Assembly (NCBI RefSeq): GCF_016918765.2
Contig: NZ_CP092104.1
Span: forward strand, 1,364,001 to 1,428,000
Direction: 5' to 3'
DNA from: Flagellatimonas centrodinii
GTDB taxonomy: Bacteria > Pseudomonadota > Gammaproteobacteria > Nevskiales > Nevskiaceae
DNA length: 64,000 nucleotides
In this document: one piece after another, positions 1-64,000 of the stretch
Layout of the letters: each line of letters starts with the position of its first letter
Position numbering within the stretch: the stretch's first letter is position 1
Made by a program: the position numbers and the translations under genes
Notes under the pieces: model-generated
Database searches by the model: none
Seen by the model: only the letters and a program-made list of their open reading frames with translations
Told to the model about the DNA's origin: nothing

Positions 1-641
1 CGGATGCCACGCAGGTCGCCGCCGGCCGTGCCGACCGTGCCCGCTGGGGTGACGTGCCGGTATGGGTGGCGGCCAGTACCCACGAGGGGGAAGACGCGAA
101 AGTGCTCGCCGCCCATCGCCACCTTCGTGCGCAGCTGCCGGGCGCGGTGCTGATCCTGGTGCCCCGCCACCCGCAGCGGTTCCAGCGGGTGGCCGAACGG
201 ATCGCCGCGCAGGGTTGGCAGCTGCAGACCCGCAGCGCCGGGGGGCCGACCGCGCAAGTGCCGGAGGTGCTGCTCGGCGACAGCATGGGGGAGATGTGGC
301 ATTACCTGGCGATGGCGGACGTGGCCTTCGTCGCCGGCTCATTTGCGCCCATCGGTGGCCACAATGTGCTGGAACCGGCGGTGCTCGGCCTGCCGGTGCT
401 GTTTGGGCCGCACATGCACAATTTTCGCCCCGCAGCTGACCTGCTGACGGCAGCCGGCGGTGGCATCGAGGTGGCCGACGAAACGGCACTTGCGGCACGT
501 CTGGTCGAGCTGTTGCCGGATGCGGGGCGCCGCCAGCAGGCCGGCGCAGCGGCGCTGGCCGCGCTCCAGCCCAGTCGCGGTGCGCTTGCCGCCCATCTCA
601 GGGCGCTCTGCCCGCCTGCCCCGGAGCCCGCCCATGGTTGA
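1..641 (+). CDS. waaA: 3-deoxy-D-manno-octulosonate (Kdo) transferase, C-terminal part
   Basis: Transfers Kdo from CMP-Kdo to lipid A at the cytoplasmic face of the inner membrane. The gene is open at the left edge (reading frame from base 3), so only about the last 212 residues are present. Family motifs are clear: a conserved STHEGE segment, LVPRHPQRF, and the nucleotide-binding region containing GDSMGEMWHYLAMADVAF followed by GSFAPIGGHNVLEPA. The 3' end overlaps the start of the next gene by 8 bp, so it leads an LPS core transcription unit. The Kdo kinase gene at the end of the cluster suggests a single phosphorylated Kdo, as in organisms with a monofunctional WaaA; that is inference. Family assignment is secure. 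Confidence 0.95.
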   Translation, partial: DATQVAAGRADRARWGDVPVWVAASTHEGEDAKVLAAHRHLRAQLPGAVLILVPRHPQRFQRVAERIAAQGWQLQTRSAGGPTAQVPEVLLGDSMGEMWHYLAMADVAFVAGSFAPIGGHNVLEPAVLGLPVLFGPHMHNFRPAADLLTAAGGGIEVADETALAARLVELLPDAGRRQQAGAAALAALQPSRGALAAHLRALCPPAPEPAHG

Positions 642-1431
642 CCACCCAGCGCTCACCGTCGTCTGCATGAAATGGGGAACGCTGTATGGCCCCGAGTATG
701 TCAACCGCCTCTATCACGGCGTGCGCCGGCACCTGCCGCGGCCCTTCCGCTTCGTCTGCTTTACCGACGTTGCCACCGGGCTGGAGGCTGCCGTCGACAT
801 CCAGCCGCTGCCGGAGACCGGCAGCCCGGTGACCGCCGATACGCGCTGGCGCAAGCTGGCGCTGTTCCGGTCCGGCCTGGCCGGGATCGAAGGCGAGGTG
901 CTGTTTCTCGATCTCGACGTGGTGATCGTTGATGATCTCAGCCGCTTCCTCGAGCATCCCGGGCGGTTCTGCGTCATCCGCGATGCCGAGCTGTTCCGGC
1001 CGCGCTGGACCCGCCGGTGGTTCCGCCCGGGGCGCGAAGCGTTCTACCAGCGCGTCGGCAACACCTCGGTGTTCCGGTTTACCGCTGGCGCCCACGACGA
1101 CCTGCTGCAACGGTTCAACCGCGAACATGACGCAGTCGTCGCCGGTTATCGCAATGAGCAGGAGTACCTGTCGGATCACCTGTATCAGCAAGGGCATCTG
1201 TGCTTCTGGCCGGCCGGCTGGTGCGCCAGCTTCAAGCACGATGCGGTGCCGCGGGGGCCGGCCAGCTTCTGGCGCGATCCGCAGCCGCCCGAGGGCGCGG
1301 CGATCGTGGTCTTCGCCGGTCGCCCCAAGATGAGCGACGTGCTGGCCGGGCGTGGCGGGCGCTGGTATCGCCGGATCGGGCCAGCGCCATGGCTGGTGGC
1401 CGCCTGGACCGGGGAGGCTGGGGATGACTGA
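634..1431 (+). CDS. Putative GT-A-like glycosyltransferase (paralogue A1)
   Basis: Protein of 265 aa. The ATG at 634 lies within the waaA end (8-bp overlap), which fixes the start. It contains a DxD-like FLDLDVVIVDD segment (about residues 90-100), then VIRD, GNTSVFRF, YRNEQEYL, WPAGWCASFKHDAVP and VVFAGRPK blocks. All of these recur in the protein encoded at 5147-5887, so the two are paralogues. The DLD motif and early beta-strand pattern fit a nucleotide-sugar-dependent transferase of GT-A fold. Position between waaA and kdkA implies a role in LPS core assembly. Sugar and linkage cannot be inferred. It ends in an ATGACTGA overlap with the next gene, suggesting translational coupling. Confidence 0.8.
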   Translation: MVDHPALTVVCMKWGTLYGPEYVNRLYHGVRRHLPRPFRFVCFTDVATGLEAAVDIQPLPETGSPVTADTRWRKLALFRSGLAGIEGEVLFLDLDVVIVDDLSRFLEHPGRFCVIRDAELFRPRWTRRWFRPGREAFYQRVGNTSVFRFTAGAHDDLLQRFNREHDAVVAGYRNEQEYLSDHLYQQGHLCFWPAGWCASFKHDAVPRGPASFWRDPQPPEGAAIVVFAGRPKMSDVLAGRGGRWYRRIGPAPWLVAAWTGEAGDD

Positions 1432-2395
1432 TGCCTTGACGGCGGGCTACGCCGCCGAGGACATCGTCTTCGTCACGCCGACCTGGCGCGGGGATTACGC
1501 ACGCTTTCAGCTGTTGCGGGCGTCGATGGAGGCCGTTGGCCTGGGGGCCGTGCCCCATCTGGCGGTCGTGCAGACAGAGGATCTTGATCGGTTCCGCGGC
1601 GGGGCGGCAGGCGTCACCTACCGGTCGACGGCGGAGGTGCTGCCGACGGAAGTGGAGCAGCGCCGGGTCCGGTTTCTGCAGCGGGCCCCCGGGCGGCGCA
1701 GCCAGACCGTGCTGCGCAGTCTCTACAAGCGCTTCGGGTGGTTTTCCGATGCCAACTACTATGGCTGGCACACCCAGCAGCTGGTCAAGCTGGGCTTGGC
1801 GCGGCAGCTCCCCAACCGGGTGCTGATCACCCTGGATTCGGATGTCATTTTCACCCGCCCGGTGCCCGCCAGCGTCTATGCCCGCGATGGCAAGGTGGTG
1901 CTCTACGAACGCACCCAGGTGCTGCAACGAAAGCTGCGCCGCCCCGGCTGGTACGAGACGGCCTGCCAGCTGCTCGACCGGCCCTGGTCGGCGGCCGCGG
2001 GGACATCGTTCCAGAACTATGTCACCCATCCGTTCGTGTTTGATGCCGGCATGCTGCGCCGGCTGCTCGATCACCTGGAGCGGCGCTATGCCACCGACTG
2101 GTGGCGGGCCCTGCTGGCCCAGCCGCTGGGCAGCTGGTCGGAGTTCATGACCTATGGGGTGTTCGTCCAGCAGCTTCAGGGTGGCGACGGGGTGTTTGTC
2201 GAGCCGGGCGACCAGGCCTGCCGATGGCTGGAGACAGCGGCGGATCGCGCCCGCGCCCGCGACTTCATTCGCGAAGCCTTCGACGACCCGGCGATCCGCT
2301 ATCTGACGATCCAGGCGGATCATCATCAGCGGTTCACGGTTGAGGATTACGCCCCCTTGATACGGTCAGAACTATCGCGTCGGGCGGCGTCGTAG
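1424..2395 (+). CDS. DUF6492-type protein, LPS-core associated (paralogue B1)
   Basis: Protein of 323 aa. The ATG at 1424 overlaps the preceding stop. The N-terminus has the TPTWRGDYARFQLLRASM block and a VVQTEDLDRF segment. The middle holds QQLVKLGLA followed by ITLDSDVIF, a DSD motif like the metal/nucleotide-binding aspartates of GT-A glycosyltransferases. The same blocks occur in the product of 3189-4127. I recognise the pattern as DUF6492, a family of unproven activity often found with capsule or LPS genes. The 3' end overlaps the convergent GT2 gene by 49 bp. A glycosyltransferase role is inferred from context. Confidence 0.75.
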   Translation: MTDALTAGYAAEDIVFVTPTWRGDYARFQLLRASMEAVGLGAVPHLAVVQTEDLDRFRGGAAGVTYRSTAEVLPTEVEQRRVRFLQRAPGRRSQTVLRSLYKRFGWFSDANYYGWHTQQLVKLGLARQLPNRVLITLDSDVIFTRPVPASVYARDGKVVLYERTQVLQRKLRRPGWYETACQLLDRPWSAAAGTSFQNYVTHPFVFDAGMLRRLLDHLERRYATDWWRALLAQPLGSWSEFMTYGVFVQQLQGGDGVFVEPGDQACRWLETAADRARARDFIREAFDDPAIRYLTIQADHHQRFTVEDYAPLIRSELSRRAAS

Positions 2396-3135
2396 GCCCA
2401 CAGATATTTCAGGAAGACGCCGTAGGCATCCGCGGCGGCCAGCGCGAAGCCGCGCCAGCCATCGATCACCCCGCCCTTGAACAGCCAGCCGCGCAGGAAC
2501 CGCCAGCCACCCCGCAGCATGGCCTTGAGTGGGCCGCCGGGCTTGAGCCCGGCACGCAGGTCGGGGCGTGCATAGAACCACCGCTTCTGGAACAGATGAC
2601 CAACATCGGCATAGGGATCGTGTTCCACCGCCCCGGGCAGGGCCGCGACCGGCGGCCACTGGTCGTCCATCAACAGCAGTCGCTCGTGCACCGCGCCGAC
2701 GAAGTGGATGTGATCGCGGTGGTAGACCCGCCGTATCCACTCCCGCCCCAGCGCACTGCGCAGGCGCCGGCCGGCAAACCAGTTGATCCGCCAGAAGGCG
2801 TGGACATGGCGGGCGGACGCCGGCCGGAAGGACTGCAGTGCAGCGACGAGCGGTGGCGACAGCCACTCGTCGGTATCCAGGGGGCAGATCCAGGGATGTC
2901 GCGCCATGGCTGCCGCGCGATTGCGGGCGTCCGAGAAGTTGACGAACGGACCCTCGACAACCCGCAGGTGCGAGTACCGGCGCGCTATCGTCAGGGTGTC
3001 ATCGGCAGAGCCCGTATCCATCAGCAGCACGTCATCGAAGCCCTGCGTGCTGTCGAGGCAGCGCGCCAGCGTGCGTGAGGCATCGCGTGCAATCAGCACG
3101 ATGCTCACCGGGGTGCTGTCGGAGGGGGTGGTCAT
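2347..3135 (-). CDS. Glycosyltransferase family 2, WaaE/KdtX-like
   Basis: Protein of 262 aa starting MTTPSDSTPVSIVLIARD; an alternative ATG at 3174 would add 13 residues. A GT2 fold is shown by SIVLIARDASRTLARCLDS, the LLMDTGSADDT nucleotide-binding block and the acceptor-side PLDTDEWLSP motif (about residues 94-103). The NFSDARNRAAAMARHPWI stretch resembles the WaaE/KdtX family that adds glucose to the first core heptose. It is the only gene of the LPS cluster on the minus strand, sits convergent to B1 and divergent from B2, and so interrupts the plus-strand run. The donor sugar is not deducible. The start is uncertain between two ATGs. Confidence 0.85.
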   Translation of the reverse strand: MTTPSDSTPVSIVLIARDASRTLARCLDSTQGFDDVLLMDTGSADDTLTIARRYSHLRVVEGPFVNFSDARNRAAAMARHPWICPLDTDEWLSPPLVAALQSFRPASARHVHAFWRINWFAGRRLRSALGREWIRRVYHRDHIHFVGAVHERLLLMDDQWPPVAALPGAVEHDPYADVGHLFQKRWFYARPDLRAGLKPGGPLKAMLRGGWRFLRGWLFKGGVIDGWRGFALAAADAYGVFLKYLWAYDAARRDSSDRIKGA

Positions 3136-3188
3136 GGCGCCGCCGAGTTCTGGGACAATCGCCGCATTATCCATGGGGACGTGACCAC

Positions 3189-4127
3189 ATGCCGTCTGCT
3201 GACGATCTCGCTCTTGCCACGGTGACCTGGCGCGGCGATCTCGACCATTTTCGCTGGCTGCGCCGCAGCCTGCGACATTTCGGCCTGGGCGCGTTACCGC
3301 ACGTGGTGGTGGTGCATACCGAGGATGCCGCACTGTTCGCCGACGAGATACGTGACGGGGTGCAGCTGCTGACCACCGCCGAGGTGTTGCCCGCGGACGT
3401 TGAGCGCGCGCGCGTGCGGGCATTGCGCTTCCGTGCCCGCTTCGGTCGGCGCGCGGCGCGCTTGCTGCTGAGCCTCAGCAAACGGCTGGGCTGGCCCGAT
3501 TTCATCCGCTGTGAAGGATGGCAGGTGCAGCAGCTCAGCAAGCTGGCGCTGGCCTCGCATCTGCGCGTGCGCCGCTATGTGGTGATCGACTCCGATGTGG
3601 TGATCTGCGGCGCGCCGGATCTCGCCCTGTTCGGCCAGGGTGCGGTCACCAGCGTGTTCGAACAGTGGCTGGCGCCGGAGGCGGCGACCAAGCAGCAGCG
3701 CCGCTGGTATGCCACCGCGGTCGCCCTGTTCGGGGCCGATGCGGTGCCGCAGGTGAACGGCTATGTCGGCACCCCGTTCGTGTTCGAGCGGGAGACGGTG
3801 CTGGCCTTGCAGGCGGCGCTGGCGCGGATCAGTGGCCGCCACTGGACCCGGGGCCTGCTCGACCAGCGGCCGGGGCGCTGGTCGGAGTTCGCCAGCTATA
3901 GTCAGTTCGCCCGCCACCATGCTGACCCGGCGCGGCTGCGGTTCCGCGACATTCCGCACCACCGGCGTATCGGTGAGCCGGAGGAACGGGCGCAGACCGC
4001 GGCACTGATCGACCGCGCCTTCGATGATCCCCAGGCCTGGTTCCTGACCATCGAGTCGGACCAGCGGCTTGCCGGTCGGCATGGGGTGTCCGGCTATGCG
4101 GACGCCCTGGCCCGCCACCTCGGCTGA
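3189..4127 (+). CDS. DUF6492-type protein (paralogue B2)
   Basis: Protein of 312 aa beginning MPSADDLALATVTWRGD. It shares with the product of 1424-2395 the TWRGD N-terminus, VVHTEDAALF, the TTAEVLPADVE block, QQLSKLALA, and the DSDVV motif (about residues 131-135) expected of a nucleotide-sugar enzyme. The C-terminal ends (PQAWFLTIESDQ here, PAIRYLTIQADH in B1) also match. It starts 53 bp from the divergent GT2 start, so a bidirectional promoter region must lie in 3136-3188. The likely role is LPS core assembly, by location only. Confidence 0.75.
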   Translation: MPSADDLALATVTWRGDLDHFRWLRRSLRHFGLGALPHVVVVHTEDAALFADEIRDGVQLLTTAEVLPADVERARVRALRFRARFGRRAARLLLSLSKRLGWPDFIRCEGWQVQQLSKLALASHLRVRRYVVIDSDVVICGAPDLALFGQGAVTSVFEQWLAPEAATKQQRRWYATAVALFGADAVPQVNGYVGTPFVFERETVLALQAALARISGRHWTRGLLDQRPGRWSEFASYSQFARHHADPARLRFRDIPHHRRIGEPEERAQTAALIDRAFDDPQAWFLTIESDQRLAGRHGVSGYADALARHLG

Positions 4128-4220
4128 AGCTTGTCGGGTGCGGTCTGTATCATGCGGGGCACGCCAGCGCGATGGCGTTGCCCGCTTGTCCCGAGGGGCC
4201 GGCACAACCAGGAAAGTCGC

Positions 4221-5150
4221 ATGTCATCACCGCCGCCGCTGACGGTCAGCGTTGTCGTCTCCAGCTACAACTACGCGCCCTATGTCGAGGAGGCGATCCG
4301 CTCGGTGCTGGGGCAGACGCGGGTGCCGGACGAGATCATCGTGGTCGACGACGGCTCCAGCGACGGCTCGCCGGAACTGATTCGTCAGCGCTTTGCCGAT
4401 GAGCCCCGGGTGCGTCTGATCGAACAGACCAATGGTGGACAGCTGGCTGCGTGGATGACCGGCTTTGCGGCATCGTCCGGGGACCTCATCCTGTTGCTGG
4501 ACTCCGATGATCGCTGGTCGCCCGACTATGTCGGGCGGGTCCATGAGGTCTATCAGACGCAGCCCTCGGTAGATTTCGTCTACACCAACATGCGCTTGTT
4601 CGGAGCGGTGGAGCGGCCGATGCTGCGCGACCGCCGAGACCGCGACCTGGGGCTGTCGGTGCTGCTCGGTGCCTACGTGCACCGCTGGCAGGGCACGGCC
4701 ACTTCAGCGCTGTCGCTGCGGCGGACGCTAATGGCGCGCATCCTCGCCCTGCCACCGGAGATGGCGCGGGAGTGGGTATCGCGCCCGGACGATTGCCTGA
4801 TCTTCGGCGGTGAAATTCTCGGTGCCCACAAGTACTTCATCGCGGCGCCGCTGGTCGAGCATCGCGAACACGCGCGCAATGCCCTGGCCAGCTACCAGCG
4901 CTCCACGCTCAACAAGGCGCGCTATGTGTTCCGCAGTGAACGGATGTTGCAGCACTATCGCGATGTTGCCGGCATCACGCCACGCTGGCTGCGGCTGGCG
5001 AAGATGGAATTTCGAACCAAGCCGCACCCCACCTTCGCCGAACTGCGCTGCTACTGGCGCCTGCTGGGCGAGGCGCCGATGCCCTGGTTGCGGCGCCTGG
5101 AGCACCGGTTGGCGCTGGTCGGCCATTACTGCAAAGGGGTGAGTCGATGA
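4221..5150 (+). CDS. Glycosyltransferase family 2
   Basis: Protein of 309 aa; the ATG at 4221 follows an AGGAAA ribosome-binding site. Classic GT2 signature: SVVVSSYNYAPYVEEAI, IIVVDDGSSDGS and LLLDSDDRW (DxDD, about residues 92-100). The C-terminal half is basic with an alpha-helical character and no clear membrane segments. It is coupled to the next gene by ATGA (5147-5150). It probably adds a sugar to the LPS core or an O-antigen unit; the acceptor is unknown. The first ~90 bases downstream of the previous gene appear to be leader, since the shorter start has the better ribosome site. Confidence 0.85.
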   Translation: MSSPPPLTVSVVVSSYNYAPYVEEAIRSVLGQTRVPDEIIVVDDGSSDGSPELIRQRFADEPRVRLIEQTNGGQLAAWMTGFAASSGDLILLLDSDDRWSPDYVGRVHEVYQTQPSVDFVYTNMRLFGAVERPMLRDRRDRDLGLSVLLGAYVHRWQGTATSALSLRRTLMARILALPPEMAREWVSRPDDCLIFGGEILGAHKYFIAAPLVEHREHARNALASYQRSTLNKARYVFRSERMLQHYRDVAGITPRWLRLAKMEFRTKPHPTFAELRCYWRLLGEAPMPWLRRLEHRLALVGHYCKGVSR

Positions 5151-5887
5151 CACAGCAGTTCATCTGCGCCAAGTGGGGCCTGAAGTACCCCGCCGACGAG
5201 GTCAATCGTCTGTACCGCGCCCTGCTGCGGGTACAGCCGGGCCCGTTCCGTCTGATCTGCGTCACCGACAATCCGGACGGGATCGTGCCCGAGGTGACCG
5301 TGGTGCCCATCCCCGACCTGCCGGTGATCGGCAATCAGGTGATGAACCGCGGCTGGCGCAAGCTGACCCTGTTCGCTCCGGAACTGCGGGAGGTCATTCA
5401 AGGGCCGACGGTCTACCTCGATCTCGACGTGGTGCTGCTGAAGCCGATGGACGACTTCTTCACCTTCGACCCCGGCTTCGCCGTCATCCGCGATTACAAG
5501 CGGTTCCGCTACCGTAACGCCTGGACCGGCAACACCTCGACCTTTTTCTACGACGCCAGTCGCGACTACGGGGTCTACCCGCGGCTGATCGAACTGGGCG
5601 ATGCAGTGCGCCGCCGCTACCGGAATGAACAGGAGTTCCTCTGCGACGTGATGCGCGCCCAGGGCCTGCTGCGCTACTGGCCGCGCGCCTGGTGCGCCAG
5701 TTACAAGTACGACTGCGTGCCGGCATTCCCGCGATCGTTGTTCGAGGTGCCGGCACCACCGGCCGAGGCGCGGGTGGTGGTCTTCCACGGCCGGCCCAAG
5801 CCGGAGGAGGCGGTCGCCGGCATTGGCGCCAAGTGGTATCGACCGATGAAGCCGGCACCCTGGCTCAAACCCTATGTCGAAGGGTGA
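5147..5887 (+). CDS. Putative GT-A-like glycosyltransferase (paralogue A2)
   Basis: Protein of 246 aa. Start fixed by the 4-bp ATGA overlap with the upstream GT2. Paralogue of the product of 634-1431: it shares CAKWGLKY (CMKWGTLY in A1), the YLDLDVVLLKP DxD block, VIRD, GNTSTFFY, YRNEQEFL, WPRAWCASYKYDCVP and VVFHGRPK, and finishes with the same PAPWL motif. Together A1 and A2 bracket the cluster. The next gene, kdkA, appears to start inside its stop codon. Confidence 0.8.
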   Translation: MTQQFICAKWGLKYPADEVNRLYRALLRVQPGPFRLICVTDNPDGIVPEVTVVPIPDLPVIGNQVMNRGWRKLTLFAPELREVIQGPTVYLDLDVVLLKPMDDFFTFDPGFAVIRDYKRFRYRNAWTGNTSTFFYDASRDYGVYPRLIELGDAVRRRYRNEQEFLCDVMRAQGLLRYWPRAWCASYKYDCVPAFPRSLFEVPAPPAEARVVVFHGRPKPEEAVAGIGAKWYRPMKPAPWLKPYVEG

Positions 5888-6612
5888 ACGCGGCCGTGCC
5901 CGTGAACGAGTGCACGCAGCGGATCGGTCATCAGCATCTGCTGTTTGATCCGGCGTTGTGGCCGGATGTGAGTGCCGACCAGCTGACGGTAGAACACTGG
6001 CGCGCGCAAGGCGCACATGCTGCCGCCGCCGGCCGGGGCAATGCCTGGTTTCTCGCCCGACCTGACGGCGAACACTGGGTGCTGCGCCACTATCAACGCG
6101 GCGGTCTGATCCGCAAGCTGTCACCGGACCGGTACATCTGGCTGGGCGCGGCCCGTTCGCGGGCCTGGCGCGAGTTCCGGCTGTTGCAGGCGCTGACGGC
6201 GGCAGGCCTGCCGGTGCCGCGGCCGGTGGCCGCCGGGGTGACGGTGGCGGCGCTGCGCTACCGGCAGGTGCTGGTCACCCAACGTATTGCTGATGCCGTG
6301 CCACTCAGCGCGCGGCTGGCGGAGGCGGCGCTCGATGCCGGGGAGTGGCGCACGCTCGGTCGGGTGCTGGCGCAGTTTCGCGATGCCGGCGTTGGCCATG
6401 CGGATCTCAACGCTGCCAACATCCTGTGGCGCGCGCCGGATCGCTTCTTCCTCATCGACTTCGACCGGGGGCGGCAACCGGCGTCGGCCGCGGTTCAGGC
6501 GCGGTCGATCCGCCGCCTGCGGCATTCGCTGGACAAATTCTGCCGCCGACAGCCCGGCTTCCACTTCAGCGAAGCCGACTGGCAGGCACTGTTGCAGGGG
6601 TACGGTCCCTAG
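5884..6612 (+). CDS. kdkA: 3-deoxy-D-manno-octulosonic acid kinase
   Basis: Phosphorylates Kdo of Kdo-lipid IVA in the cytoplasm. About 242 aa from a GTG at 5884 that overlaps the previous stop; GTG codons at 5896 and 5902 are alternatives. Kinase features: WVLRHYQRGGLIRKL (phosphate-binding lysine region), YIWLGAARSRAWREFRLL, the catalytic GHADLNAANIL loop (HxDxxxxN) and the metal-binding FLIDFDRG. Length matches known KdkA (about 235-245 aa). Being downstream of waaA and the core transferases supports the role. The gene ends with a 4-bp overlap of the convergent rarD. Confidence 0.93.
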   Translation: MNAAVPVNECTQRIGHQHLLFDPALWPDVSADQLTVEHWRAQGAHAAAAGRGNAWFLARPDGEHWVLRHYQRGGLIRKLSPDRYIWLGAARSRAWREFRLLQALTAAGLPVPRPVAAGVTVAALRYRQVLVTQRIADAVPLSARLAEAALDAGEWRTLGRVLAQFRDAGVGHADLNAANILWRAPDRFFLIDFDRGRQPASAAVQARSIRRLRHSLDKFCRRQPGFHFSEADWQALLQGYGP

Positions 6613-7523
6613 ATGCCTTCGGCTTCCGGTGCCGCCACGGCCAGCGGCCGGCGTCGGCGCCACAGCCCGTCGAGGGCATAGATCGCCAGCGCCCCCCAGA
6701 TCAGCCCGAAGCCGATGCCCTGCACGTAGGTAAAGGGCTCGCCGAACAGCCACACGCCGATCCCCAGCTGCAGGCTGGGCCCCAGATACTGGATCAGCCC
6801 GATGGTCGCCAGCGGCACCCGCCGCACGCCAAACGCGAACAGCATCAGGGGCACGGCGGTGAACAGGCCACTGGCCACCAGCAGACCATCAATGGCTGCG
6901 CCGTGGGCGCCGAAGGCACCGGCCTCCCCCAGCCATAGCAGATAGCCGAGTGCCAGCGGCGCCAGCAACAGGGTCTCCACCGACAGGCCGGTGATGGCGT
7001 CGACCACAACATGTTTCCGCACCAGTCCGTAGAAAGCGAAGCTGATGGCCAGCACCATGGCGATCCACGGTAACCGCCCCACCTGCAGGGTGAGCCAGAC
7101 GACCCCGAGGGTGGCGATGGTCACCGCTACCCACTGCGGCCGATTGAGCCGTTCGCGCAGCACCACCACGCCAAGCAACACGCTCACCAGGGGGTTGATG
7201 AAGTAGCCGAGGCTGGCCTCCACCACGTGCCGGGCCGAGACCGCCCAGACGTAGACCAGCCAGTTGATCGAGATCAGCAGCGCGCTCAGCAGCAGCAGCG
7301 CCGCCGGGCCGGGCTGGCGAAGAATCGCGCCGATGCGGCCGAGCTGGCCTTTCAACAACAGAATGACCAGGGTCAGTGCGCAGCACCAGAGCAGGCGGTG
7401 CACCATGATCTCCGCCGGGGGTACCGCATCGAGCGCGCGCATGTAGAGCGGCAACAGTCCCCAGATGAGAAAGGCGGCGGTGGCGGCGGCGAGCCCGCGC
7501 GAGGTGTCAGTGGTGGTGGACAT
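6609..7523 (-). CDS. rarD: EamA-type transporter, RarD family
   Basis: Integral inner-membrane protein of 304 aa with about ten hydrophobic helices in two EamA-like halves. The N-terminal FLIWGLLPLYMRALD, the LLISINWLVYVWAV segment and ASLGYFINPL match the RarD (chloramphenicol-sensitive protein) subgroup of the drug/metabolite transporters. The second half carries AIGLIQYLGPSLQ-like residues (seen as ATIGLIQYLGPSLQLGIG). The substrate is not established for the family. It is convergent with kdkA and divergent from pepN, with a 112-bp intergenic region at 7524-7635 that must hold both promoters. Confidence 0.9.
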   Translation of the reverse strand: MSTTTDTSRGLAAATAAFLIWGLLPLYMRALDAVPPAEIMVHRLLWCCALTLVILLLKGQLGRIGAILRQPGPAALLLLSALLISINWLVYVWAVSARHVVEASLGYFINPLVSVLLGVVVLRERLNRPQWVAVTIATLGVVWLTLQVGRLPWIAMVLAISFAFYGLVRKHVVVDAITGLSVETLLLAPLALGYLLWLGEAGAFGAHGAAIDGLLVASGLFTAVPLMLFAFGVRRVPLATIGLIQYLGPSLQLGIGVWLFGEPFTYVQGIGFGLIWGALAIYALDGLWRRRRPLAVAAPEAEGI

Positions 7524-7635
7524 GGGGATCGGGACCAGGTCGGGCGCGCAGTCTACGCCTCCCCATTCCGGCGGGCAGCCCGGGGCCTCCGCATAATGGG
7601 TAGGTTCACTCCGCCCGCCGACCCGCCGCCTTCCG

Positions 7636-10209
7636 ATGACCGCCAGCCCCCTGCACCGCCGCGCCGACTATCACGCCCCCGCCTACCGCATTGATCGGGT
7701 TCATCTCGACGTCAACGTCGACACCACCACCCGTGTCCACGCGCGGCTGACGGTTGTGCGCGACGCCGCAACCGCTTCTGACACGCCGCTGGTGCTGGAC
7801 GCCCGTGGCCTGACGCTCGACCGAATTCAGATCAACGGCGAGGCGGTTGCGCCCGAGGCCTATCGGCTGAGTGACAGCACGCTGACCCTGAATCGGGTGC
7901 CGGCGCAGTTCACGCTGGACACCGTGTGCACACTCCAGCCCGAAGCCAATAGTGCCCTCGAAGGGTTCTACCAGAGCGGTCCGATGTACTGCACCCAGTG
8001 CGAGGCCCACGGGTTCTCCCGGATCACCCCGTATCTCGACCGCCCCGATGTGCTGGCGCGCTTCAGCGTGCGGCTGGAGGCCGATGCCACCCGGTTCCCG
8101 GTGCTGCTGGCCAACGGCAATCGCGTCGATGCCGGGGCGCTTGAGGGCGGCCGCCACTATGCGGTGTGGGATGACCCGTATGCCAAGCCCTGCTACCTGT
8201 TCGCCATGGTCGCGGGTGATCTGGCCTGTGTCGCCGACACCTTCGCCGCCGCCGACGGCCGCCCGCGGCGGCTGGAGTTCTATGTCGACCCTGGCAACGA
8301 AGGACTGGTCGAGCACGCCATGCAATCGCTGAAGGATGCGATGCGGTGGGATGAAGACACCTTCGGGCTGGTCTACGACCTTGACCTCTACATGGTGGTG
8401 GCGGCACGGGCCTTCAACATGGGGGCGATGGAGAACAAGGGCCTCAACATCTTCAACGCGGCCTACGTGCTCGCCAGCCCCGAGACCGCCACCGATGACA
8501 GCTATCACGCCATCAGTGCGGTGATCGCCCATGAATACTTCCACAACTACACCGGCAACCGCGTCACCTGCCGGGACTGGTTCCAGCTGTCGCTGAAAGA
8601 AGGCCTTACCGTGTTCCGCGACCAGCGCTTCAGCGAGGACCACCACGATGCCGACTGCGAGCGCATCGATCAGGTGCGCAACCTGAGGGCGATGCAGTTC
8701 CCCGAAGATGCCGGCCCCACCGCGCATCCGGTGCGGCCCGATGCCTACCAGGAGGTCAACAACTTCTATACCGCCACCGTCTATGAAAAAGGGGCCGAGA
8801 TCGTCCGCATGCTGCACACCCGGATCGGCCCCGCTGCCTTCCGCGAAGGCCTGCGACGGTACCTCCACGAGCACGACGGCACCGCCGCCACCCTCGAGGA
8901 CTTCATTGCGGCACTGTCGGCCGAATCGGAAGTCGACCTGTCACCCTTCCTCGCCTGGTACGCCCAGGCCGGCACCCCCCGGGTCCGCCTGCGCCGGCAC
9001 TGGGACGCCGCGCGTGGCGTGTTGCAACTGACCCTGCAGCAGCACACCGCCCCGACTCCCGGACAACCGCAGAAGCAACCGTTGCCGATCCCGTTCCGTC
9101 TGCGCCTGCACGATGCCGGTGGGCGGGCGGTGCCATTGCCCGAGCATCCGGCGCGGCTCGCTGATGATCTGCTGTGGTTCGACGGTGAAACACTGACGCT
9201 GGAAGTGCCCCACCACGTGCCGGCCCTGCCGACTTGCCTGCAGGGCTTCTCGGCACCCGTGCGGCTCGACGCCGACTACAGCGATCACGAACTGCGGCGT
9301 ATTGCCACCCGTGACGAGGAGGACGCTTTTGTTCGCTGGGATGCCCTGCAGACGTTGCAGGCGCGGGCACACGCCGGGTTGATGCGGGACGACCGGGCGC
9401 CATTGACACACCTGCTGCAGGCGCTACAGAACGTGGCCGCGCAACCGCCTTCGCCGGCGTTGACGGCGCGCCTGCTGGCGATGCCCCCTGCCGCCGTGCT
9501 GTGGGACGGCTGCGATGCCATCAACCCGACCGCCTTCGTGACCGCACTCGATCAACAGCACCACGCCATTGCGGAGGCGCTGCTGGGGCCCTGCTCGGTG
9601 TGGGCGGCCTGGGCGCCGCACCAGCTGTCGCGTTGGGGTGAACGGGCGCTGGGCAACCTGGCCCTGAGCTACCTTGCACGGCTTGGCACGCCGGTGGTGG
9701 CCCGCCTCGCCAGCGAGCGGGTGCAGGGCCCCAACATGACGTTGGCCGCCGGCGCGCTGCAGGCGCTATGCCGGGATGGCGGTGCCGCCTGCGAAGCCGC
9801 GCTGTCGCTGTTCTACAGCCGCTGGTGCGAGCAGCCCTTGGTGCTCGACCGCTGGTTCGCGCTGCAGGCCGGGCGGCGGCAGGCCACGGTCGCCGATGTG
9901 CAGCAGCTGCTGGCGCATGAACAGTTCGACTGGGGCAACCCCAACCGCGTGCGGGCGGTGCTGGGCGCCTTTGCCCGCGACAATCTGGCCGCATTCCACA
10001 CCGCCGAGGGTTATGCCTGCTACGCCGAGGCACTGGCCCGGCTCGATGCCCGCAATCCGCAGACGGCGGCCCGGCTGTCGCGCCCGCTGCTGGGCTTCCG
10101 CCGGCTGGCAGAACCGTGGCAGACGCTGCAGCGCGATACCGTGGCCAGCCTGCGAGGCCGGGTGGTTTCCACCGATCTGATGGAAATGCTGGACGCCGCA
10201 TTGGCCTGA
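7636..10209 (+). CDS. pepN: Aminopeptidase N (M1 zinc metallopeptidase)
   Basis: Cytoplasmic broad-specificity aminopeptidase of 857 aa, close to the roughly 870 aa of the E. coli enzyme. The exopeptidase motif GAMEN is at residues 263-267, and the zinc site HEYFH at 299-303 with the third ligand in the following SLKEGLTVFRD segment. The C-terminal third is the all-helical domain typical of bacterial PepN. It starts at the first ATG after the divergent rarD promoter region. The adjacent genes are unrelated, so it is probably a monocistronic housekeeping gene. Confidence 0.97.
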   Translation: MTASPLHRRADYHAPAYRIDRVHLDVNVDTTTRVHARLTVVRDAATASDTPLVLDARGLTLDRIQINGEAVAPEAYRLSDSTLTLNRVPAQFTLDTVCTLQPEANSALEGFYQSGPMYCTQCEAHGFSRITPYLDRPDVLARFSVRLEADATRFPVLLANGNRVDAGALEGGRHYAVWDDPYAKPCYLFAMVAGDLACVADTFAAADGRPRRLEFYVDPGNEGLVEHAMQSLKDAMRWDEDTFGLVYDLDLYMVVAARAFNMGAMENKGLNIFNAAYVLASPETATDDSYHAISAVIAHEYFHNYTGNRVTCRDWFQLSLKEGLTVFRDQRFSEDHHDADCERIDQVRNLRAMQFPEDAGPTAHPVRPDAYQEVNNFYTATVYEKGAEIVRMLHTRIGPAAFREGLRRYLHEHDGTAATLEDFIAALSAESEVDLSPFLAWYAQAGTPRVRLRRHWDAARGVLQLTLQQHTAPTPGQPQKQPLPIPFRLRLHDAGGRAVPLPEHPARLADDLLWFDGETLTLEVPHHVPALPTCLQGFSAPVRLDADYSDHELRRIATRDEEDAFVRWDALQTLQARAHAGLMRDDRAPLTHLLQALQNVAAQPPSPALTARLLAMPPAAVLWDGCDAINPTAFVTALDQQHHAIAEALLGPCSVWAAWAPHQLSRWGERALGNLALSYLARLGTPVVARLASERVQGPNMTLAAGALQALCRDGGAACEAALSLFYSRWCEQPLVLDRWFALQAGRRQATVADVQQLLAHEQFDWGNPNRVRAVLGAFARDNLAAFHTAEGYACYAEALARLDARNPQTAARLSRPLLGFRRLAEPWQTLQRDTVASLRGRVVSTDLMEMLDAALA

Positions 10210-10273
10210 GCCGGGGCATACAGCGAGGGGGGTTCCGTGGTACACGGAGAACCCTGGACACCAACGGGCCCCA

Positions 10274-11089
10274 ATGACCCGCTCACTGACATGGATGTTG
10301 TCGCGCACGCCGCTGGGTGTTGCGCATGGCCTCTGCTGGACCCTCGCCTGGCTGTGGTACACGGTGGTGCCGATCCGGCGCCGCGTTGCCGTCGACGGTT
10401 TTCGCGCCGCTTTTCCCGACCGCGCCCCGGGTCCGGACCTGCGCCGCATGTTGCGCGGCCTGCTGCTCGGCTACTTCGAACTGTTCCGCGAGATGCGGCG
10501 CCCCGGCAGCATCCAGGTCGAGTACCGCGGTGCGGAAGACCTGCAGGCACAGATCGCCAGCGGCAAGGGCGGGTTTCTGCTGGCCGGCCATTTCGGTTCC
10601 TGGGACCTGCTGGGGCCGATGACCAACCGTGACCTGAAACTGCCGGCCAGCACCATCGTCAAGGTGCCCAAGCAGAAGGCAGCGGCCGAGCTGATCGAAC
10701 AGATCCGTCGCGCCATGACCATGGAACTGCTGCCGGCGCGCGGCTGCATGCAGGCGGTCTACGACCAGAGTGCCGCCGGCAGAATCCTGGTGATGCTGCT
10801 GGACCAGCGCCACAACAGCGGCATCGACGTCGACTTCTTCGGCCGCCCGGCGCTGACCAGCCCGGCACTCGCGGTGGCCGCACAGAAGTCCGGGTTGCCG
10901 GTGTTTCCCCTGTACTTCTACCGCAGCGGGGTCGGCCGCCATGTGGTGGAGCTGGGGCCGGCCCTTGCACTGGGTGGTGATGTTGCGGCCGACACCGCGC
11001 ATTTCCAACAGGTCTACGAAGATCTGATCCGGCAGCGCCCGCACAACTGGCTGTGGATGCACGACCGCTGGCGCCAGCCGGGCGGCTGA
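10274..11089 (+). CDS. Lipid A lauroyl/myristoyl-type acyltransferase (LpxL/HtrB family)
   Basis: Protein of 271 aa, shorter than typical LpxL (about 300 aa). The N-terminus has one hydrophobic helix (PLGVAHGLCWTLAWLWYTVV) for inner-membrane anchoring. The catalytic H-x4-D motif is HFGSWD at residues 106-111, and MLLDQRHNSGIDVDFFGRPA with the downstream PALAVAAQKSGLPVFPLYFYR matches the substrate-binding blocks of the family. Expected to acylate the lipid A precursor from acyl-ACP, acting on the product of the WaaA step encoded at the left edge. LpxL, LpxM and LpxP cannot be told apart from this sequence alone. Confidence 0.88.
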   Translation: MTRSLTWMLSRTPLGVAHGLCWTLAWLWYTVVPIRRRVAVDGFRAAFPDRAPGPDLRRMLRGLLLGYFELFREMRRPGSIQVEYRGAEDLQAQIASGKGGFLLAGHFGSWDLLGPMTNRDLKLPASTIVKVPKQKAAAELIEQIRRAMTMELLPARGCMQAVYDQSAAGRILVMLLDQRHNSGIDVDFFGRPALTSPALAVAAQKSGLPVFPLYFYRSGVGRHVVELGPALALGGDVAADTAHFQQVYEDLIRQRPHNWLWMHDRWRQPGG

Positions 11090-11178
11090 GGCGGCGGGTT
11101 GTCTGCGACGAACCCGGACGGGATGTGCGCCGTCGCGATCGGCGCTAGCCTCGACGAGATTCCCGAGGACACCTTGTC

Positions 11179-12072
11179 ATGCAGATCCTGATCACCGGCG
11201 GTACCGGCTTCATCGGCAGCGCCCTGCTGCCGGCGCTGCTGGCGCAGGGGCACCGCCTGACCGTGCTCACCCGCAACCCGGCACGGGCTGCCTTGCCTGC
11301 CGGGGTGCGGGCAATCGCGGATGCCGCCGACTGCGCCGCCGAGCCGCCGCAAGCGGTGATCAATCTCGCCGGTGAGAATCTCGGTGCCGGTCGCTGGAGC
11401 GATGCCCGCCGCCAGGTGTTCATCGACAGCCGGGTCGGCACCACCGAACGGCTGCTCACGGCCAGCGCCCGCTGGCCACGGCCGCCCGCGGTATGGATCA
11501 ATGGCTCCGCCATTGGCTGGTACGGCGCTCGCGGCGATCAGGTTCTGACCGAGGACAGTACGCCCGGCAGTGGCTTTTCCGCCGAGCTCTGTGCGCGCTG
11601 GGAGGCCGCGGCCACGCCGGTGGCCGCACGGGGCACCCGGCTGACTGTGATCCGCATCGGCATCGTGCTGGGTCTGCCGGGCGGTGCGCTGGGACAGATG
11701 CTGCCGCCGTTCCGCTTCGGCCTGGGCGGACCGCTGGGCCACGGTCGCCAGTGGATGAGCTGGATTCACCGCGACGATCTGGTGGCGATGATGCAGTGGC
11801 TGCTCGACACGCCCGATGCCGACGGGGCCTTCAACGGCACCGCACCGGTGCCGGTGCGCAATGTCGATTTCAGCCGCACGCTGGGCCGCGTGTTGCAGCG
11901 TCCGGCGGTGTTGCCGATGCCGGCACCGGCGCTGCGGCTGCTGGTGGGGCCGATGGCGGACGAATTGCTGCTGAGTGGCCAGCAGGTGCTGCCGCAGCGT
12001 GCGATGCAAGCGGGCTTCCGTCACCGTTATCCCACCCTGGAAGGGGCGCTACGGCAGATCCTCGCGCAGTGA
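11179..12072 (+). CDS. TIGR01777/YfcH-type NAD(P)-binding epimerase-like protein
   Basis: SDR-superfamily protein of 297 aa. The N-terminal Rossmann motif ITGGTGFIGSAL lies at residues 5-16. The family-specific INLAGENLGAGRWSDARRQ (about 57-75) and NGSAIGWYGARGDQVLTED blocks follow, with a C-terminal DUF1731-like region. Physiological substrate unknown; E. coli YfcH is the reference. The 3' end overlaps the convergent photolyase gene by 24 bp. Confidence 0.88.
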   Translation: MQILITGGTGFIGSALLPALLAQGHRLTVLTRNPARAALPAGVRAIADAADCAAEPPQAVINLAGENLGAGRWSDARRQVFIDSRVGTTERLLTASARWPRPPAVWINGSAIGWYGARGDQVLTEDSTPGSGFSAELCARWEAAATPVAARGTRLTVIRIGIVLGLPGGALGQMLPPFRFGLGGPLGHGRQWMSWIHRDDLVAMMQWLLDTPDADGAFNGTAPVPVRNVDFSRTLGRVLQRPAVLPMPAPALRLLVGPMADELLLSGQQVLPQRAMQAGFRHRYPTLEGALRQILAQ

Positions 12073-13575
12073 GGCGGCCTGTGCCCGCAGCGCCGACAGG
12101 GCGGGTTCGTCGAGGCGGTCGAGATTGCGGATCTGCATCTTCAGCCGCGGGTGACCGGCAAAGCGCTCGCGGTGGCGGTCGAGAAAGTCCCAGTACAGGG
12201 TGGTGAACGGGCAGGCGCGCGGGCCGGTGCGCAGAGCCGGGTCGAATCGGCAGCCCTGGCAGTAGTTGCTCATCCGCTGGATGTACTTGCCCGACGCCAC
12301 GTAGGGCTTGCTGGCCATCACCCCGCCATCGGCGAACTGGCTCATGCCCAGGGTGTTGGGCAGTTCCACCCATTCCACGGCATCGACGTAGACCGCCAGG
12401 TACCACTGATGCACCGCGCGCGGTCGCACCCCCAGCAGCAAGGCGAACAGACCCGTGACCATCAGCCGCTGGATATGGTGGGCGTAGCCATGTTCCAAGG
12501 TGTCACCGACGGTCTCTGACAGGCAGCGCATCGCGGTATCGCCGGTCCAATACAGCGCCGGTAGCGGCTGGTCGGCGCCCAGCGCGTTGTCGTCGAGATA
12601 GCCCGGCATGCGATGGAAATAGAGGCCGCGGACGTACTCGCGCCATCCCAGGATCTGCCGTACAAAACCCTCCACCGCGGCCAGCGGCGCTTCGCCATCG
12701 CGCCAGGCGCGTAGCGCCGCCTCACAGACCTCGCGCGGGTTGAGCAGCTTGAGATTGAGCGCTGCCGACAGTCGTGCGTGGTAGAGCCAGGGCTGGCCGG
12801 TCCACATGGCATCCTGGTACTGCCCGAACTGCGGCAGGCGGGTGGTCACGAAGTCGTCCAGCGCCTCCAGTGCCTCGTCGCGGGTTACCGGCCAGTCGAA
12901 GGCGGCGAGACCTCCGGGGTGGTCGCCGTAGTGGTGTTCCACGACTGCCATCACCTCGCGCGTGAGCGCATCCGGCGGGAACCGCAGCGGCGCCGGTACC
13001 GGCCTGGGACCGTCACGGCCGAAGCTGTCGCGGTTGTCGTGGTCGAAGTTCCACTGGCCGCCCTCGGGTTCAGTGCCCCGCATCAGCCAGCCAGTGTGCT
13101 GGCGCATGCGGCGGTAGAAGTGTTCCATGCGGGGTTGTTTGCGGCCGTCCATCCATGCCGCGAACATCGGCAACGGGCACAGAAAGTGCCGATCTTCCCG
13201 CTGCGTATAGGCCACGCCGGCTGCCGCGCAGGTGTCGCGGAGCGCATGCCACAGGCGCCATTCACCCGGTTCCACCGCGATCACCCCCTGCGGTTTGAAC
13301 TGTGTCAGATCCGCCGCCAGGGCGCCGGCCAGATCCGCGTGCGGATGCGCGCCGGTGGCGCGGTACTGCACGGTCCAGCCGCGGGCGCGCAGCGTCTCGG
13401 CAAAATGGCGCATGGCGCTGAGGAAGATCACCAGCCGCGCCTTGTGGCTCCAGGCATAGGTGGCCTCGGCCGGCACCTCCGCCATCCACACGGCGTCGAC
13501 CGCCGGGTCGAAACCGTCGAAGGCGGCGCTATCGAGGTCGAGCTGGTCCCCGAGCAGGACGATCAGGTGGCGCAT
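12049..13575 (-). CDS. FeS-cluster photolyase/cryptochrome (FeS-BCP, PhrB-like)
   Basis: Protein of 508 aa, the usual size of prokaryotic (6-4) photolyases. Start [16 protein letters not shown]; an upstream in-frame start at 13611 is less likely. FAD-domain landmarks include [30 protein letters not shown] and [20 protein letters not shown]. Four cysteines placed as in FeS-BCPs (NPREVCEAA, then YCQGC, then RACPF) should hold a [4Fe-4S] cluster. Light-dependent repair of (6-4) photoproducts is expected from the family. The upstream DUF2256 gene, a frequent neighbour of this class, overlaps its 5' end by 47 bp. Confidence 0.93.
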
Positions 13576-13723
13576 GGGTCTCCACGGTGGCGCGGCGTGA
13601 GCGGCAGGCATCGGAGCAATACTTCACGTCATCCCAGACCCGCGCCCACTTTTTGCGCCAGGTGAAGGGCCGGCTGCAAACCGGACAGGTTTTCGTGGGC
13701 AAATTCGGTTTGTGGTGGGCCAA
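13529..13723 (-). CDS. DUF2256 small zinc-finger-like protein
   Basis: Protein of 64 aa with [15 protein letters not shown] and [10 protein letters not shown], giving a CxxC...CxxxC arrangement characteristic of DUF2256. Function unknown. The sequence is strongly basic at its C-terminus. It lies directly upstream of and overlaps the FeS photolyase gene, and DUF2256 is recurrently linked to photolyase/cryptochrome genes, so the two are probably co-expressed. The conserved first ~45 residues make this a real gene rather than a shadow of the photolyase. Confidence 0.85.
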
Positions 13724-13756
13724 GGGGCTGTCCTTCCGCTACAATCGCGCCCTGAT

Positions 13757-13833
13757 GCGCCCGTAGCTCAGCTGGATAGAGTACTGCCCTCCGAAGGCAG
13801 GGGTCAGAGGTTCGAATCCTCTCGGGCGCACCA
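13757..13833 (+). tRNA. tRNA-Arg (anticodon CCG), intact
   Basis: 77-nt cloverleaf with 3' CCA encoded. Acceptor arms GCGCCCG/CGGGCGC, D-stem GCTC/GAGT, anticodon stem CTGCC/GGCAG with loop CTCCGAA (anticodon CCG), T-arm AGAGG-TTCGAAT-CCTCT. D-loop G18 and G19 are present. A -10-like TACAAT (13740-13745) lies 11 nt upstream. It is followed by accessory DNA and by a second, altered copy at 15145-15221. Confidence 0.97.
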
Positions 13834-13979
13834 AATCAAGGATTCACGGCACCCCGCGACGGCCCTCTGCCGTCTTCCCCGGAAATGCACGCCTCGGCGG
13901 TTGACGGCGTTGTTGACCGCTCCCCGCCCGCAAACGGTACGCGATGTTCAACAATCGAAACCGGATGCAGCCCGGCTGC

Positions 13980-14726
13980 ATGAATGACACCGCGCCGCAG
14001 TATCGGCTGTTCGCCGCTTGGGCCGAGGCGCCGCTCGCGTTTACCTGCTTGTGCCTCGCCGTCGTCACGGTGATCTGGAAGACCGTCGGGCTTGCGTTCC
14101 TGCCCGGCTGGGAGGAGATATTCGGCGGCCTTGGATCGCAGTACCCTCGACGTGTCGAATCGGTGTCACCTGCGTGGAAGCTCGGCTACTTCCTGATGTA
14201 CGGCGTGCTCGGGACGGTGGCGACAGCCGCGAGCGTACTCGTGACATGCCGCCGAGGATCCTTGTCGTCGCCAGCGGGGCTTGCAGTCAGCACCTGGGCA
14301 AGGGTGCTGGGGGGCTTTCATGTCCTCATCGGCATCCACCACACGCTGTGGGCCGCAACGCGAGGTGCATGGGGCCACCTGACGCTTGAGCAGTTCGATG
14401 TGCCGGGCTTGTATGTCATCGGCGGCATTGCCGGATGTGCAACCGGACTGCATGGGCTGCGGCTGCTTCGCAGTCAGAGCGCGGATCCCACTTATCGCAT
14501 CGTCCGATCCAAGATCGCGGTCGATGGCGCGTCCTTGCTGACCTTCATTTCCGTCCTCATCTTCTTCCCCATGAATGCCTTGGGGCTGCCGCGGAATGCA
14601 CTCCTGGAGCAGGTCGCCTGGTCACTGGTATTTGTTGGACCTGCGGTCTGGCTCCTCCTCGACGCGGTCATCTCCCGCACGCCACGCAGCGGGTCCCTGC
14701 CATCGAGGGATGCAGGCCAGCGTTGA
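13980..14726 (+). CDS. Hypothetical multi-spanning membrane protein
   Basis: Protein of 248 aa from the ATG at 13980 (an in-frame ATG at 13944 would add 12 residues). Hydrophobic segments near residues 18-38, 65-85, 105-122, 140-160, 178-198 and 203-225 suggest about six transmembrane helices. FHVLIGIHHTLWAA carries a closely spaced His pair that might bind heme or metal, which is speculation. I do not recognise the family. It sits alone between the intact and the degenerate tRNA-Arg copies, and its base composition is visibly less GC-rich than the flanks, consistent with acquired DNA. Confidence 0.6.
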   Translation: MNDTAPQYRLFAAWAEAPLAFTCLCLAVVTVIWKTVGLAFLPGWEEIFGGLGSQYPRRVESVSPAWKLGYFLMYGVLGTVATAASVLVTCRRGSLSSPAGLAVSTWARVLGGFHVLIGIHHTLWAATRGAWGHLTLEQFDVPGLYVIGGIAGCATGLHGLRLLRSQSADPTYRIVRSKIAVDGASLLTFISVLIFFPMNALGLPRNALLEQVAWSLVFVGPAVWLLLDAVISRTPRSGSLPSRDAGQR

Positions 14727-14734
14727 TGGCTTGG

Positions 14735-14750
14735 GTGCCCACGCGGGCAC
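14735..14750. terminator. Short hairpin after the membrane-protein gene
   Basis: GTGCCC-ACGC-GGGCAC forms a perfect 6-bp stem with a 4-nt loop, 9 bp past the stop codon. There is no T-tract, so termination is only a possibility. Confidence 0.3.
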
Positions 14751-14813
14751 TGGCGAGGAGCCGCCAGGGACGAAACGGCGGGCGGGGCGCCGCGGGTGGG
14801 GATGATCCTGCGA

Positions 14814-15146
14814 TCACCCCTCCGCTTTCGCACTCGCCGAAACCGCCTCGCACACGAGGGCTCGCCTGGCCCCGCTCAAGGCTTCGCGGTGCGGATCGGC
14901 GTACCGGCCCGCATCGTTGTCGAAGTAGCGGCCGGATCGCACCGCAGCCGGTTCCAGCGCCAGCTTGCTCAGGAAGCGCACGCCAATGCCGATGTCATGG
15001 CCCTGCCTGCCGAAACCCTCGCGCACCATCTTGCTCGCCAGAAACGAACCCGGATTGACCGCGACCATGCACTGCGCGCCTGCCAGTCCCAGCCGCGCCT
15101 GTTCCATCGACCACATCGTCGACGCCAGTTTGCTCTGGGTATAGGC
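14814..15146 (-). pseudogene. Short-chain dehydrogenase, C-terminal remnant cut at a tRNA boundary
   Basis: Reading the minus strand from 15146, the frame gives [19 protein letters not shown], holding the SDR catalytic YxxxK, then [17 protein letters not shown] and GRYFDNDAGRYADPHREAL, then a stop at 14814. This is the C-terminal third of a classical SDR (retinol-dehydrogenase-like). All sequence upstream of the catalytic Tyr, including the Rossmann nucleotide-binding half, is missing. The homology stops at the first nucleotide of the second tRNA-Arg copy (15145). It was probably truncated by the recombination that created the tandem tRNA-bounded segments. Confidence 0.8.
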
Positions 15147-15221
15147 GCCCGTAGCTCAGCTCGATAGGGTACTGCCCTCCGAAGGCAGGGGTCAGAGGTT
15201 CGAATCCTCTCGGGCGCACCA
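15145..15221 (+). tRNA. Second tRNA-Arg (CCG) copy, degenerate; probable attachment-site duplicate
   Basis: 75 of 77 positions match the copy at 13757-13833. The two changes are in the D-arm: the conserved G18 is C (15162), and a D-stem A is G (15168), turning a U-A pair into U-G. The loss of G18 should weaken D-loop/T-loop docking. The upstream bases are truncated SDR coding sequence, with no promoter like the TACAAT of the first copy. It is probably a non-functional or weak tRNA marking the left boundary of the downstream island. Confidence 0.75.
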
Positions 15222-15269
15222 TTGTAGTTTTCTACAGTAACCCGTCACCACTTCCCGTCCGCCTGAGAC

Positions 15270-15476
15270 TCAACGTCGATTCTGATATCGGTCCAACTCG
15301 TCAGGGTCATACCCCTGATCCATCAGCACCATTTCGTCGAGATCGAAGTTGAACTTCAGGACCCGCTCCAAGGTGCGACGGGCGATGCGATCAAACCAGG
15401 TCTGGTTGCGCGACGCTTTTTTGGCTAGTGCAAAGCCGATCTTTGCCAGCACGACGCGGACAAAGTAGGGCTTCAT
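15270..15476 (-). CDS. Small protein translationally coupled to the Mo/W enzyme gene
   Basis: Protein of 68 aa, MKPYFVRVVLAKIG... The ATG overlaps the stop of the upstream molybdopterin enzyme gene (15473-15476). It has a basic amphipathic N-terminal half (about residues 1-35) and an acidic tail (DLDEMVLMDQGYDPDELD). It has no cysteine, so it is not a ferredoxin-like partner. Not recognised; a dedicated assembly factor or small subunit is plausible from the coupling. Confidence 0.65.
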   Translation of the reverse strand: MKPYFVRVVLAKIGFALAKKASRNQTWFDRIARRTLERVLKFNFDLDEMVLMDQGYDPDELDRYQNRR

Positions 15477-17749
15477 TGCGGTGTCCCGCTCAGCTTGTTG
15501 ATACGGCAGGGCAGTCCCTTCAAGTGCGGAATACCTTGTTCAAGGTCGATGAAATCGTCATCGTCCGGACACAGCATGGCGTCGGCGTAACGCAGGGCGC
15601 CGGACAGCTTGCCCAGTCCCTGCTCAGTTTCCGGCTTCCACCAACCATGGGGAATGCGAACCAGCCCATCGGGCATGTTGGGACGAACGCCGACCATGAT
15701 CTCGATTTTTCCGGTGCGGGTTTCGACCTCGACCCACTCGTTTTCATCGAGGTGATACTGCCGCGCGGTGCCGGGACTGATGAACAACACCGGTTCGGGT
15801 TTGCGCGCGCGCATCTCGGGAATGTGCCTTCCTCCGGTCTGGAAATACTCGCCCTCGCGCACGCCGGTGAACATGGCCAGAGGGAAGGCCGGGTCGGCTG
15901 GCGGCTCGTCACGAAAGTACGGCAGCGGATCAAAGCCCAGGCCTTCGAGGATGGATGAGTGCAGTTCCACCTTGCCGCTGGGTGTGGCGAAGCCGGTCTT
16001 TTCGTATTTGCGGAATTCAAGCGTATCGGCGTGGACCTCGTACGTGCTGGAGAATTCTTCAAAGCCGATCTCAAGCTTGGCGATGCGGTAATCGTAAAAA
16101 TCTTCCAGTGTTTCCCACGGAACGACATCGGGCATGCCGAGTGCGTTGGCGGTGAGCTTCCACAGCTCAAAGGTGCTCTTGCATTCGCCCGGTGGTTCCA
16201 TCGATTTCTGCGACGGCTTGTAGATTGACAGCCAGCCGTAGCCATCAAACATCCACGGCCGCTCCAGCCATGAGTCGCCGGGCAACACGTAATCGGCTAG
16301 TTGCGCGGTCGGCGTCATGACGTGCTCCTGGACCACGATCAGGTCCTGATTGAGCATGGCCTTCATGATCAGCGGCATGTTGGCGAAGCCCATCAGCGTG
16401 TTGTTGCCGAACGAGAACAGCGCCTTCACCGGGTACGGCCCTTCGCCCGCCATGGCGCGGAACACGGCCGAGGGGTTGGCCATAAAGCACCCGGTGACCT
16501 GGTTCGCGTACTCGTGGCCCCAGACGCGCTTGCAAGGTTCGCGCAGGGCCGCCTGCCCGCGATAGGTGAACGCGGGATGTTTGTCGGAACCAAGCTGCTT
16601 GGATTTCTGCTCCTCGGACAGAACATGGTGCATCTCGATTTCCGACTCCGAGACAATCTGCGGGTGAAAGCCCATCAGGGCTTCGCCGCCTGGCACGTCG
16701 ATATAGCCGCATACCGCGCGCAAGATGCTTTGCAGGCGAATGGCCGAAGTGCTGTTGCGCTGCTGGTCGGTGATGGGCGTCCATGGAATCACTGACGGCC
16801 CCAGCGTGGCGTACATGCGCGCAGCCTTGGCGATCATCTCGGCATCGCAGCCAGTGATCGCCGCCACACGCTCCAGTGGGAATTCGTCGACACGCTTTTT
16901 TAGGGCCTCGAATCCCACCGTCCAACGCTCGACAAAGGCCTTGTCGTAAAGCTCCTCGTCAAGAATCACCTTGAGCCAACCGAAGGCCATTGCCGCATCT
17001 GTACCTGCCCTGATTGGCAGCCACAAATCGGCCATTTCAGCGCATTCGCTTTTGCGTGGGTCGAGCACAATCAACGTGCCACCGCGCGCCTTCACTCGTT
17101 GTATCTGATTGTAGATAGGCACCCAGCTGTTCTTGCCGGGGTTGTGCCCGAACAGCACGATGAGATTGGTGTTGTCGTAGTCCGGCCATGGGTACCAGCC
17201 GTAGGTCAGCCGATTGATCGCGGCCGTGTTCCCGGCGCAGAGCGCGACGCCGCTGATCCAATTCGGTGAGCCGACGTGATTCATGATTCGCCGACCCAAC
17301 CCATGATCGGTACCGGTGTTCCATTGGCTGGTCGAGACAGCCCACGCTTCCGGGCCGAACTCGGCGATGATCTTCTTCAGCCGTTGACCGATGTCCGCCA
17401 TGGCCTCTTCCCAGCTCACCCGCTGCCACTTTCCAGATCCGCGCTCACCGACCCGCTTCTGCGGGTAAAGCACACGGTCGGGGTTGGCGAAGTTTTTCGG
17501 CGCGACGATGCCCTTGATGCAGATGTTGTCCTTGAACAGGGGATTGTCGGAGGAGCGCACACGGGTGACGCGCCCCTTCTGGATTTCGGTGACCACGCTG
17601 CACGCGATATCGCAGCTTGCACACAGGGCTTTGCGGGTTTCGACCCCCGGCCGCTGATGCGGTCTCGGAATGCTGCGGCTGCCTGCCGCACTGGGACCAA
17701 CAGATGGAACTCCGGGCACTGATGCGCTCCTATGGAATGACGGCGTCAT
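15473..17749 (-). CDS. Molybdopterin (Mo/W) enzyme, acetylene-hydratase-like
   Basis: DMSO-reductase-superfamily protein of 758 aa from the ATG at 17749; a TTG at 17791 is an alternative. [4Fe-4S] ligands are C43, C46, C50 and C77 in CASCDIAC...NICIKG. Asp47 directly follows the second Cys and C171 (VALCAGNTAA) is the likely metal ligand. Recalling acetylene hydratase of Pelobacter acetylenicus (Cys12-Asp13, W-ligand Cys141, Trp179, Trp293), the spacing here is the same: W209 is 38 and W323 is 152 residues after C171. Other shared blocks include NHVGSPNWISG and MTPTAQLADYVLPGDSWLERP. There is no Tat motif and no adjacent ferredoxin or membrane-anchor gene, which suits a soluble non-redox enzyme. 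Residues near the active site differ (Ala172, Trp143), so the substrate may not be acetylene. Confidence 0.8.
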   Translation of the reverse strand: MTPSFHRSASVPGVPSVGPSAAGSRSIPRPHQRPGVETRKALCASCDIACSVVTEIQKGRVTRVRSSDNPLFKDNICIKGIVAPKNFANPDRVLYPQKRVGERGSGKWQRVSWEEAMADIGQRLKKIIAEFGPEAWAVSTSQWNTGTDHGLGRRIMNHVGSPNWISGVALCAGNTAAINRLTYGWYPWPDYDNTNLIVLFGHNPGKNSWVPIYNQIQRVKARGGTLIVLDPRKSECAEMADLWLPIRAGTDAAMAFGWLKVILDEELYDKAFVERWTVGFEALKKRVDEFPLERVAAITGCDAEMIAKAARMYATLGPSVIPWTPITDQQRNSTSAIRLQSILRAVCGYIDVPGGEALMGFHPQIVSESEIEMHHVLSEEQKSKQLGSDKHPAFTYRGQAALREPCKRVWGHEYANQVTGCFMANPSAVFRAMAGEGPYPVKALFSFGNNTLMGFANMPLIMKAMLNQDLIVVQEHVMTPTAQLADYVLPGDSWLERPWMFDGYGWLSIYKPSQKSMEPPGECKSTFELWKLTANALGMPDVVPWETLEDFYDYRIAKLEIGFEEFSSTYEVHADTLEFRKYEKTGFATPSGKVELHSSILEGLGFDPLPYFRDEPPADPAFPLAMFTGVREGEYFQTGGRHIPEMRARKPEPVLFISPGTARQYHLDENEWVEVETRTGKIEIMVGVRPNMPDGLVRIPHGWWKPETEQGLGKLSGALRYADAMLCPDDDDFIDLEQGIPHLKGLPCRINKLSGTPQ

Positions 17750-17805
17750 GGCAATCTCGTTCGCGGATAGCCGTCCGGTCCGAGATGACAATCGATACTA
17801 ACTAC

Positions 17806-17817
17806 GTGTATATACAC
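17806..17817. promoter_or_regulatory. Perfect 12-bp palindrome, probable MarR operator
   Basis: GTGTATATACAC is fully self-complementary. It lies in the AT-rich 72-bp gap between the divergent Mo/W enzyme and marR genes, ending 4 bp before the marR ATG. Position and symmetry fit a MarR-type autoregulatory operator, and the TATA-rich core may also serve as a -10 element. Confidence 0.6.
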
Positions 17818-17821
17818 TCAT

Positions 17822-18373
17822 ATGACTGCCAAGCGCTACCACCTGCCTTTTCTGGAAGAAGTTCGGAGCCAACGCCACGTATGCTTCGCAGAGCAGTTGC
17901 GCTCGGCTAATCGCGCGGTCTCGAAGCTTTACACGCAGCACCTCGGCGACTCGGACATCGGTGTCACCCAACTGTCGCTACTGATCCGTCTCTACTATTT
18001 CGGCGAGATCACCATGTCAAAACTGGCGCAGCAACTGGAAACTGACCGCACCACCCTGGCGCGAAACGTTCAGCTGCTGGAGCGCAGTGGCCACCTCTGC
18101 ATCGTTAGCGCTGACGACCGCAGATCGCGGCTGGTGCGCTTGACCGACAAGGGCTTCGAATCCTTGCAACTCACAATTCCCCGCTGGCTGGACGCCCAAA
18201 ACGATCTTCGCTCGCGCTTAGGGCACGACCCTTGGGGCGCACTGTTTGCCGGTCTACGAGGGCTCGTGACACTTGGGAACGAAATAGAGCAGTCGCACGG
18301 GGCTGGTCGGGCGCGCAGCATCCGAGAGAAGCCCAAGACTGGAGGCTCAACTACCCGCCAACCCGCCAAATAG
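17822..18373 (+). CDS. MarR-family transcriptional regulator
   Basis: Protein of 183 aa. Winged-helix core: VTQLSLLIRLYYFGEITMSKLAQ, then the recognition-helix region QLETDRTTLARNVQLLERSGH and the wing SADDRRSRLVRLTDKG (about residues 45-115). A longer, basic and probably disordered C-terminal tail follows (from about 155). It is divergent from the acetylene-hydratase-like gene, so it is the probable ligand-responsive repressor of that operon. The base composition is less GC-rich than the surrounding core genes. Confidence 0.88.
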   Translation: MTAKRYHLPFLEEVRSQRHVCFAEQLRSANRAVSKLYTQHLGDSDIGVTQLSLLIRLYYFGEITMSKLAQQLETDRTTLARNVQLLERSGHLCIVSADDRRSRLVRLTDKGFESLQLTIPRWLDAQNDLRSRLGHDPWGALFAGLRGLVTLGNEIEQSHGAGRARSIREKPKTGGSTTRQPAK

Positions 18374-18445
18374 ACGGGGGTTGAGAGGGCTTCCAGAATC
18401 TCGGATTTGCACGACCGTGATATGCGACCAAGTGTTCTGACTTTC

Positions 18446-18463
18446 ATCCTGTCGGGCGCACCA
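18446..18463 (+). repeat. tRNA-Arg 3'-end direct repeat (right attachment-site remnant)
   Basis: ATCCTGTCGGGCGCACCA matches the last 18 nt of both tRNA-Arg(CCG) copies (ATCCTCTCGGGCGCACCA) at 17 of 18 positions, in the same orientation. With the copy at 15145-15221 it brackets a 3.2-kb segment carrying the Mo/W enzyme, its 68-aa partner and marR. This is the geometry left by site-specific integration into a tRNA 3' end. No integrase is present. Confidence 0.8.
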
Positions 18464-18465
18464 GG

Positions 18466-18867
18466 TCAATGGCTTGGCGACATGACAAGCGGTCTCGAAC
18501 GCCTGGATTGTTCTCGAAACTTGGCCGGTGTTTGATCAAACCACCTCGTGCAGCTTCGGTGGAAGACGGCGAGATCCGAGTAGCCCAGGCTGTGGGCTAT
18601 CCGCGCGAGCGGAATGCTTGTTTCCACGAGATATTCCTGAGCAAGCGTTTTTCGCGTTGCATCCCGAAGCGCCTCGAAACTCGTTCCAAGTGCCTTGAGT
18701 TTTCGCTGCATGGTGCGGGGGTTCAGCCGCAGCGCTGCGGCTGCGGCGGAAATGTCGACGGTACGAAAGCGCATGAGCTGAGGCAGCAGCTCTAAGAGTT
18801 GCTGATCAATCGGCAAGTCGTGCGGCGGCGCCGTGCCATGCAGGTATTGCTCAATCCTTGAGAAACG
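18466..18867 (-). pseudogene. AraC-family regulator, C-terminal remnant
   Basis: The open frame from an in-frame stop at 18868-18870 gives FSRIEQYLHGTAPPHDLPID, then RFRTVDISAAAAALRLNPRT, LARIAHSLGYSDLAVFHRS and the WFDQTPAKFREQ terminus: the linker and both helix-turn-helix motifs of an arabinose-binding-domain AraC regulator. The N-terminal sensing domain (roughly 200 residues) is missing. An internal ATG at 18816 could start a 116-aa protein with the DNA-binding domain alone. The fragment begins 2 bp past the tRNA 3'-end repeat. Confidence 0.8.
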
Positions 18868-18937
18868 TCAGCAGGTCCCGGTTGAAGCGATCCTTGTGGG
18901 TGTCGGTCAGGCCGTGCGGCGCGCCGGGGCAGTATCT
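18851..18937 (-). pseudogene. Alpha/beta hydrolase, C-terminal tail remnant
   Basis: The minus strand reads YCPGAPHGLTDTHKDRFNRD followed by LLTFLKD and a stop at 18851. This is the terminal segment, with the catalytic His (PHG), of non-heme chloroperoxidase/arylesterase-type hydrolases. About 28 codons remain, and upstream the frame runs into unrelated sequence. Its stop overlaps the AraC fragment in another frame. Confidence 0.7.
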
Positions 18938-18939
18938 TC

Positions 18940-19115
18940 AAGGGGGGCGCGTACGGAGCGCACAGAAAGCGTTGCGGCGCGGGCGGCCCCTGAAGGTGAT
19001 CGCCGCCGAGGTCGGATATGGCAGTGAGGCTGCGCTTTCTCGTGCCTTCAAGGCGCAATCCGGGCAATCACCGCGCGAGTGGAAGAATCAACAGCAAGCG
19101 GCGACCAATGTGTGA
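18940..19115 (+). pseudogene. AraC-family regulator (cupin type), C-terminal remnant
   Basis: The plus strand encodes RPLKVIAAEVGYGSEAALSR followed by AFKAQSGQSPREWKN and a stop at 19113-19115, the second helix-turn-helix and C-terminus of a cupin-type AraC regulator. Everything upstream is missing. It belongs to a different subfamily from the fragment at 18466-18867 and lies on the opposite strand. Confidence 0.75.
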
Positions 19116-19117
19116 CC

Positions 19118-20038
19118 TCAGCGGCCACGGTCGCGCGTGGGCAGGTCACGATCACGCAGGCAATCGATGAACGCGCGAAGCGCAGGGCGAATGTGGCGGC
19201 GGTTCGAGTAGTAGAGATACAGCCCGGGCACCGTTTGAACCCAGTCCGGCAGGACGTGCTTGAGCAGTCCGCGTTCGAGCGCTTCCGCAATTCCGTCGTC
19301 GTTGTACGCATAGAAGATGCCCAGGCCCTGCAGGGCAGCGGGAACGACGATGTCCTGGTGATTGGAGATCAGCGGCCCGTCAACTTCGGCCTCGATCCTT
19401 TGACCCTTCTTCTGAAACGGCCAGCGGGCGACCCTTCCGCTTCCCGGAAAACGCCAGCGGATGCAGACGTGCCGATGCAGGTCCGCGGGGGTTCTGGGCG
19501 CACCGAATCGGGCAAGGTAGTCCGGTGATGCCACCGCGAGCAAGCTGACGTCCGGCGTCAGACGGACCGCGACCATATCCTTCTGGAGGCGCCCGCCAAC
19601 GCGAATGCCGGCGTCGAATCCGCCCGCCACGATGTCACTCAGCCCGTCGTCGACCACGATGTCGAGCACCACGTCGGGATAAGCCCTGTGAAAGCGTCCG
19701 AGTCGCGGCGCGATGAGCTGCTTCGCGGCCATGCTGGAGGTATTGATCCGCAGCGTTCCGGCCGTTCTGTTCGTCGATCCGACGGCCTGCGCAACTGCAT
19801 CATCCATTTCGCGCAACATCGGAGCGACGCGTTCGTGGAGCCGTTGTCCCGGTTCCGTCGGCGCGACACTCCGGGTGGTGCGATTGAGCAGCCGAACACC
19901 CAGCCGGGTCTCCAGTTGGCGGATCGTCTGACTCAAGGCGGACCGGGACAGGCCGAGGTGATCTGCGGCCCGGGCAAAGCTCGCCCGGTCGACGACGGCC
20001 ACGAAAGCCTTCAACTCGGCGTAGTCCGACCCGCGCAT
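19118..20038 (-). CDS. LysR-family transcriptional regulator
   Basis: Protein of 306 aa from MRGSDYAELKAFVAVV; an ATG at 20059 would add 7 residues. The winged HTH is at residues 5-62 (SFARAADHLGLSRSALSQTI, RLGVRLLNRTTRSV) and a LysR substrate-binding domain with YLARFGAP and PLISNHQDIVV follows. It is divergent from an NTF2-like/SDR operon, the usual arrangement for a LysR regulator and its target. The 31-bp dyad at 20061-20091 is its likely binding site. The co-inducer is unknown. Confidence 0.92.
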   Translation of the reverse strand: MRGSDYAELKAFVAVVDRASFARAADHLGLSRSALSQTIRQLETRLGVRLLNRTTRSVAPTEPGQRLHERVAPMLREMDDAVAQAVGSTNRTAGTLRINTSSMAAKQLIAPRLGRFHRAYPDVVLDIVVDDGLSDIVAGGFDAGIRVGGRLQKDMVAVRLTPDVSLLAVASPDYLARFGAPRTPADLHRHVCIRWRFPGSGRVARWPFQKKGQRIEAEVDGPLISNHQDIVVPAALQGLGIFYAYNDDGIAEALERGLLKHVLPDWVQTVPGLYLYYSNRRHIRPALRAFIDCLRDRDLPTRDRGR

Positions 20039-20060
20039 TGTGCACCGTTTTCTAAACAAC

Positions 20061-20091
20061 CCAATCAGATAATAGGTGATTTTCTTATTGG
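20061..20091. promoter_or_regulatory. 31-bp dyad, probable LysR operator
   Basis: Arms CCAATCAGATAAT and ATTTTCTTATTGG are inverted repeats matching at 11 of 13 positions around a 5-bp centre (AGGTG). The dyad sits in AT-rich DNA between the divergent lysR and NTF2-like/SDR genes. Confidence 0.65.
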
Positions 20092-20139
20092 TGGTATGCC
20101 GGCATCGTGGCGCCTCCTTGAGCTCGAATGGAGATCGCG

Positions 20140-20469
20140 ATGAAAGTGCTGAACCTTCCCGACCCGATTGCGGCGTACTTCGACGCAGACAAACGGGACG
20201 GACATGCGGTGGCCCGCTGCTTCACCAGTGACGGGCGTGTTACCGATGAAGGGCAAACGCATGTGGGCCGCGCCGCCATTGAAGGCTGGAAGACGGCGGC
20301 CTCCGCCCAGTTCGCGTACCTCACCGAGCCCATCGCGCTCGAGAAGGTCGGTCGCCATTACAGGGTGACGGGTCGCGTGACCGGGACCTTTCCGGGCAGC
20401 CCCGTGGAGCTCCGGTACCAGTTCATGCTGGAGCGGGGCAGGATCGCGTCGCTGGTGATCACGCCATGA
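20140..20469 (+). CDS. NTF2-like (SnoaL-type) small protein
   Basis: Protein of 109 aa starting [20 protein letters not shown]; the GGAG 7 bp upstream favours this ATG over the one at 20128. The N-terminal helix with [20 protein letters not shown], then [18 protein letters not shown], is the pattern of the SnoaL/NTF2-like cone fold. The family includes isomerases, hydrolases and binding proteins, so activity cannot be assigned. It is coupled by ATGA to the following SDR gene, so the two likely act in one pathway. Confidence 0.8.
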
Positions 20470-21248
20470 GCTTTGATCTGGGGCTTGTGGGCGCGCGCGT
20501 ACTGGTCACCGGCGGCACCCGCGGTGCGGGGGAGGCTACCGTGCGGTCCTTGCGCGGGGCGGGTGCGCGAATCGTCGTGGCGGCGCGTTCGCTGCCCGCC
20601 GAAGCCCTCGGTGATGTGCACTACCTGGCCGCGAACCTGTCTACCGCCGAGGGTGCACAGGCCACCGCCGAGGCGGCGCGCAAGCAGCTTGGCGGCATCG
20701 ATGTTCTGATCAATGTGGTCGGCGGGTCGTCCGCTCCTGCGGGCGGCTTTGCGGCACTCGATGATGGCGAATGGTCGAAGGAACTGGACCTGAACCTGAT
20801 GTCCGCAGTCCGACTCGACAGGGCGCTGCTTCCGTCGATGATCGCGCAACGTTCGGGCGTGATCATTCATGTGACGTCGATCCAGCGTGTGCTGCCGTTG
20901 CCGGATGCGACCATCGCCTACGCCGCCGCCAAAGCGGCGCTGTCCACATACAGCAAGGCGCTGTCGAAGGAAGTCACGCCCAAAGGGGTCCGGGTGGTCC
21001 GTGTGTCGCCTGGATGGATCGAGACCGATGCCGCGGTGGCGCTCGCGGAGCGTCTGGCGCGTCAGGCGAACACCGACTACGCGGGCGGCCAGCAGATCAT
21101 CATGGATGCCTTGGGCGGTATCCCACTGGGGCGTCCGGTGAAGCCACAGGAGGTCGCTGACCTCATCACGTTCCTGGCATCACCGCGCGCTGCGTCCATT
21201 TCAGGTGTCGAGTATGTGATCGATGGCGGAACCGTTCCAACCACCTGA
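20466..21248 (+). CDS. Short-chain dehydrogenase/reductase
   Basis: Classical SDR of 260 aa. Cofactor motif [10 protein letters not shown] (TGxxxGxG) at about residues 15-24, NVVGG in the NAG position, active-site Ser in HVTSIQR, YAAAK as the YxxxK, and a C-terminal GVEYVIDGG. Start fixed by the overlap with the NTF2-like gene. The substrate is unknown; context suggests oxidation or reduction of a small alcohol or ketone under LysR control. Confidence 0.92.
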
Positions 21249-21308
21249 CGGGGCCTCCGTGCCTGCCCGGCGGCTCAGGGTACAGCGGGGCCGCCGAGCG
21301 GTCGGTGC

Positions 21309-21615
21309 CTATATGGCGAAGCCCTCCAGCACGATCTTGCCCCTGGCCTTGCCGCTTTCCAGCAGCATATGCGCGCGCCGCAGGTTGCCCGCATTGATCA
21401 TGCCGTAGTGCTCGCCGAGGGTGCTGCGCAACACGCCGGCATCGACCGGCGCAGACACCTCGTTCAGACGTTCGTGCTGACCGATCATTTCGGGGTTTCG
21501 AACAGGGAACGGGTGAACATGAACGCCCAGTGCAAGGAGCCGGCCTTGCGGTGCGATGGCCTTCGGTACCGGGGCGCCTGCCGGCACGCAGAACCACCGC
21601 GCACACTGGATCCAG
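21309..21615 (-). pseudogene. Zinc-type alcohol dehydrogenase/quinone reductase, broken C-terminal remnant
   Basis: The minus strand encodes MIGQHERLNEVSAPVDAGVL, then NAGNLRRAHMLLESGKARGK and IVLEGF, the C-terminus of zinc-binding (quinone-type) alcohol dehydrogenases. Immediately upstream the family sequence SLHWAFMFTRSLFETP continues only in another frame, showing loss of one base near 21490. Before it the IAPQGR block follows without the intervening roughly 18 residues, showing a deletion. Only about 100 codons of some 340 remain. Confidence 0.75.
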
Positions 21616-21638
21616 ACGGGCACCGCCGTTCGCAGTTG

Positions 21639-21665
21639 TTGACACTGTTACGTTAACACTGTCAA
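21639..21665. promoter_or_regulatory. 27-bp dyad, probable TetR operator/promoter
   Basis: Half-sites TTGACACTGTTA and TAACACTGTCAA flank a 3-bp centre (CGT); 22 of 27 positions are symmetric. The left arm contains a perfect -35-like TTGACA. The dyad ends 8 bp before the tetR ATG, so bound regulator would block its own operon. Confidence 0.75.
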
Positions 21666-21673
21666 CATTCCGC

Positions 21674-22345
21674 ATGGCCCGTAAAAAAACCACCGAAACC
21701 GTCCGCGACCGCAAGCGCGAGGAGATTGTGGATGCCGCGATGGCGGTGTTTGAGAACGGCGGCGGCATGGACGCGCTGAGCTTCCGCAAGCTCGCGGCGC
21801 AGTTGTCGCTGAGCTACTCGGCGCCCTATCGCTACTTCGCCAACAAGGAAGCGCTGATCAATGCGATGCGGGCCCGGGCCTACCGCTGGATCGAGGGGGT
21901 CATGCTCGACGCCATTGCCGATATTGACGATCCGGAGGCGCAGCTGGAGGCGCTGGCGGCGGCCTACATCGATGCGGGCATCGCCCAGCCCGATCGCTAC
22001 GCCCTGATGTTCTTCCGGGTGGACGACCCCAGTGCGACCCATCGATCGCTGGAACTGCGGGCCGCCAAGCACGATGCACTCGACGTCTGTACCCGGGTGA
22101 TTACGGCGGGGCAGGCGGCTGGCAGCATGCCCACCCACCTCGACCCGCTGACGGCGAGCCACCTGTTCTGGACGGCCGCGCACGGACTGGTCTCGCTGCA
22201 GGTGGCGGGACAGTTCGAGATGGGCCGCAATACCGCAGCGCTGGTGCCTGCGCTGATCGGTGTGCTGCGCGCCGGTGTGGATCACTTCCGCGCCGGCGAG
22301 CCGCAGTCTGCCGCAACCCCCGAGGAGGTGCGCCACCATGGCTGA
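21674..22345 (+). CDS. TetR-family transcriptional regulator
   Basis: Protein of 223 aa beginning MARKKTTETVRDRKREEIVD. The N-terminal HTH is LSFRKLAAQLSLSYSAPYRY followed by FANKEALI (about residues 35-62), and the C-terminal ligand domain has the WTAAHGLVSL segment of the WHG subgroup. The 3' end overlaps the following metal-dependent hydrolase gene by 8 bp, so it is the first gene of an operon it probably represses. The inducer is unknown. Confidence 0.92.
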   Translation: MARKKTTETVRDRKREEIVDAAMAVFENGGGMDALSFRKLAAQLSLSYSAPYRYFANKEALINAMRARAYRWIEGVMLDAIADIDDPEAQLEALAAAYIDAGIAQPDRYALMFFRVDDPSATHRSLELRAAKHDALDVCTRVITAGQAAGSMPTHLDPLTASHLFWTAAHGLVSLQVAGQFEMGRNTAALVPALIGVLRAGVDHFRAGEPQSAATPEEVRHHG

Positions 22346-23252
22346 CACGACCCACGAGCCCCTGCCGATCCCGCGGCAGATCGCATTCAGCTTTCCTGAC
22401 GACCTGGACCCGTGCTGGAAGCCGGGCGATCCCGAGTTCTGTGCCATGGTCAACGGCGCCTCGCTGACCATGCCGTATCTGGAGCCGTTCCTGATCCGCA
22501 CCGTGCGGGAGGCGATGCCGCGGATCGCCGACCCGCGAGTGCACGAAGCCGCGCGTGCATTCAATACCCAGGAACAGTTTCACTATCAGGCGCATCGTCG
22601 TTTCAACGAGCTGATCAAGGCACGCGGCTATCCCGAACTGGCGGCGCTGGAAGCGCGCATGCAGGCCGCCTATCAGCGGCTGGGGACCAAATCGCTGCGC
22701 ACGCGTCTGGCCTACACGGCGGGCTTCGAGGCGATGACCATGGGCGTGACCCGCTGGCTCATCAACCACCGGGTCCGGCTGTTCGGCGGCAGCGACAGCC
22801 GTGTCGCCTCCTTCATTCTTTGGCACTTTGTCGAAGAGGCCGAGCACAAATGCGTGGCGTACGACGTCTACCAGGATGTCTGCGGCGGCGGTGCCGGCGC
22901 GTATCTGGCGCGGGCGGTCGGTGTGTTCCACGGCGCACTCGATGTCATGTTTGCCTCCATGCGGGGCTACAAGCTCATCCTCCGGAAGGATGGACGGTGG
23001 TATCAGTGGCGGTCGCGGCTGCGCCTGTTGCGTCACCTCGCCAGTTTTGTCCGCACGGTGGCGCCGTACCTGCTGCGGGCAGCGATGCCGGGCCATACCC
23101 CGCGACGCGAACAGGAGCCGCAGTGGGTGTACGACTGGATTGCGGCGTATCAGCACGCACCACCGGGGTACGTGCCGATGGTCGATACCCACAGCAAGAC
23201 GCTTCCGGTGCCGTTTGATGCGGTGCCACCGCTGTCCGGGGCGCGTCCGTGA
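22338..23252 (+). CDS. PF10118-type predicted metal-dependent hydrolase, possible ferritin-like di-iron protein
   Basis: Protein of 304 aa. Two ExxH motifs, EQFH (in NTQEQFHYQAHRRFNE) and EAEH (in WHFVEEAEHKCVAYDVY), lie on predicted helices and resemble the carboxylate/histidine ligands of di-iron proteins. I recognise the overall pattern as the PF10118 family, annotated as predicted metal-dependent hydrolase; its biochemical activity is not settled. GTG overlap with the next gene. The company of two StyC-like proteins and a membrane di-iron hydroxylase hints at an oxygenase role, which is inference. Confidence 0.75.
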   Translation: MADTTHEPLPIPRQIAFSFPDDLDPCWKPGDPEFCAMVNGASLTMPYLEPFLIRTVREAMPRIADPRVHEAARAFNTQEQFHYQAHRRFNELIKARGYPELAALEARMQAAYQRLGTKSLRTRLAYTAGFEAMTMGVTRWLINHRVRLFGGSDSRVASFILWHFVEEAEHKCVAYDVYQDVCGGGAGAYLARAVGVFHGALDVMFASMRGYKLILRKDGRWYQWRSRLRLLRHLASFVRTVAPYLLRAAMPGHTPRREQEPQWVYDWIAAYQHAPPGYVPMVDTHSKTLPVPFDAVPPLSGARP

Positions 23253-23734
23253 CGCCGGCAGCGGCGCTCTCGCCGATGCGGCGCCTGTTGATCGGCCATG
23301 GCGCCTTGATGATCCTGGTCGGCGGCGTCATCGGCTTCGGCTTCCTGTTCTTTCTCATGGGCGAAATCAGCCTCTGGCCCTTCCCCGGTCGCGTCGACTA
23401 CCAGTTGCCCGGCAGCTACGACGCGTGGCGCATGGCGCACATGGAAGCCATCGTCAACGGTGCCATCCTCTGGATTCTCGCGGCCGTGCTGCAGCACCTG
23501 CCGTTCGGCGTGGTCGGTGTCCGGCGTGCAGTGCATGGCATGTTGGTTGTGGCCTGGTCGATTGTCGTCGCCTCCGTCTTCGATCCGTTGTTTCCGGACA
23601 GCCGCGGGCTGGCGGCCAGCGATTCGCTGACCAACAACATCGCCTTCGGCCTGTTCTACATCGGCGTTGTCGGCGTGATGATTCTGATGGGTGTGATTGC
23701 CTACAAGGCATTGTTCACGCGGGCGCCGGAGTAG
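23249..23734 (+). CDS. Styrene-oxide-isomerase-like (StyC-like) membrane protein 1
   Basis: Protein of 161 aa with four hydrophobic segments (about residues 13-37, 65-83, 96-113, 130-155). GTG start overlapping the previous stop. It has GSYDAWRMAHMEAIVNG, where H64 and N70 keep the His-x5-Asn spacing of the heme-b-binding His and catalytic Asn of styrene oxide isomerase (H58/N64 by recall), plus the later PDSRGLAASDSLTNN motif. The Asp and Tyr recalled as catalytic in StyC (Asp95, Tyr103) are not conserved. Probable integral membrane protein with heme; substrate unknown. A longer paralogue follows 4 bp downstream. Confidence 0.65.
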   Translation: MTPAAALSPMRRLLIGHGALMILVGGVIGFGFLFFLMGEISLWPFPGRVDYQLPGSYDAWRMAHMEAIVNGAILWILAAVLQHLPFGVVGVRRAVHGMLVVAWSIVVASVFDPLFPDSRGLAASDSLTNNIAFGLFYIGVVGVMILMGVIAYKALFTRAPE

Positions 23735-23738
23735 CGCC

Positions 23739-24254
23739 ATGACCGACCCTGACAGGCTGCTCGCCACCGCCCGGCAGGGGCGGCTACGATTGATTCAGCA
23801 AGGCGCCGTCATTGCCGTCATTGGCTTGCTCTCCGGCTTCGGCCTGGTGTTTTCCATCCTTGATGCCCTGCATGTCTGGCCCGTGACGCTGCCCTACGCC
23901 GGTGACATTCCCGGCAGCGAACACGGCTGGCGCGTCGCCCATGTGGCGGGGGTGATGAACGGCATGCTGATGATCATCGCCGGCCTCGCGCTGGTGCCGG
24001 TCCTCCCCGGCATCCGCGCCCAACGCTGGGTGGTGTGGGGCATGGTCTACACCGGCTGGGGCAATACGGTGTTCTTTCATTGCGCCAACCTGTCGGCCAA
24101 CCGCGGCCTGTCCGCGGGCACCACCCAACTGGGCGACGCCGATGCCCTTGGCGCCATCGGCTACCTGATCGGGGCCAGCACCATTCCGTTGACGATCGTC
24201 GCGCTCGGTCTGCTGGCGTGCGCGGCCACGGTGCGGCTACGAGCCCGGAACTGA
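23739..24254 (+). CDS. Styrene-oxide-isomerase-like (StyC-like) membrane protein 2
   Basis: Protein of 171 aa with four membrane helices. It is closer to StyC than its neighbour: GSEHGWRVAHVAGVMNG (H68, N74) and ANLSANRGLSAGTTQLGDAD, matching the NRGLSFGxNQLGxxD motif I recall for StyC. The positions corresponding to StyC Asp95 and Tyr103 are T105 and F113, with a histidine at 114. StyC catalyses Meinwald rearrangement of an epoxide to an aldehyde using ferric heme b. This protein may act on another epoxide, or pair with protein 1 in a hetero-oligomer. Both are inference. Confidence 0.7.
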   Translation: MTDPDRLLATARQGRLRLIQQGAVIAVIGLLSGFGLVFSILDALHVWPVTLPYAGDIPGSEHGWRVAHVAGVMNGMLMIIAGLALVPVLPGIRAQRWVVWGMVYTGWGNTVFFHCANLSANRGLSAGTTQLGDADALGAIGYLIGASTIPLTIVALGLLACAATVRLRARN

Positions 24255-24373
24255 TACGACGCGACCGGTTCCGGCGTCAGCGCTATGATCTGCCGGTGAT
24301 CACCGAGCGCCGCCGGATGGCGGCGGCAGAAGAAGGTGTCCGGTGACTGCGCCCCGTGACCGCCGAGCCCGCG

Positions 24374-25216
24374 ATGATGTCCGATTCCCTGTTGCCGAAT
24401 GAGCCCGCGATACGGCTCACCGTGTTTGCCGGCATCTTTGTCGTGATGGCCCTGTGGGAACGGCTGGCGGCACGCCGCCCGCAGGCGGTTCCGCGGCGAC
24501 GGCGCTGGCCCGCCAATCTGGGGATTGTGGTGATCGATACGCTGCTGGTGCGTGTCGCATTTCCGGTCGCAGCGATCGGGGTTGCGCAACTGGCGGAGGC
24601 CGGTGGCTGGGGGCTGTTGCCGGCGCTGGGGCTGCCGTCGTGGGCGATGATGGTGTTGGCGGTGGTGGCGCTGGATCTGGTCATCTACTTCCAGCACGTG
24701 CTGTTCCATGCGGTGCCGACGCTGTGGCGGCTGCATCGCATGCACCACGCCGACCTCGAGTTCGATGTCACGACCGGGGCCCGGTTCCATCCATTCGAAA
24801 TTCTGCTGTCGATGCTGATCAAGCTCGGCGCTGTCGCGGCCCTGGGCGCACCGGTGGTCGCTGTGCTGGTTTTCGAGGTTGTCCTGAATGCCACCTCGAT
24901 GTTCAATCACGGCAATGTGCGGTTGCCGCGATCGATCGATCGCGTGCTGCGCTGGGTCGTGGTGACGCCGGACATGCACCGCGTGCACCACTCGGTACTG
25001 CCCGCCGAGACCAACAGCAACTTCGGCTTCAATCTGCCGTGGTGGGATCGCCTGTTCGGCACCTACCGGGCCCAGCCACAGGCCGGCCATGCCGGCATGA
25101 CCATCGGCATCGAGCAGTTCCGGGATCCGGCCGAACTGCGCCTCGACCGGATGTTGCTGCAACCGTTTCGGCGCGCGAGTGCCGCGGCCGCTCGACCACC
25201 AGCGGACCGTCGCTGA
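24374..25216 (+). CDS. Sterol desaturase/fatty acid hydroxylase superfamily membrane protein
   Basis: Protein of 280 aa from the ATG at 24374 (ATG 24377 and GTG 24356 also possible). Membrane helices near residues 15-35, 50-72, 80-115 and 150-175. Histidine boxes of the membrane di-iron family are visible: HVLFH, HRMHH, FNHGN and HRVHH, ending with the NFGFNLPWWDRLFGTY block. It should hydroxylate or desaturate a lipid or hydrocarbon at the membrane with O2. It is separated from the StyC-like genes by 119 bp and may be transcribed with them. Confidence 0.85.
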   Translation: MMSDSLLPNEPAIRLTVFAGIFVVMALWERLAARRPQAVPRRRRWPANLGIVVIDTLLVRVAFPVAAIGVAQLAEAGGWGLLPALGLPSWAMMVLAVVALDLVIYFQHVLFHAVPTLWRLHRMHHADLEFDVTTGARFHPFEILLSMLIKLGAVAALGAPVVAVLVFEVVLNATSMFNHGNVRLPRSIDRVLRWVVVTPDMHRVHHSVLPAETNSNFGFNLPWWDRLFGTYRAQPQAGHAGMTIGIEQFRDPAELRLDRMLLQPFRRASAAAARPPADRR

Positions 25217-25234
25217 GGCATTGCCGCCCGGTGC

Positions 25235-27391
25235 TCAGCGCCGGCGCCAGGTATGGAACCGCGCCACCAGGCGGAGCAGCGCTTCGGGCTTGTGGGCCTG
25301 CTTCCACGCCCCGGCGGCATATTTGTTGGCCTCGGCCAGCGTCGGGTAGATGTGGATGGTGCCGAGCAGTTTGTTGAGCCCGAGGCCGTGGCGCATCGCC
25401 AGCACATATTCGGCAATCAGGTCGCCGGCATGTTCGCCGACGATGGTGACACCGAGAATGCGGTCCTTGCCGGGCACCGTCAGTACCTTGATCATGCCGT
25501 GGGCTTCGCCGTCGGCGATCGCCCGGTCGAGCTCGGCGAGGTCGAAGGTGGTGACTTCATAGGCGATGCCCTGCGCCCGGGCATCGGTTTCGTTGAGCCC
25601 GACACGCGCAACCTCCGGCTCGGTGAAGGTGGCCCAGGGAATCACCGAGTAGTCGACCTTGAACTTGCCGCCGCGCAGCGCCAATAGCGGTTCGAACAGG
25701 CCGTTGACCGCCGCATACCAGGCCATGTGCGCCGCGGTGTGGGTGAACTGGTAGGGGCCGGCGACATCGCCGACGGCGTAGATGTTGGGGAAGCGGGTCT
25801 GCAGGAAATCATTGACCTCAAGCCGGCCGGTGGTCTTGATCCCCAGCGTGTCGAGGCCGTAGCCGGTGAGCCGGGCGGCGCGGCCGACGGCGACGATGAT
25901 CTGGTCGAAGGCGATGCGTACGGGCTGGCCGTCCTGGTCACAGAGCAGCACCTTTTCGCCATTGTCGACGACCACGACGGTGGCCGTGGTGCCGACGCGG
26001 ACGTCGATGCCCTCGGCGACAAAGCGGCGTCGCACCGCCTCCGACACCTCCGGGTCCTCGCGCTGCAGCAGGCGCGGCTGCATCTCGACCTGGGTGACAG
26101 TCGAACCGAGGCGGGCGAATGCCTGCGCCAGCTCCGAGCCGATTGGTCCGCCGCCCAGCACCACCAGCCGTTGCGGCCGTTCACGCAGCTGCCAGAGGGT
26201 GTCCGAGGTCAGATAGCCGGCCTCGGCAAGGCCGGGGATCGGCGGCACGAAGGGTTCGGCCCCGGCGGCGATGACGATGGTGCGCGCGGTCAGCCGTTGA
26301 CGGCTGCCGTCATGGAGGGCGATCTCGACGGTCCAGGGGTCGATCAGTCGTCCGGTCCCTTCGAGCACCTCCACCCCCAGCCCGGTGTAGCGCTCGACCG
26401 AGTCGTGCGGCTCGATGGCGCGGACCACGGCCTGTACCCGGTCCATCACCTTGGCGAAGTCGGGCGTGCCCGATACGGCGTCGAATCCGAACTCGTCGGC
26501 GCGGCGCAGGTGGCTGGCGAACTTGGCGGACCGGATCAGCGCCTTCGACGGTACGCAACCGGTGTTCAGGCAGTCGCCGCCCATCCGGTGCTTCTCGATC
26601 AGCGTGACCTTGGCTTTCACCGCTGCGCCGATGTAGGCGCTGACCAGACCACCACTACCGCCGCCGATGACGATCAGGTTGCGGTCGAACCGCGCCGGGC
26701 GGCGGTAGGGGGCATAGACGCGTCGCGCTTTGACGCCATCGACCAGCTTGCGCGTGATCAGCGGAAACACGCCGAGCAGCACGAAGGCGCCGATCAGGCC
26801 CGGCGACAGGATGCCGCCGAGTGAGGTCAACTGTGCCAGCTGGGTGCCGGCATTCACGTACACCAACGTGCCGGCGAGCATGCCGAGCTGACTGACCCAG
26901 AAGAAGGTCCAGACCCGCATCTGCGTCAACCCCAGCAGCAGGTTGATCAGGAAGAATGGAAACACCGGGACCAGCCGCAGGGTGAACAGGTAGAACGGAC
27001 CGTCACGGGTGATGCCGGCGTTGATCGCCTTGAGGCGCTCGCCGTAGCGGCGTTCGATGCCGCCCCGGAACAGGTAGCGGGCAAACAGGAAGGCGCCGGT
27101 GGCGCCCAGCGTCGAGGCGAACGAGACCAGCACCGTGCCCCAGATCACCCCGAAGATCGCGCCAGCCGCCAGCGTCAGCACCACCGCGCCCGGAATCGAC
27201 AGCGCCGTGACCAGCACATAAACCCCGAAGAACGCCGCGGTGAGCAGTAGCGGCTGTGCATCGCGATAGTCGATCAACAGGCTGCGACGATCCTGCAGCG
27301 CCTCCAGCGACAGGAAGCGGCCCAGATCAAAGGCGAAGAAAGCGGCGATGGCGCCGACGATCAACGTCAGCAGCAGAAGGCGTTTGATCAT
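25235..27391 (-). CDS. TVP38/DedA-like membrane domain fused to an FAD pyridine-nucleotide disulfide reductase
   Basis: Protein of 718 aa from the ATG at 27391. Residues 1-230 are a VTT/TVP38 membrane domain (several helices, with LSIPGAVVLTLAAGAIFG and the FTLRLVPVFPFFLINLLLG motif). Residues 235-718 are a mercuric-reductase/dihydrolipoamide-dehydrogenase-like enzyme: FAD motif IGGGSGG, redox-active GGDCLNTGCVPSK, NAD motif VLGGGPIGSELA, and a C-terminal HIYPTLAEAN dimer interface containing the catalytic His. It lies downstream of arsS in the same orientation. Function is unproven; a membrane-anchored disulfide or arsenic-thiol reductase is one possibility. Confidence 0.88.
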   Translation of the reverse strand: MIKRLLLLTLIVGAIAAFFAFDLGRFLSLEALQDRRSLLIDYRDAQPLLLTAAFFGVYVLVTALSIPGAVVLTLAAGAIFGVIWGTVLVSFASTLGATGAFLFARYLFRGGIERRYGERLKAINAGITRDGPFYLFTLRLVPVFPFFLINLLLGLTQMRVWTFFWVSQLGMLAGTLVYVNAGTQLAQLTSLGGILSPGLIGAFVLLGVFPLITRKLVDGVKARRVYAPYRRPARFDRNLIVIGGGSGGLVSAYIGAAVKAKVTLIEKHRMGGDCLNTGCVPSKALIRSAKFASHLRRADEFGFDAVSGTPDFAKVMDRVQAVVRAIEPHDSVERYTGLGVEVLEGTGRLIDPWTVEIALHDGSRQRLTARTIVIAAGAEPFVPPIPGLAEAGYLTSDTLWQLRERPQRLVVLGGGPIGSELAQAFARLGSTVTQVEMQPRLLQREDPEVSEAVRRRFVAEGIDVRVGTTATVVVVDNGEKVLLCDQDGQPVRIAFDQIIVAVGRAARLTGYGLDTLGIKTTGRLEVNDFLQTRFPNIYAVGDVAGPYQFTHTAAHMAWYAAVNGLFEPLLALRGGKFKVDYSVIPWATFTEPEVARVGLNETDARAQGIAYEVTTFDLAELDRAIADGEAHGMIKVLTVPGKDRILGVTIVGEHAGDLIAEYVLAMRHGLGLNKLLGTIHIYPTLAEANKYAAGAWKQAHKPEALLRLVARFHTWRRR

Positions 27392-27466
27392 GAGGGTGTC
27401 GGCTCGCTCAGGGGCCGGCACGGGCGCGCGCGGCGGGGGGTCGGAAGGCGCATCTGCGGCCTCCGT

Positions 27467-28498
27467 TCAGGTGGTGGCGCCGCCGCAGGAAGACCCGGCG
27501 CCGGCGGTGCAGCCAAAGCAGTGGTTGCCGACCCGGATGTCGCGGCGCTCCAGCGCCTCCGGATCGAAATCGAAAATCGTCAGGGGTCGCGCGCCGTCGC
27601 GGATCGCCATCCCCAACTGTTGGTTGAAGTCGCAGTCGTAGAGCCTGCCGTCGGCGCCAACGCTGATCATGGTACGGCACATCACCTGGCCGGCTGCGGT
27701 CGGGTTGAAGGCCTGCACCAGCTTGTCCATGTAAGCGGCGTATTGGCCCGACTTTCGCAGGTGCAGCGCGAAGCGATTGATCGGCATGTTGGTGATCGTG
27801 AACAGCTGGTTGAAGACGATGCCGAAACGCGTCTTCAGCTCGCGTTTGTAGTCCGCTTCGAGCACGGCCTGTGCGGCGGGCAGGTAGGGCCCGGCGGGGT
27901 TGTAGACTAGCGTGAGCATCAGCCCCGAATCGTCGACACCATAGCCCAGCGCGTTGAGACGCTGCAGGCCGGCGATGCTCTTGTCGAAAACGCCATTGCC
28001 GCGCTGTTTGTCGGTGAAGAAGGCCTGGTAGTACGGCAGCGAGCAGACCACCTCGACGCGGTGCCGGGCGAAGAATTCCGGCAGATAGGCCTTGCTTTCA
28101 CCGGTCTGTGGGTTGCCGTCATCGCTCACCGTCAGGTTGTGGCGGACGATGATTTTCCGCTGCAGTGCCGCCACCCGTTCGACCAAGGCGTCGAAATCCG
28201 GATGCAGCTCGGGCGCACCGCCGGTCAGGTCCAGGGTGCGGATCTGCGGGTGCGCCGCCAGCAGGGCCACCACCCGCTCGATGCCGTCTCGCGACAGGGC
28301 GTCGGTGCGTGCCGGCGAGGCGTCGACATGGCAGTGGCGGCACGCCTGGTTGCACAGCGTGGTCAGGTTGACCTGCAGCGTGTCGATGGTCAGCGGCGTC
28401 AGTGCGACGTCGTGCGCGCGCAACTGGTCCGAAAAGCGATGGCGCTCGCCGGCGTCGGCCGCGTCGTCGACCACCACCGGGATCCCGGCCGGGGTCAT
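27467..28498 (-). CDS. arsS: Arsenosugar biosynthesis radical SAM protein ArsS
   Basis: Radical SAM enzyme of 343 aa starting MTPAGIPVVVDD. The [4Fe-4S]/SAM motif CNQACRHC has C49, C53 and C56 (Cx3Cx2C) and is followed by LDLTGGAPELHPDFD. The C-terminal MCRTMISVGADGRLYDCDFN and HCFGCTAGAGSSCGG cysteine clusters are typical of the ArsS family (DUF3641 region). Expected to add a deoxyadenosyl-derived group to a dimethylarsenic species. No arsM or arsR is in the window. It is probably cotranscribed with the downstream disulfide reductase fusion. Confidence 0.9.
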   Translation of the reverse strand: MTPAGIPVVVDDAADAGERHRFSDQLRAHDVALTPLTIDTLQVNLTTLCNQACRHCHVDASPARTDALSRDGIERVVALLAAHPQIRTLDLTGGAPELHPDFDALVERVAALQRKIIVRHNLTVSDDGNPQTGESKAYLPEFFARHRVEVVCSLPYYQAFFTDKQRGNGVFDKSIAGLQRLNALGYGVDDSGLMLTLVYNPAGPYLPAAQAVLEADYKRELKTRFGIVFNQLFTITNMPINRFALHLRKSGQYAAYMDKLVQAFNPTAAGQVMCRTMISVGADGRLYDCDFNQQLGMAIRDGARPLTIFDFDPEALERRDIRVGNHCFGCTAGAGSSCGGATT

Positions 28499-28656
28499 TG
28501 GCCGCCACCACGGGTGCCGCGAGCGGCGTTCGGTATCGGCAGGCACGGTGTCATCGAAGGCGATCCTGATCGCTACATTGAGACACTGATACTAGGCTTC
28601 TACGGCTACCCGCGTGAACGTTCCAGCGTCCGCGGTTAATGCTCGAGCGTCCATCT

Positions 28657-28675
28657 AATGAGATATGTTCTCATT
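28657..28675. promoter_or_regulatory. Fur-box-like 19-bp inverted repeat
   Basis: AATGAGA-TATGT-TCTCATT has a perfect 7-bp inverted repeat with a 5-bp centre and resembles the TGAGAAT-n-ATTCTCA core of Fur boxes. It overlaps the first codon of the PepSY remnant. Iron regulation is inferred from resemblance only. Confidence 0.5.
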
Positions 28676-29043
28676 TGTGTTCGGCCTTGCCATCTTGGCC
28701 CCCGACCGGCAGCTGCAGGTCGTCGCATTCCCCGGCAGTGCCTATTCGACGCCGGAGCATGACGCGATCTTCCTGCACGGCCGCACGCCGCTGACCGAGC
28801 ACCTGATCACCCCGGTGCTGGTGCGGGCCGCGGACGGCCACTTCGAAGGTCTCTGCGAGATGCCCGGGGACATGAAGGCACTGGCGCTGTCGCGACCGCT
28901 GCATTTCGGCGACTACGGCGGTCTGGGCTGTGCTCGACCTGATCATCATTGCGGTGTGGATCAGCGGCCTGAAGCGTTGGCGCCGACGGCGGCGCCGTGC
29001 CCTGCGCGACGATGCCGTGGTTGTGCCACAGGTCCCGGCTTGA
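28665..29043 (+). pseudogene. PepSY-associated TM protein, C-terminal remnant with frameshift
   Basis: The first frame reads APDRQLQVVAFPGSAYSTPE, then FLHGRTPLTEHLITPVLV and LALSRPLHFGDYGG, the end of a PepSY-TM domain. From about 28920 the family sequence continues in the next frame as VWAVLDLIIIAVWISGLKRW (the final membrane helix) with an arginine-rich tail, stopping at 29043. A few residues are lost at the switch, and more than 200 N-terminal residues are absent. Full-length relatives are usually iron-siderophore-locus membrane proteins. Confidence 0.75.
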
Positions 29044-29481
29044 GCGGCGCCGGTACGGTGAAGACCGCACCGCAGCGGCGCAGGATTATCCTCCGGGTCC
29101 CATTGTGGCTGTTCGGCCAGGCCTCCCCGGCTTGGTCGGTGCACGGGCCGTGGACGGGCCGCTTGATCTGCTGGGGGTAAGCGCCGCCGCCACCGGATTG
29201 CCGGTAATCGGCTGGGCGATCGTCAAGGCGCTTGGTCGCGCAGTCGCTGAGCGCGGGTCGATCCAGCCCATCCGGACTTGCGCCGTTTGCGGCTTTCGAC
29301 ATGGTGACGGACCCGACACTTCAGCTGCCAGAGCACACCCGGATAACGGAACTGAATCCAGTACACTTCTCGCCCGCCTGCAGACTACCGCAGGGGGACG
29401 AGGAGCGGCGGCGGCAACCGCGGCATGCTGGCGCGCCTCGGGCCTTCAGGGCCCGCTGATTCGCCTGACCACGGTTCCGAC
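29044..29481. other. 438-bp stretch without a supportable gene
   Basis: Open frames here have no recognisable domain. Their codon patterns do not stand out from background in GC-rich DNA. A small GGGCC-TTCA-GGGCCC hairpin lies at 29440-29454, about 30 bp before the CitE-like start. The less GC-rich stretch around 29338-29370 is the most promoter-like part. Confidence 0.5.
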
Positions 29482-30345
29482 ATGAAATCACTGCTATTCG
29501 TCCCCGCCGACAGCGAGCGCAAGCTGGCCAAGGCCGAGGGCATTGCCGCCGGGCGGCTCACCATTGACCTTGAAGACGCCGTGCTGCCGGACCGCAAGCC
29601 GGTGGGCCGCCAGATGGTGGCCGAGTACGTGCGCGGTTACCGCGGCCCCAGCGAACTGTGGGTCCGGGTGAACGACCTCGAGTCCGGCGAGATTCTCAAG
29701 GACCTGGTGGCCCTGGCCGGCCTGCCGATCGCCGGCATCATGCTGCCGAAGATCCGTGGCCCCGAAGACCTGACTCGCGTCAGCCATTATCTGGACCTGC
29801 TGGATGCCCAGCGCGAGGCCGACACCCCGCTCGGCATCCTCGCGGTCTGCACCGAAACCCCGGCAGCGGTGCTGCGCATGGGTGAGCTGCTGCACCGGCC
29901 GCATCCACGTCTGCGCGGCATGTTGTGGGGCGCCGAAGACCTCAGCGCGGCCCTCGGTGCCGGCAGCCCCCGACACGCCGATGGCGCCTGGCGCGACACC
30001 TATGTCTACGCGCGGGCGCAGTGTCTGTTGGCCTGCCACGCGCTGGAAATCGAGGCCATCGACACGGTCTACGTCGATTTCCGCGATGCCGAGGGTTGCC
30101 GCACCAACTGCCAGCAGGCGCGCCACGACGGTTTCACCGGCAAGGTGGCGATCCACCCCGACCAGGTGGCGATCATCAATGATGCCTTCACCCCCAGCGA
30201 CGACGAGGTGGCCCATGCCCGGCGGGTGATCGCCGCCTTCGCCGGCGGCGCCGGTGCGGTCGCGCTGGACGGCAAGATGATCGACATCCCGCATCTCAAG
30301 AGCGCGCGCAATACGCTGCGCAGCGCCGGCCTCGAAGGAGCCTGA
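29482..30345 (+). CDS. CitE/HpcH-type CoA ester lyase
   Basis: Protein of 287 aa, MKSLLFVPADSERKLAKA. HpcH/HpaI aldolase/citrate lyase fold: FVPADSERK, LTIDLEDAV (metal/CoA site), ELWVRVND, IMLPKIRGPED, and KVAIHPDQVAIIND near the C-terminus. The family cleaves acyl-CoA esters such as malyl-CoA, methylmalyl-CoA or citramalyl-CoA. It sits 4 bp upstream of scoAB, so it likely works with a CoA-transferase on a short-chain acid. The exact substrate cannot be read from the sequence. Confidence 0.88.
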   Translation: MKSLLFVPADSERKLAKAEGIAAGRLTIDLEDAVLPDRKPVGRQMVAEYVRGYRGPSELWVRVNDLESGEILKDLVALAGLPIAGIMLPKIRGPEDLTRVSHYLDLLDAQREADTPLGILAVCTETPAAVLRMGELLHRPHPRLRGMLWGAEDLSAALGAGSPRHADGAWRDTYVYARAQCLLACHALEIEAIDTVYVDFRDAEGCRTNCQQARHDGFTGKVAIHPDQVAIINDAFTPSDDEVAHARRVIAAFAGGAGAVALDGKMIDIPHLKSARNTLRSAGLEGA

Positions 30346-30349
30346 CCCG

Positions 30350-31057
30350 ATGAGCAACAAGGTGTACCCCGATGCGCGGACCGCGCTGGCCGGCCTGACC
30401 TTCGACGGCATGACCGTGATGTCCGGTGGCTTCGGTCTCTGTGGCATCCCCGAGCATCTGATTCTCGCCCTGCGCGATTCCGGGGCGAAAGACCTGACCG
30501 TCATCGGCAACAACGTCGGCTGCGACGAGCACGGCATGTGGTTGGTGCTGGCCAACAACCAGATCCGCAAGGTGCTGGCCAGCTACGTCGGCGAAAACAA
30601 GATTCTCGAATCGCGCTTCATGAGCGGCGAGGTGGAGATCGAGTTCAATCCGCAGGGCACGCTGGCCGAGCGCATCCGCGCCGGCGGTGCCGGCATTCCC
30701 GCCTTCTACACCCGTACTGGCTACGGCACCAAGGTGGCCGAGGGCAAGGAGACCCGCCAGTTCAACGGCGAGTGGTACGTGATGGAAACCGGCCTGGTGG
30801 CGGACCTGTCGCTGGTGAAGGCCTGGAAGGCGGACACCGAAGGCAACCTGATCTACCGTAAGACCGCCCGCAACTTCAATCCGATGATCGCCACCGCCGG
30901 CAAGGTCACCGTGGTCGAGGTGGAAGAGATCGTCCCGGTCGGCAGCTTCGACCCCGACCAGATTCACACGCCCGGCATCTTTGTCGATCGCATCGTGCAG
31001 GGCACCGACTACGTCAAACACATCGAGCGGCGCACGACGCGCCCGCGGGAGCAGTAA
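30350..31057 (+). CDS. scoA: 3-oxoacid CoA-transferase subunit A
   Basis: Protein of 235 aa. The N-terminal FDGMTVMSGGFGLCGIPEHL and IGNNVGCDEHGMWLVL are conserved in the SCOT alpha subunit, followed by GTLAERIRAGGAGIPAFYT. It transfers CoA from succinyl-CoA to acetoacetate or a similar 3-oxoacid. The beta subunit gene follows after 2 bp, and a CitE-like lyase precedes. Confidence 0.94.
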   Translation: MSNKVYPDARTALAGLTFDGMTVMSGGFGLCGIPEHLILALRDSGAKDLTVIGNNVGCDEHGMWLVLANNQIRKVLASYVGENKILESRFMSGEVEIEFNPQGTLAERIRAGGAGIPAFYTRTGYGTKVAEGKETRQFNGEWYVMETGLVADLSLVKAWKADTEGNLIYRKTARNFNPMIATAGKVTVVEVEEIVPVGSFDPDQIHTPGIFVDRIVQGTDYVKHIERRTTRPREQ

Positions 31058-31059
31058 GC

Positions 31060-31707
31060 ATGGCCTGGACCCGAGACCAGATGGCGGCACGCGCCGCCAA
31101 GGAATTGCGCGACGGCTTCTACGTGAACCTCGGCATCGGCATTCCCACCCTGGTGGCGAACATGATTCCCGCCGGCATGACGGTGACGCTGCAAAGCGAG
31201 AACGGCATGCTCGGCATGGGGCCTTTCCCGTATGAGGGCGAGGAGGATGCCGACCTCATCAACGCCGGCAAGCAGACCATCACCGATCTGCCGCAGACCA
31301 GCTACTTCTCCAGTGCCGACAGCTTCGGCATGATCCGCGGCGGCCACATCAACCTGTCGATTCTCGGCGGCATGGAAGTGGCCGCCAACGGGGATCTCGC
31401 CAACTGGATGGTGCCGGGCAAGATGATCAAGGGCATGGGCGGCGCCATGGACCTGGTCGCCGGGGTCAAGCGGGTGGTGGTGGTGATGGACCACTGCGAC
31501 AAGAGCGGTGCCTCCAAATTCAAGGCCGAATGCAGCCTGCCGCTCACCGGCAAGGGCGTGGTCGACCTGCTGATCACCGACCTCGCCGTGTTCGAGATTG
31601 ATCGCAAGGGGGGTGGGGCGCGGCTCATCGAGTTGGCTGACGGTGTCAGTCTCGGTGAAGTGAAGGGGAAGACCGAGGCGGCGTTTGAGGTAAGTCTCGC
31701 TGCTTAG
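31060..31707 (+). CDS. scoB: 3-oxoacid CoA-transferase subunit B
   Basis: Protein of 215 aa. The catalytic glutamate E47 lies in LQSENGMLGMGPFP, and the VNLGIGIPTLVANMI and GGHINLSILGGMEV motifs complete the subunit B pattern. It forms the active enzyme with the adjacent subunit A. The short intergenic repeat-bearing region starts immediately after the stop. Confidence 0.94.
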   Translation: MAWTRDQMAARAAKELRDGFYVNLGIGIPTLVANMIPAGMTVTLQSENGMLGMGPFPYEGEEDADLINAGKQTITDLPQTSYFSSADSFGMIRGGHINLSILGGMEVAANGDLANWMVPGKMIKGMGGAMDLVAGVKRVVVVMDHCDKSGASKFKAECSLPLTGKGVVDLLITDLAVFEIDRKGGGARLIELADGVSLGEVKGKTEAAFEVSLAA

Positions 31708-31779
31708 TGAGCAGGGCGAAACCGTTGCAGACCCGTGCCAGATTCCGTCTCGACGAAGCATCGCCCACATCAGAACAAT

Positions 31780-31872
31780 TGTCATTGCGAGCCGCCGCAG
31801 GCGGCGCGGCAATCTCGTTGCCATGGCAGTACCACCCGGACCAGATCGCCGCGGGGCGGTGCCCCTGATACC
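31780..31872. repeat. Inverted-repeat-bounded intergenic element, copy 1 (degraded right end)
   Basis: Begins TGTCATTGCGAG, contains the hairpin GCCGCC-GCA-GGCGGC, and closely matches the element at 41546-41642. Its right terminus is degenerate (GCCCCTGATACC in place of GCCCCTCGCGATGACA). Similarity to the second locus also extends upstream to about 31713 (AGGGCGAAACCG). It sits just 3' of scoB. Confidence 0.8.
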
Positions 31873-31952
31873 GACCTTGGGCCCGCGAGGGCATGGGCTG
31901 AGCCGCGACTGAACCTCAGCACGCACGCGTCGTTACTGAGCCCGCGCGCCGC

Positions 31953-33224
31953 TCACAACCGCGCAGCCATCTCCGTCCATGCACGCTCCAACGCCTCCCG
32001 ATGCCCCGGCGCCGCAATCGCGATCAAGGCCTTCGCGCGGCCGTGCACATCCAACCCGCGCAGCGCGGCAGTGCCCTGCTCGGTCACCACGTAATCCGCA
32101 CAGTGGCGCGGTAGTGCGGTCAAGCCAGGCGCGCCCAGAGTTGGCACGATGCGGGTGAAGCGGCCGTCGTCGGTGGCCGACGACAACGCAATGATCGACC
32201 GTCCGCCAGGCGACAGCAGGGCGCCGCTCACGAAGGGGGGCAGCCCGCCAACCCCGGCCAGCAGCCGACCCTTGAGGCTGTCGGCATTGACCTGGCCGAA
32301 CAGGTCGACCTCCACGGCCGAATTGATGGCGCAGAAGTTGGGAATCTGGCCGATGCGCAGGGCGTTGTGGGTTTCCGCCACGGGGCGAAAGAAGAAGCTG
32401 TCATCACCGTCGATGCGGCGATAGAAGTCGGCATCGCCCAGGGCCACGCCGGCATCGACGCTGCCGCGTCCCTGCACCGCGCCCGCATCGAGCAGCCCGA
32501 TCAGCGCCGGCGACACCATGCCCGACCACACCTTCAGCCCGCGGTGCCCACGCAGCGCATCGAGAATACCGGTCTGCAGCTTGCCGATGCCGAACTCCAG
32601 GGTGTCGCCATCGCGCACCAGTTCGGCCACCCGTAGCGCGTGGGCGCGCAAGCCGTCATCCGGCTGACCGGCGTCATAGGGCAGCAGGTCGGCGTCCATC
32701 TCGAAGGCGGCATCGATGTCGCCGGCCCGTACCGAGAAGCTGCCCCGGGTGCGCGGCAGGCGCGGATTGAAATGCGCCACCCGTACCTTGGCTTTGGCCC
32801 ACACCGCCGGCAGGAAGTCGTACGCCAGCCCGAGGCTGCAGCTGCCGCTGGCATCGGGCGGTGTCAGCTGCGCCAACGCCAGGTCGATCTCGACGTTTTC
32901 CAGCAGGTCGCGATAGCTCGACGGGTGGTCCAGCGGCAGCAACTCGGCGCGGCCATCGGCGAGCCCGGCGCGCAGACCCTGGCTCATCACGTAGTTGCGC
33001 TGGCGGGCTTCGGGGTGCAGGCCGAGGTAGTCGTTGCGATTGATGCCGGGAAAGTGCATGCCGACGAAACGCACACCGGCCGCGGCCTCCGGCCGCGCCT
33101 TCAGCGCCTCGTAGAACGGCAGGCTCTCGCCGGAGACGCCGGGGACGTAAACGGTCATGCCCGGCTTGAGGCGGTCGAGCAGCTGGTCGAGGGTGCAGCG
33201 GGGGACGGTGTTCATGGTCGTCAT
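31953..33224 (-). CDS. Acetyl-CoA hydrolase/transferase family protein
   Basis: About 423 aa if starting at the ATG 33224 ([16 protein letters not shown]); other ATGs at 33215, 33227 and 33230 are equally possible. It contains [19 protein letters not shown], the [12 protein letters not shown] block, [12 protein letters not shown], and VYVVTEQG-like [13 protein letters not shown] near the C-terminus, as in the class I CoA-transferases (cat1/acetyl-CoA hydrolase). Expected to move or release CoA on short acyl-CoAs. It is convergent with scoB across the repeat. Confidence 0.85.
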
Positions 33225-33347
33225 CATCATGGCTGTGCCGGCGCCGTCAAGCTGCATGCGGAGGTTGTCGGGGGCGGGCTGAATTTGCCGTTGCGGCGTC
33301 ATCTGGGGGCGGTAGGCTATCGGGCTGTCCCCAACGCCATCGTTCCG

Positions 33348-33656
33348 ATGAGACGATCCGCCTTGTTGCTGTGCCTGACCCTCACCGCCTGCGGTGGCGA
33401 CGGATCGACGTCGTTGTCGGTGGTGCCGACCGTCGCGCCCACACCCACCCCAACCCCAACACCAACCCCAACCTCGACGCCTGCGCCGACGCCGGACCCA
33501 ACCCCAACCCCGACGCCCGTGCCCTCGGCATCACCCAGTCCGAGCCCGAGCCCGACGCCCTCCCCCAGTCCTGCCCCCACCCCCGATCCTTATGCCGAAG
33601 CCCGCCAGCTGTTCGAACGCGAACAGGCGCTGCGGGCCAAGGCGGAAGCCCTGTGA
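33348..33656 (+). CDS. Small lipoprotein with Pro-Thr/Pro-Ser tether
   Basis: Protein of 102 aa. A type II signal peptide ends at LTLTAC, with Cys at about residue 15. Residues 28-80 are almost entirely PT then PS dipeptides, and a short charged C-terminal helix follows ([19 protein letters not shown]). This looks like an outer-membrane lipoprotein with an extended spacer, possibly crossing the periplasm. No function is known. It lies 8 bp upstream of the Zn-phospholipase-like gene. The same tether style appears in the lipoprotein at 52533. Confidence 0.75.
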
Positions 33657-33664
33657 GCCCAGCC

Positions 33665-35029
33665 ATGAAGTCTGTCCGCGTCGTCGTCACAGCCGCCCTG
33701 TTGGCTGCCTGTCTCCCCGTGCATGCCGCCGGCATGGTGGTGCACGCCTTGATGGCCGATTACGCCCGTCAGCACTTGCCGACCGCACACCCGCTCAAGC
33801 GCATTCTCGACCAGCATCGTCCGGCCCTGCTGGCAGGCGCGATGTACCCGGACGGCGGCTATGCCACCGGCGCCCTGTTCCCGGAAGACCGCGATGTGGC
33901 GGAGAACGCCCACTGGGAATACTTCGTCAACCCGCTGATGCAGCTGCTGCATGAGCGCGGCTGCGCGACCGCGGTGGGTGCGGACAATCCGCTGCCGCTG
34001 ATCGGCGGTACCCTCGACTTCCTGGTCAACCTGCAACAGGTGGAGGTGCCACTGGCCGATATCCGCCGCAGTGATGATTGCGGCAGCCTGGTGGCATTTG
34101 CCATGGGGGTGGCCGCCCATGGCATGGGCGATGAGGTGTGGGATGCCCTGTTCGAGCCGGTCGTCCGGGAGCGTGGGGAACACATCGGCAACAGCCCCGC
34201 CAACCTTCTCGACAGCTTTCCGCCCGGCGCCGACACCAGCGCCGGTCAGCTGCTGCGCGGGCTGATCGGCGATGCCCCGTTCGAGGCGCTGGCGCAGGCC
34301 TTCGATCCCCTGTCGCTCAACAGCATCGAGTACGCCATGGACGTGATGGCGATCTTCGAACATGACCTGTGGCTACAGATCCCCTACCTGGAATTTCCGC
34401 CCGACTCGGTCCTGGTGGATGCCTATGCCCGAACCGGTCGCAACGACCCCGCAGTGACCGCGTTTGCCGTGCAACGCACCGCACTGGCGACTCGCACTTT
34501 GGTGCTGGCCGAGCGTGCCGGTGCCGCCATCGAGATGCCGCGGGTCAGCCAGCACATGCCCTGGGCCAGTGCCAACTACTTCACCGGGCAGGGCGGTGTG
34601 CTCCACACCAGCGACATGATCAGCGGCTACTACCTGCATCTATGGAACAAGCTGGCCAATGGTCTGGAGGCGGCCCGCGGGCCGCGGGTGGTCGGCCTCC
34701 ACCCGCATCACGGCGCCGCCGATGTCCCCTTCGGGCTCACGGCCGAGCACAGCGTCATCGCTTTCCTCAGTGGTGCGGTGGACCGGGCCTCCACCGAGGC
34801 GCCCGGCGCCATCGTGGTGTTCGACGAGACCGGCGCCATCGTCCCCGGCGGCGCCAATCGCTTCGGTTATCGCGGTGATGGCGCTCACGGTCTCAGCTAT
34901 GGCTTTGACCAGCCGCTCGAGCCGGACCACGAATACACGGTGGTGGTCACCACCCGGGTGCGCGACAGTCTCGGGCGGCCACTGCAGCGGCCGCGACTGT
35001 GGCGGTTCACCACCGCAGCGGCGCCGTAA
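33665..35029 (+). CDS. Exported zinc-dependent phospholipase C-like protein with Ig-like C-terminus
   Basis: Protein of 454 aa with signal peptide MKSVRVVVTAALLAACLPVHA. The helical N-terminal two-thirds contains spaced His/Asp residues (VVHALMADYARQHL, LLAGAMYPDGGY, AENAHWEYFVNPLMQLLHE, AHGMGDEVWDALF) like the PF00882 zinc-dependent phospholipase C fold. The C-terminal ~110 residues (from about VVGLHPHHGAADVPFG) look like a bacterial Ig-like domain ending DSLGRPLQRPRLWRFTT. Activity on phospholipids is inferred from the fold. It is coupled to the upstream small lipoprotein by position. Confidence 0.65.
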   Translation: MKSVRVVVTAALLAACLPVHAAGMVVHALMADYARQHLPTAHPLKRILDQHRPALLAGAMYPDGGYATGALFPEDRDVAENAHWEYFVNPLMQLLHERGCATAVGADNPLPLIGGTLDFLVNLQQVEVPLADIRRSDDCGSLVAFAMGVAAHGMGDEVWDALFEPVVRERGEHIGNSPANLLDSFPPGADTSAGQLLRGLIGDAPFEALAQAFDPLSLNSIEYAMDVMAIFEHDLWLQIPYLEFPPDSVLVDAYARTGRNDPAVTAFAVQRTALATRTLVLAERAGAAIEMPRVSQHMPWASANYFTGQGGVLHTSDMISGYYLHLWNKLANGLEAARGPRVVGLHPHHGAADVPFGLTAEHSVIAFLSGAVDRASTEAPGAIVVFDETGAIVPGGANRFGYRGDGAHGLSYGFDQPLEPDHEYTVVVTTRVRDSLGRPLQRPRLWRFTTAAAP

Positions 35030-35098
35030 CCGGAGGCAGGTGCACTCTACACTGGGGGGCCGATCCCGACCGTCTTGCCGGTCCGGTGGATCTCTGTC

Positions 35099-35716
35099 CT
35101 AGAACGAACTGCCCGGCTGGCGCAGGAAGTGGTTCTCGGCCGGCGTCGGATCACGCCCCAAGGCCCCGTTTCGGTGGGGAAAACGGCCGAACTGGGCGAC
35201 GATCTCCAGATGCCGACGGGCATAGTCGTGAAAGTCGCGAAACAGCGCCTGCTGTGCGGTCGGGACCAGGTCGATCAGCCGGGCCATCAATGCGACGCAC
35301 TCCTGCTGGTCGTCCAGATGTTCGGAGTGTTCGAGCGGCAGGTAGAAGAACACGCGCTCCAGCGGCGTCAGCGACTGGTCCATGCCGAGCAGGATGCCGC
35401 CCTCGGCCCAGTCCAGCGCCAGCCGGTCATGCAGGAAGGCCCGCCGGTCATTACGGTAGAGATTGCGCGAAAACTGGTCGACCAGCAGGATCAGCGCCAG
35501 CCGTCCCAGTGGTTGGTGCGCCCAGCTGTGCAGCTCGCCCATCAGCGCCTGCTCGCGCAGCGCCCCGAAGCGTTGGCGGATGTCGGCATCGGTCTCGGTG
35601 TCGGCGCCGAACCAACGGCCCCGGTAGATTTCCGCGACCCGTCGCGGATCGGCGTCACGGTCGTCGCCGAACCAGTAGGTCAGGACGTCGTTCGCCTGTG
35701 GCGTCTTGGTGTTCAT
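35099..35716 (-). CDS. DUF924 family protein
   Basis: Protein of 205 aa with the DUF924 hallmarks: DVLTYWFGDD near the N-terminus, GRWFGADTETDADIRQRF, LALILLVDQFSRNLYR, FFYLPLEHSEHLDDQ and IVAQFGRFPHRN. Helical TPR-like fold; function unknown. It is a widespread conserved single gene. The 117-bp gap to the AraC gene upstream holds nothing recognisable. Confidence 0.92.
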   Translation of the reverse strand: MNTKTPQANDVLTYWFGDDRDADPRRVAEIYRGRWFGADTETDADIRQRFGALREQALMGELHSWAHQPLGRLALILLVDQFSRNLYRNDRRAFLHDRLALDWAEGGILLGMDQSLTPLERVFFYLPLEHSEHLDDQQECVALMARLIDLVPTAQQALFRDFHDYARRHLEIVAQFGRFPHRNGALGRDPTPAENHFLRQPGSSF

Positions 35717-35833
35717 CGGTGTCCCCGGCAGCAGGCGCAGCCACCCCCTGCATACGGGTTGTGGCAGCAGGGGTCGAGGATGCGCCCGGGTGCCGGCCTT
35801 GCCTAGAGGCGACCGCCCGGTGTCACAAAAAAT

Positions 35834-36895
35834 TCACACAAGCGCTGCGGTGTCGCGGCGGTCGCGAAAGGCGCCGGGCGAGGTGCCGGTCCACTTCTGG
35901 AACGCACGGTGGAAGGCACTGGGCTCGGCAAACCCGAGTGCCGCCGCGATATCGGGGATACCGCGCGAGGACTGGCGCAGCAGCCGAATGGCGAGGTCGC
36001 GGCGCAGACCGTCCTTGATCAATCGGAACGAGGTGCCCTCGGCGTCGAGTCGACGCCGCAGGGTCGACGGGCTCAGGGCAAGCTCGGCAGCGAAATCCTC
36101 GAACCCCAGCGCAAAGCCACGGGGACCATGCTTGAGCGCGCGGCGTACGTGGGCAGCGAGGCTGCGCGGGTTGCGATACTTGACGATGAAATTGGCCGGC
36201 GCGCCACGCAGGAACTCACGCGCCGTGCGTTCGGTCTGCACCACCGGCGCCCGCAGGTCGTCCGCGGCAAAGCGGAAGCAGGTCGGCGCCCGATTGAAAA
36301 CAATGTCGCGGGCGTAGATGCGCGGGTACTCGTCGGCCCAGGCGGGGGCGGGATAGGCAAAGTGCGCGCGCAGCATCACCACCCGGCGATCCACCAGCCA
36401 GCTGATCAGGCCCTGCAGCAGGATGAACAGCGTCTCATGGGCGAACACCCGCGGTGCGACCCCCCGATCGCGGACCGTGACCTGGGCGAAATCCCCCACC
36501 ACTTCGAGGCGCACCTGCACGTCGTCGAGCAGCAGGTTGAGCAGCCGACAGGCGCGGATCAGCGCGGTTTCCAGGGTGCGGGCATGAATGCAGAGGTGGC
36601 ACAGTGTGGCGAAGCTGCCGACTTTCATGCGGCCGCTGTCCTGACCGAAGAACTCGTCATCGAGCGCCTCGGCCACCCCCAGCCAGAGCCGGCCGAACGC
36701 GCTTGCGCTGACCCGGCCGCCGTCGCTGGCCAGCAGCCCGGGATCGATGCCTGCGGCGCGCAGCAGGCCATCGGCATCACCCCCGCGCGCACGAACCCCC
36801 TCCAGGGCTTCTCGGACGAAGGCAACGGCAACACTGTCTCGTTCCACGGCGCGACCACCGGACAGGAGGATGGCCACAATGGCAAAATCGGTCAC
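35834..36895 (-). CDS. AraC-family regulator with arabinose-binding-type N-terminal domain
   Basis: Protein of 353 aa from a GTG at 36895; a GTG at 36847 ([15 protein letters not shown]) may be the true start. The N-terminal sensing domain is of the OruR/ArgR type, and the C-terminal HTH pair is at about 275-340 ([47 protein letters not shown]). It is divergent from icmF across a 97-bp gap, so it probably responds to a branched or short-chain metabolite and controls icmF and the thiolase. Confidence 0.88.
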
Positions 36896-36992
36896 CCGTC
36901 ACAAGCGATTCGGGCATCGGCCGGGGGCGCCGATCCGCCTAAAATTCGCGGTTGCCCCTGCGAGGGGCCCGCCCACCACCCCGGAGCCCGGC

Positions 36993-39900
36993 ATGAACAA
37001 TCCCGCCGCCATCACCAAGCCGCAGCCCTACAAGGCGAACCACAAGGTCCGTCTGGTGACCGCGACCTCGCTGTTCGATGGCCATGACGCCTCGATCAAC
37101 ATCATGCGGCGCATCCTCCAGGCCTCCGGAGCCGAGGTGATTCACCTCGGGCACAACCGCTCGGTGGGCGAGATCGTCAACGCTGCGCTGCAGGAGGATG
37201 CCCAGGCCATCGCCATCACCTCCTACCAGGGGGGGCATGTCGAGTTTCTCCAATACATGGTGGATTTGCTGCGCGAGAACGGCGGCGACAACATCAAGAT
37301 CTACGGCGGCGGTGGCGGGGTCATCGTGCCGTCCGAGATCAAGGCGCTGATGGACTACGGCGTGACCCGGCTGTATTCGCCCGAAGACGGCGCCACATTG
37401 GGTCTGCAGGGCATGATCGACGACGTCGTGCGCGGTGCCGACTATGACATCTGCGCACTGGCGCCCAAGGCCGATCAGGCCGTCGAGGCGCTGAAATCGG
37501 GTGACCGTCGGCAGCTGGCACGGGTGATCAGTGCCATCGAGAACGGTGCGTATTCCGATGCCGAGCGGCAGGCGATCCGCGATGCCGCTGCCGATGTCGC
37601 GGTGCCCAGTCTGGGGATCACCGGCACCGGGGGCGCCGGCAAGTCGTCGTTGACCGACGAACTGGTGTTGCGCCTGCGGCTGGATCAGGCCGACAAGCCG
37701 CGGGTGGCGATCATCTCCATCGACCCCTCGCGCAAGCGCACCGGCGGCGCCCTGCTGGGCGACCGCATCCGCATGAATGCCATCGAGCACGAAAACATCT
37801 ACATGCGTTCGCTGGCCACCCGCGACACCGGCAGCGAACTGTCGGCGGCGCTGCCGGACGTGATGGCAGCCTGCCGCCTGTCGGGCTTCGACCTGATCGT
37901 CGTCGAAACTTCCGGCATCGGTCAGGGCGATGCCGCCATCGTGCCGTTCGTCGATGTCTCGCTGTACGTGATGACGCCGGAATTCGGCGCCGCCAGTCAG
38001 TTGGAGAAGATCGACATGCTCGACTTCGCCGACTTCATCGCCCTCAACAAGTTCGACCGCAAGGGCGCCGAGGATGCGCTGCGCGACGTGCGCAAGCAGT
38101 ACCAGCGCAACCGCGAGCGGTTCATGGAATCCCCCGAGGCGATGCCGGTGTTCGGCACCATGGCCTCACGCTTCAATGACGACGGTGTCACTGCCCTGTA
38201 CCAGGCCATTCTGCCGGCGCTGGTGGCGAAGGGGTTCGATGCCGCGCCGTCGACCCTGGCGACGGTGACGGTGAAGGCCTCGACCATCCGTCGCGCGGTG
38301 GTGCCGCCTGACCGCGTTCGTTACCTCGCCGAGATTGCCGGCGAGGTGCGCGACTATCACCAGACCATCGAACAGCAGTGCCGCGTGGTGCGGGAACGTG
38401 AGGCCTTGGCCATCAGCCGCCGCCTGCTCGGGGATGACCCGGCGGGGGCAAGCCTTGAAGCCCTGGAGCAGACCAAGGACGGCGAACTGCTGCCCGGCCC
38501 GCGGCGCCTGCTCAATGACTGGCGCACGGTGGTCGACCAGTATTCGGGTGATGCCCATGTGGTGAAGATCCGCGACAAGGAAATCCGCACCGTCCTCACC
38601 ACCACCTCGTTGTCGGGCAGCAAGATCCGCAAGGTGTCGCTGCCGCGTTTCGAGGATCCGGGCGAGCTGTTGCGGTTCCTGATGAAGGAGAACCTGCCGG
38701 GGTATTTCCCGTTCACCGCCGGCGTGTTCCCGTTCAAGCGTGAAGGGGAAGACCCCACCCGCATGTTCGCCGGCGAGGGCGATGCCTTCCGTACCAACCG
38801 CCGCTTCAAGCGGGTGTCCGAAGGGATGCCGGCGCACCGTCTGTCCACCGCGTTCGACTCGGTCACGCTATACGGATGGGACCCGGCGCTGCGGCCGGAC
38901 ATCTACGGCAAGATCGGCAACTCCGGGGTGTCGATCTGCACGCTCGATGACATGAAGGTGCTGTACTCCGGGTTCGACCTCTGTGCGCCGACCACCTCGG
39001 TGTCGATGACCATCAATGGCCCGGCGCCGATGATCCTGGCGATGTTCATGAACACCGCCATCGACCAGCAGGTCGAACAGTTCGCCGAGAAGAATGGTCG
39101 CGCCCCGGATGCCGAAGAGCATGCCCAGCTGCGCGCCTACGCGCTGTCGACGGTGCGCGGTACCGTGCAGGCCGACATTCTCAAGGAGGACCAGGGCCAG
39201 AACACCTGCATTTTCAGCACCGAGTTCGCGCTGAAGATGATGGGCGACATCCAGCAGTATTTTGTCGAACACAAGGTGCGCAACTTCTACTCGGTGTCGA
39301 TCTCCGGATACCACATTGCCGAGGCCGGGGCGAACCCGATCAGCCAGCTCGCGTTCACCCTCTCCAACGGCTTCACCTATGTCGAGAGCTATCTGGCGCG
39401 CGGCATGCACATCGACGACTTCGCGCCCAACCTGAGCTTCTTCTTCAGCAACGGCATGGACCCGGAGTACTCGGTGATCGGCCGCGTCGCCCGCCGCATC
39501 TGGGCGGTGGCGATGAAGCACAAGTACGGCGGCAACGAACGCAGCCAGAAACTGAAGTACCACGTCCAGACCTCGGGCCGATCACTGCACGCGCAGGAGA
39601 TGTCGTTCAACGATATCCGCACCACGCTGCAGGCCTTGCTGGCCATCTACGACAACTGCAACAGCCTGCACACCAACGCCTATGACGAGGCGATCACCAC
39701 CCCTACCGAGGAATCGGTGCGGCGTGCCATGGCGATCCAGCTCATCATCAACCGCGAGTTCGGGCTGGCGAAGAACGAGAATCCCCTGCAGGGCAGCTTC
39801 ATCATCGACGAGCTGACCGATCTGGTGGAGGAGGCCGTGCTCAAGGAGTTCGAGGCCATCGCCAACCGTGGCGGCGTGCTGGGCGCCATGGAGACCGGCT

Positions 39901-40256
39901 ACCAGCGTGGCAAGATTCAGGAAGAGTCGATGCACTACGAGCACAAAAAACATGATGGTTCGCTGCCGCTGATCGGCGTCAACACCTTCCGCAACCCGAA
40001 AGGCGATGACGGGGCGTTCGAGATCGAACTGGCGCGCTCCACTGATGACGAGAAGCAGTCCCAGCTCAAGCGTCTGGGCGAGTTCCAGGCCCGCAACGCC
40101 GAGCCGGCGGAGGCCGTCCTCAGCCGCCTGCGCGACACCGTGATGAACGACGGCAACACCTTCGAGGTGTTGATGGACGCGGTGCGGCACTGCTCACTGG
40201 GGCAGATCACCCATACGCTCTATGACGTCGGCGGGCGCTATCGCCGCAACATGTGA
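36993..40256 (+). CDS. icmF: Fused isobutyryl-CoA mutase (IcmF)
   Basis: Protein of 1087 aa, the family's usual length. Domain order: B12-binding (DGHD with axial H31, SYQGGH, GGGGGVI, residues 15-150), G-protein chaperone (P-loop GTGGAGKSS at 210-218, [18 protein letters not shown], to about 500), and mutase TIM barrel (from about 560, with [16 protein letters not shown] and [14 protein letters not shown]). It interconverts isobutyryl-CoA and n-butyryl-CoA using adenosylcobalamin, and GTP use supports cofactor loading and repair. Isovaleryl/pivalyl activity occurs in some homologues. The thiolase gene follows after 34 bp. Confidence 0.96.
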
Positions 40257-40290
40257 GAACTGAAGATTCCCTTTTGACGAGGTATTGGCT

Positions 40291-41478
40291 ATGAGCAACA
40301 CACAGGAACTTTTCGTCGTCGGCGCAGCACGTACCGCCATCGGCAGTTTTGGCGGCGGTCTCAAGGATGTGCCGCTGGCCGAACTCGCCACCACCCCGAT
40401 TCGCGAGGCGATGTCGCGCGCTGGCGTGACGCCCGATCAGGTGGGCCATGTCGCCATGGGCACGGTGATCCCCACCGAGCCGCGCGATGCCTACCTGGGC
40501 CGGGTGGCGGCGATGCAGGCCGGCATTCCCAAGGAAACGCCCGCCTTCAACGTCAATCGCCTGTGTGGTTCGGGTCTGCAGGCGATCGTGTCGGTCGCCC
40601 AGAGCCTGATGCTCGGGGACGCCGAGATCGGCCTGGCCGCCGGCGCCGAGTCGATGAGTCGTGGGCCCTACCTGGTGCCCTCGGCCCGCTGGGGCGCGCG
40701 CATGGGCGACAGCCAGATGCTCGACTACACCACCGGCGTGCTGCATGACCCGTTCCAGCGCATCCACATGGGTGTGACCGCGGAAAACGTCGCCGAGCGT
40801 TATGGCATTACCCGCGAGATGCAGGACGCGCTGGCGGTCGAGAGCCAGCGCCGCGCCGCACGCGCGATTGCCGAAGGGCGCTTCAAGGAGCAGATCGTGC
40901 CGGTGGAGATCACCACTCGCAAGGGTACGGTGGTGTTTGAGGTGGACGAGCACGTGCGCGGGGACGTGACCCCCGAACAGCTCGCCAAGATGAAGCCGGT
41001 GTTCAAGAAGGAAGGCCTGGTGACCGCTGGCAATGCCTCCGGCATCAACGACGGCGCCGCCGCGATGGTACTGGCCACCGCCGGTGCGGTGCAGGCAGGT
41101 GGGCTGAAGCCCATGGCCCGCGTCGTCGCCTACGCCCATGCCGGCGTGTCGCCGGAGATCATGGGCATCGGCCCGGTGCCGGCAACCCAGGCCGTGCTCA
41201 AGCGCGCCGGTCTGACCGTGGCCGATCTCGACGTGATCGAGTCCAACGAGGCCTTCGCCGCCCAGGCCTGCGCCGTCAGCAAGGAACTCGGATTCGATCC
41301 CGCCAAGGTCAACGTCAACGGCTCCGGCATTTCACTGGGTCACCCGGTGGGCGCGACCGGCGTCATCATCGCCACCAAGGCCATTTACGAACTGCACCGC
41401 ACCGGGGGGCGCTACGCACTGGCCACCATGTGTATCGGCGGCGGGCAGGGGATTGCGGTGGTGTTTGAGCGGGTGTAG
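40291..41478 (+). CDS. Acetyl-CoA C-acyltransferase (thiolase)
   Basis: Protein of 395 aa. The nucleophile C92 is in NRLCGSGLQ, H351 in the GHPVGATG motif, and C381 in MCIGGGQG. The sequence is of the biosynthetic/BktB-like type II class, able to condense or cleave short 3-ketoacyl-CoAs. Directly downstream of icmF, it could take butyryl-derived 3-ketoacyl-CoA to acetyl-CoA. ATG 40291 is preferred over a TTG two codons upstream. Confidence 0.94.
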   Translation: MSNTQELFVVGAARTAIGSFGGGLKDVPLAELATTPIREAMSRAGVTPDQVGHVAMGTVIPTEPRDAYLGRVAAMQAGIPKETPAFNVNRLCGSGLQAIVSVAQSLMLGDAEIGLAAGAESMSRGPYLVPSARWGARMGDSQMLDYTTGVLHDPFQRIHMGVTAENVAERYGITREMQDALAVESQRRAARAIAEGRFKEQIVPVEITTRKGTVVFEVDEHVRGDVTPEQLAKMKPVFKKEGLVTAGNASGINDGAAAMVLATAGAVQAGGLKPMARVVAYAHAGVSPEIMGIGPVPATQAVLKRAGLTVADLDVIESNEAFAAQACAVSKELGFDPAKVNVNGSGISLGHPVGATGVIIATKAIYELHRTGGRYALATMCIGGGQGIAVVFERV

Positions 41479-41545
41479 GGCGAAACCGCTGCAACCGAAA
41501 TACGAGAGCGTGTCGACGGCGTCCCGTCGTCCACAACAAAACAAA

Positions 41546-41642
41546 TGTCATTGCGAGCCGCCGCAGGCGGCGCGGCAATCTCGTCGCCAAAGCAGTGCCA
41601 CCCGGACGAGATCGCCGCGGGGCTACGCCCCTCGCGATGACA
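41546..41642. repeat. Inverted-repeat-bounded intergenic element, copy 2 (intact)
   Basis: A 97-bp element whose ends TGTCATTGCGAG and CTCGCGATGACA are inverted repeats (11 of 12). It holds the internal hairpin GCCGCC-GCA-GGCGGC. Its counterpart at 31780-31872 also lies just downstream of a CDS. Likely a REP/MITE-like dispersed element. Confidence 0.85.
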
Positions 41643-41660
41643 GGGGGCTTTGGCGCGACG

Positions 41661-41834
41661 TAGGGTGAGCCTACTCGACGAACGGTGCTCGCAAAACGGC
41701 TGTCGTGCCGCGAATACACCTTGGCACTGGCCATCGTGGCGAACCGTCGCTCCGCTAATCCACCCCGGCCCGGACATCCATGTCCGGGCGTTCGCCACGC
41801 CAGCGAGCAGTGCTCGCAGGTGGGGTTCACCCTA
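41661..41834. repeat. Nested palindromic intergenic element
   Basis: Three concentric inverted repeats. Outer: TAGGGTGAGCC (41661-41671) with GGTTCACCCTA (41824-41834), 10 of 11. Middle: CGTGGCGAAC (41735-41744) with GTTCGCCACG (41790-41799), perfect. Inner: GCCCGGACAT-CC-ATGTCCGGGC (41768-41789), a perfect 10-bp stem with a 2-nt loop. The inner hairpin could end transcription from the thiolase side. Confidence 0.8.
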
Positions 41835-41865
41835 TGATGCCGCATCGGTGTCTGGAGCCCATCCA

Positions 41866-43803
41866 ATGAAGAAGACCATTCCGACCGCGCGCCTGCGCGG
41901 CCTTTCCGCGCTCTTCCTGCTGACCCCCCTGCTGCTGAGCGCCTGCGGCGGCGATGGGCTTGATTTCGGGCAGGGGGGCACGTCCGGGTGGTCCGATCTG
42001 GGCACCCGCGCCAAGACCGCCCAGATGGCCCCGGCCGTGGCGGCAGACACCACGGGATGGTCCGACTATGCGCCGGAGGCGGCGTGGCCGGGCACGGTGT
42101 CGCGCCGTGAATCCATGACGATGGACGACGGTACCGAACTGGCCGTCACCGTGGTGTTGCCGGCCGACAGTGATGGCGTTGCTGCGTCCGGACCGTTACC
42201 CACCATCCTCACCCTCACCGGCTACAACAAGGCGGTGGGTGATTTCGTCCCCGCGTTGGGCGGTGGCAACCCGACCTTCCTGGCCCACGGCTATGCCCAT
42301 GTCGTGGTCGACGTCCGTGGCACCGGCGCCTCCGACGGCCAGTGGGAGGCCTTCGGTGAGATCGAGCAGGGCGACTACCGGCCGATTGTCGACTGGGTGG
42401 TGTCGCAGCCCTTCTGTGACGGCAATATCGGGCTGTACGGTGTGTCGCTGCTCGGCATCACCGCCACCTTGACCGCGGCCCAGGGACATCCGGCGATCAA
42501 GGCCCTCTTTCCCATCGTGCCGTTGGCCGACGGCTACCGTGACATCGTCTTCACCGGTGGTCAGACCAACGTCGGCTTCATCCCCCTGTGGCTGGGGTTG
42601 GTCACCGGGCTCGGCGTACTCGATCCCAACCTGGTGCTGGACCCGGCGACCGGTCTGCAGCAGACACTCGACCGCCTGCTGGGCGCCGTCACCAACTTCC
42701 AGGTGCCGACCATCCTGCGTGCGGTGACCGGCGACCCCGACACCGCCTTCGATGGTGATTTCTGGCGCGTGCGCTCACCCATTGAGCAGGCTGATAGCGT
42801 CCAGGTGCCGACGTTCATCGTCGGCGGCAACATGGATATCTTCCAGCGCGGCGAGCCGTTGCTGTATGAGGCGCTCAAGACGCACACCACCGCCAAGCTG
42901 CTGATGGGCCCCTGGAACCATATCGAGGCGGCATTCGGCAGCGGCCTGCCGGCCGACGGTGTGCCGCTGCTGGACCAGGTCGCCCTGCAGTGGTTCGACC
43001 AGTATGTGAAGGGGTTGCCGGTGGGCGCCGAGGCCCTGCCCACCGTGACCCAGTACGTCTATGGGCACGACCGTTTCGTCACCGCCCCGGACTGGCCGCA
43101 TCCGCAGGCCCGCGCCGAACGCCTGTATCTGCGGGGCGACCAATCATTGACGACGGACACGCCGGCCGCCGAAGAGGGCGGCAATGTGGTGTTGCAGCAG
43201 CCGGCAACCGGCATCTGCTCGGCGAGCACGGCGCAGTGGACGGCGGGGGCGGTGGGCCTGATCCCGCTGCCCTGTTTCGAGAACGACAACCTCGCCACCC
43301 TGTTGGACGCCCGCTACGACACCGCGCCGATGACGGCGTCGTACTACCTCAACGGCCCGGTGCAGGCGGATCTCTGGATCAGCACCACCGCGATGAACGC
43401 CGGCGTCAGCGTGCGCCTCAGTGATGTCGCGCCGGACGGTACCGCCAAGGCGCTCAGCAATGGCCTGCTCACCGCCAGCTTCCGTGCAATCGACGCCAGC
43501 CGCTCTCGCACGCTCGACGGCGAGATGATCCAGCCTTGGCACCCGTTCACGGCCGACAGCCGATTGCCGGTGACGCCGGGCGAGCCGATGCTGCTGCAGG
43601 TCGAGATCTTCCCCACCAGCGCGATGATTGCCGAGGGCCATCGGCTGCGCATCTCGGTGGGCCCCAGCGACATTCCCCATGGCCTGCCGCCCTTGCCCGA
43701 CCTGCTCCCGGGTGTGCTGGGCGCAATGACCATCCTCAGTGATGCCGAGCACCCCTCCAGCGTGGTGTTGCCCGTGGTGCCGGCGTCGGCCTTGGCCAAC
43801 TGA
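41866..43803 (+). CDS. CocE/NonD-family lipoprotein hydrolase
   Basis: Protein of 645 aa. Lipoprotein signal MKKTIPTARLRGLSALFLLT with lipobox LLSAC. Alpha/beta hydrolase with nucleophile S194 in YGVSLLG, oxyanion-type ILTLTGYNKAV, Asp in VGGNMDIF and His in MGPWNHIE; the C-terminal jelly-roll domain (X-Pro dipeptidyl-peptidase C-terminal-like) includes YLRGDQSL and LRISVGPSDIPHG. Expected to hydrolyse esters or amides at the periplasmic or outer face. The substrate is unknown. It ends at a strong hairpin shared with the convergent gene. Confidence 0.85.
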   Translation: MKKTIPTARLRGLSALFLLTPLLLSACGGDGLDFGQGGTSGWSDLGTRAKTAQMAPAVAADTTGWSDYAPEAAWPGTVSRRESMTMDDGTELAVTVVLPADSDGVAASGPLPTILTLTGYNKAVGDFVPALGGGNPTFLAHGYAHVVVDVRGTGASDGQWEAFGEIEQGDYRPIVDWVVSQPFCDGNIGLYGVSLLGITATLTAAQGHPAIKALFPIVPLADGYRDIVFTGGQTNVGFIPLWLGLVTGLGVLDPNLVLDPATGLQQTLDRLLGAVTNFQVPTILRAVTGDPDTAFDGDFWRVRSPIEQADSVQVPTFIVGGNMDIFQRGEPLLYEALKTHTTAKLLMGPWNHIEAAFGSGLPADGVPLLDQVALQWFDQYVKGLPVGAEALPTVTQYVYGHDRFVTAPDWPHPQARAERLYLRGDQSLTTDTPAAEEGGNVVLQQPATGICSASTAQWTAGAVGLIPLPCFENDNLATLLDARYDTAPMTASYYLNGPVQADLWISTTAMNAGVSVRLSDVAPDGTAKALSNGLLTASFRAIDASRSRTLDGEMIQPWHPFTADSRLPVTPGEPMLLQVEIFPTSAMIAEGHRLRISVGPSDIPHGLPPLPDLLPGVLGAMTILSDAEHPSSVVLPVVPASALAN

Positions 43804-43809
43804 GCTCGC

Positions 43810-43836
43810 GCCCGGTCGACGTACAGTCGACCGGGC
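43810..43836. terminator. Bidirectional terminator-like hairpin
   Basis: GCCCGGTCGAC-GTACA-GTCGACCGGGC forms a perfect 11-bp stem with a 5-nt loop between the convergent hydrolase (stop 43803) and nitronate-monooxygenase-like gene (stop 43845). No T-run follows. Confidence 0.7.
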
Positions 43837-43844
43837 TGTCGGCC

Positions 43845-44816
43845 TCAGGCGGTACGCGCGCGCGCCGTCTCCAGGTGTTCGCGGCACTCGCGTACCATGC
43901 GGTCGATCAATTCGGCGCAGGTGGGGATGTCGTTGATCAGGCCAACGGTCTGACCCGCCCAGATCAGACCTTTCTGTTCATCGCCAGACTCCAGCGCCTC
44001 GCGGCCCTTGGCGCCCGATACGAGATGCTGGATGTCCTGGAACTCGCAGCCACCCGGTCGGTTCTCGATGGCGACAACCTCGTCCGACACCGCCGTTTTC
44101 AAGACGCGTCCGGTGTTGCGCAGGGTCCGGAAGATGAGGTTGGTCTCACGCTCGCTGGCGGTCACCAGCCGCTGTTTGATGGCGTCGTGGATCGGCGCTT
44201 CCACGGTGGCGCAGAAGCGGGTGCCCATGTTGACGCCCTCCATGCCGAGCGCCATGGCGGCGGCCATGGTGCGGCCGTCGGCGATGCCGCCGGACCCGAT
44301 CAGCGGGATGCCCAACTTGCTCGCGGCGATGGCGAACAGGATCAGGCCGCCAATCCCGTCTTCGCCGGGGTGCCCGGCACATTCGAAGCCATCGATGCTG
44401 ACCGCGTCAACACCATTGCGCTCGGCCGAAAGTGCGTGGCGGACGGCGGTGCACTTGTGGATGATCTTCACCCCCTGCGCCTTGGCTTTGGCAATGAACG
44501 CCTTGGGGTTGTTGCCCGCGGTTTCGAGAATCTTGACCCCGCTGTCGAGCACCACATCGAGATACGCCTCGTAGGGCGGCGGTTTGGCGCTCGGGAGGAT
44601 GGTCAGGTTCACCCCGAATGGTTTGTCGGTCATCGTTCGGCAGCGCGCGATCTCATCGGCCAACGCTTCCGGCGTCGGTTGGGTCAAGGCGGTGAGAATG
44701 CCAAGGCCGCCAGCATTGGAGACGGCAGCAGAAAGTTCAGCGCGCCCCACCCACATCATGCCGCCCTGGATGATGGGGTATTCGATGCCGAGCATCTCGG
44801 TGATCCGTGTTTTCAT
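43845..44816 (-). CDS. FMN-dependent NAD(P)H oxidoreductase, nitronate monooxygenase-like
   Basis: TIM-barrel flavoprotein of 323 aa from the ATG 44816. YPIIQGGMMWVGRAELSAAV and AGGLGIL at the N-terminus, SIDGFECAGHPGEDG (catalytic-His region), and the phosphate-binding IPLIGSGGIADGR and GVNMGTRF motifs match the 2-nitropropane dioxygenase/nitronate monooxygenase family. Some members are enoyl reductases (FabK-like) or NADH:quinone reductases, so activity is not certain. Confidence 0.85.
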   Translation of the reverse strand: MKTRITEMLGIEYPIIQGGMMWVGRAELSAAVSNAGGLGILTALTQPTPEALADEIARCRTMTDKPFGVNLTILPSAKPPPYEAYLDVVLDSGVKILETAGNNPKAFIAKAKAQGVKIIHKCTAVRHALSAERNGVDAVSIDGFECAGHPGEDGIGGLILFAIAASKLGIPLIGSGGIADGRTMAAAMALGMEGVNMGTRFCATVEAPIHDAIKQRLVTASERETNLIFRTLRNTGRVLKTAVSDEVVAIENRPGGCEFQDIQHLVSGAKGREALESGDEQKGLIWAGQTVGLINDIPTCAELIDRMVRECREHLETARARTA

Positions 44817-45187
44817 GTTGGTCCTGTTCAGCACGTGTGTTGAATGCCTGGAATGGGCGGGAAGCCGGGAAGCCGCCCCGAAGGGAGGCGTGCTACCCCA
44901 AAGAGTGGGGCCCCGCACGAGGGCAAGTGGCGACAATACGGGAATATCGACTCCTAGACGCGTCTGGGATCTTCCTCGATGCCGGCCGCTGCTCCTCCAG
45001 CGGTCGGATCGCTGGCGTGGGACACCGGTGTTCCACGCCGATTGTGCAGGCGCGATGATGGCTTGCGAACTCGGCCGTTATCGTGGCCTGCATTCTTTTT
45101 GCATGTCGCATTGGCAGGGTGTCGGGCCTGCCCTTTCGGGGTATCGTCGGCGTGATCCCCTCTCCCGCTCACAATCGAGGACCGTGC
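44817..45187. other. 371-bp divergent intergenic region upstream of pyc
   Basis: No gene supportable. It must contain promoters for both the nitronate-monooxygenase-like gene (minus) and pyc (plus). It includes CCCCA-AAGAG-TGGGG near 44896 and the 26-bp palindrome listed separately, so it may hold an operator or structured leader. Confidence 0.6.
45014..45039. promoter_or_regulatory. 26-bp near-perfect palindrome upstream of pyc
   Basis: Arms GGCGTGGGACACC and GGTGTTCCACGCC are complementary at all but one position (24 of 26 bases symmetric), with no loop. It lies 148 bp before the pyc ATG. The symmetry fits a dimeric regulator site better than an RNA hairpin. The regulator is not known. Confidence 0.55.
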
Positions 45188-48100
45188 ATGAACCGTCCCA
45201 TTCGCAAGCTCTTGGTTGCCAACCGCTCCGAGATCGCCATCCGCGTGATGCGCGCTGCCGCTGAACTGGGTATCCGTACGGTGGCGATCTATGCCAACGA
45301 GGATCGCTACGCCCTGCACCGCTTCAAGGCGGATGAAAGCTATCGTGTGGGTGCCGGCAAGCAGCCGATTGCGGCCTACCTGGATATCGACGATATCCTG
45401 CGGGTCGCCAAGCAGTCCGGTGCCGATGCCATTCATCCCGGCTACGGCTTTCTGTCGGAGAACCCCGATTTCGCTGACGCCTGCGACCGCGCCGGCATTC
45501 GCTTCATCGGCCCGCGTCCCGAGGTGATGCGCACGCTCGGCAACAAGGTGGCGGCGCGCAATGTGGCCGAGCAGGCGGGGGTGCCGGTGATGCCGGCCAC
45601 CCAGCCACTGCCGCGTGATCTTGCCGAGGTTCAGGCGCGGGCAGCCGAGGTCGGCTATCCACTGATGCTGAAGGCCAGCTGGGGCGGTGGTGGCCGTGGC
45701 ATGCGGGTGATCGAGACCGAAGACGATCTCGCCGGGCAGCTGGAGGTGGCGCGGCGCGAGGCCAAGTCGGCCTTCGGCAACGACGAGGTGTATCTGGAAA
45801 AGCTGGTGCGCAATGCGCGCCATGTCGAGGTGCAGATTCTCGGCGACACCCACGGCAACCTCGTTCACCTGTTCGAGCGTGACTGCTCGGTACAGCGTCG
45901 CAACCAGAAGGTGGTGGAGCAGGCGCCGGCGCCGTATCTCGATGCCGCCACCCGCAGTGCCCTCTGTGATGCCGCGCTCAAGCTCGGGCGGGCGGTGAAC
46001 TACACCCACGCCGGCACCGTCGAGTTCCTGATGGATGCCGACACCGGCGCCTTCTATTTCATCGAGGTCAACCCGCGCATCCAGGTCGAGCACACGGTGA
46101 CCGAACAGGTGACCGGCATCGACATCGTGCGTGCGCAGATCCGGGTCACCGAAGGTCAGCGTATTGGCACCGAAGCTTGCGGGGTGCCGGCCCAGGCCGA
46201 CATCAGCCTGCGCGGTCACGCCCTGCAGTGCCGGGTCACCACTGAAGATCCGGAGAACAACTTCACACCGGACTATGGCCGCCTCGGGGTCTACCGCAGC
46301 GCCGCCGGTTTCGGCGTGCGGCTGGATGCCGGCACCGCCTACTCCGGCGCCGTGATCACGCCCTACTACGATTCGTTGCTGGTCAAGGTCACCACCTGGG
46401 GCGCCCAGCGGCTGGATGCCATCCAGCGGATGGACCGCGCGCTGCGCGAGTTCCGCATCCGCGGCCTGTCGAGCAACCTGCAGTTTCTCGAGAACGTCAT
46501 CAACCACCCGCAGTTCGTCGACGGCACCTGTATCACGCGGTTCATCGATACCACGCCGGAGCTGTTTGCCTTCAGCAAACGACGGGATCGCGCCACCCGA
46601 CTGCTGCGCTTCATCGGTGAGGTGGTGGTCAATGGCAACCCCGAGATGAAGGGCCGCACCGCACCGGCGCTGCCGCTGGCGCCGCCCGTGCGGCCGGTCT
46701 CCGATCGCACCCAGGCACCGCCGTCTGGCAGTCGCGACCGGTTGCGGGAACTGGGGCCGGAAAAGTTTGCGGTGTGGATGCGCGAGCAACCGCAGGTCCT
46801 TCTCACCGACACCACCCTGCGCGATGCCCACCAGTCGCTGTTTGCCACCCGCATGCGCAGCCACGACATGCTGGCGGTGGCGCCCGACTACGCCCGTCTG
46901 CTACCACAGCTGCTGTCGCTGGAGTGCTGGGGCGGCGCCACTTTCGATGTGGCCCTGCGCTTCCTCAAGGAAGACCCATGGGCGCGGCTGGCACAGCTGC
47001 GTACCGCAGTTCCCAACATCCTGTTCCAGATGCTGTTGCGCGCCTCCAATGCGGTGGGCTACACCAACTATCCCGACAACGTGGTGCAGGCATTCGTGCG
47101 CGAAGCGGCCACCAACGGCATCGACCTGTTCCGTGTGTTCGATTCGCTCAACAGCGTCGATAACATGCGGGTGGCAATGGACGCGGTGCGCGACAGCGGC
47201 GCGCTGTGCGAAGCGGCCATCTGCTACACCGGCGACCTGTTCGACGAATCGCGGCCCAAGTACAACCTCAAGTACTACGTCGACATGGCCCGCCAGCTGG
47301 AGAAGGCCGGCGCCCACATCATCGGCATCAAGGACATGGCGGGCGTTTGCCGCCCCCGCGCCGCGCATGCCCTGGTCACTGCACTGCGGCAGGAGGTCGG
47401 CCTGCCCATCCATTTCCACACCCACGATACCAGCGGTATCAGCGCCGCCAGCGTGCTCGCCGCCATCGACGCCGGCGTCGATGCCGTCGATGGTGCGCTG
47501 GATGCCATGTCGGGCCTCACCTCGCAGCCCAACCTCGGCGCCATCGCCGCCGCGCTGGCGGGCGGTCCGCGCGACCCCGGCGTGTCGTTCGAGGCGATGC
47601 AGGCGATGTCCACCTACTGGGAAGGCGTGCGCCGCTACTACCAGCCGTTCGAGGCCGACATCCGTGCCGGCACCGCCGACGTCTACCGCCACGAGATGCC
47701 CGGTGGCCAGTACACCAATCTGCGCGAACAGGCCCGTGGTCTGGGACTGGAAGCCCGCTGGCCCGAGGTGTCGCGGGCCTACGCGGCGGTCAATCAACTG
47801 TTCGGTGACATCGTCAAGGTCACGCCCACCTCCAAGGTGGTCGGAGACATGGCGCTGTTCATGATTGCCAACGACCTTACGGCCGCTGACGTGCTGGACC
47901 CCGAGCGCGACGTTGCCTTCCCCGAATCGGTGATTTCGCTGTTCCGCGGTGAACTCGGCTTTCCGTCGGACGGCTTTCCCGCTGCCCTGCAGGCCAAGGT
48001 GCTCAACGGCGCGTCGCCGCTCACCGAACGGCCGGGTGCGAGCCTGCCGCCGGTGGACATGGCCAGCGCTCGCGCCGCGGCCGAGAAGGCCGCTGGCCGC

Positions 48101-48637
48101 AAGGTCAGCGATACCGACCTGGCGTCGTACCTGATGTACCCCAAGGTGTTCCGCGACTATGCCGAACATCGCAGTCATTTCGGCGATGTGTCGGTGCTGC
48201 CGACGCCGGCCTTCTTCTATGGCCTGGCCGAGGGGGATGAGGTGTCGGTGGAACTGGAGCCCGGCAAGACCCTGCTGATCAAGCTACAGGGCACCACCGA
48301 GCTGCCCGAGGAGGGGGCGGTCAAACTGTTCTTCGAACTCAACGGCCAGCCCCGTACGGTGAAGGTGCCGAAGGCCGGCGCCAAGCCGGTGGCAGCACGA
48401 CCGCGCGCGGAGGATGGCAATCCGAACCAGATTGGCGCGCCCATGCCGGGCATGATCTCGCTGGTGGCCGTGAAGGCCGGGCAGCGGGTGAAGAAGGGTG
48501 ACCCGCTGCTGGCGATCGAGGCAATGAAGATGGAAACCCAGATTCGCGCCGACCGCGAGGCGGTCATCGACCAGGTGCTGGTGTCACGCGGGGCGGTGGT
48601 CAACGCCCATGATCTGCTGGTCACCCTGAAACCTTGA
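45188..48637 (+). CDS. pyc: Pyruvate carboxylase, single-chain
   Basis: Biotin-dependent anaplerotic enzyme of 1149 aa making oxaloacetate from pyruvate, bicarbonate and ATP. Domain order: biotin carboxylase (1-450; KLLVANRSEIAIRV, MLKASWGGGGRGMR, EVNPRIQVEHTVTEQ), carboxyltransferase (about 530-800; LTDTTLRDAHQSLFATRMR, IHFHTHDTSG), PYC/OADA domain, and a C-terminal biotinyl domain with acceptor K1114 in AMKMETQ. Many gammaproteobacteria lack the single-chain form or use a two-subunit one, so this is worth noting. It supports growth on acetyl-CoA-poor, pyruvate-type carbon. Confidence 0.97.
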   Translation: MNRPIRKLLVANRSEIAIRVMRAAAELGIRTVAIYANEDRYALHRFKADESYRVGAGKQPIAAYLDIDDILRVAKQSGADAIHPGYGFLSENPDFADACDRAGIRFIGPRPEVMRTLGNKVAARNVAEQAGVPVMPATQPLPRDLAEVQARAAEVGYPLMLKASWGGGGRGMRVIETEDDLAGQLEVARREAKSAFGNDEVYLEKLVRNARHVEVQILGDTHGNLVHLFERDCSVQRRNQKVVEQAPAPYLDAATRSALCDAALKLGRAVNYTHAGTVEFLMDADTGAFYFIEVNPRIQVEHTVTEQVTGIDIVRAQIRVTEGQRIGTEACGVPAQADISLRGHALQCRVTTEDPENNFTPDYGRLGVYRSAAGFGVRLDAGTAYSGAVITPYYDSLLVKVTTWGAQRLDAIQRMDRALREFRIRGLSSNLQFLENVINHPQFVDGTCITRFIDTTPELFAFSKRRDRATRLLRFIGEVVVNGNPEMKGRTAPALPLAPPVRPVSDRTQAPPSGSRDRLRELGPEKFAVWMREQPQVLLTDTTLRDAHQSLFATRMRSHDMLAVAPDYARLLPQLLSLECWGGATFDVALRFLKEDPWARLAQLRTAVPNILFQMLLRASNAVGYTNYPDNVVQAFVREAATNGIDLFRVFDSLNSVDNMRVAMDAVRDSGALCEAAICYTGDLFDESRPKYNLKYYVDMARQLEKAGAHIIGIKDMAGVCRPRAAHALVTALRQEVGLPIHFHTHDTSGISAASVLAAIDAGVDAVDGALDAMSGLTSQPNLGAIAAALAGGPRDPGVSFEAMQAMSTYWEGVRRYYQPFEADIRAGTADVYRHEMPGGQYTNLREQARGLGLEARWPEVSRAYAAVNQLFGDIVKVTPTSKVVGDMALFMIANDLTAADVLDPERDVAFPESVISLFRGELGFPSDGFPAALQAKVLNGASPLTERPGASLPPVDMASARAAAEKAAGRKVSDTDLASYLMYPKVFRDYAEHRSHFGDVSVLPTPAFFYGLAEGDEVSVELEPGKTLLIKLQGTTELPEEGAVKLFFELNGQPRTVKVPKAGAKPVAARPRAEDGNPNQIGAPMPGMISLVAVKAGQRVKKGDPLLAIEAMKMETQIRADREAVIDQVLVSRGAVVNAHDLLVTLKP

Positions 48638-48780
48638 AACCCTGAGACAACCGGCGGCTGTCGACGTCATGTAAAAGTCAGGAAAACGTCAACTCCCGGT
48701 CAGGACCTCCCGCCCCCCGCACGTCAGCATCCGGCAACGCCCCTCGGTATGTCGCGAGCGGGCCTTCCGGGGGAGATGAC

Positions 48781-50427
48781 ATGGGTAAGCAGGTCGCGGT
48801 TCGCTGGGGATGGGTCGGGCTCGTTCTGTTGACCGGGGCGGTTGCCGCCGCCGATGCCGTCAAGTCAGGGGACAAAGCGTTTGCTGGGCCCAAGAGTGCC
48901 ACCTCGAAGACCACCGGCATTCGCGAGATCCCGGCACAGGAGATGAAGCCGCGCGCGGCGCTGACCCTGGAAGGGCCCAACGTGACGCGCTGGGGGGTGG
49001 TGGGGGCACGCGGAACGCGCGTCAGGCCTTCGCATGGCTTGACCGGCGACCGCCTGTTCGTCGAAGGCCGCGAGCTCGACCCGCGGGCGCTGCGGGTCGA
49101 GTTGCGCCTCGGCAGCCGCAGTCTGCAACTGGCGCCGCGTCCCGGTGGCAGTGGCGCGCGTGTCGAGTTCGACCTTCGCCCGGACGCCATCACCGGATCA
49201 CTGTCAGCGTCGTTGACGGCCCGGCAGGCCGGCGGCGCCACGGCGCTCAGCGATGCCTTCGCTGTTTGTGATCGTCCGCGCATCAGTGCGCTGGAGCCGT
49301 CGGCCATCGGCTACAGCGCAATTCGTCCCGGGGTCGACGGCTACCGCCCATTTGCCCCCGGTCAGACGATGACGCTGCGGGGCGAGTGTCTTAGCGGGCT
49401 GGTCATGCAGCGACTGGAGGATCCACACGGCGATCTGCGGACGGAAGTTCGGGTACAGGTCCGCAGTGCCGCGGGCAATGGGGTCGGCCGGTTGCTCCTG
49501 GGCGAAGCGCCGATCACCGCCAGCGATCAGGCGGTGACCTATGCCCTCTCGGCGTACAAACCGACGCCGTTCTCGGCGCAGAACGACTTCCTTGATCGTG
49601 GGACCCTCGAGGTCGTCGGGATCCCCGACCGCCCGGCGTTGACCGTGACCTCCGATGCCCGGCTCAGAGCGAGTGCAGCGCCAACCCCCGTACCGGCACG
49701 ACCCCCGCCGCCGATCATCGATGCCGTCGCCTCATTGGAAACATTCGGGGGACACGCAGTGCCCTACGTTTTCGGTCAGATCGATGACCTGGCGCAACCG
49801 CTGGCACTGCGCAATCGCAACCGGGTCGCGGTCAAGGGGCGCAATCTCGATCCGGCCGGTGGCGGAGATGCCCTCAAGTGGCAAATCGGTGATGTCGAGA
49901 TCAAACGCGTGGAGTCCCGCGACGACCAGCAGCTGATCCTGCATATCCCCGCCAACGCCGTCACCGGGCCGATCTGTGTGCAAGCGCCGCGCAGCAAGCC
50001 GGTCTGCCACAAGGTACCGGTGACGGTGGTGCCGGCCTACCGGTTCACGTCGACGCCTGAAGGGCTTTCGCCCTCAGGTGACGGCAACAGCGTGACATCG
50101 CTACCGATCCGGAAGCGGTTGACATTCACCGGCTTCGACCTCGTCCCCAACGAGGCCGCTGGTCTGACGGTCGAGATCCTTGCCGTGTTCCCGACCGGCA
50201 CACCGGAACACTGTGATCTCGGACTGCAGATTCATCGGCGCGAGCGTCAGCGTATCGAATTCAGCTTCGGAACCCCCGGCGGTGCACGTCCGGAAGCGTG
50301 CGACGAAGCAACCGAGGCTCGTGAGTTGGGCGTGACCTCAGAAGGAATGCTCAGCTTCACCTGGCGAGATCGTGCCACCGGTGGCAACGAAGGGATCTCC
50401 TGGCGTATCCGGCGAGCACGACCATGA
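48781..50427 (+). CDS. Exported hypothetical protein, beta-rich repeats
   Basis: Protein of 548 aa. Signal peptide MGKQVAVRWGWVGLVLLTGA, cleaved near AAADA. Several stretches resemble IPT/Ig-like modules: PFAPGQTMTLRGECLSG (about 185-200), NRNRVAVKGRNLDPAGG (about 340-356) and LPIRKRLTFTGFDLVP (about 440-455). Each pairs a lead-in strand with a '(L/V)xGxxL' turn. A proline-rich linker (ARPPPP) separates two halves. The family is not recognised. It overlaps the secretin gene by 4 bp and is first in that operon, so it is probably a periplasmic partner or secreted cargo. Confidence 0.6.
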   Translation: MGKQVAVRWGWVGLVLLTGAVAAADAVKSGDKAFAGPKSATSKTTGIREIPAQEMKPRAALTLEGPNVTRWGVVGARGTRVRPSHGLTGDRLFVEGRELDPRALRVELRLGSRSLQLAPRPGGSGARVEFDLRPDAITGSLSASLTARQAGGATALSDAFAVCDRPRISALEPSAIGYSAIRPGVDGYRPFAPGQTMTLRGECLSGLVMQRLEDPHGDLRTEVRVQVRSAAGNGVGRLLLGEAPITASDQAVTYALSAYKPTPFSAQNDFLDRGTLEVVGIPDRPALTVTSDARLRASAAPTPVPARPPPPIIDAVASLETFGGHAVPYVFGQIDDLAQPLALRNRNRVAVKGRNLDPAGGGDALKWQIGDVEIKRVESRDDQQLILHIPANAVTGPICVQAPRSKPVCHKVPVTVVPAYRFTSTPEGLSPSGDGNSVTSLPIRKRLTFTGFDLVPNEAAGLTVEILAVFPTGTPEHCDLGLQIHRRERQRIEFSFGTPGGARPEACDEATEARELGVTSEGMLSFTWRDRATGGNEGISWRIRRARP

Positions 50428-52058
50428 CGCGCTTGCACGTGATGTTGCTGGCGCTGGCCCTGACCGGCTGCGCAACACGGGGTGACCTAAGCGTCGACGG
50501 GGCGGCGGACCACGACCGGCGCCTGGTGGCGCAGGCCGTTACCGCGCAGCGCTGGTCCGACGCCGAGGCGCCGTTGGCACGGCTGCTGCAGCGGGACCTG
50601 CGAAACGGGCCGCTCCAGTTCCTGCATGCCCTGGCGCTGGAGGAACAGGCGCTGGCTGGCGATCGTAGCGGGCTCGAACAGGCTGCCGTCGGCTACGAAA
50701 GCACCTTGCGCTTTGCGCCCGGGCATTACGCGTCCCTATTGAAGCTGGGGGTGATCGCGCTGGAGCAGCAGGACCATGCCGAAGCGCAACGCCGCTTCGC
50801 CGAGGCGGTGCTGGACCAGCCGGCGCGTTGGGAGGCCTTCTACGGCCTCGGCGTGGCCTCCTACTACCGTCAGGACCTGCCGCTGTTGACCCTGGCGGCG
50901 GCACGCGCCGTCGCGTTGGCGCCTGATCGCGTCGACGTCCTGCGCCTGCAGGCTTTTGCCCTGGCGGCAGCGGGCGACCACAGCGCGCAGACCGTGGCCG
51001 AGCGCGCCGCCGCCGCGCACACCGATGCCGCCAGCGGTGCTTTCGTGCTGCGGCGGGTGGCCGAGTACGGCGCATTGTCGTCCGCCTGGGCAGACGACGA
51101 CCCCGCGCTGGCGCCCACAGCCGAGCCGGGGTCAATCGACGCCGCCTCGCAGGTGGTGGTCGAGGTGACGCTGCTGCTCAACTCCCAGCTCACCCAGGAG
51201 AATCGCGGCGTCAACCTGTTTGACGGGCTGCGGGTGCTCTACGGCTATTCCAACACCCTGGTACAGACCGCCGACAGCTTCGGTCGCGGCAGCGCCCGAA
51301 CCATCACCTCGGAGATCTCCTCGCCGCGGCTCGACTACAGCCTCAACCTGTTCAACGACGCCGGGCAGACCTACAGCGTGGTCGCGCGCCCCTCGATCAC
51401 CGCACACCTGGATCGCGAATCCTCGTTCTTTGCCGGTCGAACGCTCAACGTGGAGGTCAGCGGCGTCAACCTCGGCACGCTTCAGCCCATTGATGTCGGC
51501 GTTGAGCTTCGGGTATTGCCGGAACGCATCAGCGCCGACCAGGTGACGTTCCAGGTGACTGCCGAGCGCTCCTTCCTGTCGCAGGACCAGATCGGCACCT
51601 TCGAGCGGTCGCTGACCACGTTTCGGCAGCGGGTCAGCGCCACCGCCGATATCCGCTTCGGCGAAACACTGGTGCTCAGTGCCCTGTCCGAACAGGTGTC
51701 CGATCGCACCTTCTCGCGGGTTCCGTGGATCGGGCGTATTCCGTTGGTCGACTGGTTCACCAGCCGTCGCAGCGATGCGCGCCGCCAGGAGTCATTGCTG
51801 ATCCTGGTCACCCCCAAGGCCCCGCTCAACCTGCAGACACCCGAAAACCCGGCGCGGCGTGCAGCCGCCGCACAACGATTGCTCGACACCTGGCAACAGC
51901 GCATCGAGCCGAGCGCCGACCTTCAGGCGATCACCGAGCGGGTTCAGCGGATTCACTGGTTGCGCAAGCCCGAGGCCGGTGACTTGCGGTTGCGGGTCAC
52001 CGATGCCGGCGCGCAGCGCGCCGATGTCACCGAGGCGCTGATGCTGGCCTGGCAGTAA
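50424..52058 (+). CDS. TPR-secretin lipoprotein
   Basis: Protein of 544 aa. Lipobox LTGC (Cys16). Residues about 28-220 are TPR-like helical pairs (PLARLLQRDLRNGPLQFLHA, LRFAPGHYASLLKLG, RWEAFYGLGVASYYRQDL). Residues about 242-465 are a secretin pore domain: VVVEVTLLLNSQ, ITAHLDRESSFFAG, GVELRVLPERI, and the hallmark VSDRTFSRVPWIGRIPLVDW followed by SLLILVTPKAP. The usual N0-N3 periplasmic domains are replaced by TPRs. No ATPase, pseudopilin or inner-membrane platform gene is adjacent. It should form a ring channel in the outer membrane; what it exports is unknown. Confidence 0.8.
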   Translation: MTRLHVMLLALALTGCATRGDLSVDGAADHDRRLVAQAVTAQRWSDAEAPLARLLQRDLRNGPLQFLHALALEEQALAGDRSGLEQAAVGYESTLRFAPGHYASLLKLGVIALEQQDHAEAQRRFAEAVLDQPARWEAFYGLGVASYYRQDLPLLTLAAARAVALAPDRVDVLRLQAFALAAAGDHSAQTVAERAAAAHTDAASGAFVLRRVAEYGALSSAWADDDPALAPTAEPGSIDAASQVVVEVTLLLNSQLTQENRGVNLFDGLRVLYGYSNTLVQTADSFGRGSARTITSEISSPRLDYSLNLFNDAGQTYSVVARPSITAHLDRESSFFAGRTLNVEVSGVNLGTLQPIDVGVELRVLPERISADQVTFQVTAERSFLSQDQIGTFERSLTTFRQRVSATADIRFGETLVLSALSEQVSDRTFSRVPWIGRIPLVDWFTSRRSDARRQESLLILVTPKAPLNLQTPENPARRAAAAQRLLDTWQQRIEPSADLQAITERVQRIHWLRKPEAGDLRLRVTDAGAQRADVTEALMLAWQ

Positions 52059-52078
52059 CCCTGAATTCGGAGCCCTCC

Positions 52079-52516
52079 ATGAACACCCCCTCGAAACCGT
52101 TGCGCGCCGTCGCCCTGATGCTCACCGGCGCCGTGCTGGGACTGGCCGCCGACCTCGGTGCGTCCGATGGCAAGTCGCTGGCGGTGCTCGAGGCACGTCT
52201 GGCAGCGCTTGAGCGGAGCGTGGTGGTGACGCCAGCCGGGGTCGAGTTACGCGGGCCGGGGGCCAGTCTGCACCTCGAGGGCGGGGTGGCGCGGCTCGAT
52301 GCAGTGGCTGACATCCAGCTGCACGCCAGGCGGCTGACGGCGGCGTCGCGAGACGAATTGGCATTTGCCGCCGGCAACCGGGCGCGCCTGCAGATGAAGA
52401 AATCCGGCGAGGTTTCGCTGGCCGGCACCGACGTCGACCTCGTCGCCACCGGCCGGATGAACGTCCGCGGGTCCGGCAGCAGCGCCGTCAAGGGCAGCAA
52501 GATCGGAACCCACTGA
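52079..52516 (+). CDS. Small exported beta-strand-repeat protein
   Basis: Protein of 145 aa. A signal/anchor helix at about residues 8-26 is followed by a short coiled coil ([17 protein letters not shown]). Residues 50-145 are short alternating strands ([55 protein letters not shown], ending [16 protein letters not shown]). This resembles the beta-helical repeats of VgrG/DUF2345-type needle proteins. The resemblance is by eye only. Operon position suggests it works with the secretin. Confidence 0.6.
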
Positions 52517-52532
52517 GGTGCAGAACAGGACC

Positions 52533-55340
<2,808 letters not shown>

Positions 55341-55432
55341 GCCGGTGTTGGTGGCGCGCATTTCGCGGTTGTGGCGTCCCGACCGCTCGGCTATGGTCAG
55401 CGGACGGGGTCGGCCTGAGGCAGTACACGGTG

Positions 55433-56740
55433 ATGGGGAGCGATGCGGACACGGGCCATGCCGGCTCGGCGGCGGACGCAGGCCGCTGGGTGGTCGGCGC
55501 GGCCGAGTTCAACGATCGGACGCTGGAACTGACCGTGAACGGCCGGCCGGTGGCCGTGGAGCGTCTGCCGCTGGAATTGCTGCGACTGTTGTTGCGGCAT
55601 CCCGGCGAAGTCCTGGACAAGGCGGCCCTGCATGCTCACCTGTGGCCCGGGCGGGTGGTGAGTGAATCGGTGCTGCCGCGCTGCGTCGCCAAGTTGCGCA
55701 GAGCCCTGGACGACGGCGACCAGACCCTGATTCGTACCGTGCACGGCTATGGATACCGCCTGGTCGCCCCGGTCACCCGCGTCGAGGGCGGGGTGGCGCG
55801 ATCGCCTTCGGCAGGCGAGGCGCCGCCACTTCGGCCGCGATGGCGGCTATTGCGAAGCATTGAGGGCAACGCTGCCCTGTGGTTGGCCGCGCAGGTGGAT
55901 ACCGGCGAGCAGCGGCTGTATTGCTTCGCGGACTCCCCGGAGGCGCTCCGCGCGCTGCGCGACAGCATCGATCTGACAGGGCGCTGGAAGGCCCCGTTCC
56001 AGGGCGATGGTGAACGCCATCGGGTACTCGACTGCAATGCCGAGCAGGCGCCCTTCTACCTGGAGCTCGAATGTCTGCCGACGTCAGGGGTCGGTACCAC
56101 CGCACACCCCGCAGGGGCGGCCGGGCGTCTGGCGCGGGTGTTTCTGATCGAAGATCAGGAGGACACCCGCGCCCGGCTGGCATCGGCGGTGACGGCCGCA
56201 GCCGATCTCGAGCTGGTCGGCGCGGTGGGTAGCTGTGCGGCGGCGCTGGCCGCCCTGGTGGAGATCGATGCCGACGTGGTGCTGGTTGATCTGGGCCTGC
56301 CGGATGGCAGTGGCACCGACCTCATTCGGCAGCTCCGGGGCATGCGGCCACAGACACTGTTCATGGTCATCACCGTTTTCGGTGACGAGCGCCATGTGGT
56401 CGAGGCCATCGAAGCCGGCGCGGTGGCCTATCTGCTGAAGGACACCACGGCATCCGGCGTCGCCCGGAGCATTCGCACCCTCTGCCAGGGCGGTTCGCCG
56501 ATCAGCCCGGCCGTCGCCCGTTTCCTCCTGCAGAGACCCACGGCGCAGCCGGCGGCACGGCCTTTTGCATCCACCCGCGAATCCGACATCCTGCAATGGG
56601 TCGCCCAGGGCTACACCGAACCCGAGATTGCCCAGCGCACCGGGCAGAGCGTCGACGATATCCGACGCCAGATCCGTGACATTTACGGGCGGCTCGCCGC
56701 CGTGGCACAGCGCCCGCCAGACGCTGGCGCCCCACCATGA
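55433..56740 (+). CDS. Chimeric response regulator: winged HTH, kinase-like remnant, REC, C-terminal HTH
   Basis: Protein of 435 aa. ATG 55433 is preferred over the upstream in-frame start. Residues 15-108 are an OmpR-type winged helix (LPLELLRLLLRHPGEVLDKA, WPGRVVSESVLPRCVAKLRR, TVHGYGYRLV). Residues 130-215 resemble the N-lobe of wHTH-linked Ser/Thr kinase-like proteins (CFADSPEALRALRDSID, VLDCNAEQAPFYLELE) but lack the rest. Residues 230-350 are a receiver with acidic EDQED and phospho-acceptor D286 in VVLVDLGLPDGSG. Residues 380-425 look like a GerE/LuxR HTH (RESDILQWVAQGYTEPEIAQ). It overlaps the histidine kinase gene by 4 bp, so the two form a pair. Confidence 0.8.
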   Translation: MGSDADTGHAGSAADAGRWVVGAAEFNDRTLELTVNGRPVAVERLPLELLRLLLRHPGEVLDKAALHAHLWPGRVVSESVLPRCVAKLRRALDDGDQTLIRTVHGYGYRLVAPVTRVEGGVARSPSAGEAPPLRPRWRLLRSIEGNAALWLAAQVDTGEQRLYCFADSPEALRALRDSIDLTGRWKAPFQGDGERHRVLDCNAEQAPFYLELECLPTSGVGTTAHPAGAAGRLARVFLIEDQEDTRARLASAVTAAADLELVGAVGSCAAALAALVEIDADVVLVDLGLPDGSGTDLIRQLRGMRPQTLFMVITVFGDERHVVEAIEAGAVAYLLKDTTASGVARSIRTLCQGGSPISPAVARFLLQRPTAQPAARPFASTRESDILQWVAQGYTEPEIAQRTGQSVDDIRRQIRDIYGRLAAVAQRPPDAGAPP

Positions 56741-58167
56741 GGCGCGGCGCCGAACAGTTCTGGCAGTGGGTGGGACCGTTGGCCGGTGCCGGGCTCTTGC
56801 TCCTCGGGCTGCGTCTGGTCGCGCCCACCCTGCCGCTGGATCGCACCGCCCTGTTGCTGGGCCTGGTGGTGCCGACCAGCGTGATCGGACTGGTGGCGGC
56901 CGGCATCTGGTGGGGACGCCGGAGCGAAGGCGCCTTCTTCTGGCTGGCGATGTCCTGCTTCTGGGGTTGCCTCTACAGCCTGCCGCGGGTGATTGACCCT
57001 GGTCACCTCTCCGAAACCTGGGTACCGGTATGGTCGTTGGGCGCACTGGGGGCGTACATCGCGTCGTCGGTAATTCTCGGCAAACATCTGTTTGCGCGCG
57101 ACTGGCCAGGTTTCGAGACCGCCCTGTTCCTGTTCGTCGTCGTGCTCACGCTGGTGGCGGCCACAACTGCCGGGCTGTGGCCGCAGGCGCTGCCGGTCGT
57201 CGCCGTGTGGCTGTACGGCCTGCTGGTGGCCTACGGGTTCACCCTCAACCTGCTGATCTACGTGGTCGAGCATTTGCAACGGCCGACCGCCCTGTCCTTC
57301 GTCATGCAGCTGACAGCGCACAGCATGGGGGCGACGGTGCTCTGGGAGTTTGCCCAGGTACCGGACGGCAGCCTCTGGTTTACGCCATCGTGGTTTCTGC
57401 TGATGGCGCCCCTGGCGGTGGTGGTGGTCACAGCCTGGTTGCTGCAGCGTTTCGGCCAGGCCCTGGGGGAGGCGGAGCGTTGGGCCGACACGCTGGAACT
57501 GCGGGTTGCCGAGCGCGAGGCGGAAATCGCCGCCAGTTACACCCGACTTCGCGAGGCCGAACAGGCGAGCGCCATCGCCAGCGAGCGCGAGCGGCTGTTT
57601 CGCGACATGCACGACGGGTTGGGCGGCACCCTGGTGCTCACCCTGTCGCGGCTGATCAACGAAGGCGCCGCCGACACCCCGGTGGCGCGTGCCCTGCAAT
57701 CGGCGCTGGATGACCTGCGGCTGATTCTCAGCTCGTTGACCCCGGGGGGTGCCTCCCTGCGCAGTGGGCTCGGGGATTTGCGGGGGCGTTTGCAGGACAC
57801 CGCCGAGGATCGTGGCGTGCAGTTGGAGGTGGATCTTTCAGGGGTGCCGGACAGTTTCGCGCTCGGCCCCAGCCTGTTGCTGCAGACCCTGCGCATTCTC
57901 CAGGAGGCCTGCGTCAACAGCCTGCGGCACGCCGATGCCCGATGTCTGCGGATACGGGCGGCCGTGCTCGGCGATGCCATGCGTTCGGGCCGTTTACAGA
58001 TCCAGGTCGAAGATGATGGCTGCGGGTTCGACCCTGCACGTCCGGCAGGCGCCGGGCACTACGGCCTGATCAACCAGCGCCAGCGTGCGCTGCAGATTGG
58101 CGCACAGCTGGGGTTCGAGCGGCTGTCACCGGGCATGCGCATGACATTGCTGCTACCGGTTTCGTAA
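56737..58167 (+). CDS. Membrane sensor histidine kinase (HisKA_3 type)
   Basis: Protein of 476 aa. Seven or so membrane helices in residues 10-245 form a sensor without a large periplasmic loop (7TM-like). A coiled-coil signalling helix follows (WADTLELRVAEREAEIAASY), then phospho-acceptor H292 in ERERLFRDMHDGLGG (NarL/DesK-type HisKA_3), an N-box in LQEACVNSLRHAD, and the ATP-lid VEDDGCGFDP. It should phosphorylate D286 of the chimeric regulator encoded just upstream. Adjacency to the secretin operon suggests control of that cluster. Confidence 0.9.
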   Translation: MRRGAEQFWQWVGPLAGAGLLLLGLRLVAPTLPLDRTALLLGLVVPTSVIGLVAAGIWWGRRSEGAFFWLAMSCFWGCLYSLPRVIDPGHLSETWVPVWSLGALGAYIASSVILGKHLFARDWPGFETALFLFVVVLTLVAATTAGLWPQALPVVAVWLYGLLVAYGFTLNLLIYVVEHLQRPTALSFVMQLTAHSMGATVLWEFAQVPDGSLWFTPSWFLLMAPLAVVVVTAWLLQRFGQALGEAERWADTLELRVAEREAEIAASYTRLREAEQASAIASERERLFRDMHDGLGGTLVLTLSRLINEGAADTPVARALQSALDDLRLILSSLTPGGASLRSGLGDLRGRLQDTAEDRGVQLEVDLSGVPDSFALGPSLLLQTLRILQEACVNSLRHADARCLRIRAAVLGDAMRSGRLQIQVEDDGCGFDPARPAGAGHYGLINQRQRALQIGAQLGFERLSPGMRMTLLLPVS

Positions 58168-58172
58168 CGCGG

Positions 58173-58442
58173 CTACTCCAGCACCTCGACCATCACCGAC
58201 TTGTTGCCACCGAGCATCTGCAGCACCTTCACCGTGCGTTGGCCGGGGGCGCCGCCGGTGTCGTCACGGGTGTCGGTGACGGTGATGACGGTGCCGGGCT
58301 TGAAGGTCTGGCCCTCGGCGTTGAGCATCAGTTTTTCGCCGGGCTGGGCATGGCCGATGCCCTTGCGTTCCAGAGTGTCGGCGGCCAGTGCAATGCTGCA
58401 GAAGCCGAACAGCAGAACACCGGAGAGGATGGACAGGCGCAT
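58173..58442 (-). CDS. Small exported hypothetical protein
   Basis: Protein of 89 aa from MRLSILSGVLLFGFCSIALA (signal peptide, cut after ALAADT). The mature part is a short beta-rich domain (EKLMLNAEGQTFKPGTVITV...RTVKVLQMLGGNKSVMVEVL). Not recognised. It is convergent with the kinase gene (5-bp gap) and otherwise isolated. Confidence 0.6.
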   Translation of the reverse strand: MRLSILSGVLLFGFCSIALAADTLERKGIGHAQPGEKLMLNAEGQTFKPGTVITVTDTRDDTGGAPGQRTVKVLQMLGGNKSVMVEVLE

Positions 58443-58500
58443 GGCGTGACCTCGCGATTGCAGGTGCCGAGTGGGCACGCCGCTATTGTCGCAGGTTCCC

Positions 58501-59718
58501 TCAGGCGGCGGCGGGCAACATGCGGCCCAGCAGTTGCTCGCAGTCGGCCTGTCGCAGATAGCGGGGGACCGCGTAGGTCCAGTGGGCTTCCTCGCGAGCA
58601 GCGCGGGCGATTGCGGGAATGTCGGCGGCCTTCAGGGCATCGACCTGTGCCGGGATCTCGAAGCGCTGGTTGAGGTCGCGGATCGCGGCAATCAGCGCGG
58701 TCGCCAGCGAGGCCTCGCTATCGCCGGCCACGCCAAGATCGGCCGCCCGGGCGAGGGCGGCCAGTCGGGGTTCGCAGTCGTCCCGGATGGTTTCCAGCCA
58801 GAACGGCAGCACCATGGCGTTGGCGCGCCCGTGCGGCAGGTGATAGCGAGCGCCGAAGTTGTGGGCAATGGCATGGACGAAGCCGACACCCGCGTTGGTG
58901 ATGGCGCGCCCCGCGCGATAGGAGGCGACGGCCAGCGCCTGACGGGATTCGAGCAGGGCGCCGTCATGCATCACGCGCGGCAGATGAATGAACACCGTGG
59001 CGACGGCGGACAGGGCATCCCGGTCGGTCTCGGCGGTGGCATTGCGCGACAGGTAAGCCTCGATGGCATGGGTCAGTGCATCCATGCCGGTGGCGGCTGT
59101 CACCGCGGCGGGCAGACCCGTCATCAACCCGCCATCGAGGGCGGCCATCAGCGGCACCAGCTTGGGGTCCATCACCACACATTTACGCTGCGCTTCGGGG
59201 TCGGAGATCACGGCGCCGATGGTGACCTCCGAACCGGTACCGGCGGTGGTGGGGACGGCGTACAACGGCAACGGTCGTCGGAACACGCGAAACAGCCCGA
59301 CCATACGGCGCACTGGCTTGTGGTTGGTGGCGCGGGCGGCGATCACCTTGGCGGCGTCGATCGACGACCCGCCGCCGACCGCCAGCACCGCGTCGCAGCC
59401 AGCAGCCTTGAGCTGGGCCAGTCCCGCCTCCACCTGATCGATGGCCGGGTCCGGCAGCACGCCGTCATAGCAGGTGGATGCGACGCCGCCGGCGCGCAGC
59501 CGGTCGATCATCGGCGCCACCAGCCCCAGCTTCACCAGCATGGCATCGGTGACGATCAGGACGTGTCGGGCACCGCTGCCGGCGATCGCGTCGCAGAGCG
59601 CACCCGAGGCATCGTCTCCGGTAAACAGGTGTGGCTCGGGGAAGCGGATGATGCGTGCCGCCCAGCGCTGCAATGTCATCAGGCTGCGGAAGAAAAAGAC
59701 TTGCAGATAGAACAACAT
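58501..59718 (-). CDS. Iron-containing alcohol dehydrogenase (copy 1)
   Basis: Group III alcohol dehydrogenase of 405 aa. The cofactor-binding AVGGGSSIDAAKVIAA motif, PTTAGTGSEVT, and the metal-ligand histidines in GMDALTHAIEAY and FVHAIAHNFGARYHLPHG are all present. Oxidises alcohols or reduces aldehydes with NAD(P). It is divergent from a close paralogue of identical length starting 158 bp away. A promoter for both should lie in 59719-59876. Confidence 0.93.
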   Translation of the reverse strand: MLFYLQVFFFRSLMTLQRWAARIIRFPEPHLFTGDDASGALCDAIAGSGARHVLIVTDAMLVKLGLVAPMIDRLRAGGVASTCYDGVLPDPAIDQVEAGLAQLKAAGCDAVLAVGGGSSIDAAKVIAARATNHKPVRRMVGLFRVFRRPLPLYAVPTTAGTGSEVTIGAVISDPEAQRKCVVMDPKLVPLMAALDGGLMTGLPAAVTAATGMDALTHAIEAYLSRNATAETDRDALSAVATVFIHLPRVMHDGALLESRQALAVASYRAGRAITNAGVGFVHAIAHNFGARYHLPHGRANAMVLPFWLETIRDDCEPRLAALARAADLGVAGDSEASLATALIAAIRDLNQRFEIPAQVDALKAADIPAIARAAREEAHWTYAVPRYLRQADCEQLLGRMLPAAA

Positions 59719-59876
59719 GGATTACCTTTCCGATGCGGGGCGTGCGAGCCGGCATCATCACGGGTCGGCGCAGCCGCCGCAAACCGCAGACCGTGCCCTG
59801 TCGGCTGGCAATGGCTATGATTCAAGCCCCATGACGGCGCCGGGGGCGCCGCCCTTCGCCCGTATCGAGGCCCGCC

Positions 59877-61094
59877 ATGATTCCGTTTGCCCTTCAGGTT
59901 GCGTTCTTCCGTGTGCTCATGTGGTTCCTGAAAATCGGGTCCTACGTGATTCCCTTCCCGGCGCCGAAGATGTTCTCCGGCCCCGGCGCGTCACTGCAGA
60001 TGTGTGAGGCGATTGCCGCCAGTGGCGTCAAGAGTGTGCTCATCGTCACCGATGCCATGCTGGTGAAACTGGGGCTGGTCGCCCCCATGCAGGACAAACT
60101 GGGCAGCTTGGGCGTAGCCACCGCGATCTACGATGGCGTGCTGCCCGACCCCACCGTGGCCCAGATCGAAGCCGGGGTGGCCAAGCTCAAGGCCTCCGGC
60201 GCAGGCGCCATTCTGGCCGTGGGTGGCGGGTCCTCGATCGACGCCGCCAAGGTGATCGCCGCCCGCGCCACCAACAACAAGCCGATTCTCAAGATGGCCG
60301 GGTTGTTCAAGGTGTGGCGGAAGATCCTGCCCTTGTATGCCGTGCCCACCACCGCCGGTACCGGTTCGGAAGTCACCATCGCTGCAGTGGTCTCCGACCC
60401 CGACGCACAGCGCAAGCTGGCGATCATGACCCCGCGCCTGCTGCCGGACATGGCGGCGCTCGACGGCGCGCTGATGACCGGTCTGCCGGCGCCCATCACC
60501 GCTGCCACCGGGATGGACGCATTGACCCATGCGGTCGAGGCCTATATCTCCAACAACGCCATCGGCAGCACGGACGCCGACGCGCTGGAGGCCACCCGAC
60601 TGATCTTCAAATGGCTGCCGGTGGCCTTCGCCGACGGCACCAATCTGGAGGCCCGCCAGCACATGGCGCAGGCGTCCTACCTCGCCGGGCTTGCCTTCAC
60701 CAGGGCCGGTGTCGGTTACGTGCATGCCATTGCCCACAACTTCGGTGCCCGGTATCACGTGCCACACGGGCTGGCCAACGCCATCGTCATGCCGCACGTA
60801 CTCGACTACTCCAAGCCCAACTGCACTGCCCGCCTCGCGGCGCTGGCGGCGGCCGGTGGGCTCAAGCAGGGCAACGAGACGGACGAACAGCTCGCGGACC
60901 GTTTCATCGCGCGCATCCGCGAGATGAACCAGCAGTTCAACATCCCGACCCAGGTGGAGAAACTGAAGGCGGCCGACATTCCCGGCATCGTCACCGCCGC
61001 CCTGGAGGAAGCGCACTGGACCTACGCAGTGCCCCGCTACATGGATCGCGCGGCCTGTGAAGGGGTGGTCCGCAAGATGCTGGTCGCCGCCTGA
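59877..61094 (+). CDS. Iron-containing alcohol dehydrogenase (copy 2)
   Basis: Protein of 405 aa, same domain layout as copy 1: AVGGGSSIDAAKVIAA, PTTAGTGSEVTIAAVVSD, GMDALTHAVEAYI, YVHAIAHNFGARYHVPHG. Both paralogues keep an unusual hydrophobic N-terminal lead (IPFALQVAFFRVLMWFLKIG here, LFYLQVFFFRSLMTLQ in copy 1), which could target membranes or an aldehyde-producing partner. Probable role in medium-chain alcohol or aldehyde turnover. Confidence 0.93.
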   Translation: MIPFALQVAFFRVLMWFLKIGSYVIPFPAPKMFSGPGASLQMCEAIAASGVKSVLIVTDAMLVKLGLVAPMQDKLGSLGVATAIYDGVLPDPTVAQIEAGVAKLKASGAGAILAVGGGSSIDAAKVIAARATNNKPILKMAGLFKVWRKILPLYAVPTTAGTGSEVTIAAVVSDPDAQRKLAIMTPRLLPDMAALDGALMTGLPAPITAATGMDALTHAVEAYISNNAIGSTDADALEATRLIFKWLPVAFADGTNLEARQHMAQASYLAGLAFTRAGVGYVHAIAHNFGARYHVPHGLANAIVMPHVLDYSKPNCTARLAALAAAGGLKQGNETDEQLADRFIARIREMNQQFNIPTQVEKLKAADIPGIVTAALEEAHWTYAVPRYMDRAACEGVVRKMLVAA

Positions 61095-61185
61095 GCGGGC
61101 GGCCCGCCTGCGGTATCCTCGGGCGAACCCTCCATGTCGTCGCGGAGCGGATGCCCCGCACCCGGTACCGCGACACGAGTGCCCC

Positions 61186-62277
61186 ATGAACCGACTGCAA
61201 CAGCTGCACGACCACGGCCAGTCCGTCTGGCTCGACTACATCCGCCGCGACCTGATGAGCAGCGGCGAGCTCGACCGGCTGATCCGTGAGGACGGCGTGC
61301 GCGGGCTGACCTCCAACCCATCGATTTTCGAGAAGGCGATTGGTGGTACCGCGCTTTATGACGACGATCTGCAAACTGCGGTGCAGGCCGGGGAGCAGGA
61401 TCCGGAAGCGTTGTACGAACACCTCGCCATCGCCGACATCCGCTCGGCGGCCGATCACTTCCGTCCGCTCTACGATCAAAGCGGGGGTGCCGACGGTTTT
61501 GTCAGCCTCGAAGTATCGCCACGGCTGGCCCACGATGCCGAGGGCACGGTTGCCGAAGCGCTGCGCCTCTGGACCGCGGTGGACCGCCCCAACCTGATGG
61601 TGAAGGTGCCCGGCACGCCGGCCGGCGTGATCGCCCTGCCCAAGCTGTTGGCGCGCGGCTTGTCCATCAACATCACCCTGCTGTTTGCCCGCCAGGCCTA
61701 CCGCGACATCGCCCGCGCCTGGCTGGAGGGCCTGACGCAGTGGGTGGCCGGCGGCGGCGAGCCCTCACGGGTGGCGAGCGTCGCCAGCTTCTTCGTCAGC
61801 CGTATAGATGGTGCCGCCGACCCGAAACTGCCGGCCGCACTGCAGGGGACCGTCGCCATCGCCAACGCCCGCGCGGCCTATGCCGATTACCTGGCCCTGC
61901 TCGAAACGCCCGAATGGCGGGCGCTAGCGGCCAAGGGGGCGCGCCCCCAACGGCTGCTGTGGGCCAGCACCGGCACCAAGAACCCCGCCTATCCCGACAC
62001 CCTCTACATGGATCAGCTGATCGGCCCGGACACCGTCAACACCGTACCGCCGGCGACGCTGGATGCCTTCCGTGACCATGGCACCCCCGCGCGCACGCTC
62101 GACGCCGATCTGCCGGCCGCCCAGGTGCAGCTCGATGCCGCCGCCGCCGCCGGGCTCGATCTCGACGCCATCACCGCCGCCCTGTGCGAGGACGGCATCG
62201 CCCAATTCGCCAGCGCCTTCGACCAACTGCTGGCTGCCGTTGTCACCAAACGCGATCAGCTCACCACCGCCGAATGA
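61186..62277 (+). CDS. tal: Transaldolase
   Basis: Pentose-phosphate enzyme of 363 aa moving a dihydroxyacetone unit between sugar phosphates. Features: LTSNPSIFEKAI at the N-terminus, SLEVSPRLAHD, the Schiff-base lysine in NLMVKVPGTPAG, NITLLFARQAY and SFFVSRIDG, with RLLWASTGTKNPAYPDTLY. The length is that of the long transaldolase class often found with phosphoglucose isomerase. Coupled by ATGA to the next gene. Confidence 0.95.
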   Translation: MNRLQQLHDHGQSVWLDYIRRDLMSSGELDRLIREDGVRGLTSNPSIFEKAIGGTALYDDDLQTAVQAGEQDPEALYEHLAIADIRSAADHFRPLYDQSGGADGFVSLEVSPRLAHDAEGTVAEALRLWTAVDRPNLMVKVPGTPAGVIALPKLLARGLSINITLLFARQAYRDIARAWLEGLTQWVAGGGEPSRVASVASFFVSRIDGAADPKLPAALQGTVAIANARAAYADYLALLETPEWRALAAKGARPQRLLWASTGTKNPAYPDTLYMDQLIGPDTVNTVPPATLDAFRDHGTPARTLDADLPAAQVQLDAAAAAGLDLDAITAALCEDGIAQFASAFDQLLAAVVTKRDQLTTAE

Positions 62278-62885
62278 ACCCGACCCTCACCCCGGTCCAG
62301 GCCCGCGTCATCGCCGCCCTGGTCGAGAAGTCCATCAGCACGCCGGACTATTACCCGCTCACCACCAATAGCCTGATGGCCGCCTGCAACCAGAAGAGCC
62401 AGCGGCAGCCGCACCTGCAGCTGAGCGAAGGCGAGGTGGGCGGTGCCCTGCGCGACTTCGAGGTGATGAACTGGGTCAAGCGCGACGACAGCGCCCGCGC
62501 CACCAAATGGCGGCAGCAGTTCCAGCACCAGATGCTGCTCAAGCGCGAGGTGCAGGCCGTGCTGGTGACCCTGATGCTGCGAGGCCCGCAGACGGCAGCC
62601 GAACTGCGGGGCAATGCCGCCTACATCGGCGGCCCCGAAGATGCCGCCGGCGTGCAGGCAGCACTGGATGATCTGGCCGACCGCGCCGAGCCGCTGGTCA
62701 CCGAGCTGCCCCGCCAACCCGGCCAGGCCGCCACCCGCTGGGCGCATCGCCTGTGCGGCGAGCCCGAGGTGCCGGCCACCGTGTCGGCGCCCGCCATGCC
62801 GCGCGCCGAACGCAACGAACTGGAAGCCCGGGTCGCCGCGCTGGAAGCGCGCCTGGCGGCGCTGGAGGCGCAGTTGGGGGTCTGA
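62274..62885 (+). CDS. YceH-like DUF480 protein
   Basis: Protein of 203 aa starting MNPTLTPVQARVIAALVEKS, with STPDYYPLTTNSLMAACNQK and RGPQTAAELRGN typical of DUF480/YceH. Predicted to contain two winged-helix-like domains, with a C-terminal coiled coil ([20 protein letters not shown]). Function unproven, possibly regulatory. Start is fixed by the 4-bp overlap with tal. Confidence 0.9.
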   Translation: MNPTLTPVQARVIAALVEKSISTPDYYPLTTNSLMAACNQKSQRQPHLQLSEGEVGGALRDFEVMNWVKRDDSARATKWRQQFQHQMLLKREVQAVLVTLMLRGPQTAAELRGNAAYIGGPEDAAGVQAALDDLADRAEPLVTELPRQPGQAATRWAHRLCGEPEVPATVSAPAMPRAERNELEARVAALEARLAALEAQLGV

Positions 62886-62888
62886 GGC

Positions 62889-64000
62889 TCAAAACCGCCG
62901 CTGCCACGACACATCCAGGATCAACCCTTCAAGTTCGACCTCCATCGACTGGTCGGGGAAGAAGGCGTTGGTGCCGCGGCGGACCCGTCGGGGTGCGTAC
63001 ATGGCGGCGAAATTGAGGTGGCTGTCAGCGGTTAACCGGTGACTGAGGCCGGCGGTGTAGTGTTCTTGCGCGACGCTGCCCGCCAGCAGGTTGAAGAACA
63101 GCTGGTCGCTCTGGATCGGGTCGCGGTTGTTCGAGTAGCCGGCGCGCAGGGTCCATTTCGGCGAGGCGATGAACTCGGCGCCGACCTTGTGCACGGTGAC
63201 GTTGGTCCAGCCGAATCCGGGGCCGTCGCGGGTGCCCAGAGGGGCGGCGGACTGGACGCGGTTGCCGAGGGCCGGAATGGCCCGGAATCGGATGTGCTGG
63301 ATGTCGACAACCGCGGTCAGTCGCGGATGCGCTTGCCAGGCCAGGCCGGCCGTGACGTAGGGCGGGATGTCAAAGCGTCCGCCATCGGCGATCAAGCCTT
63401 CGTATTTTTTGAGCGGGGTGGTTTCGATGCGGGTCTGGCCGGCAAGGGCCAGGACGAGGGTATCGGTGACATCGACCTGCAGCCCCAGTTTGAGCCCGTA
63501 TCCCACGGAAAATTCGTGGCCGTTGTCACTCAGCCGGTCAGGTCGTGACGACAGCGGGGCGAAGGCGCTCAGGCCCTCGATATCGAACCACTGCAGCGCC
63601 AGGATGAGGCTCGCGCCGAGCCGCAGCCGCTCGTGTAGCTGACGGGCGTAGCTGGGCGCGAAGAACACCTGTCCGAGATCACTGGCGGCGCGGCCCCCGC
63701 AGTACGTGCCGGTTTGCGCGGTACCGGCCGGGCAGGCGGGGTTGTCGAAATCGTCGTAGGTGGCGTTGAGACCGCCGTTGGCATAGACCGCGAGGCCCGC
63801 CGCGCTGTGCGGGTCAATGCGCCAGGCGACGGCGCCCTGGGGGATCACGAACAGGCTGCCAGGGGTGTCGGCGGCGGCTTCGAAGCGGCCGGGTCGCAAG
63901 GGGAAGGCGCCCGGTGGCAGTGGCGTTGCCGGTGGCGTGAAGGTGCCGGCGGAATAGCCGGGCCAGGCGCGGATCAGCGACACCCCCAACTGCAGTTCAT
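62889..64000 (-). CDS. OmpP1/FadL-family outer-membrane protein, C-terminal part
   Basis: At least 370 residues; the frame runs through the right edge of the window, so the N-terminus is missing. Beta-barrel pattern of alternating strands: PQGAVAWRIDPHSAAGLAVY, FFAPSYARQLHERLRLGASL, WTLRAGYSNNRDPI, HYTAGLSHRL, ending in the outer-membrane aromatic terminal strand LILDVSWQRRF. The family carries long-chain fatty acids or hydrocarbons across the outer membrane. It fits the acyl-CoA and alcohol dehydrogenase genes nearby. Confidence 0.88.
   Translation of the reverse strand, partial: ELQLGVSLIRAWPGYSAGTFTPPATPLPPGAFPLRPGRFEAAADTPGSLFVIPQGAVAWRIDPHSAAGLAVYANGGLNATYDDFDNPACPAGTAQTGTYCGGRAASDLGQVFFAPSYARQLHERLRLGASLILALQWFDIEGLSAFAPLSSRPDRLSDNGHEFSVGYGLKLGLQVDVTDTLVLALAGQTRIETTPLKKYEGLIADGGRFDIPPYVTAGLAWQAHPRLTAVVDIQHIRFRAIPALGNRVQSAAPLGTRDGPGFGWTNVTVHKVGAEFIASPKWTLRAGYSNNRDPIQSDQLFFNLLAGSVAQEHYTAGLSHRLTADSHLNFAAMYAPRRVRRGTNAFFPDQSMEVELEGLILDVSWQRRF

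Follow-up and report, generated by a model that had tools for sequence, protein, structure and literature searches.

From the features of the open reading frame located on the minus strand at nucleotides 15473-17749 of the 64,000-nucleotide stretch analysed here (the window), we propose that it encodes a cytoplasmic, single-subunit alkyne hydratase whose pocket has been remodelled to take a small alkyne, and that the gene is under MarR control. Taken as a whole we consider this to be the best explanation, with a probability of roughly two in three. The gene begins with an ATG at 17749 and ends with a stop codon at 15473, specifying a protein of 758 amino acids; it is a real open reading frame, and its strand had been left unstated in the preliminary description. 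The protein possesses Molybdopterin and Molydop_binding Pfam domains, while no NCBIfam model reached its cut-off, the best being formate dehydrogenase alpha (TIGR01591) with 261 bits against a curated cut-off of 666. The gene is under purifying selection (dN/dS of about 0.03 against L004 and 0.12 against L005). A 99% identical protein is present in a Polycyclovorans sp. MAG and a 95% identical one in a genome of the same genus (G402), which is taken as that of P. algicola TG408, a strictly aerobic degrader of hydrocarbons that lives in association with phytoplankton.

A phmmer search against all PDB sequences revealed as top match the acetylene hydratase (AHy) of Pelobacter (Syntrophotalea) acetylenicus (2e7z), with an E-value of 6.5e-201, 673 bits and 45% identity, in an alignment that is nearly full length (residues 42-746; query numbered +1). 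The runners-up were thiosulphate/polysulphide reductase (198 bits) and formate dehydrogenase H (176 bits), and on these scores the similarity to 2e7z is far in excess of chance. The catalytic subunits of formate dehydrogenase and polysulphide reductase share the MopB fold, bis-MGD and a [4Fe-4S] cluster, but score below 200 bits in phmmer, versus 673 for AHy, and work with partner subunits. The predicted structure, which has a moderate mean pLDDT of 70.9 and is weak around the active site, was again closest to 2e7z, both by Foldseek (TM 0.86, with formate dehydrogenase H second at 0.68) and by VIA-align (Z 38.5, rmsd 2.6 over 699 residues; next chain Z 33.0). The acetylene-hydratase-like character put forward in the preliminary description is therefore upheld by sequence and by fold.

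In a phylogenetic analysis of 48 proteins (LG+C20 PMSF), the 25 that have Asp at position 13 (AHy numbering) were all separated from the remainder by a branch supported at 100/100. Every protein that combines Asp13, Trp179 and Trp293 falls on this side, AHy included; the other side holds the proteins resembling formate dehydrogenase or catechol dehydroxylase and other MopB proteins. The first branch within this Asp13-type clade is a molybdopterin protein (L027, WP_120661552.1) from plasmid pRop44186_a of Rhodococcus opacus DSM 44186, an aerobic host which we take to grow on acetylene; L027 is 40% identical to the query. AHy pairs with two proteins of the actinobacterial sample (94/90). Opposite AHy (94/88) stands the query group, made up of the deeper L036, L042 and L054, then L038, and then 17 close homologues (100/99). 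From this position with AHy, the protein belongs to the acetylene-hydratase subfamily of the MopB/DMSOR proteins by descent, and together with its catalytic core we regard this membership as very probable. Placement in a redox clade had been named beforehand as the outcome that would overturn the assignment; the protein falls within the Asp13-type clade instead.

The branch adjoining this clade contains L025, L067, L058 and L066, of which L025 and L067 are long branches, so that the exact sister order is less sure. The genomes of L067, L058 and L066 hold 33 and 108 MopB candidates, and from this genome character, rather than from a named reference sequence, we regard these proteins as catechol-dehydroxylase types of an Eggerthella-like kind. 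In keeping with this, the catechol dehydroxylases, such as those of Eggerthella and Gordonibacter, have been reported as the closest characterised group to acetylene hydratase (PMC7028382). Such kinship and the sister branch itself would suit a redox enzyme of another kind, for example a reductive catechol dehydroxylase; the characterised dehydroxylases are redox enzymes. We consider this improbable: the Eggerthella-type proteins sit outside the Asp13 clade and lack Asp13 and Trp179, the query is about 31% identical to them but 45% identical to AHy, and neither a partner subunit nor a Tat signal accompanies it.

The clade to which the query belongs comprises more than 20 aerobic Gamma- and Alphaproteobacteria. 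Proteins of Zavarzinia, Henriciella and Sphingomonadaceae are interspersed with gammaproteobacterial ones in the tree, and the gene is patchily present (8/85 in the order; 6/398 in a phylum sample at E 1e-60), which together point to horizontal transfer.

Besides fold and length, the protein shares with AHy the residues of the catalytic core, all of them encoded on the minus strand. The stretch C43-x2-C46-D47-I48-x-C50 (17600-17623) carries three cluster cysteines and the catalytic Asp, and is followed by the fourth cluster cysteine, C77, and by K79 (17513-17521). In the alignment C43, C46, C50 and C77 correspond to AHy C9, C12, C16 and C46, D47 to D13, I48 to Ile14, and K79 to Lys48, which lies between cluster and metal. 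The metal ligand C171 (AHy Cys141), invariant in the acetylene-hydratase clade, is encoded with A172 at 17234-17239, W209 (Trp179) at 17123-17125 and W323 (Trp293) at 16781-16783. Trp179 is found in the alignment only in the Asp13-type clade, and proteins of less than 40% identity have neither D13 nor W179. The preliminary description had listed Asp47 beside Cys46, Cys171, Trp209 and Trp323; each is present and aligned with its AHy counterpart, and the distances that it gave from Cys171 (+38 and +152) are exact. Results for the exchange of Asp13 to Ala and to Glu in AHy have been published (PMC12096430).

The substrate ring is conserved in part. Three positions are kept (I48, W209 and W323) and three are changed, namely W143 (17321-17323) at Ile113, A172 at Ile142 and Y504 (16238-16240) at Trp472, where the local alignment is less certain; the full ring of AHy, which we take to be Ile14, Ile113, Ile142, Trp179, Trp293 and Trp472, is therefore not present. 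The first two changes had been noticed previously at Trp143 and Ala172, the third had been missed; Trp506 lies near Tyr504, and a conserved Trp two residues on is found in most members. Where the region is present, the query clade keeps the cluster cysteines, Asp13, Ile14, Lys48, Cys141, Trp179 and Trp293. Ile113 is replaced by Trp and Ile142 by Ala in all of its more than 20 proteins, as far as they cover these positions, and Trp472 by Tyr, Phe or other residues, Tyr or Phe being found in most. The invariance of the Trp143/Ala172 exchange marks it as a fixed trait and not drift, and lends weight to the earlier caution that another small unsaturated compound may be hydrated. Since L036 combines Trp113 with Leu142, Trp113 probably arose before Ala142. 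The ring varies in other members of the Asp13 clade too, indicating that it bears on the substrate and not on the subfamily. Mutational work by tenBrink in 2011 reportedly showed that Ile142, which is Ala in the query, matters for catalysis in AHy.

Hydratase action is likely, and we judge the substrate to be acetylene or a slightly larger alkyne, the two being about equally likely as the natural one. Were acetylene the natural substrate, the ring would have been repacked in a compensated manner around an acetylene-sized pocket. The opposite changes in volume brought about by I113W and I142A would allow this, and in the tree the query is bracketed by the P. acetylenicus enzyme and the R. opacus plasmid protein, R. 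opacus being a reported aerobic acetylenotroph with a Mo-dependent enzyme (PMC7858054). Against it, L027 retains an AHy-like ring (Ile, Ile, Leu, Trp, Trp, Trp), whereas the query clade is changed at 3/6 positions, and the published account of Polycyclovorans makes no mention of growth on acetylene; we regard a true acetylene hydratase as possible, though short of probable. L027 is further distinguished by its neighbours, which are ferritin-like, FdxA and MoeZ genes.

A larger unsaturated substrate (propyne, 1-butyne, longer alkynes or an activated alkene), with the enzyme serving mainly to remove alkynes that inactivate monooxygenases, is equally tentative. The loss of bulk from Ile142 to Ala and Trp472 to Tyr/Phe favours it, as do the hydrocarbon-degrading genera, Polycyclovorans included, to which several hosts belong, the xenobiotic-type MarR/HxlR regulators of a one-gene unit, and the inhibition of monooxygenases by 1-alkynes (PMC10667655, PMC7170481); the change of Ile113 to Trp, which brings extra bulk, does not. 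On the residues as aligned, the opposite changes in bulk are compatible both with a repacking of the acetylene pocket and with a change in its shape. To one specific version we would give rather less than an even chance: in aerobic bacteria that degrade hydrocarbons, the clade would act as an alkyne hydratase dependent on Mo or W, with a natural substrate larger than acetylene (propyne to acetone, for example) and its own alkyne-sensing MarR or HxlR repressor.

For the small-alkyne hydratase that we prefer, the following course may be envisaged. One [4Fe-4S] cluster would be bound by C43, C46, C50 and C77, and one W or Mo ion would be held by two MGD cofactors and Cys171. Asp47 would activate a water molecule bound to, or near, the metal, which would add across the triple bond, and the resulting enol would become an aldehyde or ketone with no net redox change. 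The altered ring positions (W143, A172, Y504) point to a pocket for a small alkyne, not necessarily acetylene. Probably a dedicated MarR repressor keeps the gene off until the substrate or a related compound releases it, and the product would enter normal metabolism. Perhaps the gene is thereby induced for assimilation, as a supply of carbon, or for detoxification, protecting monooxygenases from inactivation by the alkyne.

This MarR gene and its palindrome are new here, both having been overlooked in the preliminary description, and a MarR gene adjoining the enzyme gene, like the strictly aerobic genus of origin, sets the query apart from AHy. The regulator (183 amino acids; 17822-18373, plus strand; Pfam MarR_2, E 6.9e-08) is divergently encoded, and a MarR gene adjoins the orthologous gene in L004-L010 and L014. 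The 72-bp intergenic region contains a perfect palindrome, GTGTATATACAC (17806-17817), which ends 4 bp short of the MarR start. There is no other copy in the window, where 0.01 would be expected if one mismatch is allowed, or in the rest of the 3.6-Mb genome. The remaining MarR-type loci have the palindrome in the corresponding position, L010 with a single change. From this arrangement it is the probable operator of the MarR protein. An additional copy in L007 is placed where the ends of two genes converge and points to no further target. In L011, L012, L013, L017, L018 and L023, which are members of the sister subgroup, a different palindrome takes this place, the best match to AGTCCA-N5-TGGACT being situated just upstream of the gene; an HxlR-type gene diverges in L011, L012, L013, L017 and L018 and, as L075 shows, at the L023 locus too. 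In L024 the divergent gene is of the TetR type. No pathway neighbours are conserved across the clade, the divergent regulator alone recurring, and the presence of three regulator families (MarR, HxlR and TetR) in the same post argues for an inducible one-gene function.

A single acetylene hydratase, from a strict anaerobe, has been characterised in detail, and the aerobic enzymes are without a characterised protein (PMC7858054; PMC12096430). The present, well-defined clade occurs in culturable aerobes, including P. algicola TG408 and named strains of Zavarzinia and Solimonas, and provides testable enzymes. Its pocket is by nature of the I142A type, and its regulators, with their probable operators, are candidates for repressors that respond to alkynes; this bears on what sets specificity in a non-redox enzyme and on what becomes of alkynes in oxic water. 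If the substrate is larger than acetylene, the non-redox hydratase reaction of the superfamily would have a second natural substrate. We know of no enzyme of the subclade that has been assayed.

The 758 amino acid protein contains no Tat motif, hydrophobic N-terminal segment or membrane segment. The neighbouring genes scanned specify a photolyase-related protein, an unknown 260 amino acid protein, the MarR protein, an AraC-type HTH fragment, a LysR protein and an SDR; none is an iron-sulphur or membrane partner, and no aldehyde dehydrogenase adjoins the gene in the window. The absence of a Tat signal and of an electron-transfer subunit, remarked upon previously, is thus borne out for the N-terminus and for these neighbours, and is a further likeness to AHy, itself a single subunit. 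The AraC-type fragment (18466-18816, minus strand), an open reading frame of 116 amino acids with the DNA-binding domain only and an in-frame stop shortly upstream, is probably all that is left of a full-length AraC regulator.

The genome encodes MobA, detected above the cut-off, as well as a MopB protein resembling nitrate reductase and formate dehydrogenase (L001), from which it follows that bis-MGD can be made; no match to ModA or WtpA was found in it. A second MopB enzyme of this genome (L003, 703-2955, minus strand) has Asp at the metal-ligand position and groups with proteins of Thermoleophilaceae and Mycolicibacterium (L020, L021), reaching no curated family cut-off.

Among the loci of relatives, L070 has the family member L036 beside moaA, moaE and a moeB-like gene. 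In G686 two paralogues, L042 and L038, with 54% and 63% identity to the query, belong to one catabolic-looking cluster of about 17 kb (L069; G686:C141:131000-150900). This cluster includes HxlR and MarR genes, an ActP-like acetate symporter, an aldehyde dehydrogenase, an acyl-CoA synthetase, an enoyl-CoA hydratase and an SDR. An aldehyde product would be in keeping with the dehydrogenase and the symporter, and the CoA enzymes hint at larger substrates.

Genes of the fatty acid desaturase family (L005 6526-7551, L006 6488-7390, L007 6270-7304) were considered as partners and rejected, being near the MarR gene in these three loci alone and in both orientations. Two genes near L007, one Baeyer-Villiger monooxygenase-like and the other for an acyl-CoA synthetase, were likewise set aside, as they are not shared by other loci. 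Plasmid-borne MopB proteins of Rhizobium and Caballeronia (L028 8001-10082, L029 8001-10085), about 33% identical to AHy, have Tyr or Phe at the Asp13 position and are encoded beside ferredoxin and FAD/NAD(P)-binding genes.

Follow-up and report, generated by a model that had tools for sequence, protein, structure and literature searches.

What do StyC-family membrane proteins do beside a putative oxygenase that is unrelated to StyAB? The question is raised by a locus of Flagellatimonas centrodinii, within the 64,000 nucleotides of genomic DNA analysed here (the window). Four genes, for a TetR-family regulator, a PF10118 protein and two tandem StyC-like proteins (A and B), lie on the same strand, with junctions that overlap or leave a gap of 4 bp (Table 1). 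A near-perfect palindromic operator precedes them. Its inverted repeat beats 100 of 100 shuffles, and a scan of the window with the operator pattern gave a match at 21638-21666, where 0 were expected. Genome-wide, the operator occurs in two places only, both of them PF10118/StyC-like loci (the reversed control gave none); the second such locus of this genome thus carries the common operator. Related loci have the same motif in front of TetR, and in 17/45 of these loci a TetR gene lies upstream of the PF10118/StyC pair. The TetR protein is likely an autoregulator of the operon. The original prediction of an operon under TetR control is borne out by gene order and spacing, along with the operator.

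Table 1. Features of the F. centrodinii locus (positions within the window).
Feature	Position	Strand	Basis or remark
Palindromic operator TGTTGACACTGTTA-CGT-TAACACTGTCAACA	21637..21667	n/a	6 bp before TetR start
TetR-family regulator (PF00440 + TetR_C_33)	21674..22345	+	Pfam
PF10118 protein, labelled 'predicted metal-dependent hydrolase'	22338..23252	+	Pfam, 183.6 bits
StyC-like protein A	23249..23734	+	PDB, NCBIfam, residue alignment, model
StyC-like protein B	23739..24254	+	PDB, NCBIfam, residue alignment
Membrane FA_hydroxylase (PF04116), neighbour only	24356..25216	+	Pfam

A nearby membrane di-iron hydroxylase had also been predicted. The gene is real, but it is only a bystander: a gap of 102 bp separates it from B, and every other PF10118/StyC locus that was examined lacks such a neighbour, so it falls outside the conserved module and was ruled out as an operon member.

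Membership of the first enzyme in PF10118 is clear (the Pfam gathering cut-off is 33.2 bits). The two ExxH motifs from which a di-iron protein had been proposed belong to a complete six-residue ligand set, E-ExxH-E-ExxH (E49, E79, H82, E131, E167 and H170), which is invariant wherever aligned among 89 relatives. In the predicted structure (pLDDT 93.8) these ligands sit on four successive helices. The nearest solved folds are CmlI, AurF, R2, R2lox and acyl-ACP desaturase, with modest scores (Foldseek E 0.076, Z ~12.5) in a range that common helical arrangements also reach, and the protein sequence has no significant match in the PDB. Given the full ligand set, 'hydrolase' is probably a misnomer, and we reinterpret the protein as probably a ferritin-like diiron protein. 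A literature search on PF10118 and COG3687, also in combination with styrene, found no function and no experimental support for the hydrolase label. There is precedent for such a label hiding a monooxygenase, in the 'cambialistic monooxygenase' of another family, PF04909 (PMC10811679). PF10118 is present in 55/61 related genomes, with up to 14 copies per genome. Long open frames hinted at PF10118 fusions; the four examined proved to be separate genes.

Proteins A and B are distant StyC homologues. Their PDB sequence matches are styrene oxide isomerases (SOI) only (A, E 2e-8; B, E 1.8e-12), and both score below the cut-off of 150 bits of the StyC equivalog model NF045734 (45.6 bits for A and 81.2 for B). 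The four-helix membrane fold was judged from a model for A and from sequence for B. The model of A matches 8pnu_A with a Foldseek E of 3.1e-7 and TM scores of 0.79/0.82; the structural alignment to SOI that had been proposed as a check gives a Z of 17.2 and an rmsd of 2.6 over 149 aligned residues. The tandem homologues of the original prediction are therefore upheld by the PDB matches and the fold of A.

The heme ligand His58 and the Asn64 of SOI align with H64/N70 of A and H68/N74 of B, as predicted, and the heme His and Asn64 are present in 43/43 A-type proteins. Replacement of Asp95 and Tyr103, likewise foreseen, is seen in both proteins: D95, N99 and Y103 of SOI correspond to V101, I105 and S109 in A, and in B D95 is replaced by T and Y103 by F, with Asn99 kept (N109). 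Arg112 is kept in both (R119 in A, R122 in B). The earlier reading had passed over Asn99 (lost in A, kept in B) and Arg112. In SOI, the N99A and Y103A mutants are inactive and D95A is impaired (PMC11374702). Because A lacks three residues that full SOI activity needs, a different chemistry is conceivable for it.

The genes of these two kinds of protein are consistently found together. PF10118 adjoins StyC-A in 43/45 loci, collected by a StyC-A search alone and spanning several bacterial classes; B is absent from most of them. Cultured bacteria that carry these genes include Solimonas aquatica DSM 25927, Hydrocarboniphaga daqingensis and Sinimarinibacterium flocculans. With a search on PF10118 only, a StyC-like gene lies near 31/33 testable members of two high-scoring groups, versus 1/82 of the remaining matches. 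The linkage of diiron and StyC-like genes is far stronger than could be known from this one locus, and we regard the two proteins as almost certainly functional partners. It is very improbable that they merely belong to a common regulon, for catabolism or stress, and act on separate substrates with no common intermediate. TetR regulation would fit such an arrangement, as would a sporadic distribution (PF10118 of the linked groups had no match in two same-genus genomes), but the order and tight spacing of the PF10118-StyC pair hold across several classes while TetR and all other neighbours vary.

Which further partners might serve the pair? The absence of StyA noted for the window extends to the whole genome, where a query that detected StyA in two positive-control genomes found no match; on this result for StyA, StyAB was rejected as a hidden partner. 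Nor was a conserved third partner (reductase, ferredoxin or aldehyde dehydrogenase), or any conserved aldehyde-processing gene, found beside the A-type pair. Neighbours common to several A-type loci reflect synteny of close species or are scattered. Diiron oxygenases require an electron source, and StyC-A, which keeps the heme ligand and not the distal residues of SOI, could be envisaged as a former isomerase that now carries electrons from the membrane to the PF10118 diiron site by means of heme b, with no conserved ferredoxin or reductase gene near the pair. We consider this unlikely. A StyC-like neighbour is missing for most PF10118 proteins, which means that the family can obtain electrons without one, and we know of no electron-transfer role for StyC. 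Moreover, the StyC-like partners of the second linked PF10118 group keep Asn99 and Tyr103; some of those loci have aldehyde dehydrogenase and acyl-CoA ligase genes.

The A-type proteins have a conserved pocket of their own (E66 in 43/43, S109 in 42/43, D112 in 41/43), and E66 and D112 are specific to A. Together with the replacement of the SOI catalytic residues throughout this type, the pattern would fit A as a heme Lewis-acid or peroxide-type enzyme that uses E66/S109/D112 for a new reaction involving no epoxide; its substrate might be whatever the PF10118 enzyme makes, such as a hydroperoxide or an aldehyde. Such a role is rather doubtful: StyC-like genes of other pocket types also adjoin PF10118, which favours one common kind of chemistry.

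We tentatively propose, by analogy with StyAB/StyC, a TetR-controlled two-metal module in which a diiron oxygenase is followed by an epoxide-to-carbonyl step at a heme Lewis acid; we hold this to be quite possible, if short of probable. The PF10118 protein would activate O2 as a ferritin-like diiron oxygenase and oxygenate an unsaturated, hydrophobic substrate, with an epoxide as the likeliest outcome. The product would pass to the membrane heme proteins encoded alongside, whose ferric heme could act as Lewis acid and yield a carbonyl compound. An unrelated oxygenase would thus stand in for StyAB in an otherwise similar scheme, and epoxidation of an alkene followed by isomerisation of the epoxide is plausible. 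A and/or B may still perform Meinwald-type chemistry, perhaps as mixed A/B trimers, which are conceivable because SOI holds its heme at the interface of two subunits. The chemistry of A may be new.

Direct support exists for the gene order, the near-obligate linkage, the diiron ligand set, the StyC fold, the heme ligand and the operator. The oxygenase/isomerase reading is favoured by the contrast in linkage between the paired groups and other PF10118 proteins, by an invariant ligand set whose nearest solved folds are diiron oxidases, and by retention of the StyC fold, heme His, Asn64 and Arg112 (with Asn99 in B). The partners in the second group, with their intact Asn99/Tyr103 and occasional aldehyde dehydrogenase and acyl-CoA ligase genes, argue in the same direction, as do the lack of StyA in the genome and the operator common to both loci. 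It is weakened by the loss from A of Asp95, Asn99 and Tyr103, the latter two essential in SOI, by the absence of B from most A loci, by the lack of a conserved aldehyde-processing gene at the A-type pair, and by a PF10118 fold match in the range of common helical arrangements.

The near-obligate pairing gives PF10118 a first testable role, that of diiron oxygenase. It also shows that the SOI family extends far beyond the styrene pathway and includes subfamilies with a rebuilt catalytic pocket. More speculatively, and with some doubt, PF10118 and its StyC-like partner may form an undescribed membrane-associated oxygenation system of diiron and heme b, in which the heme of StyC-A catalyses a reaction other than Meinwald isomerisation; this would explain the function of two PF10118 subfamilies in several classes. 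Given the demand for SOI as a biocatalyst, another natural pair of oxygenase and isomerase would have immediate application in converting alkenes to aldehydes and ketones.

Among known systems, StyAB with StyC (SOI; PDB 8pnu, 8pnv) is similar in that an oxygenase gene adjoins that of a StyC-family membrane heme protein, and the proteins here share its fold, His58, Asn64 and Arg112. However, the putative oxygenase here is a PF10118 protein, probably of the diiron kind, instead of the flavin-dependent StyAB, A lacks Asp95, Asn99 and Tyr103, B lacks Asp95 and Tyr103, both fall below the StyC cut-off, and the operon has a TetR gene with its own operator and B in tandem with A. The N-oxygenases AurF and CmlI, R2lox, R2 and acyl-ACP desaturase (ferritin-like, diiron or Mn/Fe) resemble PF10118 in the E-ExxH-E-ExxH set on four helices and are the nearest solved folds to its model, at modest scores, but differ in gene context and have no significant sequence similarity to it. 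In the PaaABCE/PaaG and BoxB pathways, a diiron epoxidase acts first and a second enzyme then rearranges the epoxide or opens it, the same succession as in the proposed module; those systems, however, are soluble, act on CoA-bound aromatic substrates, have a dedicated reductase and involve no heme isomerase.

The four genes of the operon are tightly packed, with overlaps of 8 bp (TetR and PF10118 genes) and 4 bp (PF10118 gene and A) and a gap of 4 bp between A and B, and have the anatomy expected of a single translationally coupled operon. Relative to the orthologous operon of the related genome G003 (L039), all four have dN of 0.15-0.22 and dS of 0.87-1.08, thus all are under purifying selection. 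An operator, TGTTGACACTGTTA-CGT-TAACACTGTCAACA, lies 6 bp before the TetR start and beats 100 of 100 shuffles, in line with the TetR control that had been proposed.

Features of the window, and of other loci where a locus is named
Feature	Position	Strand	Remark
TetR regulator	21674-22345	+	operon gene 1
PF10118 protein	22338-23252	+	operon gene 2
StyC-like A	23249-23734	+	operon gene 3
StyC-like B	23739-24254	+	operon gene 4
Zinc-type alcohol dehydrogenase C-terminal fragment (PF13602)	21309-21623	-	between SDR gene and TetR operator; apparently a truncated remnant
VTT-domain and pyridine nucleotide-disulphide oxidoreductase fusion	25235-28498	-	adjoins radical SAM/DUF3641 protein
B12-binding, MeaB-type GTPase and acyl-CoA mutase fusion (1087 aa)	36993-40256	+	domain fusion as in the fused isobutyryl-CoA mutase IcmF
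StyC-like gene, then SnoaL protein gene	L008:9313-10772
Split PF10118 gene	L099:7033-7978		two frames
Split PF10118 gene	L108:7027-7975		two frames

The operator motif is also found ahead of the TetR gene in L078, L083, L099, L008, L055 and L058. It occurs at only two places in the 3.6-Mb genome (G000), the operon and L008, where it sits between divergent TetR-PF10118 and StyC-like-SnoaL genes; the reversed motif, used as a control, had no match in this genome. Because 17 of about 20 operator sites in 61 genomes are at PF10118/StyC-like loci, the module constitutes a small regulon under a TetR of its own. The three other sites are all by TetR genes: L151 holds a SnoaL gene and an FMO-like monooxygenase, L163 a fragment of a flavin monooxygenase (by reading), and L155 a fatty-acid desaturase beside a different TetR.

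Styrene oxide isomerases (SOI) are the only matches of A (E 2e-8) and B (E 1.8e-12) in the whole PDB, and a profile built from 43 A-type proteins improves the match to 3.8e-18. Both score below the NCBIfam StyC cut-off of 150 bits (A 45.6, B 81.2), thus we consider them to be related to StyC without being StyC proper. The confident four-helix AlphaFold2 model of A (pLDDT 92.9) matches SOI structure 8pnu (Foldseek E 3.1e-7, TM 0.79/0.82; VIA Z 17.2, rmsd 2.6 over 149 residues, 29% identity), so the structural comparison bears out the predicted homology for A.

In SOI, ferric heme b is bound by H58 at the subunit interface; N64A and D95A impair activity, and N99A and Y103A abolish it (PMC11374702). 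The retention of the heme His and Asn, and the replacement of Asp95 and Tyr103, were both correctly read from the sequence. A retains H58, N64 and R112 (as H64, N70 and R119) and has V101, I105 and S109 in place of D95, N99 and Y103. B retains H58, N64, N99 and R112, with T for D95 and F for Y103. Residues H64, E66, N70, W103, R119 and N129 are invariant over the 43 A-type proteins and S109 (42/43) and D112 (41/43) nearly so, thus the A-type pocket is conserved and different, not decayed. At position 105, 40 of these proteins have I, F or L and three have N.

The PF10118 protein (183.6 bits, cut-off 33.2) had been noted as a possible di-iron protein with two ExxH motifs. The full set, E49, E79xxH82, E131 and E167xxH170, does not vary at any of the aligned positions of 89 PF10118 proteins, StyC-linked or not, and a confident model (pLDDT 93.8) places the six ligands on four helices. 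E-ExxH-E-ExxH is the signature of ferritin-like diiron proteins. In Foldseek the model comes closest to CmlI, NrdF, acyl-ACP desaturase, R2lox and AurF (lowest E 0.076), and VIA Z is about 12.5 against R2, CmlI and AurF. Since Z below about 13 may reflect a common helical arrangement, the ligand set, not the fold alone, carries the argument for a predicted diiron protein. The family label, 'predicted metal-dependent hydrolase', is probably a misnomer. PF10118 genes lacking StyC-like neighbours are often beside apparent FMO/Baeyer-Villiger-like flavin monooxygenase and SDR genes (L128, L130, L139, L140, L141; by reading), and the wider family may function in oxidative lipid, terpene or steroid catabolism. 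The split genes of one Nevskiales MAG (STE_114) contain in-frame stops (TAG in G035:C20, TAA in G035:C21), and could be pseudogenes, cases of stop readthrough or assembly errors.

Linkage was tested from both sides, by scanning with A-type StyC alone and searching with PF10118 alone. The scan of species-representative genomes found 45 loci, which are not 45 independent events because several belong to closely related species and one contig carries both L105 and L111. They are from Gammaproteobacteria (Solimonas, Nevskia, Sinimarinibacterium, Halioglobus, Shewanella, Zhongshania), Alphaproteobacteria (Zavarzinia, Erythrobacter, Henriciella), Acidimicrobiales, Binatia and one deltaproteobacterium. 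PF10118 neighbours A at 43 of them, mostly immediately upstream and in the same orientation (L095-L097 have it divergent), and was not found beside it in L091 and L117. In 17 loci a TetR gene precedes the pair or A, and in eight B is behind A; no further conserved neighbour was found around the 45 loci.

In the PF10118 search of 61 related genomes the scores fell in steps; positions were matched by eye and exceptions inspected. At 350 bits or more, 20 of 22 hits have a StyC-like gene next to them or no more than about 1 kb away (the others are at a contig end or, in G038:C6, lack one); at 266-321 bits, 11 of 13 have one within 5 kb (the others are again at a contig end or, in G006:C4, lack one). 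At 200 bits or less, one of 82 is linked, among the matches listed (Fisher p ~1e-24, computed with 83 low-scoring hits instead of 82). Nearly all StyC-linked proteins fall into two groups in a tree of 89 PF10118 proteins, whose rows were partly picked via StyC, making it evidence of grouping, not frequency. The pairing is near-obligate, and we found no prior report of it in the open-licence papers searched.

Residues at SOI positions 58/64/95/97/99/103/112 define types in the StyC family: true StyC (H N D W N Y R), A (H N V/I/T W I/F/L S R), B (H N T W N F R) and a fourth (H N A W N Y H), in which N99 and Y103 are both present. The fourth type partners the second PF10118 group. A LuxR/MalT regulator is often present as well, and some of the loci add genes for an aldehyde dehydrogenase, an acyl-CoA ligase, an enoyl-CoA hydratase and an SDR. 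This gene set fits the oxidation of an aldehyde followed by its activation and breakdown, and is the best hint to the chemistry, although from another subfamily than that of the window. Another StyC-like type has immediately behind it a 323-aa protein that combines a SnoaL domain at its N-terminus with a Cys-rich C-terminal part resembling a zinc ribbon (L008, L040, L041, L058, L060, L061); in several loci this pair is under the same TetR operator as the operon. Genome G000 encodes five StyC-like genes at four loci (L006, L007 and L008, on G000:C1, are outside the window), none above the StyC cut-off. PF10118 is within 5 kb at three of the four; the L007 gene adjoins a MerR-type regulator, without PF10118.

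The original observation is thus confirmed, and its interpretation as an epoxidation/isomerisation operon is supported in part. We propose that the PF10118 enzyme would activate O2 and oxygenate a hydrophobic alkene, probably to an epoxide, and that the membrane StyC-like heme protein(s) would convert the product to a carbonyl compound. The chief objection is that A has lost both N99 and Y103. Mixed A/B trimers could restore the pocket in this operon because B keeps N99, but most A loci lack B. Alternatively, A could be a membrane heme b protein that passes electrons to the PF10118 diiron site, a role weakened by the majority of PF10118 proteins that have no StyC-like partner. The A-type proteins have a real chance of carrying out a new chemistry. 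An oxygenase with a StyC-family heme protein is a known kind of pair, of which PF10118/StyC-like would be a variant: true StyC has StyA- and StyB-like genes beside it in L076 and L077, whereas here PF10118 would take their place.
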